Source: Acidobacteriota bacterium (lineage in GTDB: Bacteria; Acidobacteriota; Terriglobia; Bryobacterales; Bryobacteraceae). From it: 64,000 nucleotides of DNA. The stretch is taken from the NCBI GenBank assembly GCA_017307505.1, contig JAFKEE010000045.1, positions 1-64,000 of the forward strand. The letters run 5' to 3'. The notes beneath the pieces were generated by a model. The model had not been told where the DNA came from. It was given only the letters and a program-made list of their open reading frames with translations, and searched no databases. The translations under genes and the position numbers were made by a program. Positions 1 to 64,000 of this stretch are shown here, in pieces. Position 1 is the stretch's first letter. Every line of letters starts with the position of its first letter.

Positions 1-2
1 GC

Positions 3-284
3 ATCCATGTTCCGAAGTGCAAGACAAAGGAAGCCTCCATATCGATACAGCTCAGGACCTTGATGACATGTGCAACCGCCGACAGCATCTATCCCTTCTC
101 TGATCAAGTCTGCGATATCATCCTGGACCTACTTCGCGAATACGATGGAATATTCACGTTGCCTACCTTTGAAGAATATCAACAGGCACTCCACACAATA
201 GAAGCTGAGCTGGACGCTCAAGTGAGCTCAGCACCGTCATCCAATATCCCAAAAACTTTGACCTTCGACAATCCTCCGATGTAA
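3..284 (+). CDS. C-terminal part of an unrecognised protein (5' partial)
   Basis: The frame is open from the window edge to a TAA at 282-284, so the gene probably begins outside the window; an internal TTG/ATG pair at 60-65 could also start a short protein of about 73 residues. The visible part is an ordinary soluble sequence with an acidic helical stretch (residues like ILDLLREYDG and EYQQALHTIEAEL) and a polar tail. I recognise no family. The first 400 bases have visibly lower GC than the rest of the window, which weakens coding statistics here and may mark the edge of a foreign segment. It could also be a chance ORF. Confidence 0.35.
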   Translation: MHVPKCKTKEASISIQLRTLMTCATADSIYPFSDQVCDIILDLLREYDGIFTLPTFEEYQQALHTIEAELDAQVSSAPSSNIPKTLTFDNPPM

Positions 285-428
285 ATCGTAATGAACAATA
301 CGCATGTGACACGGAACGAATCAATCCCAGACCCCCACTGATCCCTTAAGATTGATTTCTTCTGATCTGATCGGCGACTATATACGAGTGATAGATACAT
401 AGGGCGAAAATTTGAGTTTGAGGAGATC

Positions 429-1166
429 TCACGTTCCCCGGCGCGGGAACCAGGGCACGATCATCGAGACTCGGCGCTGGTAGTCTCGATAGCGGTGGCC
501 GAACAGGCCGATGAGATCGCGCTCCTCAAAGCGGATGGCGACCAGGATGTAGAGGGTGAGCACCGCTGTGAAGAGCAGACGGCCATAGCTCATGGTCGGC
601 TTCACCCACAAGGCCAGCAGGAAGCCCAGGTAGAGTGGGTGGCGCACCACCCGGTAGAAGGCTGGTGTTCGGAACTCCGGCTCTGGCGCTGCCTTGCCTG
701 ACCGATAGGCGAAAACCTGGCTGAGGCCGAACAGGTCGAAGTGATTGATGACGAAGGTCGTAATGAACACAAGCAGCCAGCCGGCGGCGTAGCCCGTATA
801 GAGCAGGATCTGGCCGGGCGCGCTTTCGACGGACCAGACGATGCCGCCGAGCGGCTGCCACTGCCAGAAGAGCAACATCAGAGCCAGGCTGCTGGCGAGA
901 ACATAGGTGCTGCGCTCAGCCGCCTGGGGGACGAGGCGTGTCAGGATGCGCTTGAAGGCGGGGCGGGCCATCACGCTGTGCTGGATGGCGAAGAGCGCGA
1001 GGAGGCCCAGGTCGATGAGGAGGGCGGTGCCCCAATCGAGGGAGGGTGCAGTGTCCATGGCCTTGGGTACTCCGAAATTCCCAATGAACCCGATGGCGTA
1101 GAGGAACGTGGCGAAGAAGGCCAGATAGCTGGCCGTGCCGTAGACAAAGATCAGAAAACGACTCAT
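429..1166 (-). CDS. mddA: Methanethiol S-methyltransferase-like membrane protein (MddA/NnrU-like)
   Basis: This 245-residue polytopic membrane protein resembles the isoprenylcysteine-methyltransferase-like/NnrU superfamily and best fits MddA, which methylates methanethiol to dimethyl sulfide using S-adenosylmethionine. About six hydrophobic segments are visible. The family core is present: IQHSVMARPAFKR near residues 61-73, NHFDLFGL near 141-148, RHPLYLGF at 175-182 and EERDL at 214-218 followed by the basic FGHRYRDYQRRV segment. ATG is preceded by AAGGA at a good distance. It stands alone between a partial gene and the terminator of the TonB-receptor gene. NnrU-type proteins of unknown substrate are the main alternative; full-length similarity of my recalled family pattern favours MddA. 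Confidence 0.75.
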   Translation of the reverse strand: MSRFLIFVYGTASYLAFFATFLYAIGFIGNFGVPKAMDTAPSLDWGTALLIDLGLLALFAIQHSVMARPAFKRILTRLVPQAAERSTYVLASSLALMLLFWQWQPLGGIVWSVESAPGQILLYTGYAAGWLLVFITTFVINHFDLFGLSQVFAYRSGKAAPEPEFRTPAFYRVVRHPLYLGFLLALWVKPTMSYGRLLFTAVLTLYILVAIRFEERDLIGLFGHRYRDYQRRVSMIVPWFPRRGT

Positions 1167-1572
1167 GTTCTTTTCCTTTCGATCAACTCGGTGCCGGCCG
1201 ATTCACCGGCGACAACTGGTAAGCGAAACCGGAAGGAGTTTTTGGCACGGAGTTTTCAATTGGAATATTTCGACGGACTCTGCGAATTGGCGGGCAGATT
1301 CTCGCTTGTGTCTGTAAGGGGTGATCACAAACGGGAGGCGGGTCGTCTTCCTGTCTGGAGACGAGCACTCATCGGAGGTGTGTTCGTCTTCGGATACTTT
1401 GGGCGGCGAGGCCTGGCTGGGTGCAGGCTAAATCCGGGTCTACCGGCGAGTTCGCCGGCAGGCTTGGGGGGTGCCGTTGGCGACCCGCCGGATGGCGGAG
1501 ACAGGCAGGCAAAGAAAAGGCGCTGCAGCTTTTGGGGGCTGCAGCGCCTTGGATCGAAAGCGAAGCTGCGGA
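1167..1572. other. Intergenic region
   Basis: This 406-base gap holds the promoter region of the membrane methyltransferase gene on its left and the terminator of the TonB receptor gene on its right. ORFs here are short and lack ribosome sites. No further feature is seen. Confidence 0.6.
1517..1550 (-). terminator. Rho-independent terminator of the TonB-dependent receptor gene
   Basis: A perfect 13-bp inverted repeat (1517-1529 with 1538-1550) with an 8-base loop lies 23 bases past the receptor stop codon. On the minus strand the stem ends in CCTT and continues as a T-rich run (TTCTTTG). Confidence 0.8.
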
Positions 1573-4500
1573 CTAGAAGTTGAGCTTGAGGCCCAACTGC
1601 AGACCGCGGGCGCCGCCCGCGCCGGTGACGTACCCGAAGTTTGCGTCACCCAGCGTCGTATTCGGATTGTTGAACTGCGGCGTGTTGGTCACGCTGAAGC
1701 TTTCTCCGCGCACTTCCAGATTCAGCCGTTCGGTCAGCTTGAAGAGCTTGAAGATGGACGCGTCGAGGTTGAAGAAGCCAGGACCCGAGAGGAGATTGCG
1801 TCCGGCATTGCCGAACACCGTGCCCACTGGAGCCGCGAAGCTCGAGGTGCTGAACCACTGATTGCCCTTGTTGATCCCGTGCAGGATCTGGATGGGCGCT
1901 ACGATGTCCGGAGTCTGGGAATTGCCCGGAGCATTCAGGTTCGTGGAGCTATAGCCGAACCACATCGGCGTACCTGTCATCAGCGTCAGGACGCCATTGA
2001 TCCGCCATCCGCCCAGAGTGGCTGCCCCGATGCCGGAGGTGAGCCAGCGCTTGCCGTGGCCGAACGGGAGTTCGTAGACGTAGCTCTGCACGAACGTGTG
2101 CGTGCGGTCGAAGTCGTTCCGGGCGTAGTTGCGGCGGAAGTTGATGTAGAAGCGAGGGCCGCCGTCATCCCCAGTCTGGAAGCCCATGCCTTTGCCGTAG
2201 GTGTAAGCGGTGGTGACCGCGACACCGTTGGTGAAACGGCGATCCAGTTTCACCTGGAGGGCGTTGTAGCTGGTGGAGAAGCCAGCGAACAGCAGAGCGG
2301 TGTCGGCTGTTCGCTTGAGCGTGGGGTACTGCGCACGGCCGTTATTGCCGGCTCCGAGCACCATGCCGGCGTTGAGGTTGTAGTTCACAACCTGGTTGAC
2401 GCCGTGGCTGCCGACGTACGTCAGATCAAGAACAAAGTTACCCGGCAACTGGCGCTGGACAGCGAAATTCCAGCTCACCACTGACGGATTCTTGAAGGTC
2501 TTATTGACCACGTTGTAGGAGGAGCTGATGGGCGGATTCTTAATGATGCCGTCCGTGGGGATTTCCACCTGGATGGGGGCCGGGAAGCCGTTCTGGAACG
2601 TGGCCGTCTGGCCGCCGGGCAGAACCGCAGCACCATAGCTGGCGACCGCGGGATCAAACTGATTGTTCGCGCGGACCGGATAGTTGTAGGCGTAGCTGTT
2701 GTCCGGGAACGGGGTATAGCTGATGCCGAAGCCTGTGCGGATGACCGTCTTGTCGTTGAAGCGGTAGGCAACGCCGGTGCGGGGGGCGAGGTAGTTCTTG
2801 TGGTTCTCGATGCCGAGGTTCATCGGCACGCTGCCCACGCCAGCCACTTCCAACGTGTTGTTGACGAAGTTGTAGTTGGAGAAGCCCTTCGCCAGCCGCG
2901 GCGTGGCCGGCGGATAGAGCTCGTAGCGCAGGCCGATGTTCACGGTCAACTTGGAGTTCACGACCCAGGTGTCCTGGGCGTAGAAGAAGTAGTTCCACGC
3001 GCGGTAGGCAGGGAAGTAGGTAGCGAGGTCGCGGCCGGCCTGGCTGGGGGTATCGAGCAGGAAGCTGGCGACATTGTTCATGAACGAGGTCTTGGCACCC
3101 GGGGTGGACGTCTGGCCGTCCGCAAACCGGTAGAGACCGCGCGAGCTGAACGTCTGCATCTGGAGCAGTTCATCGCGGACGCGGCGGATGTCGGCGCCCC
3201 ACTTGATGGTGTGGTTCGAGAAGTTCTTTGTCCACGAGTTCACCACGTCAATGTTGGCTTCGGCGCGCTTCCAGGGCAAGCTGTTCACGTAGCCGACCAT
3301 GTAGTCGTTGTAGCCGCCTCCCAGGATCAGGCCGACGATGCCGCTGGAGTATTCGTCGAGGTTGACGCCCGGGATGCCGAGCGACTCCGACGCTTTTGTG
3401 CCGTAGTCGGAGTTCTGCGCGACGTTGTTGTAGTGTGCAACGCCGAGACGAACTTCGGTCATCAGCGTATTCGTCACCATCCGGTTGTAGTTCAAGCCGG
3501 CGCTGTAGGTTTTCTGGATGCCGGTGCCGGCGAAGGCGCCGCCGGAGCCTTGCGTGGGCCCGCCGGCGATGCCGAAGATGGGGGCCTGGTAGGTAACGGG
3601 GCGAGCGTAGCTGAAGCGGCCTGTCAGGCGGTCCTTGTCGGAGATGTTCCAGTCCATCTTGTAGTCGAACGAATCGCTGTCCTTCTTGAAGGGCAGGAGG
3701 GCGAAGTAGTTATTCGTGTCGCCGGTGCCGAGGTTGGGCTGGGGCACCAGTGCCAGGAGCTTGGTCGAGATGGGATTGATGCGGCTGCTTGGGATGATAT
3801 TGTCTGGAAATTGCGTGCGCCCCGTGCCGTCAGCGGCGCCGGTGGCCGGATCGTATATCGCCGACGTCGACCGCTTCAGATTGCCGGTGCGGAGATCCGT
3901 CTGAGGAATGCTGACCTGATTGGTATTGCTCTGGTGATCCCAGACGCGAAGGTAGTCGCCGAAGAAGAACAGCTTGTTCTTAACGATGGCGCCGCCGATG
4001 TTGCCGCCGAGGTAGTTGTAGCTCTGGTGGCCGATGGAGGGATCGAAGAAGTTACGGGCGTTAAATTCGCTATTGCGCAGGAACTCGTAGCCGGAGCCAT
4101 GGAGTTCGTTGCCGCCGGATTTCAACTGGACGTTCGTCACGGCGCCGGAGGCGCGGCCGAGTTCGGCGTCGAAATTCGAAGTCGAGACGGCGACGGTCTG
4201 GATGGCTTCAATCGGCGGAACCATGATCTGCAGCAGGCCGGTGCGCTGGTTGTTGTCTACGCCCTCGATCATGTAGTTGTTGCCCTGGCGCATGTTGCCG
4301 TTCACCTGCGTCTGCAGGGAATTGGCGGCGTTGAAGAACTGGGAGTGCTGATACGATGCGCGGGTCGTGCCTGGCACCAGGTTCAACAGATTCTGATAAT
4401 TGCGTCCGGTGCCCAGCGGCAGGTTGGCGGTCTGGACTGTGGTCAACTGGCTGCCGGTATCCGCACGGTCTGTCTGCAGCAGCGGGGTGGCTGCGGTCAC

Positions 4501-4854
4501 TTCAATGCTCTCGGATACGTTACCGGGTTGGAGCACGAGGTCCACACGCGGGGAACTGTTGATGGTCAGTTCGACGCCGGGCCGGGATGACCGTTTGAAC
4601 CCCGTCAACTCCGCCGCGACTGTATAGAGTCCGGGCGGCACGTCGGAGAAAACGTAATTGCCGCTTTCGTTGGTTTGCGAAGATCGGGTGGTTCCCGTAT
4701 TTGTCTCTGTGATTGTGACTTTCGCATTCGGCACAGTAGCGCCGCTGGCGTCAGTGATTGTACCCAGGAGAGTTCCGTTGACGGCTTGCGAATATGCGAG
4801 CGCAGCAGACAAAACCAGGATCGCCAGTGCGATCCAGAAATACTTAAACTTCAT
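1573..4854 (-). CDS. Oar-like TonB-dependent receptor with carboxypeptidase-regulatory domain
   Basis: A 1,093-residue outer-membrane protein. Residues 1-22 form a signal peptide ending in AYSQ. Residues about 25-110 form a carboxypeptidase-regulatory-like beta-sandwich (GTITDASGATVPNAKVTI, then GNYVFSDVPPGLY). The plug follows (LLNLVPGTT, MIEGVDNN), and the rest is a long Tyr/Asn/Gly-rich barrel ending in GLKLNF, the aromatic C-terminus expected for outer-membrane assembly. The family is expanded in Acidobacteriota and thought to import large substrates such as oligosaccharides; the substrate here is unknown. AAAGAGG sits 9 bases before the ATG. The gene stands alone with its own terminator. 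Confidence 0.93.
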   Translation of the reverse strand: MKFKYFWIALAILVLSAALAYSQAVNGTLLGTITDASGATVPNAKVTITETNTGTTRSSQTNESGNYVFSDVPPGLYTVAAELTGFKRSSRPGVELTINSSPRVDLVLQPGNVSESIEVTAATPLLQTDRADTGSQLTTVQTANLPLGTGRNYQNLLNLVPGTTRASYQHSQFFNAANSLQTQVNGNMRQGNNYMIEGVDNNQRTGLLQIMVPPIEAIQTVAVSTSNFDAELGRASGAVTNVQLKSGGNELHGSGYEFLRNSEFNARNFFDPSIGHQSYNYLGGNIGGAIVKNKLFFFGDYLRVWDHQSNTNQVSIPQTDLRTGNLKRSTSAIYDPATGAADGTGRTQFPDNIIPSSRINPISTKLLALVPQPNLGTGDTNNYFALLPFKKDSDSFDYKMDWNISDKDRLTGRFSYARPVTYQAPIFGIAGGPTQGSGGAFAGTGIQKTYSAGLNYNRMVTNTLMTEVRLGVAHYNNVAQNSDYGTKASESLGIPGVNLDEYSSGIVGLILGGGYNDYMVGYVNSLPWKRAEANIDVVNSWTKNFSNHTIKWGADIRRVRDELLQMQTFSSRGLYRFADGQTSTPGAKTSFMNNVASFLLDTPSQAGRDLATYFPAYRAWNYFFYAQDTWVVNSKLTVNIGLRYELYPPATPRLAKGFSNYNFVNNTLEVAGVGSVPMNLGIENHKNYLAPRTGVAYRFNDKTVIRTGFGISYTPFPDNSYAYNYPVRANNQFDPAVASYGAAVLPGGQTATFQNGFPAPIQVEIPTDGIIKNPPISSSYNVVNKTFKNPSVVSWNFAVQRQLPGNFVLDLTYVGSHGVNQVVNYNLNAGMVLGAGNNGRAQYPTLKRTADTALLFAGFSTSYNALQVKLDRRFTNGVAVTTAYTYGKGMGFQTGDDGGPRFYINFRRNYARNDFDRTHTFVQSYVYELPFGHGKRWLTSGIGAATLGGWRINGVLTLMTGTPMWFGYSSTNLNAPGNSQTPDIVAPIQILHGINKGNQWFSTSSFAAPVGTVFGNAGRNLLSGPGFFNLDASIFKLFKLTERLNLEVRGESFSVTNTPQFNNPNTTLGDANFGYVTGAGGARGLQLGLKLNF

Positions 4855-5099
4855 GGCTAACCTCTTTCAGGCTCCCCGCCTCGGTCAGACTCATCCGGAC
4901 GGGGCCTAAAGTTTCTAGTGGGTGCATTATATACGATTAAGGGATCAGAATCTCTCCATCATTCGTTATCGCAAAAGCGGCGCCTGATGAAGCATCAGCC
5001 AGCCGATTTAAATCTCTGTCAGAACAAAAGAGAGGAGCCGTGATGCAATAGATCCGAAGATGAAATTGGATTCGTCCAGGCGGCAAATTGCCGGCGTCG

Positions 5100-5645
5100 C
5101 TACTCCCACGTGGGCGGCGGTGGTTGATTGTCCCGGGTACCGGCCCAGTCCAACCCGATGTTGGCGTGCCGGCGGAGCAGCAGACTCAATTGACCGGCAT
5201 GGTGCTGCGTATGACGAAGGTTGACCAGGAAGAGTTCGCCGACGCTGAGGGGATACCAGGGGAAGCCGCAGCGTTCGAGAGCGCGCTCGCTGGTGAGCGT
5301 TTTGACGGCGTCGTCGCTTTTGCGCAGGCAGTGATCGGCGTAGTCGAGGAGTTGGACTTTCGGGAAGGCCTTGTCCGGGGTGGTGACGACCCCACCGTAG
5401 TCCTGGTAATCTCCGGGCAGAAAGTGCGAGTTATCCGTGTGGAAGGACTGCGCCTGGAAGGAGGCCAGGCCGGGCGAGAGGTAGAGGTCCGTATAGAACA
5501 GGACGTGATAGGCGAGGTGCCAGAATGGTGAACCTCCGGTCCGGTCGTCCCAATAGTGATCGGGACAGGCATCGATAGCGGCCCGTGTCATCTGGATGGC
5601 GGCGGCGAACTGCCGGGCGAGTACGGATTGCCAGTAGTCGTTCAT
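5100..5645 (-). CDS. DinB-fold metal-dependent protein
   Basis: A 181-residue protein of the DinB/YfiT four-helix superfamily. Its candidate metal-binding histidines are His43/His47 (WHLAYH) and His145/His149 (RHTQHH), the usual HxxxH pattern in the last long helix. Members act as thiol-dependent transferases or isomerases, or are of unknown function; no substrate can be read here. The frame stays open upstream, but the ATG at 5645 gives the normal family length, and the extension has no typical sequence. It is divergent from the GH43 gene across about 127 bases. Confidence 0.75.
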   Translation of the reverse strand: MNDYWQSVLARQFAAAIQMTRAAIDACPDHYWDDRTGGSPFWHLAYHVLFYTDLYLSPGLASFQAQSFHTDNSHFLPGDYQDYGGVVTTPDKAFPKVQLLDYADHCLRKSDDAVKTLTSERALERCGFPWYPLSVGELFLVNLRHTQHHAGQLSLLLRRHANIGLDWAGTRDNQPPPPTWE

Positions 5646-5772
5646 GGGTTCTCGCTTTCTGGAGGCTCCGTGGCCTTCCGAGTGCCTATGACTTGGATCG
5701 ATTTCCTGTGCTTCATCATACGGGGCGGTTGGCATCAGGCGGGCCCTTGGTGATGATACATTCGGAGTCGCC

Positions 5773-7248
5773 ATGACCAGCAAAGCGGCCGCGTTTGGCA
5801 GCCTTCTCGCGCTGGCCGGTCTCCTTTCCGCGCAGACCCGGCCGCTCCAGTATGTGAACCCTCTTTCCATTGAGGATGCCCGCAGCATCGCCGATCCGAC
5901 AATCCTGCGCTTCCACGGCACCTATTACCTTTTCCTCTCGGGCGGCGCGCTTTGGACTTCCAAAGACCTGGTCCATTGGGCGCACCATGCCATCAGGCTG
6001 CCCGACCGGCCTGGCGTTGCGGCACCCAATGTCTTTGAGTACCGGGGGAAGGTATATCTCAGCGGCAACGATGTGGGTTTCTACCGCGCCAGCGACCCGT
6101 TGGGTCCTTGGGAGTATGCCGGCGACATTCGCGACGAGAAGGGAAACAGGAAGCTGCTGTTCGACTCAATGGGCTTCGTCGATGACGACGGCAAGCCGTA
6201 CCTCTACTACTCCGGCACGCACAGCGACGGTATTTGGGGCGTCGCGCTGGACCCCGAAGACATCACGCGTTTCGCAGGCCCTGCGAGGAAGCTCTTCACG
6301 TTCAACGCGGCGCATGTCTGGGAACGTTACGGCGACAACAACGAGGGCACGGCGCTGAGCTGGATCGAGGCGCCATGGATGACGAAGCACAATGGCATCT
6401 ACTACCTGCAATACTCCTCACCGGGGACAGAATGGAAGACGTACTCGGTCGCCGTTTATACGGGCCGGGGCCCGCTGGGTCCGTTCCAGGCGGCGCCGCG
6501 GAATCCGATCCTCGTGCATAAGAACGGGCTGATCAACGGCACCGGCCATCATTGCCTGGTGCAAGGCCCGGATGGCCGGCTGTGGGCGGCCTACACGATT
6601 CTCTATCGCAACCACAGTGTCTTCGACCGTCGTATCGGCTTGGACCCGGCCGGTTTCGACAAAGAGGGCAACCTGTTCGTCGATGGTCCGTCGGAGGAGC
6701 CCCGCTGGGGTCCGGGTGGAGCGCCCAAGGCCGCGGCCGGCCCTGCCACCGGTTCCATCGCTGTCTCATTGAACCGCTACACCTGGGCCGCCAGCAGCAT
6801 GGCCCCGGGCCGTGATCCGACTTACGCATTCGACAATAATGTCCGCACCTGGTGGGAGCCAGAGACAGGCGACGCGCAACCCTGGCTCATGCTCGACCTG
6901 GGCTGCCGCAATGGGGATGACGCCAATCAGGAGTTCACCATTGAATCGGCGCGCATTCTGCTCGACACGCCGCCGCAGAGGACCGGACTGGTGGTCGACG
7001 GCCACGACCGCACCTCGAACGCCGGCCGCCGCATTCCGCCCGTGGCGTATCAGTACAAGCTGGAGGCCTCGCTGGACAACAACACGTACCAGGTGATTGT
7101 CGACCAGACGAAGAACTCAGCGATTCAGAATGTCGAGTTCGACCAGTTCCCGCCAGTCCGCTGCCGCTATGTCCGGCTCACCCTGACCGGACGCCCGAAG
7201 GATCAGCCCACGGCCCTACTGGAGTTCACGGTCTTCGGCAAGCCGTAG
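5773..7248 (+). CDS. Secreted GH43-family glycosidase with C-terminal discoidin-like domain
   Basis: A 491-residue protein with a signal peptide ending near LLSAQ (residue 21). Residues about 30-310 match a five-bladed propeller of glycoside hydrolase family 43. The expected acidic triad is visible: Asp41 in ADPTI as base, Asp131 in FDSMGF, and Glu199 in WIEAPW as acid. A His pair in GTGHH (about 257-260) also fits the family. Residues about 330-491 look like an F5/8 type C carbohydrate-binding domain (SSMAPGRDPTYAFDNNVRTW, MLDLG). It probably cleaves arabinose- or xylose-containing glycans outside the cytoplasm; specificity cannot be read. GGAG lies 5 bases before the ATG. Confidence 0.88.
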   Translation: MTSKAAAFGSLLALAGLLSAQTRPLQYVNPLSIEDARSIADPTILRFHGTYYLFLSGGALWTSKDLVHWAHHAIRLPDRPGVAAPNVFEYRGKVYLSGNDVGFYRASDPLGPWEYAGDIRDEKGNRKLLFDSMGFVDDDGKPYLYYSGTHSDGIWGVALDPEDITRFAGPARKLFTFNAAHVWERYGDNNEGTALSWIEAPWMTKHNGIYYLQYSSPGTEWKTYSVAVYTGRGPLGPFQAAPRNPILVHKNGLINGTGHHCLVQGPDGRLWAAYTILYRNHSVFDRRIGLDPAGFDKEGNLFVDGPSEEPRWGPGGAPKAAAGPATGSIAVSLNRYTWAASSMAPGRDPTYAFDNNVRTWWEPETGDAQPWLMLDLGCRNGDDANQEFTIESARILLDTPPQRTGLVVDGHDRTSNAGRRIPPVAYQYKLEASLDNNTYQVIVDQTKNSAIQNVEFDQFPPVRCRYVRLTLTGRPKDQPTALLEFTVFGKP

Positions 7249-7278
7249 TGGCCCCGCGCGCCGGGTCCATGGTTTTTA

Positions 7279-8031
7279 TCATGCGGCATCGGATCCGCCG
7301 CGTTTCACAGCCGAGATCAGCAGGAACATGGGGCGGCGGCACTCATCGCGCCACTCGGGTTTCTCCGTAAGCATCTCCTCGGTAGGGGCCGGTTCGACCA
7401 GGCGCACGATTTGCAGGCCTGCCTGGATCAGTGTGTTCACATAGGTGGCGGAGGTCCGGTGGTACTTTACTACGTCGTCGGCCATCCAGGAAGTATGCCG
7501 GATGCCTTCCTCCAGATACCGGTCCACGGGCCAGTGCAGGCGGCGGCCCTGCGGATCGAGGCACCATTGCTGCTCCGGTAGCGACGAGAAGATGGGGTGC
7601 TCCACCGAGAATACAAACGATCCGCCGTTGGATAACCAGCCGCTGACGTTCCGGCAAATCTCCTCGAAACGCTCGACGTAGTGGAACGCGAGAGAGCTCA
7701 GCACGATGTCAAATTGCCCTCTTTTGAATCGTGCGTCTTCGATGGCGGCCTGCTGATATTCGATCATCGCGTCCTGGGTGGCAGCCCGGGCCCGCGCCAG
7801 CATCTTTGCGGAGAGATCGACGCCGATCACCGATTCCGCACCATTGCTGCGGGCGAAACGGCAGTGCCAGCCGAAGCCGCAGCCAAGGTCCAGCACGCGT
7901 CTTCCACGCAGGTCGGGGAGCAGGTCGCGAAACGCCGGCCACTCCCCGGCGCTCTCCAGGCCGCCGACCGAGCGCGGCATCTCGCTGTACTTTGCGAAGA
8001 AATCAGGATCGTCGTAAATGTTCTGCTTCAT
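7279..8031 (-). CDS. Class I SAM-dependent methyltransferase
   Basis: A 250-residue cytoplasmic enzyme with the Rossmann-fold SAM motif VLDLGCGFGWH at residues 46-56, the acidic residue of motif II in VIGVDLS, and a motif resembling IVLSSLAFHYVE. The layout matches UbiE/BioC-like small-molecule methyltransferases, and the C-terminal part (VFSVEHPIF, then a TSW-type segment) is common in uncharacterised members. It is convergent with the GH43 gene (30-base gap). No clear Shine-Dalgarno sequence precedes the ATG. Substrate unknown. Confidence 0.85.
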   Translation of the reverse strand: MKQNIYDDPDFFAKYSEMPRSVGGLESAGEWPAFRDLLPDLRGRRVLDLGCGFGWHCRFARSNGAESVIGVDLSAKMLARARAATQDAMIEYQQAAIEDARFKRGQFDIVLSSLAFHYVERFEEICRNVSGWLSNGGSFVFSVEHPIFSSLPEQQWCLDPQGRRLHWPVDRYLEEGIRHTSWMADDVVKYHRTSATYVNTLIQAGLQIVRLVEPAPTEEMLTEKPEWRDECRRPMFLLISAVKRGGSDAA

Positions 8032-8207
8032 CGCTTGACGGTTGCCTCAGGAATTGCCCCGTGGGTGAAGTGACGCCCGCGGGGCACACTCTTTATTGAA
8101 GCAGCCGTAGCAACAATACGGCCAATCCGCCTGGGGCCGCTGGGGCCACCTTTGCCCGGCTCCGCCGAAGCTGGCCTGGCCCCTTCTGAGTTTGCGGTCC
8201 GCTCGGT

Positions 8208-8888
8208 TCACTCCTGCCGGGCAAGCACGACGACGTAGCGCCGGTAGCAGTCGTAAACGAGCCATAGGATGGGCAGGGCCGGGAGTACGATGCGCCAGCC
8301 CGGCACAAAGCCAAGGCTGACGAGCGCGCTCACGATCACAACGCCGATGAAGTAGAAGGGCAGGGCCCAGAAGTTGCAGTTCCCGAAGATGCCCCACAAG
8401 GGCCTGTCTTCCAGAAGACAGAGCACTGCCGAGACCAGCACGCTATCCACGAGATAATCCACGGCCGCGGCCAGGCCGAGACCGGCCGCTGACGTAGAGT
8501 TGGTGACCCCACTCCCGGACCAACGGGCCAGATGATAGGCCGCCTGCGCACTGATGCTTAAGACGGCTCCGTTGAAGACCACCTGGATCAAGGCGGGACG
8601 GACCCGAGCCCGCCACACGGTTTGGACAATTCCGGACAAGCACGCGATGATCACGGTCTCGCCCGGGGAGAGCAGCGCAATACTGGCCAGAACCGGGATG
8701 AAACCGCCCGCGACGGTGCCGGTCATCCGTGGCAGGGCAATCTTCATCGTCGAAGAGTACACTGCGAGGGCAAGCAGTCCAAGGAACAATCGAGGGTCAC
8801 GAGTATTCCAAGTCCAGGCCGCATGAACCAATACGCCCACACCCGCGGAGACTACCAGTGCTATGTACAGGATCGCTCTTCTCGGCAT
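8208..8888 (-). CDS. Stand-alone integral membrane protein resembling a membrane sensor domain
   Basis: A 226-residue, strongly hydrophobic protein with about six to eight membrane segments and no soluble catalytic domain. Its layout (short N-terminal helix, then STMKIALPRMTGTVAGGF, then ETVIIACLSGIVQ and TVWRARVRP) resembles the N-terminal membrane sensor region found fused to GGDEF or HD-GYP domains in Acidobacteriota. Here the protein stops after the membrane part. The start is firm, with GGAGGAG 7 bases before the ATG. It begins 35 bases after the subtilase gene stop, so the two are likely co-transcribed. The family assignment is from memory of sequence pattern and is tentative. Confidence 0.65.
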   Translation of the reverse strand: MPRRAILYIALVVSAGVGVLVHAAWTWNTRDPRLFLGLLALAVYSSTMKIALPRMTGTVAGGFIPVLASIALLSPGETVIIACLSGIVQTVWRARVRPALIQVVFNGAVLSISAQAAYHLARWSGSGVTNSTSAAGLGLAAAVDYLVDSVLVSAVLCLLEDRPLWGIFGNCNFWALPFYFIGVVIVSALVSLGFVPGWRIVLPALPILWLVYDCYRRYVVVLARQE

Positions 8889-8923
8889 ACAGATCTCCTC
8901 CCACTACGAGGATGTTTTCTGTT

Positions 8924-10588
8924 CTAGTTCTCCCCTGGCACTGTGCTTTCGGCCGACATCCCGCTGGTGCCCCAGATGACGCCGGAACCCCAAACAACGC
9001 CCGTGCCCTGTGGATTGCTAGTGCCCCAGACGACACCGGTACCCCAAACCACCCCTGTGCCCCAAACGACACCGGTACCCCACACGACGCCCGTGCCCCA
9101 GACTACGCCGGAACCCCAAACGACACCGGCCGGCATGACCATGGAGACGGTGTTGGTGGACGCATTCAGAGTCACCGAGGGAGATACCGCGGAGCCTTGC
9201 GCCACTTCGGTGGTCGACAGCGCCGCGTCGATATCCAGGTAGCCCGCGCCCACGGTGAAGATGTCGTAGTAGCTGACAAACTGCTCTCCGGTTGTGGGCT
9301 CCACCGCGGTGGTGGAGTAGGGGAACGACTTGTACGCCGTCTTCATCAGACGCGCCTTCACCTGGTCCGGGGTGAGGTCCGGTTCCTTCTGCAGCAGCAG
9401 TGCGGCTGCGCCGCTCACCATGGGGGTCGCCATGCTGGTCCCGCTGATCATGAAGTAACTGGTTGAGAGAGCTTTCGTCAGATCCAGTCTGTAATACGAT
9501 ACCGGGACCCGATTGGCGGGGTAGTCCACCGCCAGGCGCGAGTTTACCGAAGACAATAGCGAAACGATCTTGTTGCCAGGAGCCACGATGTCGGGCTTCA
9601 CGACATGATCGATCTGAGTCGGACCTTTGGCGCTATAGCTCGCAATTGCATCGTCCGCCCGCCAGGTGGTTCCGTTGTCTTTCATCGCGCCGACCGTGAT
9701 GACATAGGGGTCGTTGGCGGGCGAGTTGATCGTGCCGTAGCCCTTGGTCCCCATGGAGTTGTCACGCCCATTGTTGCCCGCAGCCACCACGACGACGATG
9801 CCCGCTTTCCACAGAGACTCCACGGCGCGGCACAAAGGGTCTGATGAGTAGGATTCGTAGATCCGCCGGCCGAGCGAGAGGTTCACGACACGGATGTTGT
9901 ACAGGCTCTTGAGCGCGAGCACCCGGTCCAGGGCGGCCAGCACCGAGCTGTCATCGCCAGAACCGTCGTCCGCCAGGGCCTTCAGACTGACAATCCGGGC
10001 GGAAGGTGCGACACCCGTCAGTTTGCGAATCCCAAGGAACAGCGAGTCGTCGCCGTCTCCGGCGATGATGCCGGCAACATGGGTTCCATGCCCAAACCCA
10101 TCGTTCGCCGATCCACCCACAAAGCTTTCGCTGTAGACTACCCGCGAGGAATACCTGCCGTTCAGGTCGCCCACCGCGTTTACACCGCTGTCGATCACCG
10201 CGACCGTGATCCCTTCGCCGTTGTAGCCCCACATTCGTGCCACATCTCCACCCACCGTCGACACGGCGGTGTCCAGCATGCGGCCCACTTTCCGATTGGG
10301 CGTGATGTAGAGGACATTGGGGTCGTCGGAGAGTTTTTCGATCCTGCTGGCAGGCAGCGAGATTGTCATGCCGTCGAAGGATTTGTGGAGGCGCTTTACC
10401 AAGCCCCCTAACGCCTTGATCTTGTCCTGATCGGCGTTTGAGACGGTGGAGGCCAGTTGAACGATGACTTCCACCAGGCCGTTATCCTTCTGATCTTTGA
10501 GATCCGCCGAGATCTTGTTGGGCTGCACCGCGGACATCGAGGCGCTCATGGCGAGGAGCGCAAGCAGAGATTTGAGAGTCAGCTTCAT
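8924..10588 (-). CDS. Secreted subtilisin-like serine protease (S8) with C-terminal VVWG hexapeptide repeats
   Basis: A 554-residue S8 peptidase. The signal peptide covers about residues 1-20. An inhibitor-I9-like propeptide spans about 35-98 (VEVIVQLAS through VLYITPN). The catalytic triad is complete: Asp133 (VAVIDSG), His167 (GHGTHVAG) and Ser385 (GTSMATP), with oxyanion Asn272 (AAGNN). After the catalytic domain come nine tandem six-residue units of GVVWGT type (residues 488-541, DNA 8966-9127) and a short tail. The ATG at 10588 is chosen over upstream in-frame starts because AGGAGG lies 5 bases before it and the signal peptide begins there. A short membrane-protein gene follows in the same direction. 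Confidence 0.93.
   Translation of the reverse strand: MKLTLKSLLALLAMSASMSAVQPNKISADLKDQKDNGLVEVIVQLASTVSNADQDKIKALGGLVKRLHKSFDGMTISLPASRIEKLSDDPNVLYITPNRKVGRMLDTAVSTVGGDVARMWGYNGEGITVAVIDSGVNAVGDLNGRYSSRVVYSESFVGGSANDGFGHGTHVAGIIAGDGDDSLFLGIRKLTGVAPSARIVSLKALADDGSGDDSSVLAALDRVLALKSLYNIRVVNLSLGRRIYESYSSDPLCRAVESLWKAGIVVVVAAGNNGRDNSMGTKGYGTINSPANDPYVITVGAMKDNGTTWRADDAIASYSAKGPTQIDHVVKPDIVAPGNKIVSLLSSVNSRLAVDYPANRVPVSYYRLDLTKALSTSYFMISGTSMATPMVSGAAALLLQKEPDLTPDQVKARLMKTAYKSFPYSTTAVEPTTGEQFVSYYDIFTVGAGYLDIDAALSTTEVAQGSAVSPSVTLNASTNTVSMVMPAGVVWGSGVVWGTGVVWGTGVVWGTGVVWGTGVVWGTSNPQGTGVVWGSGVIWGTSGMSAESTVPGEN
8966..9127 (-). repeat. 18-bp tandem repeat encoding GVVWG[T/S] hexads
   Basis: Nine consecutive 18-base units lie at the 3' end of the subtilase gene. 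Eight encode G-V-[V/I]-W-G-[T/S] and one (residues 524-529) has changed to SNPQGT. Synonymous differences between units show the array is maintained at the protein level rather than freshly expanded. Confidence 0.9.
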
Positions 10589-11000
10589 TCCATCCTCCTG
10601 CGGGCATTCAAGTCTTAGCAGGCGGATGGCCAAATGTAAGCTATTGATTTATAGCGGATTTTCCCGCTGTGTGACCGGAAGGCCAGACAACTTGTCAGAC
10701 GACGTTCACTCAGTTTGATGAACATCGCCTGCCAAACTGTCAGGTGCCGTGTCCGGACTTCGTCTATTGCCGGCATGCGGCTGCCGGACCCGGCGGCCGA
10801 GTACCGCCGGACAGACCTTGCGTGGCAGTTGCTGGAAGGGGCAGCCAGCGGGCATCTGCCCAAAGGCCTGGGAGAGGAAGCGGGGATATCCAACCATCGT
10901 CGAGTTGCTCACCCGCCACGGCGGATAGCGGTTCATAGCAGGGGTGGGCGAGTCCTAATGGGAACGACGCCCGCCCACCCCAGCCTCGATTCCGGCGAAC
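10589..11000. other. Intergenic region between cytochrome and subtilase genes
   Basis: This 412-base stretch carries the subtilase promoter region and the end of the cytochrome transcript. Short ORFs on both strands show no recognisable domain. Apart from the inverted repeat at 10940-10980, nothing is seen. Confidence 0.5.
10940..10980 (-). terminator. Possible terminator hairpin of the cytochrome gene
   Basis: A perfect 10-bp inverted repeat (10940-10949 with 10971-10980) with a 21-base spacer sits 20 bases past the cytochrome stop on the minus strand. There is no T-run after it, so it may be a processing or pausing hairpin instead. Confidence 0.35.
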
Positions 11001-12062
11001 TTATTCCCCCGCGGGCTTGGCGAACTTCGAATCGTCCACTGCGACGTTCTGCTGGATTTCCTTGATCTGGATCGTGAACCGGCCGTTGGGCCGGGCCAGC
11101 GTCCACTTCATGGGCACCTTTACGCCATCAACTTCCTTGTAGTCTGCATAGTCGATCTGCGTCGGGTTCCGCCCCAGGGGCGTCTCGGTATAGCGGATGG
11201 TGCGCACCAGTAGTCCGGTGCTCCGGTCAAAGAACATCCGCACGGGCGGCTGGCCAGGACGCAGTCCCATCAACGCGACACATGCGACGTCTCCGATCTT
11301 CTCAGGCCGGCCGGGGCGGATTGACTCGAAGAAGGACTTCATCTTGACTGCCATGTACAGCTCTGCATCCATCCGGGCTGCATCGGATTCGGCGGCCGAC
11401 ATCACCCGCGCCGGTCGCCCCGTGGAGCCCAGCCAGCCGGTCGTCCCATCGAAGGCGGTCAGGCTCTCCCCGTTCGGCATCTTCATGGCTGAGATCCGCT
11501 TGTTGGGCGCTTTGGCGAAGATTTCGATCTCCGACTCCTGGCCGTTGGCGAGGACCACACCTTTCATCACCCGGCTGGTCACCTTCTGGATGGCCTGTTC
11601 TCCACCCAGTGCTTCGACATACTTGTCCAGGATCTGCTCGGCCGTCGGAGTGGGCCCGCCGGGCCGCGGCGTCTCGACGCGTGCGGCGTCAGCGGCCTGC
11701 ACCGGCGGCATCGAAGCGGGGTGCGTGGCTCCGTTATGGCAGGAATTGCATGTCAGCTCGCGCTGGCCCTTGAAGTGGGTCTTGTTCATGGCGTTGGTCA
11801 TCGCGATCATCTCGCGCGCCACCATCTTGGGCTTTTTCTCGTCGGCTTCGTTCTTGCCCTGCACGTGGCAGAACGAGCACTGCACGCCGAGCGAAGCGGA
11901 CATAAACTGCATGGCCGGCAGCAACTGGTCAGCGGGGGTACCCTTCAGCTCCGTGATGTTCTTGAAGACCTCTTCGGCCTTCTTGGGTTCCGGTGTCTGA
12001 GCCTGCAGGCAGACCATCGCGGCCAGCGCCGCGACATAGACGAAGCGAACCTGTATTTTCAT
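11001..12062 (-). CDS. Exported dihaem c-type cytochrome with LolA-like C-terminal domain
   Basis: A 353-residue exported protein. A signal peptide covers about residues 1-22. Two CxxCH haem sites are visible, Cys62-His66 (CSFCH) and Cys105-His109 (CNSCH), arranged as in the photosynthetic-reaction-centre-cytochrome-like c domain that is common in non-phototrophic Acidobacteriota. After a Pro-rich linker, residues about 135-345 form a second domain opening with ILDKYVEALGGEQAI and a run of beta strands, like LolA/LppX-type lipid-binding folds. The ATG at 12062 is preferred over an upstream start because GAGGGG precedes it and the signal peptide starts there. Probable periplasmic electron-transfer or sensing role; partner unknown. 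Confidence 0.8.
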   Translation of the reverse strand: MKIQVRFVYVAALAAMVCLQAQTPEPKKAEEVFKNITELKGTPADQLLPAMQFMSASLGVQCSFCHVQGKNEADEKKPKMVAREMIAMTNAMNKTHFKGQRELTCNSCHNGATHPASMPPVQAADAARVETPRPGGPTPTAEQILDKYVEALGGEQAIQKVTSRVMKGVVLANGQESEIEIFAKAPNKRISAMKMPNGESLTAFDGTTGWLGSTGRPARVMSAAESDAARMDAELYMAVKMKSFFESIRPGRPEKIGDVACVALMGLRPGQPPVRMFFDRSTGLLVRTIRYTETPLGRNPTQIDYADYKEVDGVKVPMKWTLARPNGRFTIQIKEIQQNVAVDDSKFAKPAGE

Positions 12063-12248
12063 AGTGATACCCCTCTGTTCCAGACAGTTCCGATCAGCTG
12101 ATGGTGGCTCAGGCAGTCCCAGTCCGCCCGGAGAGCCGGCCATCAGAGTACCATGAGCCCAAAACCGGAACCATCCCTTGAATGAGGGACATCCGAGCGG
12201 GTATGTCCGGGGTGGGGCTCAATTTCGGGCTTCCGGAACCCTACGTGC

Positions 12249-12254
12249 TAAACT
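12249..12254 (+). promoter_or_regulatory. Possible -10 box of the rpiB operon
   Basis: TAAACT lies 12 bases before the rpiB ATG and no Shine-Dalgarno sequence is present, so the transcript would have only a few leader bases. No convincing -35 box. Confidence 0.35.
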
Positions 12255-12266
12255 CATTATTTCCTC

Positions 12267-12731
12267 ATGAAAATCGCGATTGGAGCTGACCACGCCGGAT
12301 TCGCTCTAAAAGAGGAACTGCGTGCTGCACTGTTGGCTAAAGGGCTTGAAGTCAAGGACTTCGGGACCAACTCCCCGGAGTCTACCGATTACCCCGACTA
12401 TGCCTCCGCAGTGGCCGGGTCAGTCGCCACGGGCGCCTCTGACCGCGGCATCCTGGTGTGCTCCACGGGCGTCGGCATGTCCATGGCAGCCAATAAGATC
12501 CATGGAATCCGTTGCGCCCTGGCCTTCAACGAGGACGAAGTCTCCCTCACCCGACAGCACAACGACGCGAATGTGCTGGCGATGGGGGCACGCTACCTGA
12601 ACCGCCAGCAGGCCGAACACCTCATTGATGTGTTCCTGGCCACGGAGTTTCTCGGCGGCCGGCACCAGCGCCGCGTCGACAAGATTATGGATCTGGAAAA
12701 CCAAACAGCCCACGAGGACCATTCCGCATGA
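12267..12731 (+). CDS. rpiB: Ribose-5-phosphate isomerase B
   Basis: A 154-residue member of the RpiB/LacAB family, which interconverts ribose 5-phosphate and ribulose 5-phosphate in the pentose phosphate pathway. The hallmark N-terminus [15 protein letters not shown] and the catalytic-Cys motif [14 protein letters not shown] are both present, followed by the conserved [11 protein letters not shown] and [12 protein letters not shown] stretches. It starts an operon; its last four bases (ATGA) overlap the glyA start, indicating translational coupling between pentose metabolism and one-carbon metabolism. Confidence 0.96.
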
Positions 12732-14008
12732 ATGAACAGCAGCGCATGAGCCGCACCCTGGCCGAAGTCGATCCCGAAGTCGCCCAGGCGATCCGGCACG
12801 AAACCGAACGGCAAAACTCGCGGTTGGAACTCATCGCCAGCGAGAATTTCACTTCGGAGGCCGTCCTTGAGGCCACCTCCAGTGTGTTCACGAACAAGTA
12901 CGCCGAGGGCTATCCCGCAAAACGCTACTACGGTGGCTGCGAGTATGCGGACATCGTGGAAAACCTGGCCCGCGACCGGGCCAAACAGCTCTTCAAGGCG
13001 GAATACGCCAACGTCCAGCCGCACTCGGGTTCCCAGGCCAACCAGGCCGCGTATACCGCGGTGCTCCAGCCGGGCGACACCATCCTGGGCATGAGCCTTG
13101 CGCACGGCGGCCACCTCACCCACGGCCACCCTCTGAACTTCTCCGGCAAGACCTATCATGTGGTTTCCTACGGCGTGAAGCAGGGCGAGGAGACCATTGA
13201 CTATGAAGAACTGGCTCGCCTGGCTGAAGAACACAAGCCGAAGATGATCGTCGGAGGAGCCAGCGCTTACTCCCGCGTTATCGACTTCAAGCGCTTCCGT
13301 GAGATTGCCGATTCGGTTGGAGCTCTTTTCATGGTGGATATGGCCCACTTCTCGGGCCTGGTCGCCGCCGGGATCTACCCCAACCCCTGCGAGCACGCCC
13401 ACATCGTCACTTCCACGACGCACAAAACGCTGCGCGGACCTCGCTCCGGCATGATTCTGGCCCAGGCCCAGTTTGGCCCCGCCATCGACAAGGTTGTGTT
13501 CCCGGGTCTCCAGGGCGGCCCGCTGGTGCATGTGATCGCCGCCAAGGCAGTCTGCTTCCTCGAAGCGATGAGCCCTGAGTTCGTGGCTTACCAGACGCAG
13601 GTGGTCGCCAACGCGAAGGCGCTGGCCGCGGGCATGATGGAGCACGGCTACCGGGTGGTTTCCGGCGGTACGGATTCCCACGTGATGCTGGTGGACATCT
13701 TCTCGAAGGGCCTGCGCGGCAAGGAAGCCGAAAAGGCGCTGGATGAAGCCTACATCACGGTAAACAAGAACTCAATTCCGTTCGATGCCAATCCGCCCCT
13801 GAATCCCAGCGGCATTCGCCTGGGCAGCCCGGCGGTGACCACGCGCGGATTCGGTGTGGAGGAGATGAAAGAGGTAGCCGCGCTCATCGCGCAGGTGCTG
13901 GATGCGCCGGCTTCCGCGGATAACCTGGCCGCCGTGCGTCAGCGCGTCGCCGCTTTGACGGAGCGTTTCCCGCTCTATTCCTGGAAGTTGCCTACCGTGA
14001 ACGCCTGA
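12728..14008 (+). CDS. glyA: Serine hydroxymethyltransferase
   Basis: A 426-residue PLP enzyme of the usual SHMT length that converts serine and tetrahydrofolate to glycine and methylene-tetrahydrofolate. Characteristic segments are LIASENFTS near residues 36-44, [13 protein letters not shown], the PLP-lysine motif [12 protein letters not shown] with Lys233, and [10 protein letters not shown]. Translationally coupled to rpiB by a 4-base overlap and followed after 23 bases by a glycosyltransferase gene. Confidence 0.97.
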
Positions 14009-14031
14009 TCTCAGGCGACACGTACCGAGCC

Positions 14032-15207
14032 ATGCCGCTCCGCATCCTTCTCGACGCCCGCCACGTCAGGGATTTCGGATTCGGCACCTACATCCGGAAC
14101 CTGGTACGGGGCCTCGTGGCCATTGGGGCCCCGCACCATTTTCTTCTCGTTGCGCACAAAGCCGACCAGCACGAATTTGGCGGGTTGCCCGGCAATTTTG
14201 AGCTGCTTTTCTACGAGCGCAAGGACTCTGAGCCGTTGGACCAGGCGGCGTTTCCCTGGTTTGTCCGGGCCCAGCATGCGGACCTTGCCCACATTCCTCT
14301 GAACGCAGTGCCCTTCGGCATGCCGCGTCCGTACGTTGTGACGGTGCACGACCTTTCGAGCCTCGTCTGGGACGCGCCCTCAGGCTGGAAGCATGAGCTT
14401 CGCCAGTTGCAGGTCCGGCGCGGGTTGTCGCGCGCCGAATGTGTGATGGCGGTGAGTGAATCCACCCGGCATGATGTGATCCAGTTGCTGGGTATTCCGG
14501 CGGAGCGGGTGCGCCGCATCTACGGCGGTGCCGATCCACGCTTTACGCACCACATTCCCGGCCCCGGCGCGCGCGCGGCCGGCCCGGAGGCCTGGTCCCA
14601 CGAGCGGCGCCGGATCCTGGAGCGCTATGGGATCCACTATCCATTTCTGCTGTACGCCGGGACCATCCGGGCCCAGAAAAACATCCCCCGCCTGGTGGAA
14701 GCCTTTTCGCTGCTGCGAGGGGAGTTGCAGGAGTTGCCGCAGTGGCGTGACCTGCGGCTCATCATCATTGGAGACGAGATCTCCCGCTACCCCGCCGTAC
14801 GCCAGGCAGTGATCCAGTCGCGTATCGAGCAGCAGGTGCGCTTCCTTGGATTCGTGCCCCTGGACACCTTGCGCGTCTTCTACGAGGCGGCTTCCGCGTT
14901 CGTCTTTCCCTCCCTGTACGAAGGATTTGGATTGCCGCCGCTGGAAGCCATGGCCTCCGGCACGCCCGTCGTCTGTTCCAACGCCACATCCCTGCCGGAA
15001 GTAGTCGGCGACGCCGCCATGATCGTGAGTCCCGACAACGTCTTCGACATCGCGCGAGGCATGAAGGAAGTCCTGCTGGACAAGGCGCTGCGAGCCGAAC
15101 TCGTGCGGCGCGGCGCGGAACGCTCGCGTTTTTTCCGTTGGGAAGACACGGCCCGGGAAGTTCTGGAAACGTACGTCGCCGCCGCCACCGGACGTCAGCC
15201 GCGCTAG
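14032..15207 (+). CDS. Glycosyltransferase family 4 protein
   Basis: A 391-residue GT-B fold transferase. The N-terminal domain begins LRILLDARHVRDFGFGTY, and the C-terminal domain has the sugar-nucleotide-binding E-x7-E motif (EGFGLPPLE near residue 297) and SGTPVVCSNATSLPEV. Such enzymes use nucleotide sugars to extend cell-surface or capsular glycans, and the visible pattern is close to mannosyltransferase-like members. Donor and acceptor are not readable. It is the last gene of the rpiB-glyA operon and overlaps the convergent HTH gene by four bases. Confidence 0.9.
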   Translation: MPLRILLDARHVRDFGFGTYIRNLVRGLVAIGAPHHFLLVAHKADQHEFGGLPGNFELLFYERKDSEPLDQAAFPWFVRAQHADLAHIPLNAVPFGMPRPYVVTVHDLSSLVWDAPSGWKHELRQLQVRRGLSRAECVMAVSESTRHDVIQLLGIPAERVRRIYGGADPRFTHHIPGPGARAAGPEAWSHERRRILERYGIHYPFLLYAGTIRAQKNIPRLVEAFSLLRGELQELPQWRDLRLIIIGDEISRYPAVRQAVIQSRIEQQVRFLGFVPLDTLRVFYEAASAFVFPSLYEGFGLPPLEAMASGTPVVCSNATSLPEVVGDAAMIVSPDNVFDIARGMKEVLLDKALRAELVRRGAERSRFFRWEDTAREVLETYVAAATGRQPR

Positions 15208-15932
15208 GTCCAGCGATTCAGGCTCGGGATGATGCGCGGATCTCTGCCTGCCCAGACCACCTGGGCCCGCACCACGCGCAGGTGCGCTGAATCCTGCAGT
15301 TCCATGTGAGTTGGTCCGTTGTGGCCGGTCAGTGTCGATTGGCCCAGCACCACCAGGCGCTGATTCTCCTTGCGTAATTGACGGATGAGACCCGCTCCGC
15401 CCCACTGGATGGCATACCAGTGGCGCCCGTTGAGGGCGATGCGGCATGGTTCGTCGCGGCTGAGCAGGGCGAACTGCACGCGGTGGAACGCCGGGCCCAA
15501 CTCCGCATCCTCCCCGACCTCCACCATCACCAACCGGCCCGAGTTTTCGAAAGAGGTCCGGGGCAGGGGAAACCACTCGATCACATCCTCCCAACTCGGA
15601 AATGGTGCGTGCGGGCCCAACCGGCCGCGCAATACCGGCACCATTCGCGTGTGGAAGCCCATCTTTCTGCGTTGCTCCAGGGCCCGGTCCAGTTCATGCG
15701 TCTCGATCAGGTCGATGAGGCTGAAATCCAAGCCAGCGAGCAGCGCGTCTCCAAAATCAGTTGAGAATCCCCGAACGCCTTTGAGCACGTTATGCATGTG
15801 TGGCTGTGAGACCCCAATCTGGCGTGACAGGCTCCTTTCGGTAAACTCACCGTTGTACAAACGGTGCTTCACTACAGTGAGCAGCCGGTGCTGCAGCGTC
15901 GCGAGGGTAAGTCGCGTGGAGGACAGTGGCAT
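15204..15932 (-). CDS. HTH transcriptional regulator, probably self-regulated
   Basis: A 242-residue protein with an N-terminal helix-turn-helix of XRE-like type at about residues 28-52 (TERSLSRQIGVSQPHMHNVL). A central acidic region and a C-terminal beta-rich part (SRDEPCRIALNGRHWY, then LVVLGQSTL) follow. The C-terminal part is vaguely like the S24-type fold of phage-type repressors, but no Ser-Lys dyad can be assigned. A perfect palindrome covers the bases directly before and including its start codon, so autoregulation is likely. Target genes are unknown; the divergent gene beginning near 16192 is one candidate. Confidence 0.7.
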   Translation of the reverse strand: MPLSSTRLTLATLQHRLLTVVKHRLYNGEFTERSLSRQIGVSQPHMHNVLKGVRGFSTDFGDALLAGLDFSLIDLIETHELDRALEQRRKMGFHTRMVPVLRGRLGPHAPFPSWEDVIEWFPLPRTSFENSGRLVMVEVGEDAELGPAFHRVQFALLSRDEPCRIALNGRHWYAIQWGGAGLIRQLRKENQRLVVLGQSTLTGHNGPTHMELQDSAHLRVVRAQVVWAGRDPRIIPSLNRWT

Positions 15933-15948
15933 ATTTCTAATAGAAATA
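15932..15948. promoter_or_regulatory. Palindromic operator candidate at the HTH gene start
   Basis: TATTTCTA-A-TAGAAATA is a perfect inverted repeat with 8-base arms and a single-base centre. It is AT-rich in a GC-rich neighbourhood and touches the ATG of the HTH gene, so a dimer bound here would block both transcription and initiation. Confidence 0.6.
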
Positions 15949-16191
15949 GGATAGTACCCGTACCCCAGAGAAGCCGGAAATCCACCTCCAAAAACACACG
16001 TTAATCGGGCGATGGAGCACCAATAAGAGACCTGTTATCAGGCGCTTCTCCGGCGGTTGCGGAAGTGAGCGGAGAAAAGCTCCATTTTGCGGGTTGACGA
16101 TTTCGGATATGGAAGTACTATTCGAAGCATGGAGCCGCGGAAGGATTGCAGTGAGCAGGCCGCCGCGCATCAATTGAAGGATACGAGAATC

Positions 16192-16773
16192 ATGGAGTGG
16201 ACCCGTTCTGAAACCCTCGCTTTGGCATATAACGCGTGCGCCCATTGCTTCGGCATGGGCGTGCGCTCGCTGCGCGGGGGCCGTCTGAAACCGTGCAGTT
16301 GCGTTCTGCGTACGATTTTCCGCGCCTGCTACGCGCGATTCCAAAGTTCCGTTGAAAAGCAGCGTCATCTGAGCCTGACCTCGCTCGACGGAACGCATCG
16401 CGGCGGCTGCCGCAACACCTGGGGCCGGAAGAATGAAGAGTACGTCGCGGACTTCTATCTGGTCACACGCAGGGCCCTCAAGGAGGCGGACTGGAAGATT
16501 TTTTGCGCCCATTACCTTTTGGGGGCCGACTGGCGGCTGTGTACGCGCCAGTTGAAGCTGGACCGCGGCCAGTACTTCCATTCCATCTACCGGATCGAAG
16601 CACGGCTCGGATTGGTATACCGGACGCTGGCGCCTTATCCGCTCTTCCCGACGGATGAGTACTTCCAGGGCGTCACGGGGCGGGAGGACGGCGAACCCCG
16701 CACGGAACTAGTTGAAATGCCGCGTGAATCCCTTCATCAGAGACTGAAGGTGCCCATTCGCAGGGCCGCCTGA
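16192..16773 (+). CDS. Unrecognised protein with DnaJ-like CxxCxGxG cysteine cluster
   Basis: A 193-residue cytoplasmic protein if the ATG at 16192 is used (MEWTRSETLALA); longer in-frame starts exist at 16129 (ATG) and 16087 (TTG), none with a clear ribosome site. Near its N-terminus it has CAHCFGMG followed after about nine residues by CSC, which suggests one zinc site similar to the DnaJ zinc-finger repeat. The C-terminal half (FCAHYLLGADWRLCTRQL, then DRGQYFHSIYRIEARLG) is helical and looks like a DNA-binding sigma-4-like or phage-type HTH region, but this is only a visual impression. It is divergent from the HTH regulator gene. Confidence 0.6.
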   Translation: MEWTRSETLALAYNACAHCFGMGVRSLRGGRLKPCSCVLRTIFRACYARFQSSVEKQRHLSLTSLDGTHRGGCRNTWGRKNEEYVADFYLVTRRALKEADWKIFCAHYLLGADWRLCTRQLKLDRGQYFHSIYRIEARLGLVYRTLAPYPLFPTDEYFQGVTGREDGEPRTELVEMPRESLHQRLKVPIRRAA

Positions 16774-16829
16774 CCGAAGGCCATGGGGGAGGGCCGCCGG
16801 CTCTTCCCCATGGCGCCCTCGAATGGACA

Positions 16830-16835
16830 TACAAT
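16830..16835 (+). promoter_or_regulatory. Possible -10 box just before the glycosidase gene
   Basis: TACAAT overlaps the ATG at 16834 and ends 7 bases before an in-frame GTG at 16843. If this is the promoter, the gene is read from a leaderless message starting at the GTG. Confidence 0.35.
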
Positions 16836-18957
16836 GCCGTTCGTGGCAATCACTCGGCGGCAGGCAATGCAGACTCCCCTGGCGGGACTTCTTTCCCAGG
16901 CGCCTGGTCCCCTCATTGATCGCCGCAGCCTGGTCCGCCGGCACAATCCCGTACTGCACCTGCTTGATCCCATGAGTCCGCTCTCCGTCGGGAATGGCGA
17001 GTTCGCCTTTACCGGGGATATCACCGGACTGCAGACCTTTCCCGACGCCTACGAGAAGGGGATCCCCCTGTGCACGCAATCTCAGTGGGGTTGGCACAGC
17101 TTTCCGGCACCAGTTGGGGTTTCCGCGCGGGATTTCCGCACTGAGAGATTCGACACGCATGGCCGCATGGTGGGCTATCCCACCAGCTCAGAAGGGCAGA
17201 AGCCGCTCTTCGACTGGCTGCGCGAGAATCCCCACCGCCTGAACCTGGGCCGCATCGGCTTGCGGCTTCGCAGGAGCAGCGGTTCGGACGCCGGGCCGGA
17301 TGACCTGCAGGGCGTCGAGCAGACCCTCGATCTTTGGTCCGGGCTGATGAGCAGCCGGTTCTCCCTGGAGGGTGTTCCCGTCAAAGTGGAGGTCGGCTGT
17401 CATCCGGAATTCGATCTGCTGGCCATCGTCGTGGAATCGCCGCTGGTCACCCAGAAACGGCTGGATATCGTGCTGTCCTTTCCTTACGGTTCGCCGCAGG
17501 TGAATGCTGCCGATTGGCAGAAGACCGACGCGCACAATACGACCCGCCGCCTGGTGACGCCCGCCGAAGCCGAACTGCAGCGGCGCATGGATGGCACCCA
17601 ATACTACGTCCGCGCCGCCTATGAGGGTGGGGAACTGGTGGACGAAGCGCCGCACACCTTTGTACTGAAGGCCCGCACAGGCGCGGCGAAGCTCACATTT
17701 CGTTGCCTGTTCAGCGCGAAGCCGCCGACCACACCCACGCCGCCGGTGGCCGCAGTCTTTGAGGCCGCGAAACAGCATTGGTCGAAGTTCTGGAGCACCG
17801 GCGGAGCAGTGGAACTGGAGGGCAGCACCGATGCCCGCGCGCGGGAGCTGGAGCGCCGCATTGTCCTCTCCCAGTACCTCACCGCCATTCAGTGTGCCGG
17901 CTCCCTGCCGCCCCAGGAGACCGGGCTCACCTGCAACAGCTGGTACGGGAAGTTTCACCTGGAGATGCACTGGTGGCACGCGGTCCACTTCGCCTATTGG
18001 GACCGCCTGCCGCTGCTGGAGCGCAGCCTCGATTTCTATCGTAAGAATCTTGCAGCCGCGCAAAGCCTGGCCGCGCGCCAGGGGTACCGCGGAGCGCGCT
18101 GGCCGAAGATGGTGGGACCGGACGCGCAGGACAGTCCTTCGCCCATTGGTCCGCTGCTTGTGTGGCAGCAGCCCCATCCCATCTACTACGCCGAGCTTTG
18201 CTACCGGGCCAAGCCAGTTGCGGCGACGCTGACCAGGTATCGGGACGTTGTCTATCAGACGGCCGAGTTCCTTTCCTCCTTTGCCTGGTTTGATGCAAAG
18301 CGGGGCGAGTATGTGCTGGGTCCGCCGGTGATCCCAGCTCAGGAGAATCACCCGCCGCGGGAAACCTGGAATCCAACCTATGAACTCGCCTACTTCCGCT
18401 GGGCCTTGGAAGTGGCACAGCAGTGGAGAGTGCGAGCCGGTCTGACCCGGGAACCGAAGTGGGAAGACGTACGCACGAAGCTGGCTCCGCTGCCGGTGAA
18501 GGACGGTCTTTACCTGGCGCATGAGAACTGCCCGCAGACCTTCACGGAGCGAAATCGGGATCACCCCTCGATGCTGGCGGCTCTCGGCGTGCTGCCCGGC
18601 CCGGGTGCCGATCCGGAGACGATGCGCGCAACACTCAAGAAAGTAATGGGCTCGTGGAAGTGGGCGGATACCTGGGGGTGGGATTACCCGATGACCGCCA
18701 TGACCGCGGCGCGATTGGGCGAGCCCGAAATCGCCGTCGACGCACTGCTGCTCGAGACCCAGAAGAACAAGTATCTGCCCAATGGCCACAACTACCAGCG
18801 GCCCGGTTTACATCTGTATCTGCCGGGCAACGGCGGATTGCTCACCGCCGTGGCGCTGATGGCCGCCGGTTGGGAGAACGGCCCGGCCGGTCCAGCGCCT
18901 GGCTTCCCTAGGCAGGGCTGGAATGTCCGGATGGAAGGACTGAAACGGGTCATCTAG
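16834..18957 (+). CDS. Exported glycoside-hydrolase-like protein of the (alpha/alpha)6-barrel type
   Basis: A protein of about 707 residues. The N-terminus is Tat-like (AITRRQAMQTPLAGLL), which argues for starting at 16834 or at the GTG at 16843 and not further upstream. Residues about 45-300 are beta-rich with LSVGNGEFAFTGDITGLQT, as in the N-terminal domain of GH65/GH95-like enzymes. The C-terminal half has helix pairs and the conserved-looking LTCNSWYGKFHLEMHWWH and WNPTYELAYF segments that would line a barrel cleft. Substrate unknown. The stop overlaps the convergent tadA by four bases. GH65-like is inferred from architecture, so the exact family is uncertain. Confidence 0.7.
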   Translation: MPFVAITRRQAMQTPLAGLLSQAPGPLIDRRSLVRRHNPVLHLLDPMSPLSVGNGEFAFTGDITGLQTFPDAYEKGIPLCTQSQWGWHSFPAPVGVSARDFRTERFDTHGRMVGYPTSSEGQKPLFDWLRENPHRLNLGRIGLRLRRSSGSDAGPDDLQGVEQTLDLWSGLMSSRFSLEGVPVKVEVGCHPEFDLLAIVVESPLVTQKRLDIVLSFPYGSPQVNAADWQKTDAHNTTRRLVTPAEAELQRRMDGTQYYVRAAYEGGELVDEAPHTFVLKARTGAAKLTFRCLFSAKPPTTPTPPVAAVFEAAKQHWSKFWSTGGAVELEGSTDARARELERRIVLSQYLTAIQCAGSLPPQETGLTCNSWYGKFHLEMHWWHAVHFAYWDRLPLLERSLDFYRKNLAAAQSLAARQGYRGARWPKMVGPDAQDSPSPIGPLLVWQQPHPIYYAELCYRAKPVAATLTRYRDVVYQTAEFLSSFAWFDAKRGEYVLGPPVIPAQENHPPRETWNPTYELAYFRWALEVAQQWRVRAGLTREPKWEDVRTKLAPLPVKDGLYLAHENCPQTFTERNRDHPSMLAALGVLPGPGADPETMRATLKKVMGSWKWADTWGWDYPMTAMTAARLGEPEIAVDALLLETQKNKYLPNGHNYQRPGLHLYLPGNGGLLTAVALMAAGWENGPAGPAPGFPRQGWNVRMEGLKRVI

Positions 18958-19439
18958 CGGCGAGCGCGGAAGAACTGCTCCAGCAGGGCGACACAATCCG
19001 CGGCCATCACACCTTCCACCACTTGTACGCGGTGGTTTAACAACTCGCTGTCGGCGATGCGGAACTTGCTGCGCACGCCGCCGAAGCGCAGATCCCGGCC
19101 TCCGAACACCAGGCGCGCCAGGCGCGCATTCACCAGCGCTCCGGCACACATCGCGCAGGGCTCCAAGGTTGCGTAAATTGTTGCATTCTCAAGCCGGTAA
19201 TTGCCGGTTTGGGCGGCTGCCTGGCGAATGGCCTGGATTTCGGCGTGCGCCGTGGGATCATGCAGGGCGATCGGGCGGTTCCAGCCTTCGCCGATCACGG
19301 TATTCTCGACGACGATCACCGCGCCGACCGGCACCTCACCCGACTCCGCCGCCTGCTGAGCGAGCGCCAATGCCCGCCTCATCCACTTTTCGTCGTCCGT
19401 TTCTGACCATTTGTCCATGTTGCGTGCCAATTCATCCAT
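18954..19439 (-). CDS. tadA: tRNA-adenosine deaminase TadA-like nucleoside deaminase
   Basis: A 161-residue zinc deaminase. The metal and catalytic residues are complete: His65-Ala-Glu67 (TAHAEI) and Cys95/Cys98 (EPCAMC). The MRRALALAQQAAESGEVPVGAV N-terminal segment is typical of TadA, which converts A34 of tRNA-Arg(ACG) to inosine. The second Met (MDKWSE, residue 8) is an equally possible start. Guanine deaminases of the same fold are the alternative, but the MCAGAL and GGRDLRFGG context favours TadA. Confidence 0.9.
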   Translation of the reverse strand: MDELARNMDKWSETDDEKWMRRALALAQQAAESGEVPVGAVIVVENTVIGEGWNRPIALHDPTAHAEIQAIRQAAAQTGNYRLENATIYATLEPCAMCAGALVNARLARLVFGGRDLRFGGVRSKFRIADSELLNHRVQVVEGVMAADCVALLEQFFRARR

Positions 19440-19469
19440 TCCTGGCGAACTACTTCAAAGAGTTGCTCG

Positions 19470-19475
19470 TAGAAT
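19470..19475 (+). promoter_or_regulatory. Possible -10 box of the ABC exporter operon
   Basis: TAGAAT ends 10 bases before the first permease ATG, with only a short leader and no Shine-Dalgarno sequence in between. Confidence 0.45.
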
Positions 19476-19485
19476 GGACTGAGCC

Positions 19486-20646
19486 ATGAGATACCTGCCC
19501 TTGATTGTAAAGAACTGCCTGCGGAATCGCCGGCGCAGTCTCCTGACGATCGCCAGCCTGGCCATCTCGTTGTGCCTGCTGGGTGTGATGATGGCCCTGT
19601 ATTACGCCCTGTTCCTGGGCGCGCCCGCCAAGTCGCAGGCGCGGCGCCTGGTGACGCGGCATAAAGTCTCCATCGTCTTCCAGATGCCGATTTATTACCG
19701 GGACCAGATCCGCAATGTGAAGGGTGTGGAAGAGGTAGCCATCTGGCAGTGGTATGGCGGTGTTTACAAGGACTCGAGGGACCAGCGCAACTTCTTCCCG
19801 CGGATCGGCGTGGAGGCGGACAAACTCTTCAAGGTCTACGGCGAGTATTCGATCCCGGAAGACCAGAAGAAGGCCTTCATTCAGGATCCGGCCAGTTGCG
19901 TCGTGGGGAAGGCCCTGGCGGACCGCTTCGGCTTCAAGGTCGGCGACAAGATCCTGATCAAGGGAGACATCTTCCCGTTCGACCTCGATCTCACCATCCG
20001 TGGCATCTACACCTCGTCGGAGACGTCGGATGAGACGCTGTGGTTCAACTTCAAGTATCTGGAGAATGCCTTGCGCAACTCTTCGCGGCTGGCGGCCGGC
20101 ACGTTTACGATGCTGGCGAATGATCCGGCGGAAGTGCCGCGCATCGCCCGTGAGATCGACGCGCTGTTCGCCAATGCTCCAACGCCCACACACACGGAAT
20201 CGGAGTACGCGTTTGGCGTCTCGTTCCTGTCGTTCCTCGGCAACATCAAGGTGATCCTGATGAGCATCTGCGGGGCGGTGACGTTCACGATCCTTCTCAT
20301 CAGCGCCAACACGATGGCGATGAGCGTCCGGGAAAGGGTGCGCGAGGTAGGGGTATTGAAGACCCTGGGATTCCAGCAGACCACCATCCTCGGCATGATT
20401 CTGGGCGAGTCGGCGGTGATTGCGCTCATCGGCGGAGCCATCGGGCTGGCGATTGCCGAGTTGTTGTGCGGCGTGATCCGGCAGGGGCCGGCGATTGTCG
20501 ACCAGACCAAGACCCTTACCCTGCAGCCGCCGGTGATCGCGCTGCTGCTGGGCATCGCGATGGTGATCGGAATGGCGAGCGCAGTTGTGCCGGCCTGGAA
20601 CGCGGCCCGGACCAACATCATCGACGCACTGCGGTTCACCGACTAA
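19486..20646 (+). CDS. FtsX/MacB-type ABC transporter permease (first of a pair)
   Basis: A 386-residue inner-membrane permease. One N-terminal membrane helix (about 20-42), a periplasmic MacB-type core domain, then three helices (about 252-277, 303-330, 348-372) form the usual four-helix MacB/LolCE/DevC layout. The coupling segment SVRERVREVGVLKTLGF is well preserved. With the next permease, a membrane-fusion protein and an ATPase, it forms a type VII-like exporter that would push a substrate outward from the periplasm. The operon lacks a TolC-like gene. Confidence 0.9.
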   Translation: MRYLPLIVKNCLRNRRRSLLTIASLAISLCLLGVMMALYYALFLGAPAKSQARRLVTRHKVSIVFQMPIYYRDQIRNVKGVEEVAIWQWYGGVYKDSRDQRNFFPRIGVEADKLFKVYGEYSIPEDQKKAFIQDPASCVVGKALADRFGFKVGDKILIKGDIFPFDLDLTIRGIYTSSETSDETLWFNFKYLENALRNSSRLAAGTFTMLANDPAEVPRIAREIDALFANAPTPTHTESEYAFGVSFLSFLGNIKVILMSICGAVTFTILLISANTMAMSVRERVREVGVLKTLGFQQTTILGMILGESAVIALIGGAIGLAIAELLCGVIRQGPAIVDQTKTLTLQPPVIALLLGIAMVIGMASAVVPAWNAARTNIIDALRFTD

Positions 20647-20661
20647 GCGGAGAAAGAGACC

Positions 20662-21828
20662 ATGGCGATTCCAATCACCTACAACATCCGGAACCTGGCG
20701 GTCCGCAAGACCACGACGGTGATGACCGCGCTCGGCATTGCGCTGACGGTGGCGGTGCTGCTGGCTGCCTTCTCATTGGTGGAAGGACTGAAGACCGCGT
20801 TCGAGGGCTCCGGGCATCCGCTGAACGTGCTGGTCACGCGCAAGGGCTCCGATTCCGAGTTGAGCTCGAACTTCCAGCGCTCCGTGTTCAACGACATGAA
20901 GTTCAAGCAGGGTATTGCGAAAGATTCCAAAGGCGACCCTCTGGCTTCGCTGGAGATGGTGACCGTGATCACGCTGGCCAGCGAAGAATTTCCGGAAGGG
21001 ACGAACGTGAACGTCCGCGGCGTGACGCCCACGGGGATTGAGATCCGCGACGACTCGAAGATCATTGAGGGCCGCTGGTTCACACCGGGCCGCCGCGAAG
21101 TGACCGTGGGGAGTTCAGTCGCAAAACGCTACCCTGCTGCGCACCTGGGCGGCAAGCTGAAATTCGGCCGTGGCGAATGGGATGTGGTCGGGGTCTTTGA
21201 CACGCCGCAAATGGCTCGGAAGTCTGAAATCCTGACCGATCTCAATCAGGCGGCGGGCGATTTTGAACGCACCGAGGTGCTGAGCTCGGCGCTTATCCGG
21301 GCGACGGATGAGGTGGCCCGGCAGGCGCTGGTGAACGACCTCAGCTACGACTCGAAGCTGAATGTCCAGGCTAAGACGGAGAAGGAATACTACGCGATGC
21401 AGACGTCCTCCGGCGACCTGGTGAAGTACCTCGGGACGTTCGTAGCCTTCATCATGGCGATCGGCAGCTGTTTCGCGGCCATGAACACCATGTACGCGGC
21501 CGTGGCGCGCCGCTCCAAGGAAATCGGCACGCTCCGCATCCTGGGCTTCTCCCGGGTTGCCATCATGACCAGCTTCCTGGCGGAGTCCCTGATGCTCGCC
21601 ACCTTGGGCGGCATTCTGGGCATCATGCTGGTCTTGCCGCTGAACGGGATCTCCACTGGAATTGGCAGCAACGTCACGTTTTCTGAGGTGGCGTTCCAAC
21701 TGAGGGTTTCCCCGGAGATCATGGTGCGTGGGTTGCTCTTTGCTCTCTTTATGGGCGCATTCGGCGGCCTGTTGCCCGCCTTCAGCGCCGCGCGTAAGCA
21801 GATCCTTGTTGCTCTGCGGCAGATCTAG
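20662..21828 (+). CDS. FtsX/MacB-type ABC transporter permease (second of a pair)
   Basis: A 388-residue homologue of the preceding permease with the same order: N-terminal helix ([17 protein letters not shown]), periplasmic domain, three C-terminal helices and the coupling segment [17 protein letters not shown]. The two probably form a heterodimer. It starts 16 bases after the first permease, with GGAG before the ATG. Confidence 0.9.
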
Positions 21829-21853
21829 CTTGATTCAGGTTTTGTACAAAAAC

Positions 21854-23200
21854 ATGGACTCGGAAATCAAAAGTCTTCGAATCGATCGATCGGCGGAAAC
21901 GCACTCAGGCGGCCCGAAGTGGGCGACGCGATGGATCCTCATCGGTATCGCGCTCTTCGTCCTGCTGGGGGGCGGCGCCACTGTGTATAAGAAGATGAAC
22001 TCGGCACTGGAGGTGACCACGGCGCGGGCGCAGGCGCAGCAGACCGCCGGCGGCTCGAACCAGGCGGTCATTCTGAATGCGACAGGTTACATCATCGCCG
22101 CGCATAAGATCCAGGTGGCTTCCAAGGTTGTCGGCAAAGTGGCTTGGATTGGAGTGGAGAAGGGCGATCGCGTCAAAGAAGGGCAGATCATCGTCCGCCT
22201 GGAAGACGACGAGTACAAGGCTCAGCTTCAGCAGGCCACCGGGCAGTTGATGAACCTGCAGGCGCGGCTGGATGAGCTGCAGAACGGCTCACGGCCGGAA
22301 GAGATCGCTGCGGCCAAGGCCAACGTGGAACAGGCGAAGGCCGACCTTGAAAACGCCCGCATCGCCCTGTCGCGGACGAAGCAGTTACAGAGCGAAGGCG
22401 TGATGTCGAAGTCGAGCCTGGACGACGCCGTGGCCCGGTACGACTCCGCCGTGGCCCGCGTGAATTCGCTCCAGAAAAACTACGAACTGGTGCACCTTGG
22501 CCCCCGCAAGGAGCAGGTCGATGCGGTGAAGGGCCAGATCGAGCAGGCCAAGGGCGTTGTGGCTTTCATGCAGACGCAGTTGAACAACACGATCATCCGG
22601 GCTCCCGTCACGGGCACGATCCTGGAACGCGTCGTGGAGCGCGGCGAGTTCGTAACCACCAGCTTTGTGGGCGATCGCGGCGCCAAGGGCTTCGTCGTTT
22701 CACTGGCTGACCTGAACGACCTGCGAGTGGAACTCGACATCTCGCAGAACGATTTCAACAAACTGGGTTCGCGGCAGAGCGGCGTGATTACGGTGGATGC
22801 CTATCCGGACAAGAAATGGGAAGGCCGCATCGACGAAATCTCGCCGGAGGCGAACCGGCAGAAGGCCACCGTTCAGGTGAAGGTGAAGGTTCTGAACCCG
22901 GATGAGTTCCTGCGGCCGGAGATGAATGCTTCCGTGGCGTTCCTCTCCGACGAAAAGCCGCGCGCCGCGGCCGCGCCGGCTGCCGCCGGCAAACCCGTCG
23001 TATTCATTCCGCCATCCACTGTCCGCAATGATCACGTTTTCATTGTGGTTGGCGACAAGGTGGTCGATCGCGCGATCAAAACCAGCGGCAATACGCAACA
23101 GGGTCTTCGCGTGGAAGACGGACTGATCGGCGGTGAGGATCTCGTCGTCGATCCGCCCGCCGAACTGAAGGACGGCATGAAAGTCCAAAGGAAAAAGTGA
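21854..23200 (+). CDS. HlyD/RND-type periplasmic adaptor (membrane-fusion protein)
   Basis: A 448-residue membrane-fusion protein. An N-terminal membrane anchor lies at about residues 26-44. Then come a first lipoyl half-motif (GKVAWIGVEKGDRVKEGQII), a long helical hairpin with heptads (about 125-240, ending NTIIRAPVTGTILERVVERGE), and beta-barrel and membrane-proximal parts. It links the two permeases to the outer membrane. The in-frame ATG at 21854 is used; the frame is open further upstream inside the permease gene but without homologous sequence. Twelve bases separate it from the ATPase gene. Confidence 0.9.
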   Translation: MDSEIKSLRIDRSAETHSGGPKWATRWILIGIALFVLLGGGATVYKKMNSALEVTTARAQAQQTAGGSNQAVILNATGYIIAAHKIQVASKVVGKVAWIGVEKGDRVKEGQIIVRLEDDEYKAQLQQATGQLMNLQARLDELQNGSRPEEIAAAKANVEQAKADLENARIALSRTKQLQSEGVMSKSSLDDAVARYDSAVARVNSLQKNYELVHLGPRKEQVDAVKGQIEQAKGVVAFMQTQLNNTIIRAPVTGTILERVVERGEFVTTSFVGDRGAKGFVVSLADLNDLRVELDISQNDFNKLGSRQSGVITVDAYPDKKWEGRIDEISPEANRQKATVQVKVKVLNPDEFLRPEMNASVAFLSDEKPRAAAAPAAAGKPVVFIPPSTVRNDHVFIVVGDKVVDRAIKTSGNTQQGLRVEDGLIGGEDLVVDPPAELKDGMKVQRKK

Positions 23201-23212
23201 AGGAGCTGAGCC

Positions 23213-23929
23213 ATGAGTGAAGTTGTCATCAAAACCCGCAAGCTGACGAAGGAATACGTCCGCGACGAGTTTCATGTCGTGGCCCTCCGCGATGCCGATA
23301 TCGAGATCCACCGTGGCGAGTTTGTCGCTCTGATGGGACCGTCGGGGTCCGGCAAGTCCACGCTGCTGCACCTGGCGGCGGCGATGGACCGCCCTACGAA
23401 GGGCGAAATCGAAGTGCTGGGCTCGAAGCTGAATACACTCTCCGACGGCGACATCGCCCGCTGGCGCAACCGCCACGTGGGGTTTGTCTTCCAGAGCTTC
23501 AACCTCATTCCCGTGCTCACGGCCCTGGAGAACGTCGAACTGCCGCTGAAGCTCACCCACCTGAAGAAGGCGGAACGGATCGCCCACGCCACCACCGCAC
23601 TGAAGCTCGTCGGGCTCGGCGACCGGCTGGGCCACTATCCCCGCCAGCTCTCCGGTGGCCAGGAACAGCGCGTCGCCATCGCCCGCGCGATCGTCACCGA
23701 CCCCGACATCCTGCTCTGCGACGAGCCGACCGGGAACCTCGATTCCAAGTCCGCCTCCGAGGTCCTGTCGCTGCTCTCCACCTTGAACAAAGAGCATGGG
23801 AAGACCATCGTTATGGTCACGCACGACCCGCATGCCGCGCATTATGCCTCCAAGGTTCGGTACATTGACAAGGGAGAGCTCCTGACCGAGGGCACCATGC
23901 CCGAGGACTGGAAATCCATGTCAGCCTGA
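23213..23929 (+). CDS. ABC transporter ATP-binding protein (MacB/LolD type)
   Basis: A 238-residue ATPase. Walker A is GPSGSGKST at residues 42-50, the Q-loop is [10 protein letters not shown], the signature is [14 protein letters not shown] and Walker B is [13 protein letters not shown], matching the LolD/MacB class that powers FtsX-type permeases. AAGGAG lies 7 bases before the ATG. It is the fourth gene of the exporter operon, and its TGA overlaps the ATG of the ATP-grasp gene by one base (TGATG). Confidence 0.95.
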
Positions 23930-24837
23930 TGCCTGCGCGCCTCGCCATCCTATACGAGCACCCTGAGTGGTTCCGTCCGCTGTTTGCGGAGCTGTCCAGG
24001 CAGGGCGTTCCCTATGAGGAATGGCGCGCGGATGAGCTGGTCTTCGACCTGGACGAGCAGGAATTTCCCGACCTGGTTCTGAACCGCATGAGCCCGTCGG
24101 CCGCCTTCCGCGGCCATGGACACGGGCAGTTTGCGGTCCGCGATTTCCTGACGCACCTGGAAACACGGCGCGTGGCCGTGGTCAACGGCGCCCAGGCCTA
24201 CGAGTACGAAGTCTCGAAGATCCGGCAGCACGACCTCTTCCGCCGCTGCGGTGCGCGCACGCCGCGAACCAGGGCCGTCAATCATCCTTCCGTACTGCAC
24301 AAGGCGGCCGAGGGGCTTGCATACCCACTCCTAGTCAAGCCGAATTGTGGCGGAGCCGGCGGCGGGATCCGGCGCGTCGATTCCGAACGCGATCTGGCGA
24401 GTGGCGAGTTCACCTTTGGCTGCGACCACACCGCGCTGGTGCAGGAGTTCATCCCCACCCGTGACGGTAGCTGCTACCGGATTGAGGTGCTCGACGGCGA
24501 GGTCCTCTACTGCGTGCGAATCCAGCGCGAGGGACAGGGCTTCAACCTGTGTCCGGCCGACGTCTGCCAGTCCGCGGCGAAGCCGGTCTTCACCCGTTGC
24601 GAACCGCTGCCGGAAGCGGCCGTGACTGCACTGGCCGTGGCCCGACTCGGGAAGATGGATGTCTGCGGCGTCGAGTACATGGTGGATCACCGCAGCGGCG
24701 ATCCCGTGTTCTACGATCTCAACGCGCTCTCCAATTTCGTGGTGAACGCGGAGGCTGTCGTCGGTTTCAATCCCACGAAACGGTTCGTCGAATATCTCAC
24801 CCGGCGGTTGTATTCGGCCGGACGGGCTCGTTACTGA
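23929..24837 (+). CDS. ATP-grasp (RimK-like) ligase coupled to an ABC exporter
   Basis: A 302-residue ATP-grasp enzyme. The central-domain Lys/Gly-loop YPLLVKPNCGGAGGGIRR and the C-terminal YDLNALSNF (metal-binding Asp/Asn) fit RimK-like carboxylate-amine ligases, and VQEF is the nucleotide hinge. Such enzymes attach amino acids or build peptides using ATP. It is translationally coupled to the exporter ATPase (TGATG), which suggests the ligase product and the exporter belong to one pathway, but the substrate is not readable. Glutathione-synthetase-like function is one alternative. Confidence 0.75.
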   Translation: MPARLAILYEHPEWFRPLFAELSRQGVPYEEWRADELVFDLDEQEFPDLVLNRMSPSAAFRGHGHGQFAVRDFLTHLETRRVAVVNGAQAYEYEVSKIRQHDLFRRCGARTPRTRAVNHPSVLHKAAEGLAYPLLVKPNCGGAGGGIRRVDSERDLASGEFTFGCDHTALVQEFIPTRDGSCYRIEVLDGEVLYCVRIQREGQGFNLCPADVCQSAAKPVFTRCEPLPEAAVTALAVARLGKMDVCGVEYMVDHRSGDPVFYDLNALSNFVVNAEAVVGFNPTKRFVEYLTRRLYSAGRARY

Positions 24838-24900
24838 CCGCCACTGAACCCCGGCGGCCGTCGTCGCGCATACACTGGATAGCGGTACATCGTGACTTCC

Positions 24901-26169
24901 ATGCGCTATCTGCTCTTCCTCCTGCCGCTGACCCTGTGCGGGCAACTCTTCCAGGCCGGTACGGCCCATCGTGAGATTACGCCGAAAGAGCCCGTTCCGA
25001 TGTGGGGCTATGGCTCCCGCCACGACATGCTCTCCGAAGGTGTCATGGACCCGCTGTACGCCGTGGCGCTGGTCCTCCGCACCGGGGACCAGAAGCTGGC
25101 GATCGTGGGGATGGACCTTGGCCGGGTGCCCGCGGAAGATTCGCTGCAGCGCATCCGGCAGCGTGTGAAGCAGCAGACGGGCATCGAAAACTCGTTCATC
25201 GCCGGGTCGCATACGCATCACGGTCCGGTGATGGAGTTGACGGATAAAGAAGGACGCGGCAAGGGCAGGTTCGACGCGGCCATCCGCTACTACGCGCAGA
25301 TGGAAGATGCCGTCGTCGAGGCCATTGTCGAGGCCAATTCCAGGCTGGCTCCGGCCCGGATGGCCACAGGCTCCGTGCAACTGCCCGGCTTCAATGTGAA
25401 CCGCCACACGAAGCTGGAACCCAAGCCCAGCGATCGCGAACTGGCGGTGCTGCGCATCGATGGCCTGGACGGAAAACCCATCGTGATCCTGGCGAACTTT
25501 GCCGCGCACCCCACCACCCTGCCGGACAAGACCATGAAGTTCTCAGCCGACTGGGTGGGCCAGATGAAGAACTGGGTCGGCGCGCAGGCTGGAGCTCCAG
25601 TGATGTTCATGCAGGGCGCCTCCGGAGACCAGTCGGTCAACCGGGAGAAGGGCGGCTACAAGGAGTACGGCGAGGCGATTGGTGCCGAGGTCTGGAAGCT
25701 GGCCCAGGGTCTGCAGCCCAAGGACGTGGAGAAGCCTACCCTGATCGTGAAGGAAGAGCGGTTCCCCTTCAAGGCGCGAGTGGATCTCTCGAATCCCATG
25801 GTTCACGGAATGTATGCGAAGGCGTTCTTCCCCGAGCTCATAACGAACTTTGAAGACGAGTACGTCGGCGGCGTTCAGCCCCGCCTCACCGTGGCGCTGC
25901 TCAACGGCGACATCGCGCTGGTAGGCGCCAGCGGAGAGTTCTTCTCGAATCATGCCATCCGGCTGAAAGAGCGGGCGCGCGTGAAGCAGTTGTTCTTCTT
26001 CGGCTACTGCAACGGCTACCACCAGTACTTCCCCACCATCGAAGCGGTGGCGGAAGGTGGCTACGGAGCCGATCCGACGGTATCGCCCGTGGCCGTCGGC
26101 GCCGGCGAGCAGCTCATGAATACGGCGCTGGTGTGGATCTATCAGATGTTAGGGAGGATCCGGCAGTGA
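24901..26169 (+). CDS. Neutral/alkaline ceramidase-like secreted hydrolase
   Basis: A 422-residue exported protein (signal peptide about 1-16) resembling the N-terminal catalytic domain of neutral/alkaline non-lysosomal ceramidases. The opening FQAGTAHREITPKEPVPMWGY, the metal-site motif SHTHHGP and the later NFAAHPTTLP and MQGASGDQSVN segments agree with that family, which uses zinc to cleave amide bonds in ceramides. It is shorter than full ceramidases because the C-terminal domain is missing, so the substrate may differ. A GTG at 24892 is an alternative start. Its stop overlaps the next gene's GTG by four bases. Confidence 0.8.
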   Translation: MRYLLFLLPLTLCGQLFQAGTAHREITPKEPVPMWGYGSRHDMLSEGVMDPLYAVALVLRTGDQKLAIVGMDLGRVPAEDSLQRIRQRVKQQTGIENSFIAGSHTHHGPVMELTDKEGRGKGRFDAAIRYYAQMEDAVVEAIVEANSRLAPARMATGSVQLPGFNVNRHTKLEPKPSDRELAVLRIDGLDGKPIVILANFAAHPTTLPDKTMKFSADWVGQMKNWVGAQAGAPVMFMQGASGDQSVNREKGGYKEYGEAIGAEVWKLAQGLQPKDVEKPTLIVKEERFPFKARVDLSNPMVHGMYAKAFFPELITNFEDEYVGGVQPRLTVALLNGDIALVGASGEFFSNHAIRLKERARVKQLFFFGYCNGYHQYFPTIEAVAEGGYGADPTVSPVAVGAGEQLMNTALVWIYQMLGRIRQ

Positions 26170-28637
26170 AGAAGTTTGTGGTATTCCTGCTTGCGCTCTC
26201 GGCGGCGCAAGCGCTCACCCTGGTCGACAAGGGCAAGTCGAAGTATACGATCGTGGTTTCGGCGCAGGCCTCGCCGTCCGAGCAGAGAGCCGCCCAGGAA
26301 CTGCAGCGGTTTGTGGAAGAGATGTCCGGCGCGAGGCTTCCGGTTTCGCCGGACGACAAGCCTGTTCGCGGACCCATGGTCCTGGTGGGCGATAGTTCGG
26401 CCTTGCGGAACCTGAAACTGCAGGTGCCGTTCGACAAGTTGGGACCGGAAGGCTTCATGCTCCAGGCCGCGGGCAACAATCTCATCATCGCCGGCGGCCG
26501 GCAGCGCGGCACGATGTACGGCGTCTATACGTTTCTCGATCAACTCGGCTGCCGCTGGTTTACGCGCGAGGTGAGCCGCATTCCGAAGACGCCGACTATC
26601 GCTGTTACGCGCTACGCTCAGCCTGAGATCCACAAGCCGGCCTTCGAGTACCGCGAGCCGTTCTTCTTTGAAGCCTGGGACAAGGACTGGGCTGCCCGCA
26701 ATCGCACCAACGGCAATCACTCGCAGCTCGATGCCTCCACCGGCGGCAAGCTGCAGTACTACCCGTTCGTCCACTCTTTCTACGAACTGGTGCCGCCCAA
26801 GGAGTACTTCTCCGACCATCCCGAATACTTCTCGCTCATCGACGGCAAGCGCCGCACGGAGCGCGGCCAGCTTTGCCTGACGAATCCCGACGTCCGGCGC
26901 GTCGTCATTGCGCGCGTCGAGGCCTGGATCAAGGAGCATCCCGACGCCACCATCTTCTCGGTCTCGCAGAACGATTGGGAGGGCTGGTGCGAGTGCGACA
27001 AATGCCGCCGTGTCGAGATGGAGGAGGGCGGCCAGCACTCCGGCCCGCTGCTGCGCTTCGTGAATGCGGTGGCGGAGTCCATCGGCCAGCGCCATCCAGA
27101 CAAGCTGATCGATACTCTGGCCTATTGGTACACCGAGAATCCGCCGCTGAAGGTGCGGCCGGTGAAGAACGTGCGCATCCGGTTATGCCCCATCGGCATC
27201 TGCGTCTCGCATAGCTTTGGCCAGTGTCCGCGCAGCGCCTATTTCTACCAGAACCTGCAGGCGTGGTCGAAGATCACCAGCCAGCTCTACATCTGGCACT
27301 ACAACACGAATTTCTCGCACTACCCGATGCCGTTCCCCGATTTCGACGAACTCGCCGCGGACATCCCGCTCTACAAGCAGCACGGTGTGGTGGGCCTGTT
27401 CATGCAGGGCGCTTATGCCGCCGGCGGAGGTGGGGAAGCTTCAGAGTTGCGGGCGTACGTCATCGCCCGCCAGTTGTGGGACACCTCCACCAACGTCGAT
27501 CAGACTGTCCAGGAATTCCTGGAGGGGGTCTATGGGGCGGCGGCCGGCCCGATGCGGGCCTACTATGACCTGCTGCACGGCGAAGTGCGCGGTCCGGGCG
27601 GCCGGCATCTCTGGATCTTCAATGTGCCGGACTACTCGGCAGGCTTCCAGGCGAAGGCCGCGGAACTCTTCGCGAAAGCCGAAGCGGCGGCCGCAGACGA
27701 CGCCACCGGGCGGCGCGTGCAGAAGGCAAAGCTGCCGCTGGAATACTACGGCCTGCTGCGCGCCACCGAGTTTGACGTGCACGGCTCGCAGTGGGGACCG
27801 GCGGACCTGGCGAGCCTGAAGCCGCGTGCCTTGGACCTCATCGCCCGAATGCGCACCTTCGGGATCCAGAGCATCCACGAAGGGCAGGAACTGGCCCGCG
27901 ATGAGAAGCGCTACAACGAAATGACCTCCGTCCCCCTGTTGACCATCGAGAACGGACACTGGCGCGCGGATGTGGTGCCGGAACTCAACGCCCGCGTGGT
28001 GCGGTTGATCGATAAGTCGACGGGCCGCGACACCATGCGCCGCTTCCCGCCCGGCGAAGGCGCTTATCCGTTCGTCGGCGGACAGGTCGCCAGTGTACAC
28101 GCCGACTATTACGCCAAGGCCCTGGATGTGACCTGGAAAGTGGAATCGCAATCCGCCGAACGGTTGGCCCTGCTGGGCCAGTGCACGAACGGCCTTCGCA
28201 TCCGCCGCGTTTTCGAACTGAACGCAGCGGGCCTGCACACCTCAACCCAGGTGGAGAACACCGGCCAGGCGCCGGTGCCTGCCGCGTTGCAGGTGCGAGC
28301 CGAGTACACACCCGGCGACATCGACAAAGCAGCCATGTCGTTCACCCGGATCAATGGCCAGCGCGTGGAGCAGCGCTTCATCACGCCCAACCACGAGCCC
28401 ACGGACAAATACACATGGAACGGCGGGGACAAACCAAGCCGCGAATGGAAACTGCAGCAGGGTGGAGGCCAGTCGCTGTTCGTCCGTTTCCAGGATGAGC
28501 AGGTAGGCCGGACCTATCTGAGCTGGACCGCCAAATCGCGAGCCGGAGCGCAATTCCTCCTGTGGTCGCCGGAGAAGACGCTCAAGCCCGGTGAATCACT
28601 AAGACTGGAAGCGGACTACGGCGCGGACCGCCCCTAG
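26166..28637 (+). CDS. Large secreted DUF4838-type (alpha-glucuronidase-like) protein
   Basis: An 823-residue protein starting with GTG at 26166, supported by GGGAGGA 8 bases upstream and a signal peptide (KKFVVFLLALSAAQA). Residues about 20-140 look like the N-terminal domain of alpha-glucuronidases (AAQELQRFVEEMSG, then GGRQRGTMYGVYTFLDQLG). Residues about 150-480 match DUF4838 with the SVSQNDWEGWCECDKC Cys cluster. A beta-rich C-terminal part follows. Likely a glycan-active enzyme outside the cell, not biochemically assigned. Coupled to the ceramidase-like gene by a GTGA overlap. Confidence 0.82.
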   Translation: MKKFVVFLLALSAAQALTLVDKGKSKYTIVVSAQASPSEQRAAQELQRFVEEMSGARLPVSPDDKPVRGPMVLVGDSSALRNLKLQVPFDKLGPEGFMLQAAGNNLIIAGGRQRGTMYGVYTFLDQLGCRWFTREVSRIPKTPTIAVTRYAQPEIHKPAFEYREPFFFEAWDKDWAARNRTNGNHSQLDASTGGKLQYYPFVHSFYELVPPKEYFSDHPEYFSLIDGKRRTERGQLCLTNPDVRRVVIARVEAWIKEHPDATIFSVSQNDWEGWCECDKCRRVEMEEGGQHSGPLLRFVNAVAESIGQRHPDKLIDTLAYWYTENPPLKVRPVKNVRIRLCPIGICVSHSFGQCPRSAYFYQNLQAWSKITSQLYIWHYNTNFSHYPMPFPDFDELAADIPLYKQHGVVGLFMQGAYAAGGGGEASELRAYVIARQLWDTSTNVDQTVQEFLEGVYGAAAGPMRAYYDLLHGEVRGPGGRHLWIFNVPDYSAGFQAKAAELFAKAEAAAADDATGRRVQKAKLPLEYYGLLRATEFDVHGSQWGPADLASLKPRALDLIARMRTFGIQSIHEGQELARDEKRYNEMTSVPLLTIENGHWRADVVPELNARVVRLIDKSTGRDTMRRFPPGEGAYPFVGGQVASVHADYYAKALDVTWKVESQSAERLALLGQCTNGLRIRRVFELNAAGLHTSTQVENTGQAPVPAALQVRAEYTPGDIDKAAMSFTRINGQRVEQRFITPNHEPTDKYTWNGGDKPSREWKLQQGGGQSLFVRFQDEQVGRTYLSWTAKSRAGAQFLLWSPEKTLKPGESLRLEADYGADRP

Positions 28638-28667
28638 TCAAGCCCGTACTCATCCGAAACAAGCGCG

Positions 28668-28730
28668 AGCTGAAAGCTGATAGCTGACAGCTGATAGCCG
28701 GAAGCTGGAAGCTGGAAGCTGACAGCTTCC
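28668..28730. repeat. Nine-copy 7-bp tandem repeat between convergent genes
   Basis: The consensus is AGCTGRN repeated nine times without gap over 63 bases (for example AGCTGAA, AGCTGAT, AGCTGAC, AGCTGGA; the last copy is AGCTTCC). It fills nearly the whole space between two converging stop codons. Since AGCT is its own complement, the array can fold into many alternative hairpins and may serve as a two-way terminator. Confidence 0.85.
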
Positions 28731-29564
28731 TCAATACTGATTAAACTCCGTGGCCCACCGGAACGCCTCCACCAGGTGGCCGCCCTTCCTGGCGATGATC
28801 GTCCGCAACTCCGCCCGCGCCTTCTCCTTGTCCTCGGGCGTCCAGTCCGGACGGTACTTGTGCATCGCCGGCTCCCACTGGCTCACGTGGGCCAGCCCCG
28901 CCGCTTCCTTCTGCTCTTTCACGGAATCGATGTTCACCCACATGTTCGCGTCCTTCTCCGTGACATAGAAGAACATCATGGCCGGTACCTTCCAGGGCTC
29001 CAGGCCCTGCTGCAGGCGCTGGTTCGGAAAGTACAGATGGAACTCCGCCGCCCGGATCGCATCCAGCGTATTCATGGCCGCCATGCGGTGATCGGTCTTG
29101 TGCCAGCGGACATAGTCGGAGCCGGGATCCACCGTCATCACGATGTCGGGCCGGTAGCGCCGGATCACCTCCGTGGCCTGCTCGACCAGGCGGCGGCTGT
29201 CCACATACTCCAGCAGCCCGTCGTGATGACCCAGCCACAGCAGATTCTCCTTCGGGATCCCCAGAATGCGGTTGCCCTCTTCCTCCTCCGCCTTTCGGAT
29301 CCGAGCCAGGCGCTCGCCGGTCATCTCGAGATCGTACGAGCCCTTGTCGTCGTTGGTGTAGATCACGATGCGGATCGTGTTGCCGTTCTTCGCCAGCAGG
29401 GCCAGTGTGCCGCCGCAGCAGAACGCGTCGTCGTCCGGATGCGGAGTGAACAGCAGGATCGTCTTGCCCTTGATATCTTCGATCCGCGGCGGCGTGTCGG
29501 CGCCGGAGGCAGTCAGCAAGGTCAGCAACAGGGCGGGGAAGAGTCTCGAGAGTCGAAGCAGCAT
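28731..29564 (-). CDS. PIG-L family deacetylase (exported)
   Basis: A 277-residue zinc amidohydrolase with a signal peptide (residues 1-21). The PIG-L/LmbE motif appears as PHPDDD at residues 41-46, with zinc ligands His42 and Asp45 present; the usual Glu that follows is replaced by Asp46. The third ligand region is WHKTDHR. Such enzymes remove N-acetyl groups from GlcNAc-containing lipids, glycans or bacillithiol/mycothiol precursors. The start at 29564 is chosen because the signal peptide begins there; the frame runs on upstream through the neighbouring gene in another frame. It lies 23 bases after the membrane-protein gene. Confidence 0.88.
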   Translation of the reverse strand: MLLRLSRLFPALLLTLLTASGADTPPRIEDIKGKTILLFTPHPDDDAFCCGGTLALLAKNGNTIRIVIYTNDDKGSYDLEMTGERLARIRKAEEEEGNRILGIPKENLLWLGHHDGLLEYVDSRRLVEQATEVIRRYRPDIVMTVDPGSDYVRWHKTDHRMAAMNTLDAIRAAEFHLYFPNQRLQQGLEPWKVPAMMFFYVTEKDANMWVNIDSVKEQKEAAGLAHVSQWEPAMHKYRPDWTPEDKEKARAELRTIIARKGGHLVEAFRWATEFNQY

Positions 29565-29587
29565 GGAGGTTCTCACTTTTGCGGCAA

Positions 29588-30811
29588 TCAGGCCGATCGC
29601 GGCTCCGGCTGCGGCTCGGCCCTCATCCAGGAGATCAGGATAGCGAAGACGACGAAGAGCGGGATCATCGTCATCGGCTCCGGCCGCAGCGGCGGTTGCA
29701 GGTAGCGGAAGGAATTGGCAATGGCCGTCCAGGTGAGCAAAAGGAACATCGGCCGCGCCTTGGCGTAGCGCGCCACCAGCACGGCCACAATCAGGGTCGT
29801 GATGACCAGAAACGCCCAAATTGCTTCCTGCGGAGCCCACTTCAACTGATCGTGCAGATCCCAGGTGAAGGCCGCATAGGTGGTCGTGATCGCGGTCTGC
29901 CACGCCAAAGTCTTCGAATACAGGATCAACGCAGCCAGCACGGCGCCGGCTACCGTGTAGCTGAATCGCACCTGCAGGCCTTCGCCCGCGTAGATGGCCA
30001 ACCCGATGGCAATTGCCGCGCTCACGATCGCCGCCCATGCCGGACTCGGCGTTTCCGGCTGCGAGCCCTCCCGTGTCAGTTCCTTGCGCAGGCGCCACGC
30101 ACACCAGGCATACGAGAGCCCCAGGATCGCTCCGAACGAGAGCTCCATCGCTTTCCACCAGCCCAGTGGCATCTCCCGCCAGATACCCTTGCCCCAGGGT
30201 TGTAGCGACGCCCCAAACGCGAACCCGATTCCTCCGCCCATGCAGCCGAAAAGCGCGAACCAGGCCGGGACACGGGCTCGCAGCACGGCCAGCAGGCACA
30301 ACCCGCCCACCCACAGCCCAGCCCACATCTCCTCGCGCGGCTTCTCCAGGCGATTCGAAAAGTACATTAGCTTGGGATGGTCGATCAACGCCCAACCGGC
30401 CCAGGTCCCCAGCACCATGGCCGCCAGTCCAATCAGGATCCGACGGTTCGGCAGCTTATCGCGGTCCAACGCCACGCCCAGGAATGCCCCGCCCAGCAGG
30501 CCCCAGGCCGCACCTTTCAAGCCAAAGCCGAGGATCGCCCACCAGAAAGTCTCCGGATGCTGGCTGAGCCCCACCGTCTGCCCGTAGGTTTCCTGCCCGC
30601 CGAAGCCGACGCCCACCGCGCCCAGCGCTGCGATGAGGCCCGCGTCCGACTCCCGGCCCAGGAAGAAACAGAGCGCCAACCCGATCATTGCGCCGGGAAT
30701 CATGGCCCCCAGGGAACCCCCGCCAATCGAGCCGCGCAGCCCCCAGCCCAGGGACATCGTGATGGCGCAGAAGAGGCACCAGAACCAGGCAGGTCGTTTA
30801 GTCATTTGCAT
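29588..30811 (-). CDS. Polytopic membrane protein of unknown function
   Basis: A 407-residue protein with about ten to eleven membrane helices. It opens with WFWCLFCAITMSLGWGLRGSIGGG and contains several Gly-rich helices, a short cytosolic loop KELTREGSQPETPS and a charged tail (EPQPEPRSA). I recognise no transporter family. It is co-directional with the PIG-L deacetylase (23-base gap), so it may act on the same glycan, for example as a flippase-like or acyltransferase-like partner; this is inference from position only. Confidence 0.75.
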   Translation of the reverse strand: MQMTKRPAWFWCLFCAITMSLGWGLRGSIGGGSLGAMIPGAMIGLALCFFLGRESDAGLIAALGAVGVGFGGQETYGQTVGLSQHPETFWWAILGFGLKGAAWGLLGGAFLGVALDRDKLPNRRILIGLAAMVLGTWAGWALIDHPKLMYFSNRLEKPREEMWAGLWVGGLCLLAVLRARVPAWFALFGCMGGGIGFAFGASLQPWGKGIWREMPLGWWKAMELSFGAILGLSYAWCAWRLRKELTREGSQPETPSPAWAAIVSAAIAIGLAIYAGEGLQVRFSYTVAGAVLAALILYSKTLAWQTAITTTYAAFTWDLHDQLKWAPQEAIWAFLVITTLIVAVLVARYAKARPMFLLLTWTAIANSFRYLQPPLRPEPMTMIPLFVVFAILISWMRAEPQPEPRSA

Positions 30812-30880
30812 AATCTGACCTGAACCAGGATAGTGGAGCCGCGGCCCTCCGTGGGGAGAATCCGTTGCTAGCCGAAACTA

Positions 30881-30923
30881 AAAAGCGCCGGCCGACGGTG
30901 GTTCCGTCAGGGCCGGCGCTTTT
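30881..30923 (-). terminator. Rho-independent terminator of the second TonB-dependent receptor gene
   Basis: A perfect 13-bp stem (30881-30893 with 30911-30923) is extended by an inner 5-bp stem and framed by A4 and T4, so it can end transcription in both directions. It lies 70 bases past the receptor stop. Confidence 0.85.
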
Positions 30924-30992
30924 CGGAGAAATAAGCCCGCGCGGAGCAGGGGGGTAGGTGGCCGCGCGGGCTGTTCAGCTTGCAAACGCGAT

Positions 30993-33900
30993 CTAGAAGC
31001 CGAGCCGGAGCCCGAACCGGATCTGGCGTTCGCCGAACGAACTGGAGATCACACCAAATGAAGCCGGGCTGCTGACGCTGGTCCCCGGTCCGTTGAAGTG
31101 CGAAGTATTCGGCAGGTTGTAGAACTCAGCACGGAAGTCCATGTTGATCCGTTCTGTGATCGGGAACTTGCGGTTGATCATCAGGTCGGTGTTCCACACA
31201 CCCGGGTTGCGCAGCAGGTTTCGGCCGGTGGTGCCGAAGGCGGCTGCCGCGGTGACAGGCGCAAAGGCCGTGACATCAAACCAGGTCGCGCCCGGTCCGA
31301 TTCCATGCGGATAGGCGACGGTGGTATTGATCTGGTTCGCCGTCTGAATGTTGTTTGGTGCGTTGAGCGAGCTGCCCGATGCGCCCACCGTGAACGGAGT
31401 GCCCTTGTACGCGGACATGATGCCGTTCACCGCCCAGCCGCCGACGATCTGGGAGATCAGGCCCTGGTTGGCGAACTGCTTGCCCTTGCCCACCGGCAGT
31501 TCGTAGACCCAGGCCATCTGGAAGACCTGCGTGCGGTCATACCCGGCGACGGCGCGGTTGCGCCGGAAGACCGGAGCGTAGTTCCAGTTCACTGAGGCCC
31601 AGCCGTCGTCGTCGGTCATGTTGATGGCCTTCGACCACGTGTAGGCGCCCTGCAGCATGAGGCCCTTCGAGAACTGCTTCCGCAGGCTGGTCTGCAGCGA
31701 GTGGTAATTGGCGCTCAGATAGCCGTCCCACATGTTGGTGGCGGCGGTGCGTCCGAAGAGCTGGTAGTAAGGCTGGCTGGCCTGGCCGCCGCCCGGGACG
31801 CCCGAGTTGATATCGTAATCGGCCAGCATGTGCGTGCTCTCCGTGCCGACATAGGCCACGGAAACGATGGCATCCTGCGGCAGCTTACGCTCAATGGTGA
31901 AGTTCCAGCTCTGCGTGTAGCCGCGGTGGATCTGCCCGGCATACGGGCTGCGCATATCGGCGACTCCAGGCAGCGTCACGATGCCGGTGGAGAGATCCGG
32001 GCCGAACACCGGCGGAACACCGCTGGCCAGCGACCCGGCCGTGGCGTATCCGTTCGGAGCCTGGAAGTTGAAGTTGACCGTCAGCGGGTAGAAGCCGCGC
32101 AACGGCCGCGAGAACGGCAGCGGATCGAAGTTGATGCCGTAGCCGCTGCGGATCACGGTCTTGTCGTCCAGGCGGTAAGCCAAGCCGACCTTCGGGGCAA
32201 ACAGCTTGTGGCTCACCGTCACGCCGACGTCGTTCGGAACGCCGCCGCGGCCGCCCAGGTAGACGAGATTCGTCGCCGGATCCAGCCGCTCGATGCCTTT
32301 GTCGTGGGCGCGCGTCATCAGGGGATAAAGCTCATAGCGCAAGCCCAGGGAGAGGGTCAGCTTCTGGTTGATCTGCCAGCGGTCCTGCGCATACCAGCCG
32401 AACTGCCATTCGCGCGGGGTCATCAGGATGTACTGCAGGCTCTTCTGGATGTTGTCGGTCGCACCCAGCAGAAACTCGGCATAGGCGTTGTAGTTGTTGG
32501 GGCTCGCTCCGCCGGCAATAGCCGTCGGGCCGCCATTAAACGAGAAAGAACCACGGGGACCCGCGCCCAGTTCAGGCTGGTAGTGGGTCATGCGGTGGTT
32601 CACGCCGTCAAACCCAAACCGGAAGATGTGCGCGCCCTTCGTCCAGGTCAGGTTGTGGCTCATCGTGTACGACTCTTCCGTACGGAACGCCGGCATCCAG
32701 TTCGGCACGCCGAAACCCTGGTAGCCGCTGATCCCGATGTTCGGGAAGCCCTTCTGGGCCAGTTCGGGTCCACCCAGTCCGGGAATGCCCAGCGTGGACG
32801 AGAAGTCCTTGCCGAAGTCCGTGCCCGTCACCGTCTGGTCCATGCGCTGGTAGCCGATGACGCCGTCCAGCAGCAGGGTGGGCGAGAAGGTGTAGGTGTG
32901 GCCGATCGACATGTTCATCACGCGGGTATCGCCGGTGCCAGGATCGGATCCGGGCGACGGCCCAATGCCGTCTCCGAACAGGCCGTGACCGCCGGAGAGA
33001 GCCTTCATGATGCCGTAGTGGCCGAAGATCTGGTGCTTGTCGTTGCGGGTCCAGTTGATCTTGGCGTCGTTGTAGTCGCGGTTGAACAGCGGCACTTGCG
33101 ATCCAAACCAGTTGTTCAATGCGCCCGAGGAAGTGGGGCTCGGATAGTAGGCTTGGATCAGATTTGCGATCGGGCTGATGCGGTTGGCCGGGATGATGTT
33201 TCCAGCGAAGGGGGTGCGTCCACTACCGTCCGCTCTGCCGGTGGCCGGATCGTAGATCGTCGTGCCGCTTGCGGAAAAGTTCCCCGTGCGGAGGTCCGCC
33301 GTAGGCACCGAATAGGTTCCCACCGCGCCCTGCCGCTGCCGGGTGCCGTCAAAGCTGTAGAAAAAGAACAGCTTGTTCTTCTTGATCGGTCCGCCGATGG
33401 TGCCGCCGTAGTTGTTGTAGATGCTCAACGGCTTGCCGACGCCCGGCGCCTGGAAGTAATTGCGAGCCTTCAGGTGCTGGTCGTCGTGATACTCAAATGC
33501 GCTGCCATGGAACTGGTTGGTGCCCGACTTGGTGATCAGTGTGATGGAGGCGCCACCCGCCATGCCCTGCTCGGCGTCACCGGCGGAGGTGGTGACGTTC
33601 ACCGTGTCCACCATTTCGGCCGGCATCACATACCCCGTGTGGTGCGGCAGCCATAGATTCACGCTGCTCGCCCCGTCGATGCGGGTCATGTTGTTGTTGG
33701 CATTGGTTCCGTTAATGTTGGTCCGCAGGGAGCGGCCTGGCGTGTCGGTCACCGAATTCTGGAACGACGCGGGCGTGGCGCCCGGAACCAGGTTGATCAG
33801 CGACTGATAGTTCCTGTAGCCCGTCAGGGGCAGTGAGGAGACCTGCTTGGAGTTCAGCTCCGTATGCGTGTCAGCCTTATCCGTCTGCAGGGAAGTGGCC

Positions 33901-34277
33901 GACGCCTCCACGGTGATCTGCTCTGTCGTGGAGCCAACCTCCATCGTTACGTCACTGCGCGTAATGGTGTTCGCGGTGACCGTCACATCCGTGCGCGTAT
34001 ACGGCCGGAAGCCCTGAGCCGAGATCTTGAGATCGTAGCTGCCCGGTACGATGTTGGAGACGGTGAAGCGGCCGCCCTCATCCGATTTCGATTCGTAGAC
34101 TTGGCCGGTGCCCTTATTGGTCAGCGTGACGCTGGCGCCCGGCATCGCTGAGTTGGATGAGTCCTGCACAAGTCCCACCACAGAGCCGTACAGAACCTGA
34201 CCGTCCGCCGTGAACGGGCTGACGGCAAACAATATACACAAACAAATCAAAGCTAGCGCTTTGCTGTTTATATTCAC
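30993..34277 (-). CDS. Oar-like TonB-dependent receptor with carboxypeptidase-regulatory domain
   Basis: A 1,094-residue outer-membrane receptor, paralogous to the one at 1573-4854. A signal peptide (about 1-27) is followed by a regulatory-like beta-sandwich at about 28-115 (GLVQDSSNSAMPGASVTL, GGRFTVSNIVPGSYD), plug motifs (LINLVPGAT, TRIDGASS) and a large barrel ending RQIRFGLRLGF. The start is GTG (GTGAATATA), with GAGG 8 bases before it. It probably takes up a complex organic substrate. A membrane-anchored wHTH gene lies directly upstream in the same direction and may control it. Confidence 0.93.
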   Translation of the reverse strand: MNINSKALALICLCILFAVSPFTADGQVLYGSVVGLVQDSSNSAMPGASVTLTNKGTGQVYESKSDEGGRFTVSNIVPGSYDLKISAQGFRPYTRTDVTVTANTITRSDVTMEVGSTTEQITVEASATSLQTDKADTHTELNSKQVSSLPLTGYRNYQSLINLVPGATPASFQNSVTDTPGRSLRTNINGTNANNNMTRIDGASSVNLWLPHHTGYVMPAEMVDTVNVTTSAGDAEQGMAGGASITLITKSGTNQFHGSAFEYHDDQHLKARNYFQAPGVGKPLSIYNNYGGTIGGPIKKNKLFFFYSFDGTRQRQGAVGTYSVPTADLRTGNFSASGTTIYDPATGRADGSGRTPFAGNIIPANRISPIANLIQAYYPSPTSSGALNNWFGSQVPLFNRDYNDAKINWTRNDKHQIFGHYGIMKALSGGHGLFGDGIGPSPGSDPGTGDTRVMNMSIGHTYTFSPTLLLDGVIGYQRMDQTVTGTDFGKDFSSTLGIPGLGGPELAQKGFPNIGISGYQGFGVPNWMPAFRTEESYTMSHNLTWTKGAHIFRFGFDGVNHRMTHYQPELGAGPRGSFSFNGGPTAIAGGASPNNYNAYAEFLLGATDNIQKSLQYILMTPREWQFGWYAQDRWQINQKLTLSLGLRYELYPLMTRAHDKGIERLDPATNLVYLGGRGGVPNDVGVTVSHKLFAPKVGLAYRLDDKTVIRSGYGINFDPLPFSRPLRGFYPLTVNFNFQAPNGYATAGSLASGVPPVFGPDLSTGIVTLPGVADMRSPYAGQIHRGYTQSWNFTIERKLPQDAIVSVAYVGTESTHMLADYDINSGVPGGGQASQPYYQLFGRTAATNMWDGYLSANYHSLQTSLRKQFSKGLMLQGAYTWSKAINMTDDDGWASVNWNYAPVFRRNRAVAGYDRTQVFQMAWVYELPVGKGKQFANQGLISQIVGGWAVNGIMSAYKGTPFTVGASGSSLNAPNNIQTANQINTTVAYPHGIGPGATWFDVTAFAPVTAAAAFGTTGRNLLRNPGVWNTDLMINRKFPITERINMDFRAEFYNLPNTSHFNGPGTSVSSPASFGVISSSFGERQIRFGLRLGF

Positions 34278-34656
34278 GAGACAACCTCACTTGTTGTGTG
34301 CCTTTGGATTTCGAGCACTGTCCGCTCCCGGCTTTGGCGGGCTGCGCCTCGAAAAACCTGACTGCGGACCCTGATGAATAGGAGGCGCAAATGTCCCGGC
34401 GACCCGTTGGCAGGAGAGATGCCTGGCAGTCCGGAGTGGACTCCACGCCGGCGGCGGGATTCGCAAGAACCCGCTCCCAACCTTTGCCCCTGCCTGATGG
34501 AAGCAAGTCTTCCACCTCCATGGGGCGAGTCTAGGCGTCTTGAAGGGGCATCGGAAGTCAGAACCTGTTGCAACGCTGTTTAGGTTCCGTTGCAACGCGT
34601 TTCAATGCCGTTACATCACTGTAATTAAAGGATTTCGCAAAAATCTAGGCCCGCCG
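34278..34656. other. Upstream region of the TonB-dependent receptor gene
   Basis: This 379-base gap separates the wHTH regulator stop from the receptor start. It contains the GTTGCAAC pair at 34567-34598 and an inverted repeat TTACA-N4-TGTAA at 34611-34624, both candidates for transcription-factor sites. No coding sequence is supported. Confidence 0.5.
34567..34598. promoter_or_regulatory. Paired palindromic boxes, candidate operator
   Basis: GTTGCAACGC occurs twice, at 34567-34576 and 34589-34598, exactly 22 bases apart (two helical turns). The core GTTGCAAC is a perfect 8-base palindrome, so each box could bind a dimer on the same face of the helix. Confidence 0.5.
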
Positions 34657-35895
34657 TCAGGTGCCTGCCTGATGCTCTTTTCGGCGATACAGAATGCGCA
34701 GTTTTGGATCCAGGGGAGCTCCGCCTCGCACCCGGAATTCCAACAGAGCCTCAAATGATGGGACCGGCTTCCCGGCTGCTACGCCCAGCTTTTTGAGAAT
34801 CTCCCCCAAAATTGTGGGGTTGCATACCACGGCGGCCGCACCCTCCGTCCCCAGAGTCCGGACCCCGGCCAGAACCAGGATTCGTTTATCCGGCGTGACG
34901 CCCCTCGTTAACGCCACTATCGCGAATTCGGTGCCGTTCTCCAGATCTTCGCTCGCGACATAGTAGCGCGCCTCGTCCGGCCCCGGTTGCTCATTTTGGA
35001 CCGCCCCGTGCGATGCCATCGGCCCCTGGGATTCCGGCTTGAGATTGAACTTCTCCAGTTTCGGCAGTTGAGCCATCGGCTGGTTCTGCTCCTGGCCGCC
35101 CACGAAGATGAGATCGCTCGACTCCGCGTCGTCCCAGGTGAAAAGCTGCGCCCTCTTGACGCGCGCGTCCACGCTCATCCGGCCCAGCAGGCGCGAGATG
35201 TCTCGCACGGCCGTCACTTCTCCTGCGCCCGTGTACAGGTCATTGACAGGTCCATCGGCGCCGTGGGCAAACGCCGGTAGCTTCAGTCCCGTCGCAGTCG
35301 TGCCATGAAACGCCGGATTCGAGAACACGATGATCGGGGGCTCCGGTTCCAGAAACTCGTGCCAGAAGGTGGTGAGTTGCCAAGGGAGATCCGGCTGCGT
35401 GCTGCGCCGGCCATACCAGAATCCGCCGCCCGCTCCGGCAATCGCGGACAGTACCGCAGCCAGCACCGTTCGCCGCGTAGGGGAAACACGTTCTTCTGCC
35501 GCGGTCTGTTCGCCATGGCCATTCCCATGCCCATTCCCGTTTCCGTTCGAGTGCCCATTCTGCCGGTAGCTGCCGGAGACAACGTAAGCCCCTTTGGGGA
35601 TCGAGATGATGACCGGGTCCGCCGCGCCTTCCTGTGTGTAATACTCCGCCAGTTTGCTGCGCAATCGGCTGGCAACCACTCGTACCGTGGAATCGCTGCG
35701 CGGGTCATAGTCGTCGCCGCGGCCCAGCGCATTCGTGGCGATTTCAAACTCTTTCACCGGTTTGCCGGGCTGCTCGACACCATGCGTCGCAAGGTATAGC
35801 AGCACGTTCCGCATCGGATCAGATGTTGAGAAGCCCGGGTCGGCCAGGATTCGCTTTACTTGGGCTAGTACCTCTTCGGGAGCCGGACCGTCCAT
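34657..35895 (-). CDS. Membrane-anchored winged-helix (ToxR-like topology) regulator
   Basis: A 412-residue protein. Residues about 25-110 look like an OmpR/ToxR-type winged helix (VRVVASRLRSKL, then IISIPKGAYVV). A Gly/Asn/His-rich linker follows at about 112-129, a membrane segment at about 143-162 (RRTVLAAVLSAIAGAGGGFW), and then a 250-residue outside domain with mixed alpha/beta character. The DNA-binding domain in, membrane segment, sensor out order is like ToxR/CadC. The ATG at 35895 has no Shine-Dalgarno sequence. It lies upstream of, and points towards, the TonB-receptor gene. The outside domain is not recognised. Confidence 0.7.
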   Translation of the reverse strand: MDGPAPEEVLAQVKRILADPGFSTSDPMRNVLLYLATHGVEQPGKPVKEFEIATNALGRGDDYDPRSDSTVRVVASRLRSKLAEYYTQEGAADPVIISIPKGAYVVSGSYRQNGHSNGNGNGHGNGHGEQTAAEERVSPTRRTVLAAVLSAIAGAGGGFWYGRRSTQPDLPWQLTTFWHEFLEPEPPIIVFSNPAFHGTTATGLKLPAFAHGADGPVNDLYTGAGEVTAVRDISRLLGRMSVDARVKRAQLFTWDDAESSDLIFVGGQEQNQPMAQLPKLEKFNLKPESQGPMASHGAVQNEQPGPDEARYYVASEDLENGTEFAIVALTRGVTPDKRILVLAGVRTLGTEGAAAVVCNPTILGEILKKLGVAAGKPVPSFEALLEFRVRGGAPLDPKLRILYRRKEHQAGT

Positions 35896-36089
35896 AGTCA
35901 GTTTTGACGCTGCGCCTCGGTGCGCGGTAACACGTTTCGAGGCAGGGCAAAAACGGCGCTGGCCCATTGTTAAGGGCGCAACGCCGTTGATTGCCGTTAC
36001 TTAGCGGGAATCTGGCTGGATGATTAGCTCCAATTAGCCATTCGTTTGAGCGCGAATACTACCGCTCCACGCCCCCTGCACTCCGGGCT

Positions 36090-37646
36090 CTAGTGCCGGA
36101 AATGCCTTACACCGGTGAGGACCATCGTGATGCCCAGCCGATTCGCCGCCGCGATCACGTCGGCGTCCTTGACAGATCCGCCAGGCTGAATGATCGCCGT
36201 TGCGCCATTCGCCACGGCACCCTCAAGTCCATCCGGGAAGGGGAAGAACGCGTCGGAGGCCACCACGCTGCCGGCCAGGGAAAGCACCGATTTACGCGCC
36301 CCGATCTCGACGGAGAACACGCGGCTCATCTGCCCCGCACCCGAACTCAACAACTGCCCCGCCTTGGCATACACGATCGCGTTCGATTTCACGTGTTTGC
36401 ACACCTTCCATCCGAACTTCAGCGCGGTCCACTCGGCTTCCGTCGGCTGCCGTTCCGTCACCACTCGTGCGGTGGCGGGATCGAAAGTGGCCAGGTCCGG
36501 CGACTGAGCCAGGAACCCGCCGGTAATCGACTTCACCACCATCTCGTCCGGCACTCCTCCTTCCACCGTTACCAGCCGCAGGTTCTTCTTGGCAGTCAGA
36601 ATGGACAGGGCCTTCTCGCTATAGCCAGGCGCGGCAATCGCCTCGACAAACAGGCTGGAGACCTCGAGCGCCGTGGCCTCGTCCAACGGCCGGTTAAAAG
36701 CCAGCACCCCGCCAAACGCGGACACGGGATCGGCCTCGAAGGCCTTCTGATAGGCCGCCAGCAGGGTGGGCTGCTCGGCGCAGCCGCACGGGTTCGTGTG
36801 TTTGATGATGGCCGCTGCCGGATCGGAAAACTCGCAGATCAACTGCCAGGCGGCGTCCAGGTCCACCAGGTTGTTGTAGGAGAGTTCCTTGCCATGCAGT
36901 TGCTTGCAGCCGGCGATGCCCGTCGTCCCGGCGGCGTAGAGCGCAGCCGCCTGGTGCGGATTCTCACCATACCGCAGCGCCTGGCGCCGCGGCACATGAA
37001 TGTTCAACACGGGCGGCGTGGATTCCTTCTCATCCGACCAGCCGTCCTCGACGACATCGATCGAGGCCAGCCGCGCCGTGATGGCGGCATCGTATCTGGC
37101 GGTCGTGGCATAGGCTTTCCGCGCCAGGTTCCAGTGCGTCTTCTTCGACAACACGCCCGCATTCGCGCTGAGCTCGGCCAGAATGGGCTCGTAGTCCTCC
37201 GCGGCCGTGACAACGGCAACATCCTCGAAGTTCTTGGCTGCCGCGCGGATCATCGTCGGCCCGCCGATGTCGATGTTCTCGATCAGTTCTTCGACAGGCG
37301 CACCCTGCCGGGCCGCAACCTTCTCAAATTCGTAGAGATTCACCACCACCATGTCGATGGTCGAGATCTCGTGCTCGGCCAGGGCCGCCATGTGTTCCGG
37401 TACGGCACGGCGGGCCAGGATTCCGGCCGCCACGCGCGGGTGAATCGTCTTCACCCGGCCATCGAGCATCTCAGGGAAGCCAGTGACTTCGCTGACGTCT
37501 TTGACGGCTAAACCGCCGTCTCGCAGCATCTTCGCGGTGCCGCCGGTGGAAATGAGCTCACAGCCCAGGGCCGTCAGGCCCTTCGCGAAGGGCAGCAGGC
37601 CGGACTTGTCGGTGACGCTGAGGAGTACACGTTTGACTGCGGGCAT
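36090..37646 (-). CDS. purH: Bifunctional AICAR formyltransferase / IMP cyclohydrolase
   Basis: A 518-residue enzyme that catalyses the last two steps of purine synthesis. The N-terminal MGS-like domain (about 1-150) carries RVLLSVTDKSGLLPFAKGL and FPEMLDGRVKTIHP. The C-terminal transformylase domain has the catalytic KHTNPCGCA and ends with the conserved ITMVLTGVRHFRH. Normal length and intact motifs. Divergent from the isocitrate dehydrogenase gene over 45 bases. Confidence 0.97.
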   Translation of the reverse strand: MPAVKRVLLSVTDKSGLLPFAKGLTALGCELISTGGTAKMLRDGGLAVKDVSEVTGFPEMLDGRVKTIHPRVAAGILARRAVPEHMAALAEHEISTIDMVVVNLYEFEKVAARQGAPVEELIENIDIGGPTMIRAAAKNFEDVAVVTAAEDYEPILAELSANAGVLSKKTHWNLARKAYATTARYDAAITARLASIDVVEDGWSDEKESTPPVLNIHVPRRQALRYGENPHQAAALYAAGTTGIAGCKQLHGKELSYNNLVDLDAAWQLICEFSDPAAAIIKHTNPCGCAEQPTLLAAYQKAFEADPVSAFGGVLAFNRPLDEATALEVSSLFVEAIAAPGYSEKALSILTAKKNLRLVTVEGGVPDEMVVKSITGGFLAQSPDLATFDPATARVVTERQPTEAEWTALKFGWKVCKHVKSNAIVYAKAGQLLSSGAGQMSRVFSVEIGARKSVLSLAGSVVASDAFFPFPDGLEGAVANGATAIIQPGGSVKDADVIAAANRLGITMVLTGVRHFRH

Positions 37647-37679
37647 AAACGTCTATTCTCCCACTATCGGCTCCATTGC

Positions 37680-37685
37680 TACCAT
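37680..37685 (+). promoter_or_regulatory. Possible -10 box giving a leaderless isocitrate dehydrogenase message
   Basis: TACCAT ends 6 bases before the GTG start, with no Shine-Dalgarno sequence, so transcription would begin at or next to the start codon. Confidence 0.45.
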
Positions 37686-37691
37686 ATTCTC

Positions 37692-38699
37692 GTGGCTTAC
37701 AAAATCACTCTGATCCCCGGCGATGGCATCGGGCCGGAAGTAGCCGATGCGACCGTGCGAGTGCTGGAAGCGACCGGCGTTGCGATCGATTGGGAGAAAA
37801 CCGAACTCTCGGCTTCCATCATCGAGAAGTCGGGCACCAGCCTGCCCCCGCACGTGCTGGAGTCGATCGAACGCACGGGCGTTGCGCTGAAGGGACCCGT
37901 CACCACCCCCATCGCGGGCGGCTTCAAGAGCGTCAATGTGGCCATCCGCAAGCAGTTGGATCTGTTTGCCAATGTTCGCCCCGTCTTTACCCTGCCTGGC
38001 CTCAAGACGCGCTTCCAGGATGTCAATATCGACATGGTCATCTTCCGCGAAAACACGGAAGACCTCTATTCGGGCCTTGAGCACGAGGTCGTGAAGGACG
38101 TAGTCGAGAGCCTCAAGATCATCACGCGCTATGCGTCCATTCGCATCGCCCGCTACGCCTTCGAGTACGCGAAGAAGAATGGCCGCCGCAAGATCACCGC
38201 GGTCCACAAGGCCAACATCATGAAGCTGTCGGACGGGCTATTCATCCGCTGCTGTCGTGAGATCGCCACGGAGTATCCCGAAATCGCCTACAACGAGCTC
38301 ATCGTCGACAATGCGTCGATGCAGTTGGTCATGCGTCCCGAGACATTTGACGTCCTGCTGCTTCCAAACCTTTACGGCGACATCGTGTCCGATCTCGCGG
38401 CCGGTCTGGTGGGCGGCCTGGGCGTGGTGCCCGGAGCCAACATGGGCGAGAATCACGCGGTCTTTGAAGCTGTTCACGGGTCCGCTCCGGACATCGCCGG
38501 CCATGGCATCGCCAATCCCACCGCGCTGATGTCTTCTTCCATCCTGATGCTGCGCCATCTCGGCGAAGGCCTTGCCGCCGATCGTCTGCAGAAAGCTCTG
38601 GCCCTCACCTTCCGCGAAGGAACCCACTTGACCCGTGACCTCGGCGGCTCCTGTGGCACCAAAGAGTTCACCGACGCGGTCATCAAAAACCTGGTTTAG
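37692..38699 (+). CDS. icd: Isocitrate dehydrogenase, NAD-type
   Basis: A 335-residue beta-decarboxylating dehydrogenase starting at GTG (GTGGCTTAC). It opens with ITLIPGDGIGPEV, and the substrate region SVNVAIRKQLDLFANVRP and MVIFRENTEDLYSGLEHEV identify it as the short NAD-type isocitrate dehydrogenase and not isopropylmalate dehydrogenase. Metal-site segments (NLYGDIVSDLAAGLVGGLG) and the HGSAPDIAG coenzyme loop are intact. It converts isocitrate to 2-oxoglutarate in the TCA cycle. Homoisocitrate dehydrogenase is a less likely alternative. Confidence 0.88.
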   Translation: MAYKITLIPGDGIGPEVADATVRVLEATGVAIDWEKTELSASIIEKSGTSLPPHVLESIERTGVALKGPVTTPIAGGFKSVNVAIRKQLDLFANVRPVFTLPGLKTRFQDVNIDMVIFRENTEDLYSGLEHEVVKDVVESLKIITRYASIRIARYAFEYAKKNGRRKITAVHKANIMKLSDGLFIRCCREIATEYPEIAYNELIVDNASMQLVMRPETFDVLLLPNLYGDIVSDLAAGLVGGLGVVPGANMGENHAVFEAVHGSAPDIAGHGIANPTALMSSSILMLRHLGEGLAADRLQKALALTFREGTHLTRDLGGSCGTKEFTDAVIKNLV

Positions 38700-38734
38700 G
38701 CCGGCCGGAGGACAGATCCGGCACAGGAGCATCC

Positions 38735-39109
38735 ATGAAACTTGCCGCTTTTCTGCTGGCGCTCTCCCTGTCCCTCGGTTGTGCCCAGACCCCGCAACGG
38801 CCTCCGGCGCCGCCCAAGCCGGTGCTCACGGTGGAAAAGCTGGACGCCACGCCCTGGCCAGGCAGTCTCAACACCGTACAACTGGCGACGCCCGGTCGCT
38901 GGGAGTATGCCATGATGATTGCCGAAGCGGGCAAGCCCACGCAGATCTTTCCGCCTCGTTCCGTCGAACCCATCGCCGGCGGCCTCTTGGTGGAAGAGCT
39001 GAATCGCGCCGGCATGGTTGGCTGGGAGGTAGTCGGCACTTCCACCTTGAAGCCGGGACAGCTCACCATTCTGCTCAAGCGGCCCCTGGTCGTAGCGGTA
39101 CCCCAATAG
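38735..39109 (+). CDS. Small secreted protein with DUF4177-like core
   Basis: A 124-residue protein with a signal peptide; the segment LSLGCAQ could be a weak lipobox, making it a lipoprotein. The mature part has a Pro-rich start and then the pattern WEYAMMIAEAG ... VEELNRAGMVGWEVVGTS ... TILLKRPL, which is the order of strands and the conserved GWE of DUF4177-type proteins. Function unknown. AGGAG lies 5 bases before the ATG. It follows isocitrate dehydrogenase by 35 bases and may share its transcript. Confidence 0.7.
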   Translation: MKLAAFLLALSLSLGCAQTPQRPPAPPKPVLTVEKLDATPWPGSLNTVQLATPGRWEYAMMIAEAGKPTQIFPPRSVEPIAGGLLVEELNRAGMVGWEVVGTSTLKPGQLTILLKRPLVVAVPQ

Positions 39110-39454
39110 GGCACCTGCAACATCGGCCCGGTGTTCTGCCCGCTAAATCTGCCAGCCGGTCTCGCTTGCTCTTTCGGAGGGCAACCCGATTGGCGAGATT
39201 TACTGCCGCCGCTTGCGCCGCGGCTTTGTATACAAGGATGCTCACGACGCCTGCTGCGACTTGCGCACCAGGTCCTGCTGCGCCTCATGCTGCCCCCAGG
39301 CTGTCGCAACCGGCACGCCACGCTTCGGCGGGCCGGTTCTCCAGCAGGCCTGAATCCTTCGGCCCCGGCGCCGGGCGAATGCTGGATGGCGCCGCGGCCA
39401 CGACCGCCTTTCCGGGATCGAAGTAGCCGCCCCGTCACAACCGCAGCGGATCCG
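39110..39454. other. Intergenic region between convergent genes
   Basis: This 345-base gap lies between two converging genes. ORFs in it are compositional. A perfect 10-base palindrome TTGTATACAA stands at 39226-39235, a possible protein-binding site of unknown use. No clear terminator is seen. Confidence 0.5.
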
Positions 39455-42091
39455 CTACCGCTTCTGCCGTGCGGCTTCCAGTTGCCTCAGCACGAACGGG
39501 TTCTTCGGCAGCTTCGCATCCCACGACTGCCATAGCGCCAGCCGCCGCGACTCCAGCGACGCAGCCTCTTCCTCCTGGCCCGCCTCCCGGTGGACCCGCG
39601 CCGAATCCCGATACAGATTGGACAGCTCAACGGCGTCGGGCAGACTCACCTCCGCCTTCGGTTTCGACGCCAGGACGCCGTCCAATAGCTCTTTGTAGAT
39701 CTCCGCTCCGCGGCGAGGCTTCCCTGTCCGTGCTTCATACCGGGCTTTCGCCTCCAGGCCCTGCATCGCTTCGGAACCCAGCTCGATCGACTTCGCCGGA
39801 TACTGCTTCAACGCGCCTAAGTGGGCAAAGACGGTATCTATCCTCTGGCGCGCTTCCGCGTATTCTCCCAGCGATAGCAGCGGATCCACAGAGGCCGCCA
39901 GCGTCGTGGCCTGGTCGCGCAGCCAGCCCGCATTCTCCTTGGTGCCCTCCAGGTGCTTCAGCGCGTCATCATAGATCTCCAGGGCTCGGCGCGGCTGGGA
40001 ATGCCGCACGATACCGGCCAGTCGGACCTCGGCATAAAAAGCCCGGTGCCTGCTGAGATGCTCCTTCGGATCCCGCCTGGCAAATCCATCCGCAATCGTA
40101 AACGCCCGCGTCAGGCTGGCCTCGGCCTCTTTCGTTCTGCCTAGACTGATGGCGTCGTCCTCTCCCAGAATCTGGCCTTCGCGCACCAGCGCCAGAGCCA
40201 GTGTCAGCAGCCGGCCCGGCCTCTTCTCCTGCTCACCGGGATCCAGAATTCGCACTGACTCGCGCACCGCCTGCAACGCTTCCTCCAGAGCCCCGCGCTC
40301 GCGGTGAATCAGCGCCACGATCATAAGCGTGGCGCCCGTCTGGCTCGGCCAGTCTGTCGCCTTCGCGAACTCGATGGTGCTGCGGCAGAGCGCCAGCGCC
40401 TGCGCCAATTCGCCTGCCAGGCGGTAGCGGTTGGCTACATTGATGCCCGTGATGATCGCCTGCTGCGCTTCCAGCCGGGCCGGCAGGCCGTGACCGTTCA
40501 CCGCTTCGAGATACCGTTTCAGCGCCTCATCCGACTTGCGCGCGAACTTCAGCGCTTCCTCGTCGTGGCCGCCGTCTCCCGCCAGAATCATTCTGTCGTG
40601 CGCGATCTGGGCCGACCGCAACAGCGCCAGGCGATTCTGCGGCTGCGCCGCCAGCACCGCGTCAATCAACTCCTGGGCCTTCAGTTCACTCTGCTGAGCC
40701 TTCTCGGTTTGCCCGAGATTGGCGGAAATGCCCACACCCTGCACGCGGGCCACACGCATGTAGGCCGTGGCCACCTCCAGGCTCAGGTCCGGATCCATCC
40801 TGACGCCCACGCTCACCCGCCGCAGGTACTCCAGGGCCGTGTCCACAATCAACTGCCTGGCCTTGGCCCCACCGGCCAGTTGGGCCACTTCCACATCCAC
40901 GTCCAGCAGCTTCCCGGCCAGTTGCCGCACATCCTGGAACCGCCGTTCGGCGATAGCCCTCTCACGATTGGCGACATAAACTCCGGTTGTAAGGCTGATA
41001 CCCACGAGAACCACCGCCGCTACCGTCATCCAATAGCGCCGCGCAAACCGCCTGCCCCGGTACCAGAGGTCGCCCGACCGCGCCTGCACCGGCCGCCAGG
41101 CCAGTACGGCCCGGATGTCGCTGGCCAGCTCGTCCACAGAACCGTAGCGCTCTTCCGGCTCAACCCGCATTGCCTTGCGCAGCACGTAATCCAGATCCTT
41201 GGGCACCTCCGGATTGATCCGGCTGGCCGCGGCCAGCTCCGTGGAGTCTCCGTTCTGCAGATTCTTCGAAGGCGCGGAACCGGTGAGCAGCTTGTAGAGC
41301 ACCGCGCCCAGCGAGTACACGTCCGTCGCGGTAGTCTGCGCCGCGCCTGCAAACTGCTCCGGGCTCGCATAGCTGGGTGTCAGCAGCCGCTCGATGGTCT
41401 GTGTGGCTTCACCCGTCTCATCTACCAGGCGCGCAATGCCGAAATCCAGCAGCTTCGGAGCACCCGCCGGAGTCACCAGGATATTGGAAGGCTTCAGGTC
41501 GCGGTGAATGATCAGGCGACGGTGCGCGTGCGAGACTCCTTCACACACCTGCAGGAACAGTCTGAGCCGGTCTTCCACCTCGATCTCCGATGCGTAGAGA
41601 TCGATGGGCACGCCATCCACATGCTCCATCACCAGGTATGGCCTTCCATCCTCTGTATGGCCCGCATCCAGCACATGGACGATGGAGGGATGTTGCAGCG
41701 ACGCCAGCAACTGCCGCTCCCGCAGGAACCGGCCATGCCAGTCCCGCCGGTGGGAGGGGCGCAGCAGTTTCACAGCGACCGTCTGGTGGAGCTCGCCGTC
41801 GGCCCGCTCCGCCAGGTACACGACGCCCATGCCTCCGGCCCCAATCGGCCGCAACAGGCGATAGGGCCCGCACTGGCTCGGCTCTCCGCCCCCCGCCTCC
41901 CGCAGCCACTCCCCGGCCGCATCCGCGACCACGCCTGTCAGGTCATCGCAACTCTCGGACTCATAACTCAGCAGGGACTCCAGCTCGGCCCTCACCTCCG
42001 CCGCAATATTGCGTGTTCGAAGAATCCTTTCACGCTCCCGTGGCGTCAGAGCAACAAGCTCATGAAACAACTTTCGCAATTCCTGGTTCAT
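39455..42091 (-). CDS. Serine/threonine protein kinase with transmembrane helix and TPR-like region
   Basis: An 878-residue protein. A short N-terminal helical extension (1-75) precedes a PknB-like kinase domain at about 75-335. The Gly-loop IGAGGMGVVY, the lysine in VAVKLL, the catalytic HRDLKPSN (near 193) and DFG (near 214) are complete, so it should be active. One membrane helix lies at about 345-366 and tetratricopeptide-like repeats run to the C-terminus. It stands divergent to an ECF sigma factor gene, a pairing common in Acidobacteriota and Planctomycetota, and may phosphorylate components of that response. Confidence 0.93.
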   Translation of the reverse strand: MNQELRKLFHELVALTPRERERILRTRNIAAEVRAELESLLSYESESCDDLTGVVADAAGEWLREAGGGEPSQCGPYRLLRPIGAGGMGVVYLAERADGELHQTVAVKLLRPSHRRDWHGRFLRERQLLASLQHPSIVHVLDAGHTEDGRPYLVMEHVDGVPIDLYASEIEVEDRLRLFLQVCEGVSHAHRRLIIHRDLKPSNILVTPAGAPKLLDFGIARLVDETGEATQTIERLLTPSYASPEQFAGAAQTTATDVYSLGAVLYKLLTGSAPSKNLQNGDSTELAAASRINPEVPKDLDYVLRKAMRVEPEERYGSVDELASDIRAVLAWRPVQARSGDLWYRGRRFARRYWMTVAAVVLVGISLTTGVYVANRERAIAERRFQDVRQLAGKLLDVDVEVAQLAGGAKARQLIVDTALEYLRRVSVGVRMDPDLSLEVATAYMRVARVQGVGISANLGQTEKAQQSELKAQELIDAVLAAQPQNRLALLRSAQIAHDRMILAGDGGHDEEALKFARKSDEALKRYLEAVNGHGLPARLEAQQAIITGINVANRYRLAGELAQALALCRSTIEFAKATDWPSQTGATLMIVALIHRERGALEEALQAVRESVRILDPGEQEKRPGRLLTLALALVREGQILGEDDAISLGRTKEAEASLTRAFTIADGFARRDPKEHLSRHRAFYAEVRLAGIVRHSQPRRALEIYDDALKHLEGTKENAGWLRDQATTLAASVDPLLSLGEYAEARQRIDTVFAHLGALKQYPAKSIELGSEAMQGLEAKARYEARTGKPRRGAEIYKELLDGVLASKPKAEVSLPDAVELSNLYRDSARVHREAGQEEEAASLESRRLALWQSWDAKLPKNPFVLRQLEAARQKR

Positions 42092-42191
42092 CGCTGTTCC
42101 ACTCGGGAGCCGGTTTGAGGAGATACTGCCGGAAGATGTATGATTAAGGATACGTCATCTGTCCTGCCTTGGAAGTATGGAAGGCCCTCCC

Positions 42192-42710
42192 GTGAGTAGC
42201 GAAACTGCTTTAAGCGAATTCGTTGATCTGCTGTACGGAGAACTGCACCGCATCGCTTCGGCGAAGCTGCGGGGCGAGCGCATGGGGCACACTTTGCAGC
42301 CCACCGCGCTGGTAAACGAAGTCTACGTAAAACTGGTCGCCGGGCAGGAACGGAAGTTCGAAGACCGGACCCACTTCCTGGCCGTTGCGTCCCGCGTAAT
42401 GCGTCAGGTGCTGGTGGATTATGCCCGGGCCCGCGCCACTCACAAACGCGCCAGCGACGCGGTCCCTCTGACAACAGGACTCGCCGTCGCCCGCGATGGC
42501 GGCGTGGAACCCGTCGAGTTGTTGCACCTGAACCGCGCCCTGGAGGAACTCGCCCGGGAAGATGCCTCCCTCGCTCAATTGATCGAGATGCGCTACTTCG
42601 GCGGCATGACCGCTGAAGAAACCGCCCAGGCCACCGGACAGTCCGTCCACGTTGTGCGGCACGACCTGCGCCTGGCTCAGGCTTGGCTTCGCCGCAACCT
42701 GGCCCAGTAG
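42192..42710 (+). CDS. ECF-type RNA polymerase sigma factor
   Basis: A 172-residue ECF sigma factor of the type often paired with Ser/Thr kinases. Sigma-2 elements are LYGELHRIASAKLRGER and PTALVNEVYVKL; sigma-4 has the HTH MTAEETAQATGQSVHVVRHDLR. The start is taken as GTG at 42192 because GGAAGG lies 7 bases upstream; an in-frame ATG at 42177 gives five more residues. The divergent kinase gene supports control by phosphorylation and not by a classical anti-sigma factor; no anti-sigma gene is adjacent. Confidence 0.9.
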   Translation: MSSETALSEFVDLLYGELHRIASAKLRGERMGHTLQPTALVNEVYVKLVAGQERKFEDRTHFLAVASRVMRQVLVDYARARATHKRASDAVPLTTGLAVARDGGVEPVELLHLNRALEELAREDASLAQLIEMRYFGGMTAEETAQATGQSVHVVRHDLRLAQAWLRRNLAQ

Positions 42711-43104
42711 AATCCGCGCCCGCCCCACCAAGCAGTTGCCCCTCCTCCGGCCAATCTCCTGAATGATGCGTCGAAGGCATTCTTAGTCCTTCCCCCTTCC
42801 AGTTCGATAAGCGAGATCCAGGACAGAATTTCGCAAGTCCGTTGGTCTGCGGCAGTGCAGGCAGCCGCTGCGCCGGCCTCTTGCGCGCGCTGCTTGCCGG
42901 GCGCCATGGATTCATGGGCGCCGCTGGGCCCACTCTAGCCACTTCATGCCGCGCCGGATTTCAGGCCCGAATTTTCCGGTGCAAAGTTTTTTCCACTCAG
43001 TTTGCGAATTCCCCGAAAAACTCTCGCTTGGCTGAATGAAGAGGCTTGCACGGCTCACTCATAGAGCCTTCAAAGCCTCGAACCTCTCAAATCAAGGAAA
43101 AAAC
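42711..43104. other. Intergenic region
   Basis: A 394-base gap between the sigma factor gene and the next co-directional gene. ORFs inside are short and lack ribosome sites. No hairpin, repeat or box stands out. Confidence 0.5.
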
Positions 43105-43686
43105 ATGAAAAGTAAATGGAAGAATCTCGTCCACAAGATTGCGGCCCGCCGGCTGGGGCTGGCCCTGGCAGCCGGCTTGACCGCGTCCATTGCCCTCTTT
43201 GCCTCCACCGACGACATGATGAACATGCACGCCGGACACAATGCCAAGGTTCCGGCAAAACTGGTGGAACTGGTGCGGCTCGCCACCCGCCCCTTCATTG
43301 ACGTCAACGCCACCGCCGGTGCCGGCTACATGCCAGCGTTCGGTTGCGTGAGCGGACCCGACCACGGAGCCATGGGGATCCACTACATCAATGGCGAACT
43401 GGTGGGCGACGGGGAAGTAGACGCATCCAAGCCGGAGGCGCTGATCTATGAGCCATCGAAGAATGGCCTGCGTCTGGTCGGCGTCGAGTTTATTGTGGAT
43501 GCGGCGGCGTGGATGAAGAATCACACCAGCCCGCCGATGCTGGAAGGCCAGGCGTTTCAGTTTGTGAACAGCCCCAACCGCTATGGCATTCCGGCGTTCT
43601 TTGAACTCCATGTCTGGGCCTGGCGCGACAATCCCAACGGCGCCTTTGTCGACTGGAACAACAATGTGAGCTGCGAGGGCCAGTAG
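43105..43686 (+). CDS. Exported protein of unknown function with N-terminal Met/His motif
   Basis: A 193-residue protein beginning at the ATG with AAGGA 8 bases upstream; the frame is open further left without homologous sequence. Residues about 1-34 are a signal peptide. The mature N-terminus reads DDMMNMHAGH (36-45), a Met/His cluster that could bind copper. The rest (YMPAFGCVSGPDHGAMGIHY, GDGEVDASKPEALIYEP, GVEFIVDA, FELHVWAW) is a well-ordered beta-rich domain with two Cys and several His that resembles a widespread but unnamed exported family. Function not known. Confidence 0.7.
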   Translation: MKSKWKNLVHKIAARRLGLALAAGLTASIALFASTDDMMNMHAGHNAKVPAKLVELVRLATRPFIDVNATAGAGYMPAFGCVSGPDHGAMGIHYINGELVGDGEVDASKPEALIYEPSKNGLRLVGVEFIVDAAAWMKNHTSPPMLEGQAFQFVNSPNRYGIPAFFELHVWAWRDNPNGAFVDWNNNVSCEGQ

Positions 43687-43795
43687 TCCAGGATCGGGGC
43701 TGTATCCACGCGATATCGCCGTGCCGGCTGATTCCGGCAGGCATGGTGGCTCGGAGGAGCTCGTGTGGTACTTCCCCCGACCGATGATTCCTCTC

Positions 43796-43820
43796 CACCG
43801 GGCAGACCTTCTGCCCGGTG
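43796..43820. terminator. Hairpin between convergent genes, possible two-way terminator
   Basis: A perfect 10-bp stem (43796-43805 with 43811-43820) with a 5-base loop sits 110 bases after one stop and 13 bases before the other. The T-content after it is modest (TCTCTGTGT on the plus strand). Confidence 0.55.
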
Positions 43821-43833
43821 TCTCTGTGTCAGC

Positions 43834-44676
43834 TCACGGCCGTTCCGCCCGCGTCCGGATCGCCTTGAGCAGGCTCCACCGGATCAGGCCGCTGCCCGGA
43901 TACACCAGCGCCCAGTATCGCGACATGGTGCGCTGAGCGCTTTCGTCGGTCGCGGCAATCCGCGTCTCTGTCACGATCCGGGTTCGTCCGTTGCCCGCAT
44001 CCTCGATCAGGAAGTTGGCCGCGACCTTCACTTGCCCGGGAGGGTTCCACGTCAGGAACTCCTGCGGAGTCAGCCGCACCGCCCGGTTGTTCCAGGGCTG
44101 CCCCGCCAGTCCGAACACAAACTCCCGCGGCGTGTCATCCAGGGTGAAGAAACCGGACCCCGGCTGCTTCACCACATCCAGGACCCGGATGGGCGGCACT
44201 GCCATCCTCACGCTGGCCGGCCGCCGCATCCCGCCCATCACGAATCCTCGAATCCGTCCGAGCGTCTGCATGGCTTCCACATCGGCCAACGTGACCTCGT
44301 CCAATGCCGCACGCACCCGTTCGGTTGGAGCGTTCACCACGAGCTCATGCCTTTCGTGAATGTGATAGGCCGGCAGGAAGGCGTCGATCCGGCTGGTGGG
44401 CGACGGCGTGCTCGAGGAACTCAGAGGCCAGAACATTCCGGCCGTGAAGAGAACGGCCCCGGCCGCGGCACCGGCCGTCAACCCCTGGGCTCGTCGGGAA
44501 AAGCCTAGCCACCGCGGGGGCACAAAGACCGACAGGAGTCCAAAGGCGAACGTCACCAGCCCCGAATAGACCAGGACCGAGGGCCATTGCAGCCGCCCCA
44601 TCGAACCCATCAAAGCCAACCCGCCAGCCGCAACCACAACCACGGCGGACGCGCGATACCACTGCGCTCGCGTCAT
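43834..44676 (-). CDS. Membrane protein with SRPBCC/START-like domain
   Basis: A 280-residue protein with three membrane helices in the first 100 residues (SAVVVVAAGGLALMG, VLVYSGLVTFAFGLLSVF, GAVLFTAGMFW). A soluble domain of about 150 residues follows that fits the SRPBCC (polyketide-cyclase/START) fold: it starts with HERHELVVNAPTERVRAAL and ends with the long helix SRYWALVYPGSGLIRWSLL. Ligand unknown. The ATG at 44676 has GGAAG upstream and a -10-like TATACT 23 bases upstream. Confidence 0.7.
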   Translation of the reverse strand: MTRAQWYRASAVVVVAAGGLALMGSMGRLQWPSVLVYSGLVTFAFGLLSVFVPPRWLGFSRRAQGLTAGAAAGAVLFTAGMFWPLSSSSTPSPTSRIDAFLPAYHIHERHELVVNAPTERVRAALDEVTLADVEAMQTLGRIRGFVMGGMRRPASVRMAVPPIRVLDVVKQPGSGFFTLDDTPREFVFGLAGQPWNNRAVRLTPQEFLTWNPPGQVKVAANFLIEDAGNGRTRIVTETRIAATDESAQRTMSRYWALVYPGSGLIRWSLLKAIRTRAERP

Positions 44677-44699
44677 GGATTCTTCCGCTTCACCCCCCG

Positions 44700-44730
44700 A
44701 GTATAGGGGGTTCCGCACCCCTCCGGAACC
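44700..44730 (-). promoter_or_regulatory. Promoter with overlapping inverted repeat
   Basis: TATACT (complement of 44700-44705) is a good -10 box for the SRPBCC gene. Just upstream is an inverted repeat GGTTCC-N10-GGAACC (44709-44714 with 44725-44730) placed where a repressor would cover the -35 region; no TTGACA-like box is visible. Confidence 0.4.
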
Positions 44731-44800
44731 TGCGGCCGTGCACGGAACCTGATACCCCCGCCAGCCCATCCGTCTCCGCCCGTCATCTGCACTCCAGCCC

Positions 44801-47800
44801 TCACTCCAGCCGCAACACCTCCTGCGGATCGACCCGGCAGGCTCGACCCGTAGGCCCGATCGAAGCGGCCAGAACCGCCAGCATCATCACCGCCAGACTC
44901 GCTGAGTAACCCAACACATCGTGAAGTTTGACATTCACGTCCATCGCCGAAGAGACATAGCGCAAGGCCCCTGCCGCCAGAATCGTCCCGCACACCAGCC
45001 CGACTGCGGCCAGACGTCCCGAATACCCAAGGATGAAGGAGGCAACCTGTCCATGAGTCGCGCATAGGGCCATGCGGATCCCAATCTCCCTGGTTCGCTG
45101 GCTGACGAGATAGGACATCACTCCATAGAGTCCGGAGACCGACAGAAGCAGGGCGATCAGGCCAAGCAACCCGGACAGCCAGGATGCGGCCTGTTGGGGA
45201 TAAACCTCCCAATCCAGCGTCTCCTGCAAGGCGACGACCCGGGCGCCGTGCGCGGAGCCTGGCGCGCGGCCCAGGGCCGCCGCCAACTGCCGCCGCGTAT
45301 GCTCAGCCGTCCCTTTGCCCCGCACCGCGACCAGCGTGCCGGTTCGCAGGATGTCAGGAAAGTGAACACATGCCCGCGGAGCGCCGTCCTTCGCCTTAGC
45401 CACCACATCACCGCTCACGCCGATCACAATCGCCTCCCGGAACGGCGGCATGCGCGCCTGGTCCAGTTGATCCGGCTCCAGACGGAGGCTCTTGCCCAGC
45501 GGGTCCTCGCCCGGCCACAGTTGTTTAGCCGACAACTCGCTCACCACCACCACCGGCGCCTTGTTTTCCGCTTCCACCTGCGTGAAGGCGCGGCCGCGGA
45601 CGATGGGGATGCCCAGCAGGCGGAAACCCTCGCTGGAGATGCGGTTCAGGTAGACCCTCTGCGAGCCCGGTCGCGAGGCATCGCGAGCCTGAACGGTATC
45701 CATGTCGTTCAATGGCCGGCCCATGAACGCGAGCGTCTCGATCCAGGATTCCTTCTGGAGAATGGCAAGCAGCTGACGCGCATCCTCCACGTTCTGGTTG
45801 GCCACGCCAAAGACGCCGGCCGCCGTGTAGCCGCGGCCGATCTGCGTCACCTGCCGGGCGCTGCGCAGCAGGACACTCGCCGTCACCAGCAGCATGACGC
45901 ACGCCGAGATCTGGCCCACCACCAGCGCGTCGCGCAACCGGGACGCACGCAGTCCGGCCAGTTCGCCTCTGAGCGCGGTGGACACGGCAATGCGGGTCGC
46001 CTGGGCCGCCGGCGCCAGTGCGAACAGCACGGTAGTCAGGACCGCAACCAGCAGCATGTAGAGAAAGACGTGTGCATCGAGCTCCAACTCCGGGATCCGC
46101 ATGCGGAACAGTATCGTGGGCGGAGCCGTCGCATAGATCAGCTGCAGCAGAAAATGGATGGCCAGCCGCGCCAACACCAGTCCTGCGGCCGATGCGGCCA
46201 GGGCGGTAATCAGACTCTCGGTCAGGAGTTGCCGCACCAGCCGTCCCCGGCCCGCGCCCAGAGAGAGCCGCACGCCAAACTCGCGCTGCCGGGCCATGGC
46301 GCGGGACAGCATCAGATTCGCTGCATTGGCGCAGGGGATCAGCATGGTGAGGCCGAAGGCGAGGAGCAGCGGCAGCGAGTAGGTGAGCGCGGTCCAGGTG
46401 ACGGGAATGTCCAATTCGTCGAGCCTGGCTCGGGAGATGTGATCCCAATCAGGACGGCCCGCCGTGAGTCTTCGCGCGTAAGCGGTCAACATCGCTTCCG
46501 CCTGCTGCGAACTCACGCCCGGCCGCAGGCGGGCCACCACGCCGCGCGCGGGCACTTCGGCCAGGCCGGATCGCTGGTTCCAAGCCTCGATGGGAATCCA
46601 GAAATCAGGAGCGCCCACTCCATAGCGCGCGAGCTTCGGATCTGCTACTTCGACCGTACCCACCGGAGCGCCCGTAAACTCCGGCGCCGTGACGCCAATC
46701 ACCTCGAACGGAATGCCCTGGATCGAGAGCCGGCGGCCCAGGATGCGGGGATCGCTCCCGAATCGGCTCTGCCAGGCCGCATGGTTCAACACCAGCACGG
46801 CTTCCTGCTCGCCGCTCTGAAACACATGGCCGAGCTTTGTGCTCGCTCCCAAGAGGCCGAGGTAGTTTGAGCTCACCATGCCCGAACGGGCCGGCTGCCC
46901 GTCCAGTCCGACGCCTTCGACCGTGCTGATGGCGACGCCGGAGAACGCGCCGATATGTTGCGCGACCGACTCCACATCGCGGAGGGACAGGTGCACCGCC
47001 GAGCCGTAGCGGGTCTCGAATTCCGCCGAAACCAGGCTGGCGGGATCGCGGACCGCCAGAGGCTTCAGCAGGAATGCATTGAAGACCGTGAAGAACGTCG
47101 CGTTCAAGCCCAGGCCCAGGCTCAGGGTGAGCACGGTGGCCAGCGCAAACCCGGGGCTCCTGCCCGCGGAACGCAGCCCGAACCGCAGATCCCCCGGAAG
47201 GTCGCGGAGCCACTCCAGAACCCGGCCCGTGCGCGTCTCGCCCTCCCCCAAAGCCCGCACCAGGGCTGCGTCCGGATCTCCGCTCAGATAGTCGGACCAC
47301 GCCCGGTGGAACTGCTCCTGCGCCAGCGTAGTGCCTTCATCCTCGAGGCTGAAGGCCTCGAGGGCCGGATCCAACCGTTCTTCATAGCGCAGGGACGATA
47401 CGGCCCAGCGGCTGAGGCGCGCACGGCGCAGGCTCCACCACACCACGACTTCGATCGCCAGGAAGGTAAGGAATCCGAACGGATTGATGGCGCTGTGATA
47501 CACGATCCACGTAATCGGAACCAGCAGCAGCGCGACGCTGGCATACAGGGCGCAGGTGACGATCAGGGGCCGCTTTCCAGGCAGGTAGGAACACGTGAAC
47601 GGCATCTTCCGCCAGTCGAGGAAGAGGTACTCGAAGCAGGCGGCCGCCAGAAAGCCCATGACCACCGGCCACGCCACGACAGTGAACACCCCCTCTCCGC
47701 GAACGAAGAAGATGGCGGCCGCACCGACGATGGGAATGGCGGCGCAGGCCAGCACGAAGTGCTCCACCGCCTGCAGCCAGGCGCGCCGGCCGACGCGCTC

Positions 47801-48934
47801 CGTCAGTTGAAAGATCCAATTGGAGCGCAGATCCGCGGGCAGGGAAAAGACGTAGCGGAGTCCTACGAGGATGAACAGTGTCAGAGTCAACGCGCAGGCG
47901 GTCAGGACCATGCCCCCTGTATCTTTCTCCGCTGCGGAGGAATCGGCCACGTCTGCAGCCGACTTGGCCATCCACGCAAGGGCGATCGCTGCATACGAGA
48001 TGCCTGCCAGGCGGTGCAGGCGGCTCCGGTACATGGTCTTGCAAAGGAAGAACAGCGCGGCCTGCTCGCGCGGGTCGGGCACACAGAGATCCAGCAGGCG
48101 CGAGAGCAGATCAAACCGCCGCGGCGCCTGGTTTCGCTGCGCCTCCAGCAGCAGGCAGCGATATCGCCGGAAGCTGATCAGGTAGACAATCACCGCCAGG
48201 CACGGAGCGGCGATTGCCGCCAGAAGGCCCTGCTCCGCAGTAATCCGCAGTCCGCCATAGACAGCCGCCGCCGGTCCGGCGGCCAGGGGCAAGCCGGCGA
48301 TCGAGATCGCCGCGAAGACGGCCTGCAGCCAGATCATCACACGCTCAAAGAGGCGCGCGGGCAGCAGGTTGAGCAGCATTCCTTGCAGCGCAATGGGCAC
48401 AAAGAATGCCACGGTACAGGCCGAAGCCAGCGTCAGGAAGCTGCGCGCCGTGCCGGCGCCTGTGACCATGCCGAAGACGAGAGCCGCCGGAAGTGCCAGC
48501 AGCATGACGAAAACGCCATAGGCGGCAACCACGGCGGCGAACTTCGCCACAAAGATATCCGCGAAACTCACTGGCCGGGCGGCGAGCGCCAGGCAATCGC
48601 GCAGGCTCGGGTAGAACGATTGCCAGAGCGCCGCGACCAGCAAGGTGGTGAGGAACACGGCCAGGCACGTCAGCGCGTTCAGGTCGGCGGCCACCTCCAA
48701 GGGGATCCTCCGGATCTGGCCGCTCTCGCGGATCTGGTTGTACTTGAACAGAAGCGTGACGAACAGCAGCATCCAACTCGATGCCAGCATCGCCAGCGCC
48801 CCGGTGGCGGTACGCGTCCAATCTCCTGAGGCGCCAATCAGGTCGCTGTCAAAGAAGCGCGGCAGAAAATGACGCAGCAGTTCGAAACGCGGCCCATGCG
48901 TCTCGGCGAACCAGTCGCGCCAGGTCTGCCTCAT
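44801..48934 (-). CDS. Giant permease: ABC-2-like membrane domain fused to an ADOP (MacB-type) permease
   Basis: A 1,377-residue inner-membrane protein with two parts. Residues 1 to about 500 have some twelve membrane helices in ABC-2 exporter style (N-terminal amphipathic helix with RFELLRHFLPRFFDSD, then helix pairs). A linker at about 500-570 leads into an acidobacterial duplicated orphan permease: LPGDLRFGLRSAGRSPGFALA, two MacB-type periplasmic domains and eight helices, with RQREFGVRLSLGAGRGRL and SQRTREIGIRMALCATHGQV as the two coupling segments. Ordinary ADOPs lack an ATPase; this one overlaps an ABC ATPase gene by four bases (ATGA). Substrate unknown. Confidence 0.88.
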   Translation of the reverse strand: MRQTWRDWFAETHGPRFELLRHFLPRFFDSDLIGASGDWTRTATGALAMLASSWMLLFVTLLFKYNQIRESGQIRRIPLEVAADLNALTCLAVFLTTLLVAALWQSFYPSLRDCLALAARPVSFADIFVAKFAAVVAAYGVFVMLLALPAALVFGMVTGAGTARSFLTLASACTVAFFVPIALQGMLLNLLPARLFERVMIWLQAVFAAISIAGLPLAAGPAAAVYGGLRITAEQGLLAAIAAPCLAVIVYLISFRRYRCLLLEAQRNQAPRRFDLLSRLLDLCVPDPREQAALFFLCKTMYRSRLHRLAGISYAAIALAWMAKSAADVADSSAAEKDTGGMVLTACALTLTLFILVGLRYVFSLPADLRSNWIFQLTERVGRRAWLQAVEHFVLACAAIPIVGAAAIFFVRGEGVFTVVAWPVVMGFLAAACFEYLFLDWRKMPFTCSYLPGKRPLIVTCALYASVALLLVPITWIVYHSAINPFGFLTFLAIEVVVWWSLRRARLSRWAVSSLRYEERLDPALEAFSLEDEGTTLAQEQFHRAWSDYLSGDPDAALVRALGEGETRTGRVLEWLRDLPGDLRFGLRSAGRSPGFALATVLTLSLGLGLNATFFTVFNAFLLKPLAVRDPASLVSAEFETRYGSAVHLSLRDVESVAQHIGAFSGVAISTVEGVGLDGQPARSGMVSSNYLGLLGASTKLGHVFQSGEQEAVLVLNHAAWQSRFGSDPRILGRRLSIQGIPFEVIGVTAPEFTGAPVGTVEVADPKLARYGVGAPDFWIPIEAWNQRSGLAEVPARGVVARLRPGVSSQQAEAMLTAYARRLTAGRPDWDHISRARLDELDIPVTWTALTYSLPLLLAFGLTMLIPCANAANLMLSRAMARQREFGVRLSLGAGRGRLVRQLLTESLITALAASAAGLVLARLAIHFLLQLIYATAPPTILFRMRIPELELDAHVFLYMLLVAVLTTVLFALAPAAQATRIAVSTALRGELAGLRASRLRDALVVGQISACVMLLVTASVLLRSARQVTQIGRGYTAAGVFGVANQNVEDARQLLAILQKESWIETLAFMGRPLNDMDTVQARDASRPGSQRVYLNRISSEGFRLLGIPIVRGRAFTQVEAENKAPVVVVSELSAKQLWPGEDPLGKSLRLEPDQLDQARMPPFREAIVIGVSGDVVAKAKDGAPRACVHFPDILRTGTLVAVRGKGTAEHTRRQLAAALGRAPGSAHGARVVALQETLDWEVYPQQAASWLSGLLGLIALLLSVSGLYGVMSYLVSQRTREIGIRMALCATHGQVASFILGYSGRLAAVGLVCGTILAAGALRYVSSAMDVNVKLHDVLGYSASLAVMMLAVLAASIGPTGRACRVDPQEVLRLE

Positions 48935-49695
48935 CGCGCCACCGTCTCCAGAATGCGCTGCGCGATCGAGTCCGTATCCTCGGCCTGCGTGAGTTGGGCA
49001 AACACGCCTTCCAGAGAGGACTGCGCCATCAGCAGCCGTAAATTGTCCACCGAATCATGGGCCACCACTTCGCCCTTCCGCAGGATCAGGACGGAGGTGG
49101 CCACCTTCTCCACCACTTCCAGAACGTGCGAACTGTACAGCACGATCTTCCTGCGCTCGGCCAGGGCGCGCAGTAAGCTGCGCAGGATCATCGCCGCCCC
49201 CACATCGAGGCCGGAAAACGGCTCGTCGAGGATCAGCACCTCAGGGTCGTGCAGCAGCGCCGAGGAAAGCAGGACCTTCTGCCTCATTCCTTTGGAGTAG
49301 GACGCCAGCAGGGAGTGGCGCTCCTCCCAAAGTCCAAACAGATGCAGCAGTTCGTCCGCCTTGGAATCCAGGACATTCCGGCGCATGCCCTGCAGGCGTC
49401 CCGCAAGCTGCAGGTATTCGCGCCCCGAAAGATGAGGATAGAGATGGGCTTCCTCGGCGACGTAGCCGATGCGGCGCTGGAACGCCTTCATATCGCGCAC
49501 CACGTTCGAGCCCTGGAACAGGATCTCTCCTTCGGAAGGCTCAATCAGACCGATCAGCATCTTCACCGTGGTGCTCTTGCCGGCCCCATTCGGTCCCAGG
49601 TAGCCCAGGATCTCTCCCGGCCCAATCTGGAAACTGACCCGGTTCACAACCGGAACTCCGGCGTAACGCTTGGTGAGCTCGCGAATCTCCAGCAT
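48931..49695 (-). CDS. ABC-2-type ATP-binding protein
   Basis: A 254-residue ATPase of the CcmA/ABC-2 class. Walker A is GPNGAGKSTTVK, the signature region is SYSKGMRQKVLLSSAL, and Walker B is VLILDEPFSGLD. The ATG at 49695 (MLEIRELTKRY) gives the family N-terminus; the longer frame upstream is non-homologous. Its stop overlaps the start of the giant permease gene, so the two are made together and probably work as one transporter, the ATPase docking on the ABC-2-like half. Confidence 0.93.
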   Translation of the reverse strand: MLEIRELTKRYAGVPVVNRVSFQIGPGEILGYLGPNGAGKSTTVKMLIGLIEPSEGEILFQGSNVVRDMKAFQRRIGYVAEEAHLYPHLSGREYLQLAGRLQGMRRNVLDSKADELLHLFGLWEERHSLLASYSKGMRQKVLLSSALLHDPEVLILDEPFSGLDVGAAMILRSLLRALAERRKIVLYSSHVLEVVEKVATSVLILRKGEVVAHDSVDNLRLLMAQSSLEGVFAQLTQAEDTDSIAQRILETVAR

Positions 49696-49784
49696 GGCCC
49701 CATTAGACGCCAGCAGGCAGGCTCCCGTTCCCCGTCTACATGGAAAAGAACACTTTCGGGCGGCGCAAGGGCGCGCCGCCGCCC

Positions 49785-50630
49785 TCAAGGCCGCAGGTGC
49801 CGCCCGAAATACTCCTCGGCCCGCTTGCGCGCATCCTCGGTCGCCTCGGCATTTGCCGGATTCTTCTGCTTGCTCGCACTCGGATCGTCGAAGTTGTGCT
49901 CCGCGCCCTCATACGTGGTCAGGCCAATCCGCTTCGACCGTGTCCGGACGTCGCTCTCCCACTTCTGGCACCGTTTGGGCGACACCTCTTCATCCGCGGT
50001 CCCCACAAACAGGTGCAGCGGAGCGTAGGGCACATACGAGTCCTGCACCGCGGCCATGCCGCAGCCCGGGTAAAACGCGAGCGCCGCCCGGAAGCCCGTT
50101 GCCGGCGAGGGATCGCTGATCCCAGGCGCCTGCGTAGACATCGTGACCAGCGTAGTCATCCCCCCGTTCGACCAACCCTGCAGCCCGATCCGGTCCGCCA
50201 CCACGTCCTTGCGCTTGCGCAGATACTCCAACGCCCCGTACGCATCCAGCGGCCGCACCGTTTGCTCGCTCACCTCCGAAGGCCGCTCCTCGTAACTCCC
50301 GCGCCCAAACCCCTGCCAGTAGCCGCGTGGACCGAAACTGTCCACCAGCAGCGTGACATAGCCCCGTTCTGCCCAGAACGCGCCCCAGAACTTGTGCCGC
50401 TTCGACAGCGTCTTCGCGTCGTACACGCCCTTCGCCAGCGAAGAGTACACGCCGGCTCGGCCATGCAGCAGGACGACTGCCGGATGAAGACCCGCACCGT
50501 CAGGCCGGTACAGATACCCGATCAGCCGAGTCTTCCCGTCCGCGCTCGGGAAGTGGACCGTCTCGGGAACGGCATCGGCCGCCAGCAGCGCACTCGCCGC
50601 CGCCACGCTCAATACGGCAATCTTTATCAT
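49785..50630 (-). CDS. Exported dienelactone hydrolase-like alpha/beta hydrolase
   Basis: A 281-residue alpha/beta hydrolase with a signal peptide (MIKIAVLSVAAASALLAAD). The nucleophile is Ser in GWSNGG, not the Cys of true dienelactone hydrolases. The acid lies in GTADEEV and the histidine in GAEHNF, in the expected order, and the oxyanion region is LLHGRAG. Likely an esterase acting outside the cytoplasm; substrate unknown. A TACGCT box ends 7 bases before the ATG with no Shine-Dalgarno sequence. The frame extends seven codons upstream to 50651. Confidence 0.82.
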   Translation of the reverse strand: MIKIAVLSVAAASALLAADAVPETVHFPSADGKTRLIGYLYRPDGAGLHPAVVLLHGRAGVYSSLAKGVYDAKTLSKRHKFWGAFWAERGYVTLLVDSFGPRGYWQGFGRGSYEERPSEVSEQTVRPLDAYGALEYLRKRKDVVADRIGLQGWSNGGMTTLVTMSTQAPGISDPSPATGFRAALAFYPGCGMAAVQDSYVPYAPLHLFVGTADEEVSPKRCQKWESDVRTRSKRIGLTTYEGAEHNFDDPSASKQKNPANAEATEDARKRAEEYFGRHLRP

Positions 50631-50637
50631 TCGTACA

Positions 50638-50643
50638 AGCGTA
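50638..50643 (-). promoter_or_regulatory. Possible -10 box giving a leaderless hydrolase message
   Basis: TACGCT on the minus strand ends 7 bases before the ATG at 50630 and no ribosome site is present. Confidence 0.35.
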
Positions 50644-50749
50644 GACGACACCCCGAATTCGTCAAGACCACCAAAGATGGCTGACGAAAGTCGTGTTTCT
50701 CTCCCTCATCCGGCCGGCGCGAAGGACCGCTCCGGCGGACCCGGCAGTG

Positions 50750-51523
50750 CTACCGCACCCGCCCCGCCGCGTTCTCCAGCACCACGTTGGACACCACGCC
50801 GGTATCCACGGTCGCAGGCAGGTGGGAACAGAAGCCGATGCCTGCATAGAACGGCCCGTCGAAGTGGAGCTGGATCGGCGGACCGAATTGATGCAGCGGT
50901 TCGCCCTCGATGCTCACCAGCAGCGCGATCGAATCGCCGCGTTTCTCAATGCCAATCCGCCGCGCCTGGGTCTTGGCCAGCGTGCCGCCAAAGCGGTACG
51001 AGGCATCCTTCATCTGCTCACCTTGCCCGGCCCGCCACGCGAGATGGATCATGCCCGTGCCGTGCTGCCCCACCATGATCTGTTTGGAGTCGTCCTCCAG
51101 CGTCTGGCGAATCACCAGCACCGCCTTGCGGTCGCCATAGCCCTCGGGCTTCGGGAACGAAACCTCGCCCGCCAGGGAAAGGTCGCCGGACATCTTCTTC
51201 CACAGGAATCGGAACTCGTCGCGCTGATACCAGATGTTGTAGCCGGCCGAGTGGATCGTATACTGCCCGGTCGCGGCATCGAAACTGGCGCTGCCGGGCA
51301 CCAGGGCCGCGCCGATATCGGACTGACCTTCAAAGATGCCAATAGGGTCAGCGAGATTCCGGCTGGGCCGGTGAAAATCCGCCGGCGGCGGTACCTGTTT
51401 GTGCGTCGCGCTGCCCGGCAACGCCCAGTCGGGCACGCTGGGGACGGAGTCCACCGGGCCAGGCGCTTGCGCGGAAAGTGGCGAAGCGGCGGCCAATACC
51501 AGCAGGAGCGGCAGGATCTTCAT
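50750..51523 (-). CDS. Secreted concanavalin-like (DUF1349-type) protein
   Basis: A 257-residue exported protein (signal peptide MKILPLLLVLAAASPLSAQ). The mature part is a beta-sandwich of the laminin-G/DUF1349 kind: an ADPIGIFEGQSDIG start, then YTIHSAGYNIWYQRDEFRF, SGDLSLAGEVSF, AVLVIRQTLEDDSK and a final strand set. Such domains bind carbohydrates or are found in secreted enzymes; no catalytic residues are obvious. The ATG at 51523 is chosen because the signal peptide starts there. It is divergent from the VOC-domain gene over 52 bases. Confidence 0.7.
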   Translation of the reverse strand: MKILPLLLVLAAASPLSAQAPGPVDSVPSVPDWALPGSATHKQVPPPADFHRPSRNLADPIGIFEGQSDIGAALVPGSASFDAATGQYTIHSAGYNIWYQRDEFRFLWKKMSGDLSLAGEVSFPKPEGYGDRKAVLVIRQTLEDDSKQIMVGQHGTGMIHLAWRAGQGEQMKDASYRFGGTLAKTQARRIGIEKRGDSIALLVSIEGEPLHQFGPPIQLHFDGPFYAGIGFCSHLPATVDTGVVSNVVLENAAGRVR

Positions 51524-51563
51524 GGATACGAGAATTACCATATGGCGCGCGCTGGCGCGCGTA

Positions 51564-51569
51564 TACAAT
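51564..51569 (+). promoter_or_regulatory. Possible -10 box giving a leaderless VOC-protein message
   Basis: TACAAT ends 6 bases before the ATG at 51576, with no Shine-Dalgarno sequence. A GC palindrome (GCGCGC-N4-GCGCGC, 51545-51560) lies just upstream in the shared divergent region. Confidence 0.5.
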
Positions 51570-51575
51570 GTCGCT

Positions 51576-52487
51576 ATGCATTCCGGATCCCTTCTCATCG
51601 CGGCTCTGGTCGCGGCTTTGGCCGCACCCGTCCTGATGGCCCAGACGCCGGCTGCGCCCGCCCGTCCACCCATCGTGGGCGTCGCCCACATCCGGCTGAA
51701 GACCTCAGATCTGGCCGCGGCCCGTACGTTCTACGGCCGCTACCTGGGGTATCAGGAACCGTTCGAGCTCAATGCGCTCGCGGTGTTCAAGGTGAATGAC
51801 CACCAGTACATCGAGGTGGAGCCAACACTGAAAGAGGAGTCGGAAGACCGTCTGGTTCACATCGCCTTCGAGACCGGCGACGCCCGCCGGTTGCGCGATT
51901 ACCTGGCCAGCCGCTCCGTGGAAGTCCCGGCGGCCGTCAAACCGGATGCGGACGGCAACCTCAGCTTCTTCATCAAGGATGCGGACGGGCACGCGGTGGA
52001 ATTCGTCGAGTACACGAAAGGATCACTGCACAGCCGCAACTTTGGCAAGGCGCTGCCGCGCACCCGCATCTCCGAACGCATGATTCACGTCGGTTTCACC
52101 ATCCAGGACCGCGCCGCGGCCGACAAGCTTTACCGCGACATCCTCGGCTTCCGCCTGCAGTGGTACGGCGGCATGACCGACACGCGCACCGACTGGGTCT
52201 CCATGCGCGTCCCTGAGGGCACGGACTGGCTCGAATACATGCTGAACCAGCCCCATCCTTCGCCGAAAACCCTCGGCGTCATGAACCATCTGGCCCTGGG
52301 CGTCCCGAGCACGGAACAAGGCTATAAGACCGTGGTCGAGCGCGGCATGAACCAGCCCGATAAGCCCAAAATCGGCCGCGACGGCAAGTGGCAGTTGAAT
52401 CTCTACGATCCCAACCTCACCCGTGCGGAGTTGATGGAGCCCAAGCCCGTCCAGCCGCCCTGTTGTTCGCCGATCCTGGAACCCTAG
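51576..52487 (+). CDS. Exported protein with two VOC (glyoxalase/bleomycin-resistance) domains
   Basis: A 303-residue protein with a signal peptide (residues 1-22, ending VLMAQ) and two vicinal-oxygen-chelate domains at about 30-150 and 165-290. In the first, GVAHIRLKTSDLAAARTFYGR and the late HAVEFVEY supply the strands with His and Glu metal-ligand positions. The second has MIHVGFTIQDRAAADKLYRD and WLEYMLN. Possible metal-dependent dioxygenase, lyase or binding protein; the exported location is unusual for the fold. Function cannot be narrowed. Confidence 0.82.
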   Translation: MHSGSLLIAALVAALAAPVLMAQTPAAPARPPIVGVAHIRLKTSDLAAARTFYGRYLGYQEPFELNALAVFKVNDHQYIEVEPTLKEESEDRLVHIAFETGDARRLRDYLASRSVEVPAAVKPDADGNLSFFIKDADGHAVEFVEYTKGSLHSRNFGKALPRTRISERMIHVGFTIQDRAAADKLYRDILGFRLQWYGGMTDTRTDWVSMRVPEGTDWLEYMLNQPHPSPKTLGVMNHLALGVPSTEQGYKTVVERGMNQPDKPKIGRDGKWQLNLYDPNLTRAELMEPKPVQPPCCSPILEP

Positions 52488-52620
52488 CGGCTTGCCAGGC
52501 CGCCCCAGCGAAGGAATTCGCAACGAACCCCAGGACAGCTTCGCACGAGCACCCTACCACCGCCTACGCCCCTCAAATCGGCTCCTTTCCGCAGCACCTG
52601 TAGTACCATGGAACACGCTC

Positions 52621-53220
52621 ATGTCGACTCCCTCCAGGCTCCTGCGCTCCCTGACGCTGGCCGCACTGCTTTGGTCGCCATCTATGACAGCCCAAAACGA
52701 ACTGCACCAGGAAGACCGCCAGGCTCTTCTGAAGATCCTCAACGAAGTGGAAACGGCCATCAATGCGCAGGATATCGAGGGCCTGATCGCCCAGATGCGC
52801 CCCGACTGCACCGTCACCTGGTGGAATGCGGAAGTCTCCCGCGGCCATGACGAAATCCGCGCCTACTACCGGAAAATGGTCAAGGATCCGGGCCGCTACA
52901 TCACCAAATACACCACCAAGGCCAAACTCGGCGAACACGCGCTGTTCCTCGGCTCGGGCGGCGACGTCGCCGTTGCCGACGGCAGCATGGAAGACGAATT
53001 CTTCCCGGTCATCCGCGGCCCGTTTCGTTTGAATTCGCGTTGGACCACGACGGTAGCGAAGACCGGCGGCGCGTGGAGAATCGCCTCCCTGCACCTGTCG
53101 TCCAACGTGTTCACCAACCAGTTGATCAATGAGCTGACGCGAGCCCTATGGTACGCCGGCGGAGCGGGCCTCCTCATCGGAGCCCTGGCCGGCTGGTTCC
53201 TCGGCCGGCGCGGACACTAG
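52621..53220 (+). CDS. Exported NTF2-like (SnoaL/DUF4440-type) protein with C-terminal membrane helix
   Basis: A 199-residue protein with a signal peptide (to about residue 25), an NTF2-like domain at about 30-160 (ILNEVETAINAQDIEGLIAQM, then VTWWNAEVSRGHDEIRAYY and WRIASLHLS), and a single C-terminal helix (GGAGLLIGALAGWFLG) that would anchor it in the inner membrane facing out. Ligand or catalytic role unknown. A TACCAT box lies 11 bases before the ATG. Confidence 0.75.
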   Translation: MSTPSRLLRSLTLAALLWSPSMTAQNELHQEDRQALLKILNEVETAINAQDIEGLIAQMRPDCTVTWWNAEVSRGHDEIRAYYRKMVKDPGRYITKYTTKAKLGEHALFLGSGGDVAVADGSMEDEFFPVIRGPFRLNSRWTTTVAKTGGAWRIASLHLSSNVFTNQLINELTRALWYAGGAGLLIGALAGWFLGRRGH

Positions 53221-53258
53221 CGCCCCAGCCTCCGTCCGCCGAAGACCAGGCACTTCAG

Positions 53259-54290
53259 CTAGGCCAGCACGCTCCGGCAATACTCCACGCACTTCGCCAG
53301 CTCCGCCAGCGTGGACGAGCCCTGCGGCACCGGATGCTCCATCTCGATGGTCGCCTGAAAAGTGTACTTCTCCGCTTTCATCATCTGGAGGATCTCTTTC
53401 AGCGGAGTATCGCCCTCACCCCAGGGCATGTTCGGCCCGTTATGCGCCTTCCGGTCCTTCAGGTGCACGTGAGTCACCCGGGCGTGGTTCTTCTGGATCC
53501 ACTGAGCCGGCGAAAAACCGTTTGCGGCGAAGAAGTGGCCTATGTCCACATTGGCGCCGTTGTACTTCGAATAAGAGAACGCCTGTTCCCACGATTCGAG
53601 ACGTCCGAACGCCTCCGGGTCGGTCAGGTTCCCGTGCCCGTGATAGCCCACCATCATCTTGTGCTTCCCGGCAAAGGCCCCCATCCGCTTCGTCGTGCTG
53701 ACCGGAATCTCGCAGGAGATCGCCTGCGCGCCCAGTTCGCGCGCCAACTGGAAGGCGTAATCGAGTTCATCGTCCGAGAACCCGTCCACTCCATCGAACT
53801 TCACAATCTGGATGAGGACTCCGGCGTCTTCGTACTTACGCCGGAAATCGCGGAACCCGCTCATCGACTGCGAGAGCCTCCACTTTCTGAGGGCTTCGGT
53901 CGCAGCTTTCCGCTCCGCCTGCTGTTCCGGCGTCAGAGGAGCCCTTCCCCCTGGCGGTGGCGCGCCATTCGGAGCCCCACCAGGCGCCGCGCCCCGGCCG
54001 CCGCCCGGTGCGCCGCCGCCAAAACCAGGACGGCCCGCGGGCGCCGGCGCGCCCAGCGAGTCCTCCACCGGGCGCGAGCGCAGTTCCAGCGCGCTCAGGC
54101 TGATTGTCGGATCCAGGCAGTACTTGAGAATGTCGTCCGCTCCGCCCGGCAGGCCGCGGAAAATGTACGGCACATTGGCCCCCACCTGCACGCCTCCGAA
54201 CTTGGAGTTCGGCTTGGCCGCGGCGAACGCTCTCCCCCTCGAGAGCGCGCCCAGCCCGAGCACGCCCAGCTCACGCCTTGTCAGCTTCAT
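53259..54290 (-). CDS. Tat-exported xylose-isomerase-like TIM-barrel protein with Gly/Pro-rich insert
   Basis: A 343-residue sugar phosphate isomerase/epimerase-type protein. A Tat signal (LTRRELGVLGLGAL) starts the protein, supported by GAGAGG before the ATG. TIM-barrel features include the metal-site segments VGYHGHGN, ANVDIGHF, HVHLKDRK and ATIEMEHP. Residues 79-119 form an almost pure Gly/Pro/Ala insert (GFGGGAPGGGRGAAPGG and so on) between the first barrel strands. It lies 23 bases after an exported Gfo/Idh/MocA oxidoreductase gene; such pairs are common in sugar-catabolic loci of soil bacteria. Substrate unknown. Confidence 0.85.
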   Translation of the reverse strand: MKLTRRELGVLGLGALSRGRAFAAAKPNSKFGGVQVGANVPYIFRGLPGGADDILKYCLDPTISLSALELRSRPVEDSLGAPAPAGRPGFGGGAPGGGRGAAPGGAPNGAPPPGGRAPLTPEQQAERKAATEALRKWRLSQSMSGFRDFRRKYEDAGVLIQIVKFDGVDGFSDDELDYAFQLARELGAQAISCEIPVSTTKRMGAFAGKHKMMVGYHGHGNLTDPEAFGRLESWEQAFSYSKYNGANVDIGHFFAANGFSPAQWIQKNHARVTHVHLKDRKAHNGPNMPWGEGDTPLKEILQMMKAEKYTFQATIEMEHPVPQGSSTLAELAKCVEYCRSVLA

Positions 54291-54313
54291 AACAACCTCT
54301 CACTCACCCGGCG

Positions 54314-55897
54314 CTACAGCTTCAAGTCCGACCCTCGCCGGAATAATGGCTTGACCAGTTGATTCGCTGCCTCGCTGTTCGTAAACCGCGTGTTCCTGCT
54401 GTCCCAAAGCAACTTCCCCGGAACCCGCCAGGCAATGCAGACCAGCGCCAGCCACTCCGCGTAGGGCGCCGTAATGCTGAAGTCGGAACAGGACGGGTCG
54501 CCGCCCTTACACGCGCGGACCCAGTCCACCATGTGACCCGGGGAGCGCGTCAGCAGCTGCGGCGGAAGCTTGTACTCCTTCCATCTGGCGGAAGGCAGCA
54601 GCCACACCCCTTCGCCGCGATTGCTGGTGGCCAGCACGCCTTTGCTGCCCACGAGCACAGATCCGTTTCCGGCCAGCACGCCGTGCGGGGTCCCTCCTCG
54701 CGGCGCCTGCTGTGAGGCCGAGGTCAGAATCTGAGTCCCCTGAAAAACCGGGACCCCCGGACCACCGGCGCCCCGGGGTGGACCATCCGCGGAAGATCCT
54801 CGCCCACCGGCGCCCGCTGCACCCCCTCCAGGACCGCGCATGCCACCGGGCCCGCTTCGGGCTGCACCTGTGGGCCGGCCTTTGTCGGCCAGGTTGTCGG
54901 GCGGCGGCAGAATCACCTCATCCTCCATGCCCGGTACCCGGTAGGCCTCGGGATCGGTGGCCCGGACCGCCTCGTGGTAGTACACGGAAACCGCCGGCAT
55001 CGGGCCCCTTGCCGGGAAGTCCAGCCGCACGACGCCCCGGCTCGGGAACGTGTACTTGCTCTTTCCTGCCTGGCTGACGCACTCCACACTCTCTGGCGCC
55101 CCGAGTTGCAGCGCGGTATGCACGGGACCCGCTGTATGCGTCGCCCAGTTGCCGATCTGCCCCGTTCCGAAATCGTAAAAACCGCGCCAGTTGTACGGCA
55201 CATACCAATCGCTGAACGGGCGCGCCGCTGCGTTGCCCAGCCACAGATTCCAATCCAGTGTCTTGGGTATCTCCTTTTGTGGGGGCGGCTGCGTCAGCTC
55301 GGTTGGATAGGTGCTCGGGGACGTCGCGACGTGCGCCTCCCGCACCTCCCCGATCTCGCCGGACCAGACAATCTCAGCGGCCACCCGGTGGCATTCGTGA
55401 GAAAAACCCTGATTGCCCATTTGCGTCGCGACTTTGTACTTCACGGCCGCGTCGCGCAGCAGCCGTGCCTCCCACGGAGTCCGGGTCAGCGGCTTTTCCA
55501 CATAAACATGCTTGCCCTGTTGCATGCAGGCAAGAGCGATCGTGGCGTGCATGAAATCGGGCACCGCCACGATGCAAGCATCGATGTTTTTGCCTTCCTT
55601 GTCCAACATCGCCCGGTAGTCTTTGTACTTCGGAGCCTTCTCATGGCGGTTGAACGAGTTGGCCGCGCGCGCCTCATCCACGTCGCAGAGCGCCACGATG
55701 TTCTCGGTCGCCGAGGCGTCGTTGAGGTCGACTCCACCCTGTCCGCCACACCCGATGGCGGCCACGTTCAGCTTGTCGTAGAACGGCTTATAGCCAAGTG
55801 CGCGCAGTGACGGAACACTGCCAAACCCGCCGGTGGGGACGGCCCCCGCCAGCAGGGAGCCATAGAAGAAATGCCTTCTCGAAACTCCATCGCTCAT
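54314..55897 (-). CDS. Tat-exported Gfo/Idh/MocA-family oxidoreductase with Gly/Pro-rich insert
   Basis: A 527-residue oxidoreductase. The Tat leader is SRRHFFYGSLLAGA, the NAD(P)-binding Rossmann motif is AAIGCGGQG at about 46-54, and EKPLTR (near 133) contains the conserved catalytic Lys. The C-terminal alpha/beta domain carries NWRGFYDFGTGQIGNWATH. Residues about 343-380 are a Gly/Pro-rich low-complexity insert like that in the neighbouring epimerase. It probably oxidises or epimerises a sugar or cyclitol in the periplasm. First gene of a two-gene operon. Confidence 0.88.
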   Translation of the reverse strand: MSDGVSRRHFFYGSLLAGAVPTGGFGSVPSLRALGYKPFYDKLNVAAIGCGGQGGVDLNDASATENIVALCDVDEARAANSFNRHEKAPKYKDYRAMLDKEGKNIDACIVAVPDFMHATIALACMQQGKHVYVEKPLTRTPWEARLLRDAAVKYKVATQMGNQGFSHECHRVAAEIVWSGEIGEVREAHVATSPSTYPTELTQPPPQKEIPKTLDWNLWLGNAAARPFSDWYVPYNWRGFYDFGTGQIGNWATHTAGPVHTALQLGAPESVECVSQAGKSKYTFPSRGVVRLDFPARGPMPAVSVYYHEAVRATDPEAYRVPGMEDEVILPPPDNLADKGRPTGAARSGPGGMRGPGGGAAGAGGRGSSADGPPRGAGGPGVPVFQGTQILTSASQQAPRGGTPHGVLAGNGSVLVGSKGVLATSNRGEGVWLLPSARWKEYKLPPQLLTRSPGHMVDWVRACKGGDPSCSDFSITAPYAEWLALVCIAWRVPGKLLWDSRNTRFTNSEAANQLVKPLFRRGSDLKL

Positions 55898-56413
55898 GAT
55901 TCACCAGCCTCTCGCTTCGCCAGCCCCGGGCTAGAAACAGGCTGCCCTCTCGCTGGCTGCGTAAATCGTATCACTGCTCTCAGGTGGACACGGGCGCACA
56001 TCCAGTCCCGGAAATCGCTGCGGCCTTGACGCGCCCAGTCCCAGTCTCCACGCGCCCGCGCCGGGCTAAGCGCTACAAGCCCCAGTCCCCGAAGTCAGGT
56101 GGCCGGGGCGGGGCTGAGCCCGCGTAGTCGACCAGGGGGTCGACTGCGGACCAGGGGGTCCGCCGTCCCAACGGGGATGGCCATGCGGCTTTCATGGAGT
56201 TGCATGGCTTGTCGGGATGGGGACGCCTCCCTTACGGTTGGCGTTCGTTGCCCTGGTTTTGGGTGTGGAGGGGGAGGCAGGGACGGTTCGGTTGTGGTGG
56301 ACGTTGGCTGTGGATCTCTGCGTGGTCGGTGGTTCCGTGGCAACATAGAGAGACGAACTCGCCCGCGTCGGCGAAGCGATCCACAATCCAATTGCCTTCC
56401 TAGGGAGACCAGC
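55898..56413. other. Divergent intergenic region with hairpin repeats
   Basis: A 516-base gap between divergent genes. It contains the twin hairpins at 56126-56163 and GC-rich, repeat-like sequence on both sides. The frame of the downstream peptidase gene is open through part of it, but the translated sequence is Gly/Arg-rich and not protein-like. Confidence 0.5.
56126..56163. repeat. Two adjacent REP-like hairpins with shared core
   Basis: AGTCGACC-AGGG-GGTCGACT (56126-56145) is followed at once by GCGGACC-AGGG-GGTCCGC (56146-56163). The core GACCAGGGGGTC is identical, while the outer stem bases differ but still pair in each. Confidence 0.75.
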
Positions 56414-57676
56414 TTGCTAACCAGACGCGCGCTTATGGCTACCGCCGCCTCCGCGGCCGCCGCGCCACTCCTGTCCGCCCAGACGAAATCCCTGCCGCCT
56501 TCCCTCGCCGCGCTCAAGAGCCGGCGCGGGGAGATGAAGCCGATCACCAACGAGGAGCGCCAGGCCCGGTTGGATCGTGCCCAACGGCTGATGGCCGAGA
56601 AGAAAGTCGATGCCATCTGCATGGCGGGTGGCACTTCGCTGCAGTACTTCGCCAACGTGCGGTGGGGCAACAGCGAGCGGATGCTGCTGATGGTCCTGCC
56701 GGCCAAGGGTGAGCCGTTTTTCGTGGTCCCGAGTTTTGAAGAGGACCGTGCCCGGGAGCAGATCGCCCTGGGTCCGGCCGGGACGAAGGCGCAGGTGACG
56801 CGCTGGGAAGAGGACGAGAGTCCTTATGAGAAGGTGGCGCTCGGGTTGAAGGAGCGAGGGATCCGTACGGGCACGCTGGGCGTGGAGGAGACGACCAAGT
56901 TCGTCTTCAGCGAGGGTATCGGCAAGGCCGCGACGCAGGTGAAGATCGCGAACGCGACGGAGATCACAGCGGGCTGCCGGATGATCAAGAGCCCGGCGGA
57001 GCTGGCGCTGATGCGGCTGGCGAACAGCGTGACACTGGAGGCGTACGAGGCGGCCTGGAAGGCGATTACTCCGGGCATGACGCACAGGGCGTTTGGGGAA
57101 CTGATTACCGCGGCGCATGCGCAGTTGGGTTTCCAGGGCGGGGCGATGGTGCTGACGGCCGAGTATTCCGCGCTGCCGCACGGGACGATCCAGCCGCAGA
57201 TCATCCGTGAGGGGACCATCGTGCTGATCGACGGCGAGTGCCGGGCGGACGGGTACCCTTCCGACATTACGCGGACGTTCGTCATCGGTAAGGCTACGGA
57301 CAAGATGAAGAAGGTGTTCGAGATCGTGCGGAAGGCGCAGGATGCGGCGCTGAGGACGGCCCGGCCGGGCGTGCCTTGTGAAGCCGTGGATGCGGCCGCG
57401 CGGAAGGTGATTACGGACGCGGGCTTCGGGCCGGACTACAAGTACTTCACGCACCGCCTGGGGCATGGCATGGGCATGGACGGGCACGAGTGGCCTTATC
57501 TGGTACGCGGCAACAAGCTGCCACTGGTGAAGGACATGACGTTCAGCGACGAACCGGGCATTTATATCAAGGGTGAGTTCGGGGTGCGGCTGGAAGACGA
57601 CATGCATATCACGGAGAGTGGGGCGGAGCTGTTTACGCCGCAGAGTTCGTCGCTGGAGCAGCCATTCGCGGTGTAG
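56414..57676 (+). CDS. Tat-exported M24 peptidase (Xaa-Pro aminopeptidase/prolidase-like)
   Basis: A 420-residue metallopeptidase starting at TTG, with AGGGAGA 6 bases upstream and a Tat leader right after (TRRALMATAASAAAA). The N-terminal creatinase-like domain spans about 40-170. The pita-bread domain carries all five metal ligands: two Asp (LIDGECRADGYPSDITRTF), His (LGHGMGMDGHEW), Glu (FSDEPGIYI) and Glu (VRLEDDMH). Likely releases N-terminal residues ahead of proline, or cleaves related dipeptides, in the periplasm. Ends in a strong terminator. Upstream in-frame starts are rejected because they precede the leader and ribosome site. Confidence 0.9.
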   Translation: MLTRRALMATAASAAAAPLLSAQTKSLPPSLAALKSRRGEMKPITNEERQARLDRAQRLMAEKKVDAICMAGGTSLQYFANVRWGNSERMLLMVLPAKGEPFFVVPSFEEDRAREQIALGPAGTKAQVTRWEEDESPYEKVALGLKERGIRTGTLGVEETTKFVFSEGIGKAATQVKIANATEITAGCRMIKSPAELALMRLANSVTLEAYEAAWKAITPGMTHRAFGELITAAHAQLGFQGGAMVLTAEYSALPHGTIQPQIIREGTIVLIDGECRADGYPSDITRTFVIGKATDKMKKVFEIVRKAQDAALRTARPGVPCEAVDAAARKVITDAGFGPDYKYFTHRLGHGMGMDGHEWPYLVRGNKLPLVKDMTFSDEPGIYIKGEFGVRLEDDMHITESGAELFTPQSSSLEQPFAV

Positions 57677-58026
57677 ACGGGGGGCTCGGGTTCGTTTCGT
57701 TAAGGTTCCAGGCCAGGTTCGTTGAGGCGGGTGCGGTTCTATGGGAAGGATCGCACCCGCTTTTTGCGTTCGGGCCCGGAGTGGCTTCGTTTCGGTCATT
57801 CCCGGGAGCGACGGGTCGCGAGGGCCGGGCAGGCCATGGCGGCTGGGCCAGCGTGGAGCGGGTGTGGGGCGCGGACACCGCGGGCTCGGACGGATGCGCC
57901 CCTGAGAAGGGCAGAGATGTAGATGTCAAAGAACTGGGCCGGTGGGGCTCCGGCTGGGTGTGATGGGCGGCGGATCTCAGTGGCTTCGTTTCGTCAATTC
58001 CCGGAGGCTTCGCCTGGGCGCCGTGC
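57677..58026. other. Intergenic region with terminator and repeated segment
   Basis: This 350-base gap holds the peptidase terminator and two near-identical 25-base segments beginning GTGGCTTCGTTTCG at 57781 and 57980, differing by one indel and one base. Their role is unknown. No coding sequence is supported. Confidence 0.5.
57727..57765 (+). terminator. Rho-independent terminator of the M24 peptidase gene
   Basis: GCGGGTGCG (57727-57735) pairs with CGCACCCGC (57752-57760), followed by five Ts. It starts 51 bases past the stop codon. Confidence 0.85.
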
Positions 58027-58734
58027 TCAGAGCCGAGTGACGTCGTAGTTCAGGTTGGGGAGACCGTCTGGCCCGACCAGACCGGCTTCATTGCGTGGAA
58101 CTCGGATCGGTTGGAGGCCGGCGAGCGGGTCGTCGTTGTCGGGGTGGTCGGAATCGATGCCGCTGGCGAGGTGTTCGAGGGCTCTGCGAGGGCGGCCGTA
58201 GCCTTCGTAGAAGAAGAGTTCGTCGGTATTGCCGGTCAGGCGGGTGACCTCGGCCAGTGGGACGTTTTCGCGGATGCCCTGCACCACGTGGGGATGCTGC
58301 TGGCCGAGGGCGGCGCGTTCGGTTTGCAGTTTGCTGAGTTCCCTGACGGCTCGATAGAGGCTGCGTTCGAGGTCGCGGCGATAGCGGGCGTAGCGGTCGA
58401 GTTTGGCGGCGTGGGGGTCGGCTTCGGCCAATGGGTCCGTTTCGGCGAGAAGGAGGGCTTCGAAGGACTCAATGCGGCGAAGGTTCCAGGTGTGAGAGAG
58501 GATACGGTGGAAGATCTCCTCTTCGAGGCAGCCGAAGGGCCGGGTATCGAGGCGTAGGGCGGCCTGGAGGGTATCAAATTCGGCGCGGTCTTCGGGCGTG
58601 ATCTCGAGGTTGCGGGCGGTGAAGCCGTGGCGGCGGGCGTTTTGGGAAGCACGGGCCTTGCCGACGGGGGACACCGGTCCCGTGGAGTGTTTCGCGTTCG
58701 CCTGGTTGGCGGTGATTTGAGCAACGGACGCCAT
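58027..58734 (-). CDS. Protein of unassigned family (NAKHSTGP-type N-terminus)
   Basis: A 235-residue protein. The N-terminus (ITANQANAKHSTGPVSP, GKARASQNARRHGFTA) follows a pattern I associate with an unassigned bacterial family, often with a basic, possibly nucleic-acid-binding start. The middle (EEEIFHRILSHTWNLRRIESFEALL, then RYARYRRDLERSLYRAVREL) is strongly helical, with a coiled-coil-like Arg/Glu pattern. The C-terminus is acidic and disordered. No signal peptide or membrane segment. Function unknown. Confidence 0.7.
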   Translation of the reverse strand: MASVAQITANQANAKHSTGPVSPVGKARASQNARRHGFTARNLEITPEDRAEFDTLQAALRLDTRPFGCLEEEIFHRILSHTWNLRRIESFEALLLAETDPLAEADPHAAKLDRYARYRRDLERSLYRAVRELSKLQTERAALGQQHPHVVQGIRENVPLAEVTRLTGNTDELFFYEGYGRPRRALEHLASGIDSDHPDNDDPLAGLQPIRVPRNEAGLVGPDGLPNLNYDVTRL

Positions 58735-59350
58735 AATAAGAATCTCCTTGGCAATAAAAATGGCCGGCTTGGTGGCCGGCGCGATTCCAGGGTAAGAGGG
58801 GTGTCAAGGGGTAAAGGGTAGTTTTGGAGAAGGGCGTGTTGAAAATAAAGGATAAAAATATTCTAAACCCCTGTGAATGAAGATGGCTTCATGCGGGAAA
58901 TGGGGGAGAAATGGGGGTGGGACGCGAAGGGACGGCGTTGCTGGGAGCGGCTTCGAGGGTGGCGGTGGGGGTTCCAGGCGGTTGTGAGGGGGGTAAGCAG
59001 GATCGGCGCGCTGTCGAAGAGTGGTTGGCATTGCGGCGAGCGAGCATGGTCGAGTCGCACCCGTCCCAGTCCTGTTTGTGGGATAGGGCCCAGAGTTGGA
59101 ACTACTGGGTGGGCTGGGGCCACCGTCCCGGGTTCGGCGTCGGGCGGGAAGGCCGAGCGTCCCAGGGGAAGCGGCGCCCTTCAGTGAGTTCCCGGGTGAT
59201 ATGCCCCTAGTGGAGACTTGGTTTTGGTGATTCGCGGCGGGACGCGTCAGGCTGTCGATTCTCCGATTTTCACCGATGCTCTTCTGCATCCATCACGCGG
59301 TTTCCTTCTGGCCTAAGATAATTCCAGGCACCGCGGATGTCCCACAGATT
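58735..59350. other. Intergenic region left of the low-GC module
   Basis: A 616-base gap. The Pro-rich 161-codon minus-strand ORF in it looks compositional. An AT-rich stretch at about 58835-58880 interrupts GC-rich sequence and could be the promoter of the gene at 58734. GC content starts to fall from here to the right. No repeat or tRNA-like attachment site was found. Confidence 0.45.
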
Positions 59351-62300
59351 CTACAACGTGAAGCTTTCTTCCGTGGTTGGACCGTCTACGCCGATGGAGG
59401 AAAAACGATAGAACGCCGCACGATTGCCCAAGTGCCGGAACTTCTGCCGTGCGAGTTGCAGAAATTTTTCGTCGCAAGTCGAAATGACAAACTGGCGTTT
59501 CCACGGACTAGGCACAAGAAGGCCGACAACGAGATCGAGGAAGGCGTAGGTATTCAAATCGTCAAAATGCGTTACAGGGTCATCCAGGAACACTGGGGAG
59601 AATGCCGACCACGTCTGAGAAATGCATGCCGTCAAGAACAGCCCAAGAAATAGCGTTTGCTGCTGGGACTGACTGAAGTAATCGGTAGGTCGCAACTCCT
59701 CGCCATGACGTCTGACGCGGACCCTGATCTCGGAGTTTTGACTGCGGATATCCACCTCATCGAAGCCATACACAGACCGGAGCCTACGCTGGATCACCGA
59801 GGTGCGAGGCCCATATTCACGAGTGAAACTCGCTATGGCTTCGCCCTGCTTTGTCGATACCAGTCGAGAGATCTCGATGAAGTAATTGAACCACAACTGA
59901 AGCCTGTCTTTCCTCGCTGATACTGCCGACAGGCTCCTTTCCTTCTCTCGAGCGTTATTACGAAGCTGCGCAAGAACCGCCGAAGTCGTTGCGGAATCGA
60001 GCGCCAATTCCAAGTTCGATGTTGAGTCCCGAAGGGCGGCCAGGCGTGCCTGAAGTTGCGACTCTTCTGCAATCCTTATGCGAAGAAGTTCCTGGCCCGC
60101 GTCTGGAGGAAGTGTTTCTTGGTTGAGACGCGCCGTCACATCCGCATCTACCTTCTGCAGACCGGTAAGTTGAACACGCAGTTCGGAACGCTGCGCTTTT
60201 AGCGCCGTCGATTCCTGGTTAATTGCCGCCACCTCCGATTTCTTTTTGACAATCTCGGCCTGCATAGTCTCAGCGTTGGATCGTAGCTCGGACAACTGCC
60301 CATCCGCCACAGCTTCAAGTTCCGTGAGGTGTTGGTCTTCGCTGTCAAGAGGAACCTGGATAGCACGAGGATCACTCCGCAGTTCGGCAATCTCTGATCC
60401 GATGCGGTTTAGCCTCGCAGTCTGTTCCCTGCTTTCGGCCGTACTTGCAGCGAGGCCAGCTCGCACATTGCGCAGCTTCAACCTCAAGGCATCGGCAGAA
60501 ATAGTTGCTTCTTTGATCTGACGTTCTAAATCGCCTATTTCCACCTGAATCCGATTGCTCAGCGTTTGCAGTTGTTTGGTCGGCGCTTCGCTATTCGCAT
60601 CGAGAACTATACCTAGCTTCCCGCCAGATTCCTTGAACTGGCCAATGTCCCATTCAAGTTGGCGATGCTCCGTTTGAAGATCACCGATCAGCCCCTCAAC
60701 AATCCGATATCGCTCAGTGTTCTGGGTAATCTCTTGAGACACGCCTCGGATCCTATCTCGCACCTCAGTGAGGCTTGCCCGAATGCCGCTTGCTACATCA
60801 AGGGAAAGATGGTGTTCAATGCGTTTGAGTAGCTCATCACGTGAACCGTGGTACTGTCCGCACAAAGGGCACGTACCAGTTTGAACGAGCCCTGCTAGTT
60901 GAGACGCAAGCCTCTTAAGTTCGGACTGGCTCTTATCCACCTCCGCAATACTTCGCGCTATCCGGGCTTCTTCCGCCGTGAATGAAGCAACCCGTGATGC
61001 CAGTCCTTGGGCTTCCGTGCCAAGGGCCTCAAATGATTTGGCTGCCTCTCCCTCTAATTGAATCACGACCTTAAGCCGTGCTAGTTTTGCGCGCCACCCT
61101 GCAATCGACTCACTAACACGGCCCGCCAAGGCGAGTTGCTCGCGCGCAATCTGGAGCTCCTTAGACCGCTGGGGAGTAACCTCGTCGAGCCTAAGTAGTT
61201 CGCCCGCTATGCTTTCCTCAGTAATCCGATCCTGGATCATCTTGCTGGTCGCGCGGGCTAGCATGTCGTTGGCCTCGCGTTCACCCTGGATCAATTGGTT
61301 GTATTGCGGCCTCTTCAGGCGAATCCACTTAAGTAGATCGATTTGCGTTTGCCCCGCAGCGACCGCACGGCGTAATTCAAGAGCCCGTTGCTCCGCTCGC
61401 TTGAGGAGAGAATCAGCGGTTACATGCCTTGCCTCGGCTTCACCTAATAACTGATCCTTTTCCGCAATCAGTCGCTGCAATCTACTTACCTCGAAGCGTG
61501 TCCGGGTGATATCGCCGATTTCCTCAGCCAGCGCTGAAAGCCGATCGCTCCTTGAGTGACTTTCGGCGAGTCGGCCCTCAAGCGAAGCTCGCCAGCCCCG
61601 CAGCACTGAAACGTCAACCTTCTCTGGTCCGATTGAGAGCCCCACATCACCGAGTTTTTTTGCTAGCGCCAGAAGCTCACCTTCGAGACTCTCACTAGGA
61701 GTACTCTTCACCGTCGTGCTGCTCAAGCGGTTCAGCTCACTCGTTGCCTCCGTAATCTGCCGGGATAGTTGCATGATCTGGGCATCAGCGGAGGCGATGA
61801 CGTTCTTGAGATGTTCTTGGACCCTGCTGGACTTGCTTACTGCACTGGCGTAGTCTTCAAACGCCAACATGCGCGCCACGATCTCAGAGGGCAGTCGGCA
61901 ATCGTCCTGGAAGTCTTTTGTAAGTTCTGGCAGTTCCTGATTGAAAAGATGCGTAGCCCTAAAGAGACTGACAAAGTTCTCAACACGGTCAGTTGGCGGG
62001 AATTCTCCGCTCGTAAGTTCACTGAGCAGGGACTTTCGATCTATGCGCGTGCCATCAAGCGAAGCATGCCTGCGGTCATACACGCTTCGTGTGAGCCTAT
62101 GGACTTTATTCTTGGCCTTAAACGAGAGAGATACGGAACTGTCTTCCGGCCTACTATCCAGATGAGTTGCATACTTCTTAAAATGCTCCTCGCCGCGAGA
62201 TGGGATGCGGCCAATTTCGCCCGTCGTCGCAAAATCAAACGCATCGAAAAACGACGTCTTCCCAAAACCGTTTGCGCCATAAAGAACGGTTACGTCCGAG

Positions 62301-62995
62301 CCCAGTGTAAACGTCTTTGATCGGCGATAGGCGCGAAAATTTTCGATGGTCACGGACTCCAGCGTGATAGGCTCAGCCACTTGGTCCGGGTGAGCAATCA
62401 AGGCGTGATGAGTCGGTGTCAACTCGATAGGATCGCCGAAATCCCCTTTGATGCAGTCCTCGACTATGGCTTCCGGACCCCGCGCTCGCTGCACAACCAG
62501 GAACTTCGCCAAGTCGGCCGGGACGCCACATTGACGCAGGAATGTTTGTGCCGACGGTGGCCGCAAAGACTGACCGGTGAGCGGCGTGAGCGGCAAGAAA
62601 GGCAGACGGGCGAGGGACATTCCAACCAGACCCGACAACGGAATTACAAATTTGCGACAGAAGTAGACATCAGTTTCAATACTGGAGCAAAATTGATCGA
62701 GATGCGGAAGATCTGGATTTACACAGAAGACGAACGCGAGGTCAAGGCTGTCCCACTGTTCTCGTTGCGCTGCGTAGTATTTCTTAAAACCCGCGTAGAT
62801 ACTCTCATAGCTTTTTCGCGCGTCACCGTTAGCAAATCCAAAAGCGGCAAGAGAGTGATCTGTCCTGAGTAAGAGGAGTGGGTTGTATGATGGAGCAACA
62901 GTCACTTCCGAAAGCCGAGAATCTGGAAGCTCGCGCTGCAGATATGCACGAAGTTCACTGGTCGAAGGAAGGGGGCTATGCGGCAAATTCGGCAT
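59351..62995 (-). CDS. Rad50/SMC-like zinc-hook ATPase with extra N-terminal domain
   Basis: A 1,214-residue ATPase. Residues 1-205 are a separate alpha/beta domain with SLDLAFVFCVNPDLPHL and ETDVYFCRKFVI, not recognised. Walker A is YGANGFGKTS at about 239-248. Long coiled coils follow, with a single zinc-hook motif CPLCG near residue 708 in the middle. The C-terminal ATPase half has a signature-like FSQSQQQ near 1,100 and Walker B VFLDDPVTHFDD near 1,133. The protein resembles RloC/SbcC-type conflict ATPases but has no anticodon-nuclease domain. The ATG at 62995 has GGGGGC upstream and overlaps the preceding gene by 20 bases. GC is about ten points below the neighbours. Confidence 0.88.
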   Translation of the reverse strand: MPNLPHSPLPSTSELRAYLQRELPDSRLSEVTVAPSYNPLLLLRTDHSLAAFGFANGDARKSYESIYAGFKKYYAAQREQWDSLDLAFVFCVNPDLPHLDQFCSSIETDVYFCRKFVIPLSGLVGMSLARLPFLPLTPLTGQSLRPPSAQTFLRQCGVPADLAKFLVVQRARGPEAIVEDCIKGDFGDPIELTPTHHALIAHPDQVAEPITLESVTIENFRAYRRSKTFTLGSDVTVLYGANGFGKTSFFDAFDFATTGEIGRIPSRGEEHFKKYATHLDSRPEDSSVSLSFKAKNKVHRLTRSVYDRRHASLDGTRIDRKSLLSELTSGEFPPTDRVENFVSLFRATHLFNQELPELTKDFQDDCRLPSEIVARMLAFEDYASAVSKSSRVQEHLKNVIASADAQIMQLSRQITEATSELNRLSSTTVKSTPSESLEGELLALAKKLGDVGLSIGPEKVDVSVLRGWRASLEGRLAESHSRSDRLSALAEEIGDITRTRFEVSRLQRLIAEKDQLLGEAEARHVTADSLLKRAEQRALELRRAVAAGQTQIDLLKWIRLKRPQYNQLIQGEREANDMLARATSKMIQDRITEESIAGELLRLDEVTPQRSKELQIAREQLALAGRVSESIAGWRAKLARLKVVIQLEGEAAKSFEALGTEAQGLASRVASFTAEEARIARSIAEVDKSQSELKRLASQLAGLVQTGTCPLCGQYHGSRDELLKRIEHHLSLDVASGIRASLTEVRDRIRGVSQEITQNTERYRIVEGLIGDLQTEHRQLEWDIGQFKESGGKLGIVLDANSEAPTKQLQTLSNRIQVEIGDLERQIKEATISADALRLKLRNVRAGLAASTAESREQTARLNRIGSEIAELRSDPRAIQVPLDSEDQHLTELEAVADGQLSELRSNAETMQAEIVKKKSEVAAINQESTALKAQRSELRVQLTGLQKVDADVTARLNQETLPPDAGQELLRIRIAEESQLQARLAALRDSTSNLELALDSATTSAVLAQLRNNAREKERSLSAVSARKDRLQLWFNYFIEISRLVSTKQGEAIASFTREYGPRTSVIQRRLRSVYGFDEVDIRSQNSEIRVRVRRHGEELRPTDYFSQSQQQTLFLGLFLTACISQTWSAFSPVFLDDPVTHFDDLNTYAFLDLVVGLLVPSPWKRQFVISTCDEKFLQLARQKFRHLGNRAAFYRFSSIGVDGPTTEESFTL

Positions 62996-64000
62996 CGATT
63001 GCCCCCTGTACATCGTTCACGGTAGCTGACTCCTGAAAGATATCAAGGAGCCTGCGGAATCCCAAATGCAACAAACCGCTACTGGGGTCAGTAAACTTCT
63101 GCTCTTGATTCAAGGGAAGATTGCCTCGTTCCAAGAAGCTCCCGAATTTTCGTGCCCATGGGTTATTATGCCCATCGCGCGAGATTAGCAGGGACTTGCG
63201 TCGTGGATGTGGCAAGAACATCTTGGAATGTTCAATGCAAGCCTCATGGGACGTGCCTCGGATGGCCATAAGGTCCACCGTCTGGCCACCCACGATGATC
63301 GTGGCGTGAGCCGGATCAGTGCCGAGGCAGGGAGGAATGGAGCCCAGGCTCATGATGTCCAGAGTATCCACTAGATGCTCTATAGCTTCAGCCTCAGGTC
63401 GATCCCATTCGTCAGCCTTTGTCGCAGCTTTGGACTCCTGAGCCGCAAGTACGACCCCGTGGGTAATGGATTGGGCCCTAACCACTCTCAGCGCGCAAAC
63501 GGTCTGTCGATGTGTCTCTCCGAGGGCTGCGGCAAGTGGAACTGCCGGATATTTGGCGTCTAATGCTTGCAGGCTGTCCAGTTCATCATTTAGCCATTTG
63601 ACGCAAGCAGGAACAGCTCTTGCCGGTGTCCTCGGATCGGTCTCACTCGCGAGTGCGTGGACGCGAGCATTCTCAACAGCGAGGGTGCGACCAGCAGGTC
63701 CCGCAGTCAGTGAAGCCGGATTGATTTGAATAAAAGAGTGAATGCACGCGCCCCGCTCACGAAAGTAGATGTCTTTGTATGGAGTTAGAACTTCGCTGCC
63801 ATCTCGGAATCGCCTGCCCCCGTTTGAAAAGGTCGGCGCGCAGTCTGCGGCCTTAAAGCCCGCCTGATGTGAGAACACCACGCTGCATCCCCCGTATAAC
63901 GCAGAACGACCCGGCGCGGGAATTCCCGCACTGTTTGCGAAGACAATACAGGCATTATTTCTGAGCGCGTTCGGGAATTGCGTCTGATCAAAGAAGGCTT
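62976..64000 (-). CDS. Nitrilase-like protein, 5' partial, coupled to the SMC-like ATPase
   Basis: The frame is open to the window edge, so the start lies beyond 64,000; 340 residues are visible and a GTG at 63881 is only an internal codon. The first 100 visible residues (NNACIVFANSAG, LYGGCSVVFSHQAGF, YFRERGACIHSF) resemble the C-terminal half of a carbon-nitrogen hydrolase (nitrilase) fold; the catalytic Cys would be outside the window. The last 230 residues are a helical plus beta region (PACVKWLNDELDSLQ, VGGQTVDLMAIRG) that I do not recognise. It overlaps the ATPase gene by 20 bases, so the two proteins probably act together. The fold call is tentative. Confidence 0.6.
   Translation of the reverse strand, partial: AFFDQTQFPNALRNNACIVFANSAGIPAPGRSALYGGCSVVFSHQAGFKAADCAPTFSNGGRRFRDGSEVLTPYKDIYFRERGACIHSFIQINPASLTAGPAGRTLAVENARVHALASETDPRTPARAVPACVKWLNDELDSLQALDAKYPAVPLAAALGETHRQTVCALRVVRAQSITHGVVLAAQESKAATKADEWDRPEAEAIEHLVDTLDIMSLGSIPPCLGTDPAHATIIVGGQTVDLMAIRGTSHEACIEHSKMFLPHPRRKSLLISRDGHNNPWARKFGSFLERGNLPLNQEQKFTDPSSGLLHLGFRRLLDIFQESATVNDVQGAIDAEFAA

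Follow-up and report, generated by a model that had tools for sequence, protein, structure and literature searches.

The stretch of DNA that we analyzed (64,000 bases, henceforth the window) ends in two minus-strand genes, with lmuA directly upstream of lmuB (Table 1). The lmuA gene is cut by the end of the window and was completed on the contig, which is 111,034 bases long. Extension past position 64,000 allowed the gene to be read whole, as 608 amino acids with an assumed GTG start at ~64802; its open frame of 650 amino acids allows a start at 64928. The lmuB frame encodes 1220 amino acids from the earliest ATG and 1214 amino acids from the second ATG at 62995. With the second start, and with the lmuA stop codon ending at 62976, the genes overlap by 20 bases. 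At a GC content of 0.538 (lmuB) and 0.535 (lmuA), the two genes lie below both window positions 1-58000 (0.627) and the far flank (0.654). Among 109 windows of 3663 bases within positions 1-58000, the minimum is 0.595. Both the overlap and the low GC content of the pair agree with a preliminary description of this DNA that was made from the sequence alone. The genes upstream of lmuA, a PadR-like regulator (by reading of sequence matches) and then a permease-type gene, are high in GC and lie on the opposite strand, so we consider the module to consist of two genes.

Table 1. Features of the two-gene module, in window coordinates
Feature	Position	Strand	Basis
lmuA	62976..64000 within the window (residues 269-608 of 608); on the contig to ~64802	-	contig extension, PADLOC, AlphaFold/PDB comparison
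lmuB, SMC/Rad50-like ATPase, 1214 aa	59351..62995 (open frame 59351..63013)	-	PADLOC LmuB PDLC03861; Pfam AAA_23
LmuB N-terminal extension, ~204 aa, LmuC-like middle-component (MComp1) domain	62384..62995	-	Pfam MComp1
Stretch matching MComp1 profile positions 25-75, carrying the IETDVYFCRKFVI motif	62639..62785	-	profile match
Walker A, GANGFGKT	62255..62278	-	G240, G243, G245, K246, T247 invariant in 22/22 LmuB
Zinc-hook-like CPLCG, single	60857..60871	-	C709, C712, G713 invariant in 22/22 LmuB
ABC signature-like FSQSQQQ	59657..59677	-	F1107, S1108, S1110, Q1111, Q1113 invariant in 22/22 LmuB
Walker B, FLDDPVTHFDD, with Asp at the usual catalytic Glu position	59558..59590	-	22/22 LmuB

LmuA matched the PADLOC LmuA model PDLC03850 over nearly its whole length (E = 3.7e-207, 687.5 bits). 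At E ≤ 1, this was its sole PADLOC match and Pfam returned none. Comparison of an AlphaFold model with the PDB gave LmuA a nitrilase (C-N hydrolase) fold, and on the basis of this predicted fold we place LmuA among the nitrilase-superfamily hydrolases, with its enzymatic domain at the N terminus. Of the 23 LmuA sequences in the full set, the model used 11, those readable on the window contig and at the motif loci described below; it is poor past approximately residue 400, and the C-terminal region comprises ~200 residues. The preliminary description had recognized the late half of a nitrilase fold in this gene, consistent with the residues that fall inside the window. E87, K174, E181 and C215 are identical in all 23 aligned LmuA sequences. 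We take E87, K174 and C215, which are encoded beyond position 64000, to be the nitrilase Glu-Lys-Cys center, by motif position and general knowledge of the superfamily rather than by superposed coordinates. Judged from the alignment, this center is intact, and its invariance raises a concrete biochemical question: the substrate of a defense nitrilase.

LmuB matched the PADLOC LmuB model PDLC03861 at residues 18-1216 of 1220 (E = 0, 1109.9 bits) and Pfam AAA_23 (5.3e-19). Its Pfam matches comprise ATPase, MComp1 and weak coiled-coil-type families only. The Walker A, single CPLCG hook and Walker B motifs that the preliminary description had assigned to a 1,214-residue ATPase are all present. The CxxCG hook and the signature-like FSxSQxQ are invariant across the 22 LmuB sequences aligned. 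Walker B has Asp-Asp in the same 22, but for 21 of them this follows from how they were selected because the Walker B motif served as bait.

Scans for relatives with single proteins found none. Relatives were retrieved by searching a collection of 84,980 genomes with the LmuB Walker B motif as a pattern, which gave 29 loci. LmuB is encoded at 27 of these by tblastn; the other two (L018 and L040) were treated as chance motif matches and excluded from counts. LmuA is present in 23 of the 29 genomes, once as a remnant. In all 22 genomes with an intact LmuA, an LmuB frame lies directly downstream on the same strand, and in 21 of the 22 it is full-length. The genes overlap by 14-23 bases in 17 of the 22, and the other five have overlaps of 26, 4, 41 and 128 bases and a gap of 2 bases; the two largest overlaps may reflect an early start codon. 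The survey of ATPase neighborhoods thus shows a conserved pairing. Identity matrices of LmuA and LmuB correlate strongly over the 22 pairs (r = 0.98, with 0 of 2000 permutations as high), a correlation much of which host relatedness alone could give. We excluded loci that were cut at or near a contig end (L017 and L019), broken up near a contig end (L023), broken (L036) or represented by remnants only (L026, genome G506). The broken lmuA and lmuB of L088 (genome G576, from the LmuA search of the order sample described below) were excluded from the alignments, and a truncated LmuB (L080, 471 amino acids) from the LmuB alignment. L088, L080, L026 and L036 hold damaged or residual copies of this type of Lamassu, as would fit a costly accessory system. 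Upstream of the L036 copy are genes that resemble what we take to be an IS66 element.

LmuB starts with an MComp1-like domain. Pfam MComp1 matched 16 of 16 LmuB homologues at E ≤ 0.1, with a best value of 5.3e-7. The match in the window LmuB (20.7-24.4 bits) is under the Pfam curated cut-off of 27.3, which is exceeded in the LmuB of genomes G509 and G576. PADLOC LmuC models gave zero matches to the N terminus of the window LmuB. In four three-gene Lamassu-like operons (L124-L127), the MComp1 middle gene is separate. Of three of these middle genes run against PADLOC, one was called LmuC; part of MComp1 may therefore escape the PADLOC LmuC models. In other genomes, an MComp1 gene that stands alone occupies the middle position of a Lamassu-like operon, and the window module is without a separate middle-component gene. 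An IExDxxxxRK-type motif is common to the LmuB extension and the stand-alone MComp1 proteins in an hhalign comparison (93.3%, over only 21 columns). These profile and motif matches indicate that the LmuB N-terminal domain resembles the separate middle protein LmuC, probably fused to the ATPase. The same two results argue against reading the extension as a degenerate PD-(D/E)XK-like domain that is independent of LmuC and would bind either DNA or LmuA, as does Foldseek, which found zero matches at E ≤ 0.001 with a model of the LmuB N terminus (built from 16 N termini of the 22 LmuB, those readable on the window contig or at the motif loci). We consider an independent domain rather unlikely, and if MComp1 turned out to have a PD-(D/E)XK-like fold, the two views would not conflict. 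If LmuC and LmuB are indeed joined, as is probable, nature provides them as a single chain; this would put LmuC close to the ATPase head and make structural work easier. Among the titles listed, we found none on an LmuC-LmuB fusion in a literature search that was thin on subscription journals, where such a fusion may be published; it is probably an under-described feature of a catalogued system.

Taken together, the lmuA-lmuB pair is almost certainly a two-gene Lamassu of the amidase (C-N hydrolase) kind, presumably the type that DefenseFinder names Lamassu-Amidase. Both proteins are nearly full-length matches to the amidase-type models (PADLOC PDLC03850 and PDLC03861) and share the overlapping lmuA-lmuB order. 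Nothing essential differs. The module adds a host to a system type already catalogued, and the LmuB N terminus is read here as a fused LmuC-like domain. Passages of the 2023 review PMC10586767 describe Lamassu as LmuA, LmuB and LmuC, with LmuC lacking in some systems, and list C-N hydrolase among the effector domains. 'Lamassu-Hydrolase' is named once in PMC12447246. Among the papers listed, our search, with its thin coverage of subscription journals, found no title on an amidase or nitrilase subtype, nor an experiment on it. The preliminary description had proposed a candidate defense pairing and knew of no described system with exactly this combination. A nitrilase-fold protein paired with an SMC/Rad50-like ATPase, conserved and of defense type, was confirmed, but the system is a described one, and the first gene is a named component, the Lamassu LmuA, an outcome that the preliminary description had listed as refuting its claim. 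The question of a new pairing is therefore closed.

We compared the module with other systems. Like three-gene Lamassu (LmuA-LmuC-LmuB; ABC-3C; DdmABC), it has the order effector, middle-component domain and SMC-like ATPase, and a CPxC hook, whereas the middle component is here fused to LmuB and the effector has a nitrilase fold. At ~1210 amino acids, LmuB is longer than in the four three-gene loci examined (773, 803, 1010 and 1046 amino acids). RloC has an anticodon-nuclease domain next to its ATPase. DRT type 1, a reverse transcriptase with a nitrilase domain, to which the preliminary description had compared the first gene, also places a nitrilase-fold domain in a defense setting, as the present module does. 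The comparison did not hold, as the partner here is an SMC-like ATPase and LmuA has no reverse transcriptase match in Pfam, PADLOC or NCBIfam; none was seen for LmuB among the best 25 of 72 PADLOC matches. Passages of PMC10586767 give an LmuB of ~650 amino acids, and a Walker B in which Glu is in general changed to Gln, whereas the position is Asp here.

Lamassu is thought to work by abortive infection, according to the same passages of PMC10586767. In the mechanism that we propose, LmuB dimers would bind both ATP and an aberrant structure in the invader's DNA, and this binding would free or assemble LmuA. Once active, LmuA would cleave an amide-type bond, either in a metabolite or in a protein of the cell, leading to growth stop or death of the infected cell. 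We give this sequence of DNA sensing, LmuA activation and cell killing an even chance of being correct, and regard the two-gene amidase Lamassu, inferred mechanism included, as the likely best explanation overall. A more specific proposal is tentative and somewhat doubtful: the two-gene amidase Lamassu would never have lost LmuC but fused it, as a PD-(D/E)XK-like domain without catalytic activity, to the N terminus of the SMC ATPase, which would fix the position of LmuC in the sensor, and the nitrilase-superfamily effector would be switched on by assembly and kill via hydrolysis of an essential amide metabolite. It is improbable that the system, though Lamassu-like, lets LmuA act directly on the invader, e.g., by deamidating a phage protein, instead of by abortive infection.

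The distribution of the pair bears on whether it belongs to defense at all. Hosts at the motif loci include Burkholderiales, Bradyrhizobium, Marinobacterium, Lentisphaerae, Omnitrophica, Desantisbacteria and a Thermoanaerobaculia MAG. All of these relatives were found by way of LmuB, and an LmuA without LmuB would be visible only in two LmuA searches. LmuA was found in one of 396 genomes of a sample of the window's phylum, namely the genome of the window itself, and in two of 399 genomes of a sample of the order of G509 (Comamonas), namely the seed and the broken copy in G576. In each of these three, LmuB lies alongside, whole or in pieces. LmuB had no match in eight congeners. These few finds indicate a rare and sporadic system. 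Nitrilase-fold enzymes are metabolic for the most part and the flanking genes of the window pair are ordinary, as expected if a metabolic amidase and an unrelated DNA-repair ATPase were neighbors by chance, but housekeeping genes are not so sporadic, and the distribution, the pairing conserved despite it and the low GC content make this very improbable; the distribution and pairing largely refute it.

The window locus does not lie in a defense island. Eight neighbors were scanned, of which six had no match, one had a set of Ser/Thr-kinase-type matches and one had a match at E = 0.00097. Around the 22 relatives, the matches listed include type III restriction-modification, Wadjet III (JetC/JetD), type II methyltransferase, conjugation and transposase-type genes. 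From each side of these loci, up to three of the nearest ORFs of ≥ 120 amino acids were picked mechanically, and 115 of the resulting 181 were used; control ORFs came from 15 distant stretches of the same contigs. The 115 flank ORFs matched 133 PADLOC families (E ≤ 1e-15) and the 115 control ORFs matched 38, a contrast that is suggestive only because families and not genes were counted, only the first 25 families are listed, a gene may count toward many families, and the control represents 15 of the 22 genomes. A defense-island setting, which the preliminary description would have counted as support, is suggested for the relatives but does not apply to the window locus.

The surroundings of the module differ from those in congeners. 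Two peptidase-type stretches (window 56333-57681 and contig 68587-69427) adjoin head to head in congeners G400 and G401. Here ~11 kb separates them, a span that holds the Lamassu pair and a unit that we take to be of PadR-ADOP type, so the site is rearranged. Shortly past the module's 3' end lies a 235-amino-acid gene (ORF 58027-58734, minus strand) in a multicopy DNA family (window 57976-58919). For the 2.3-kb stretch with this gene, there are 18 matches in its own genome (counting the stretch itself) and 42 in G401. Many of them have 74-85% identity over the matched part, and the gene is possibly mobile or repeat-borne.
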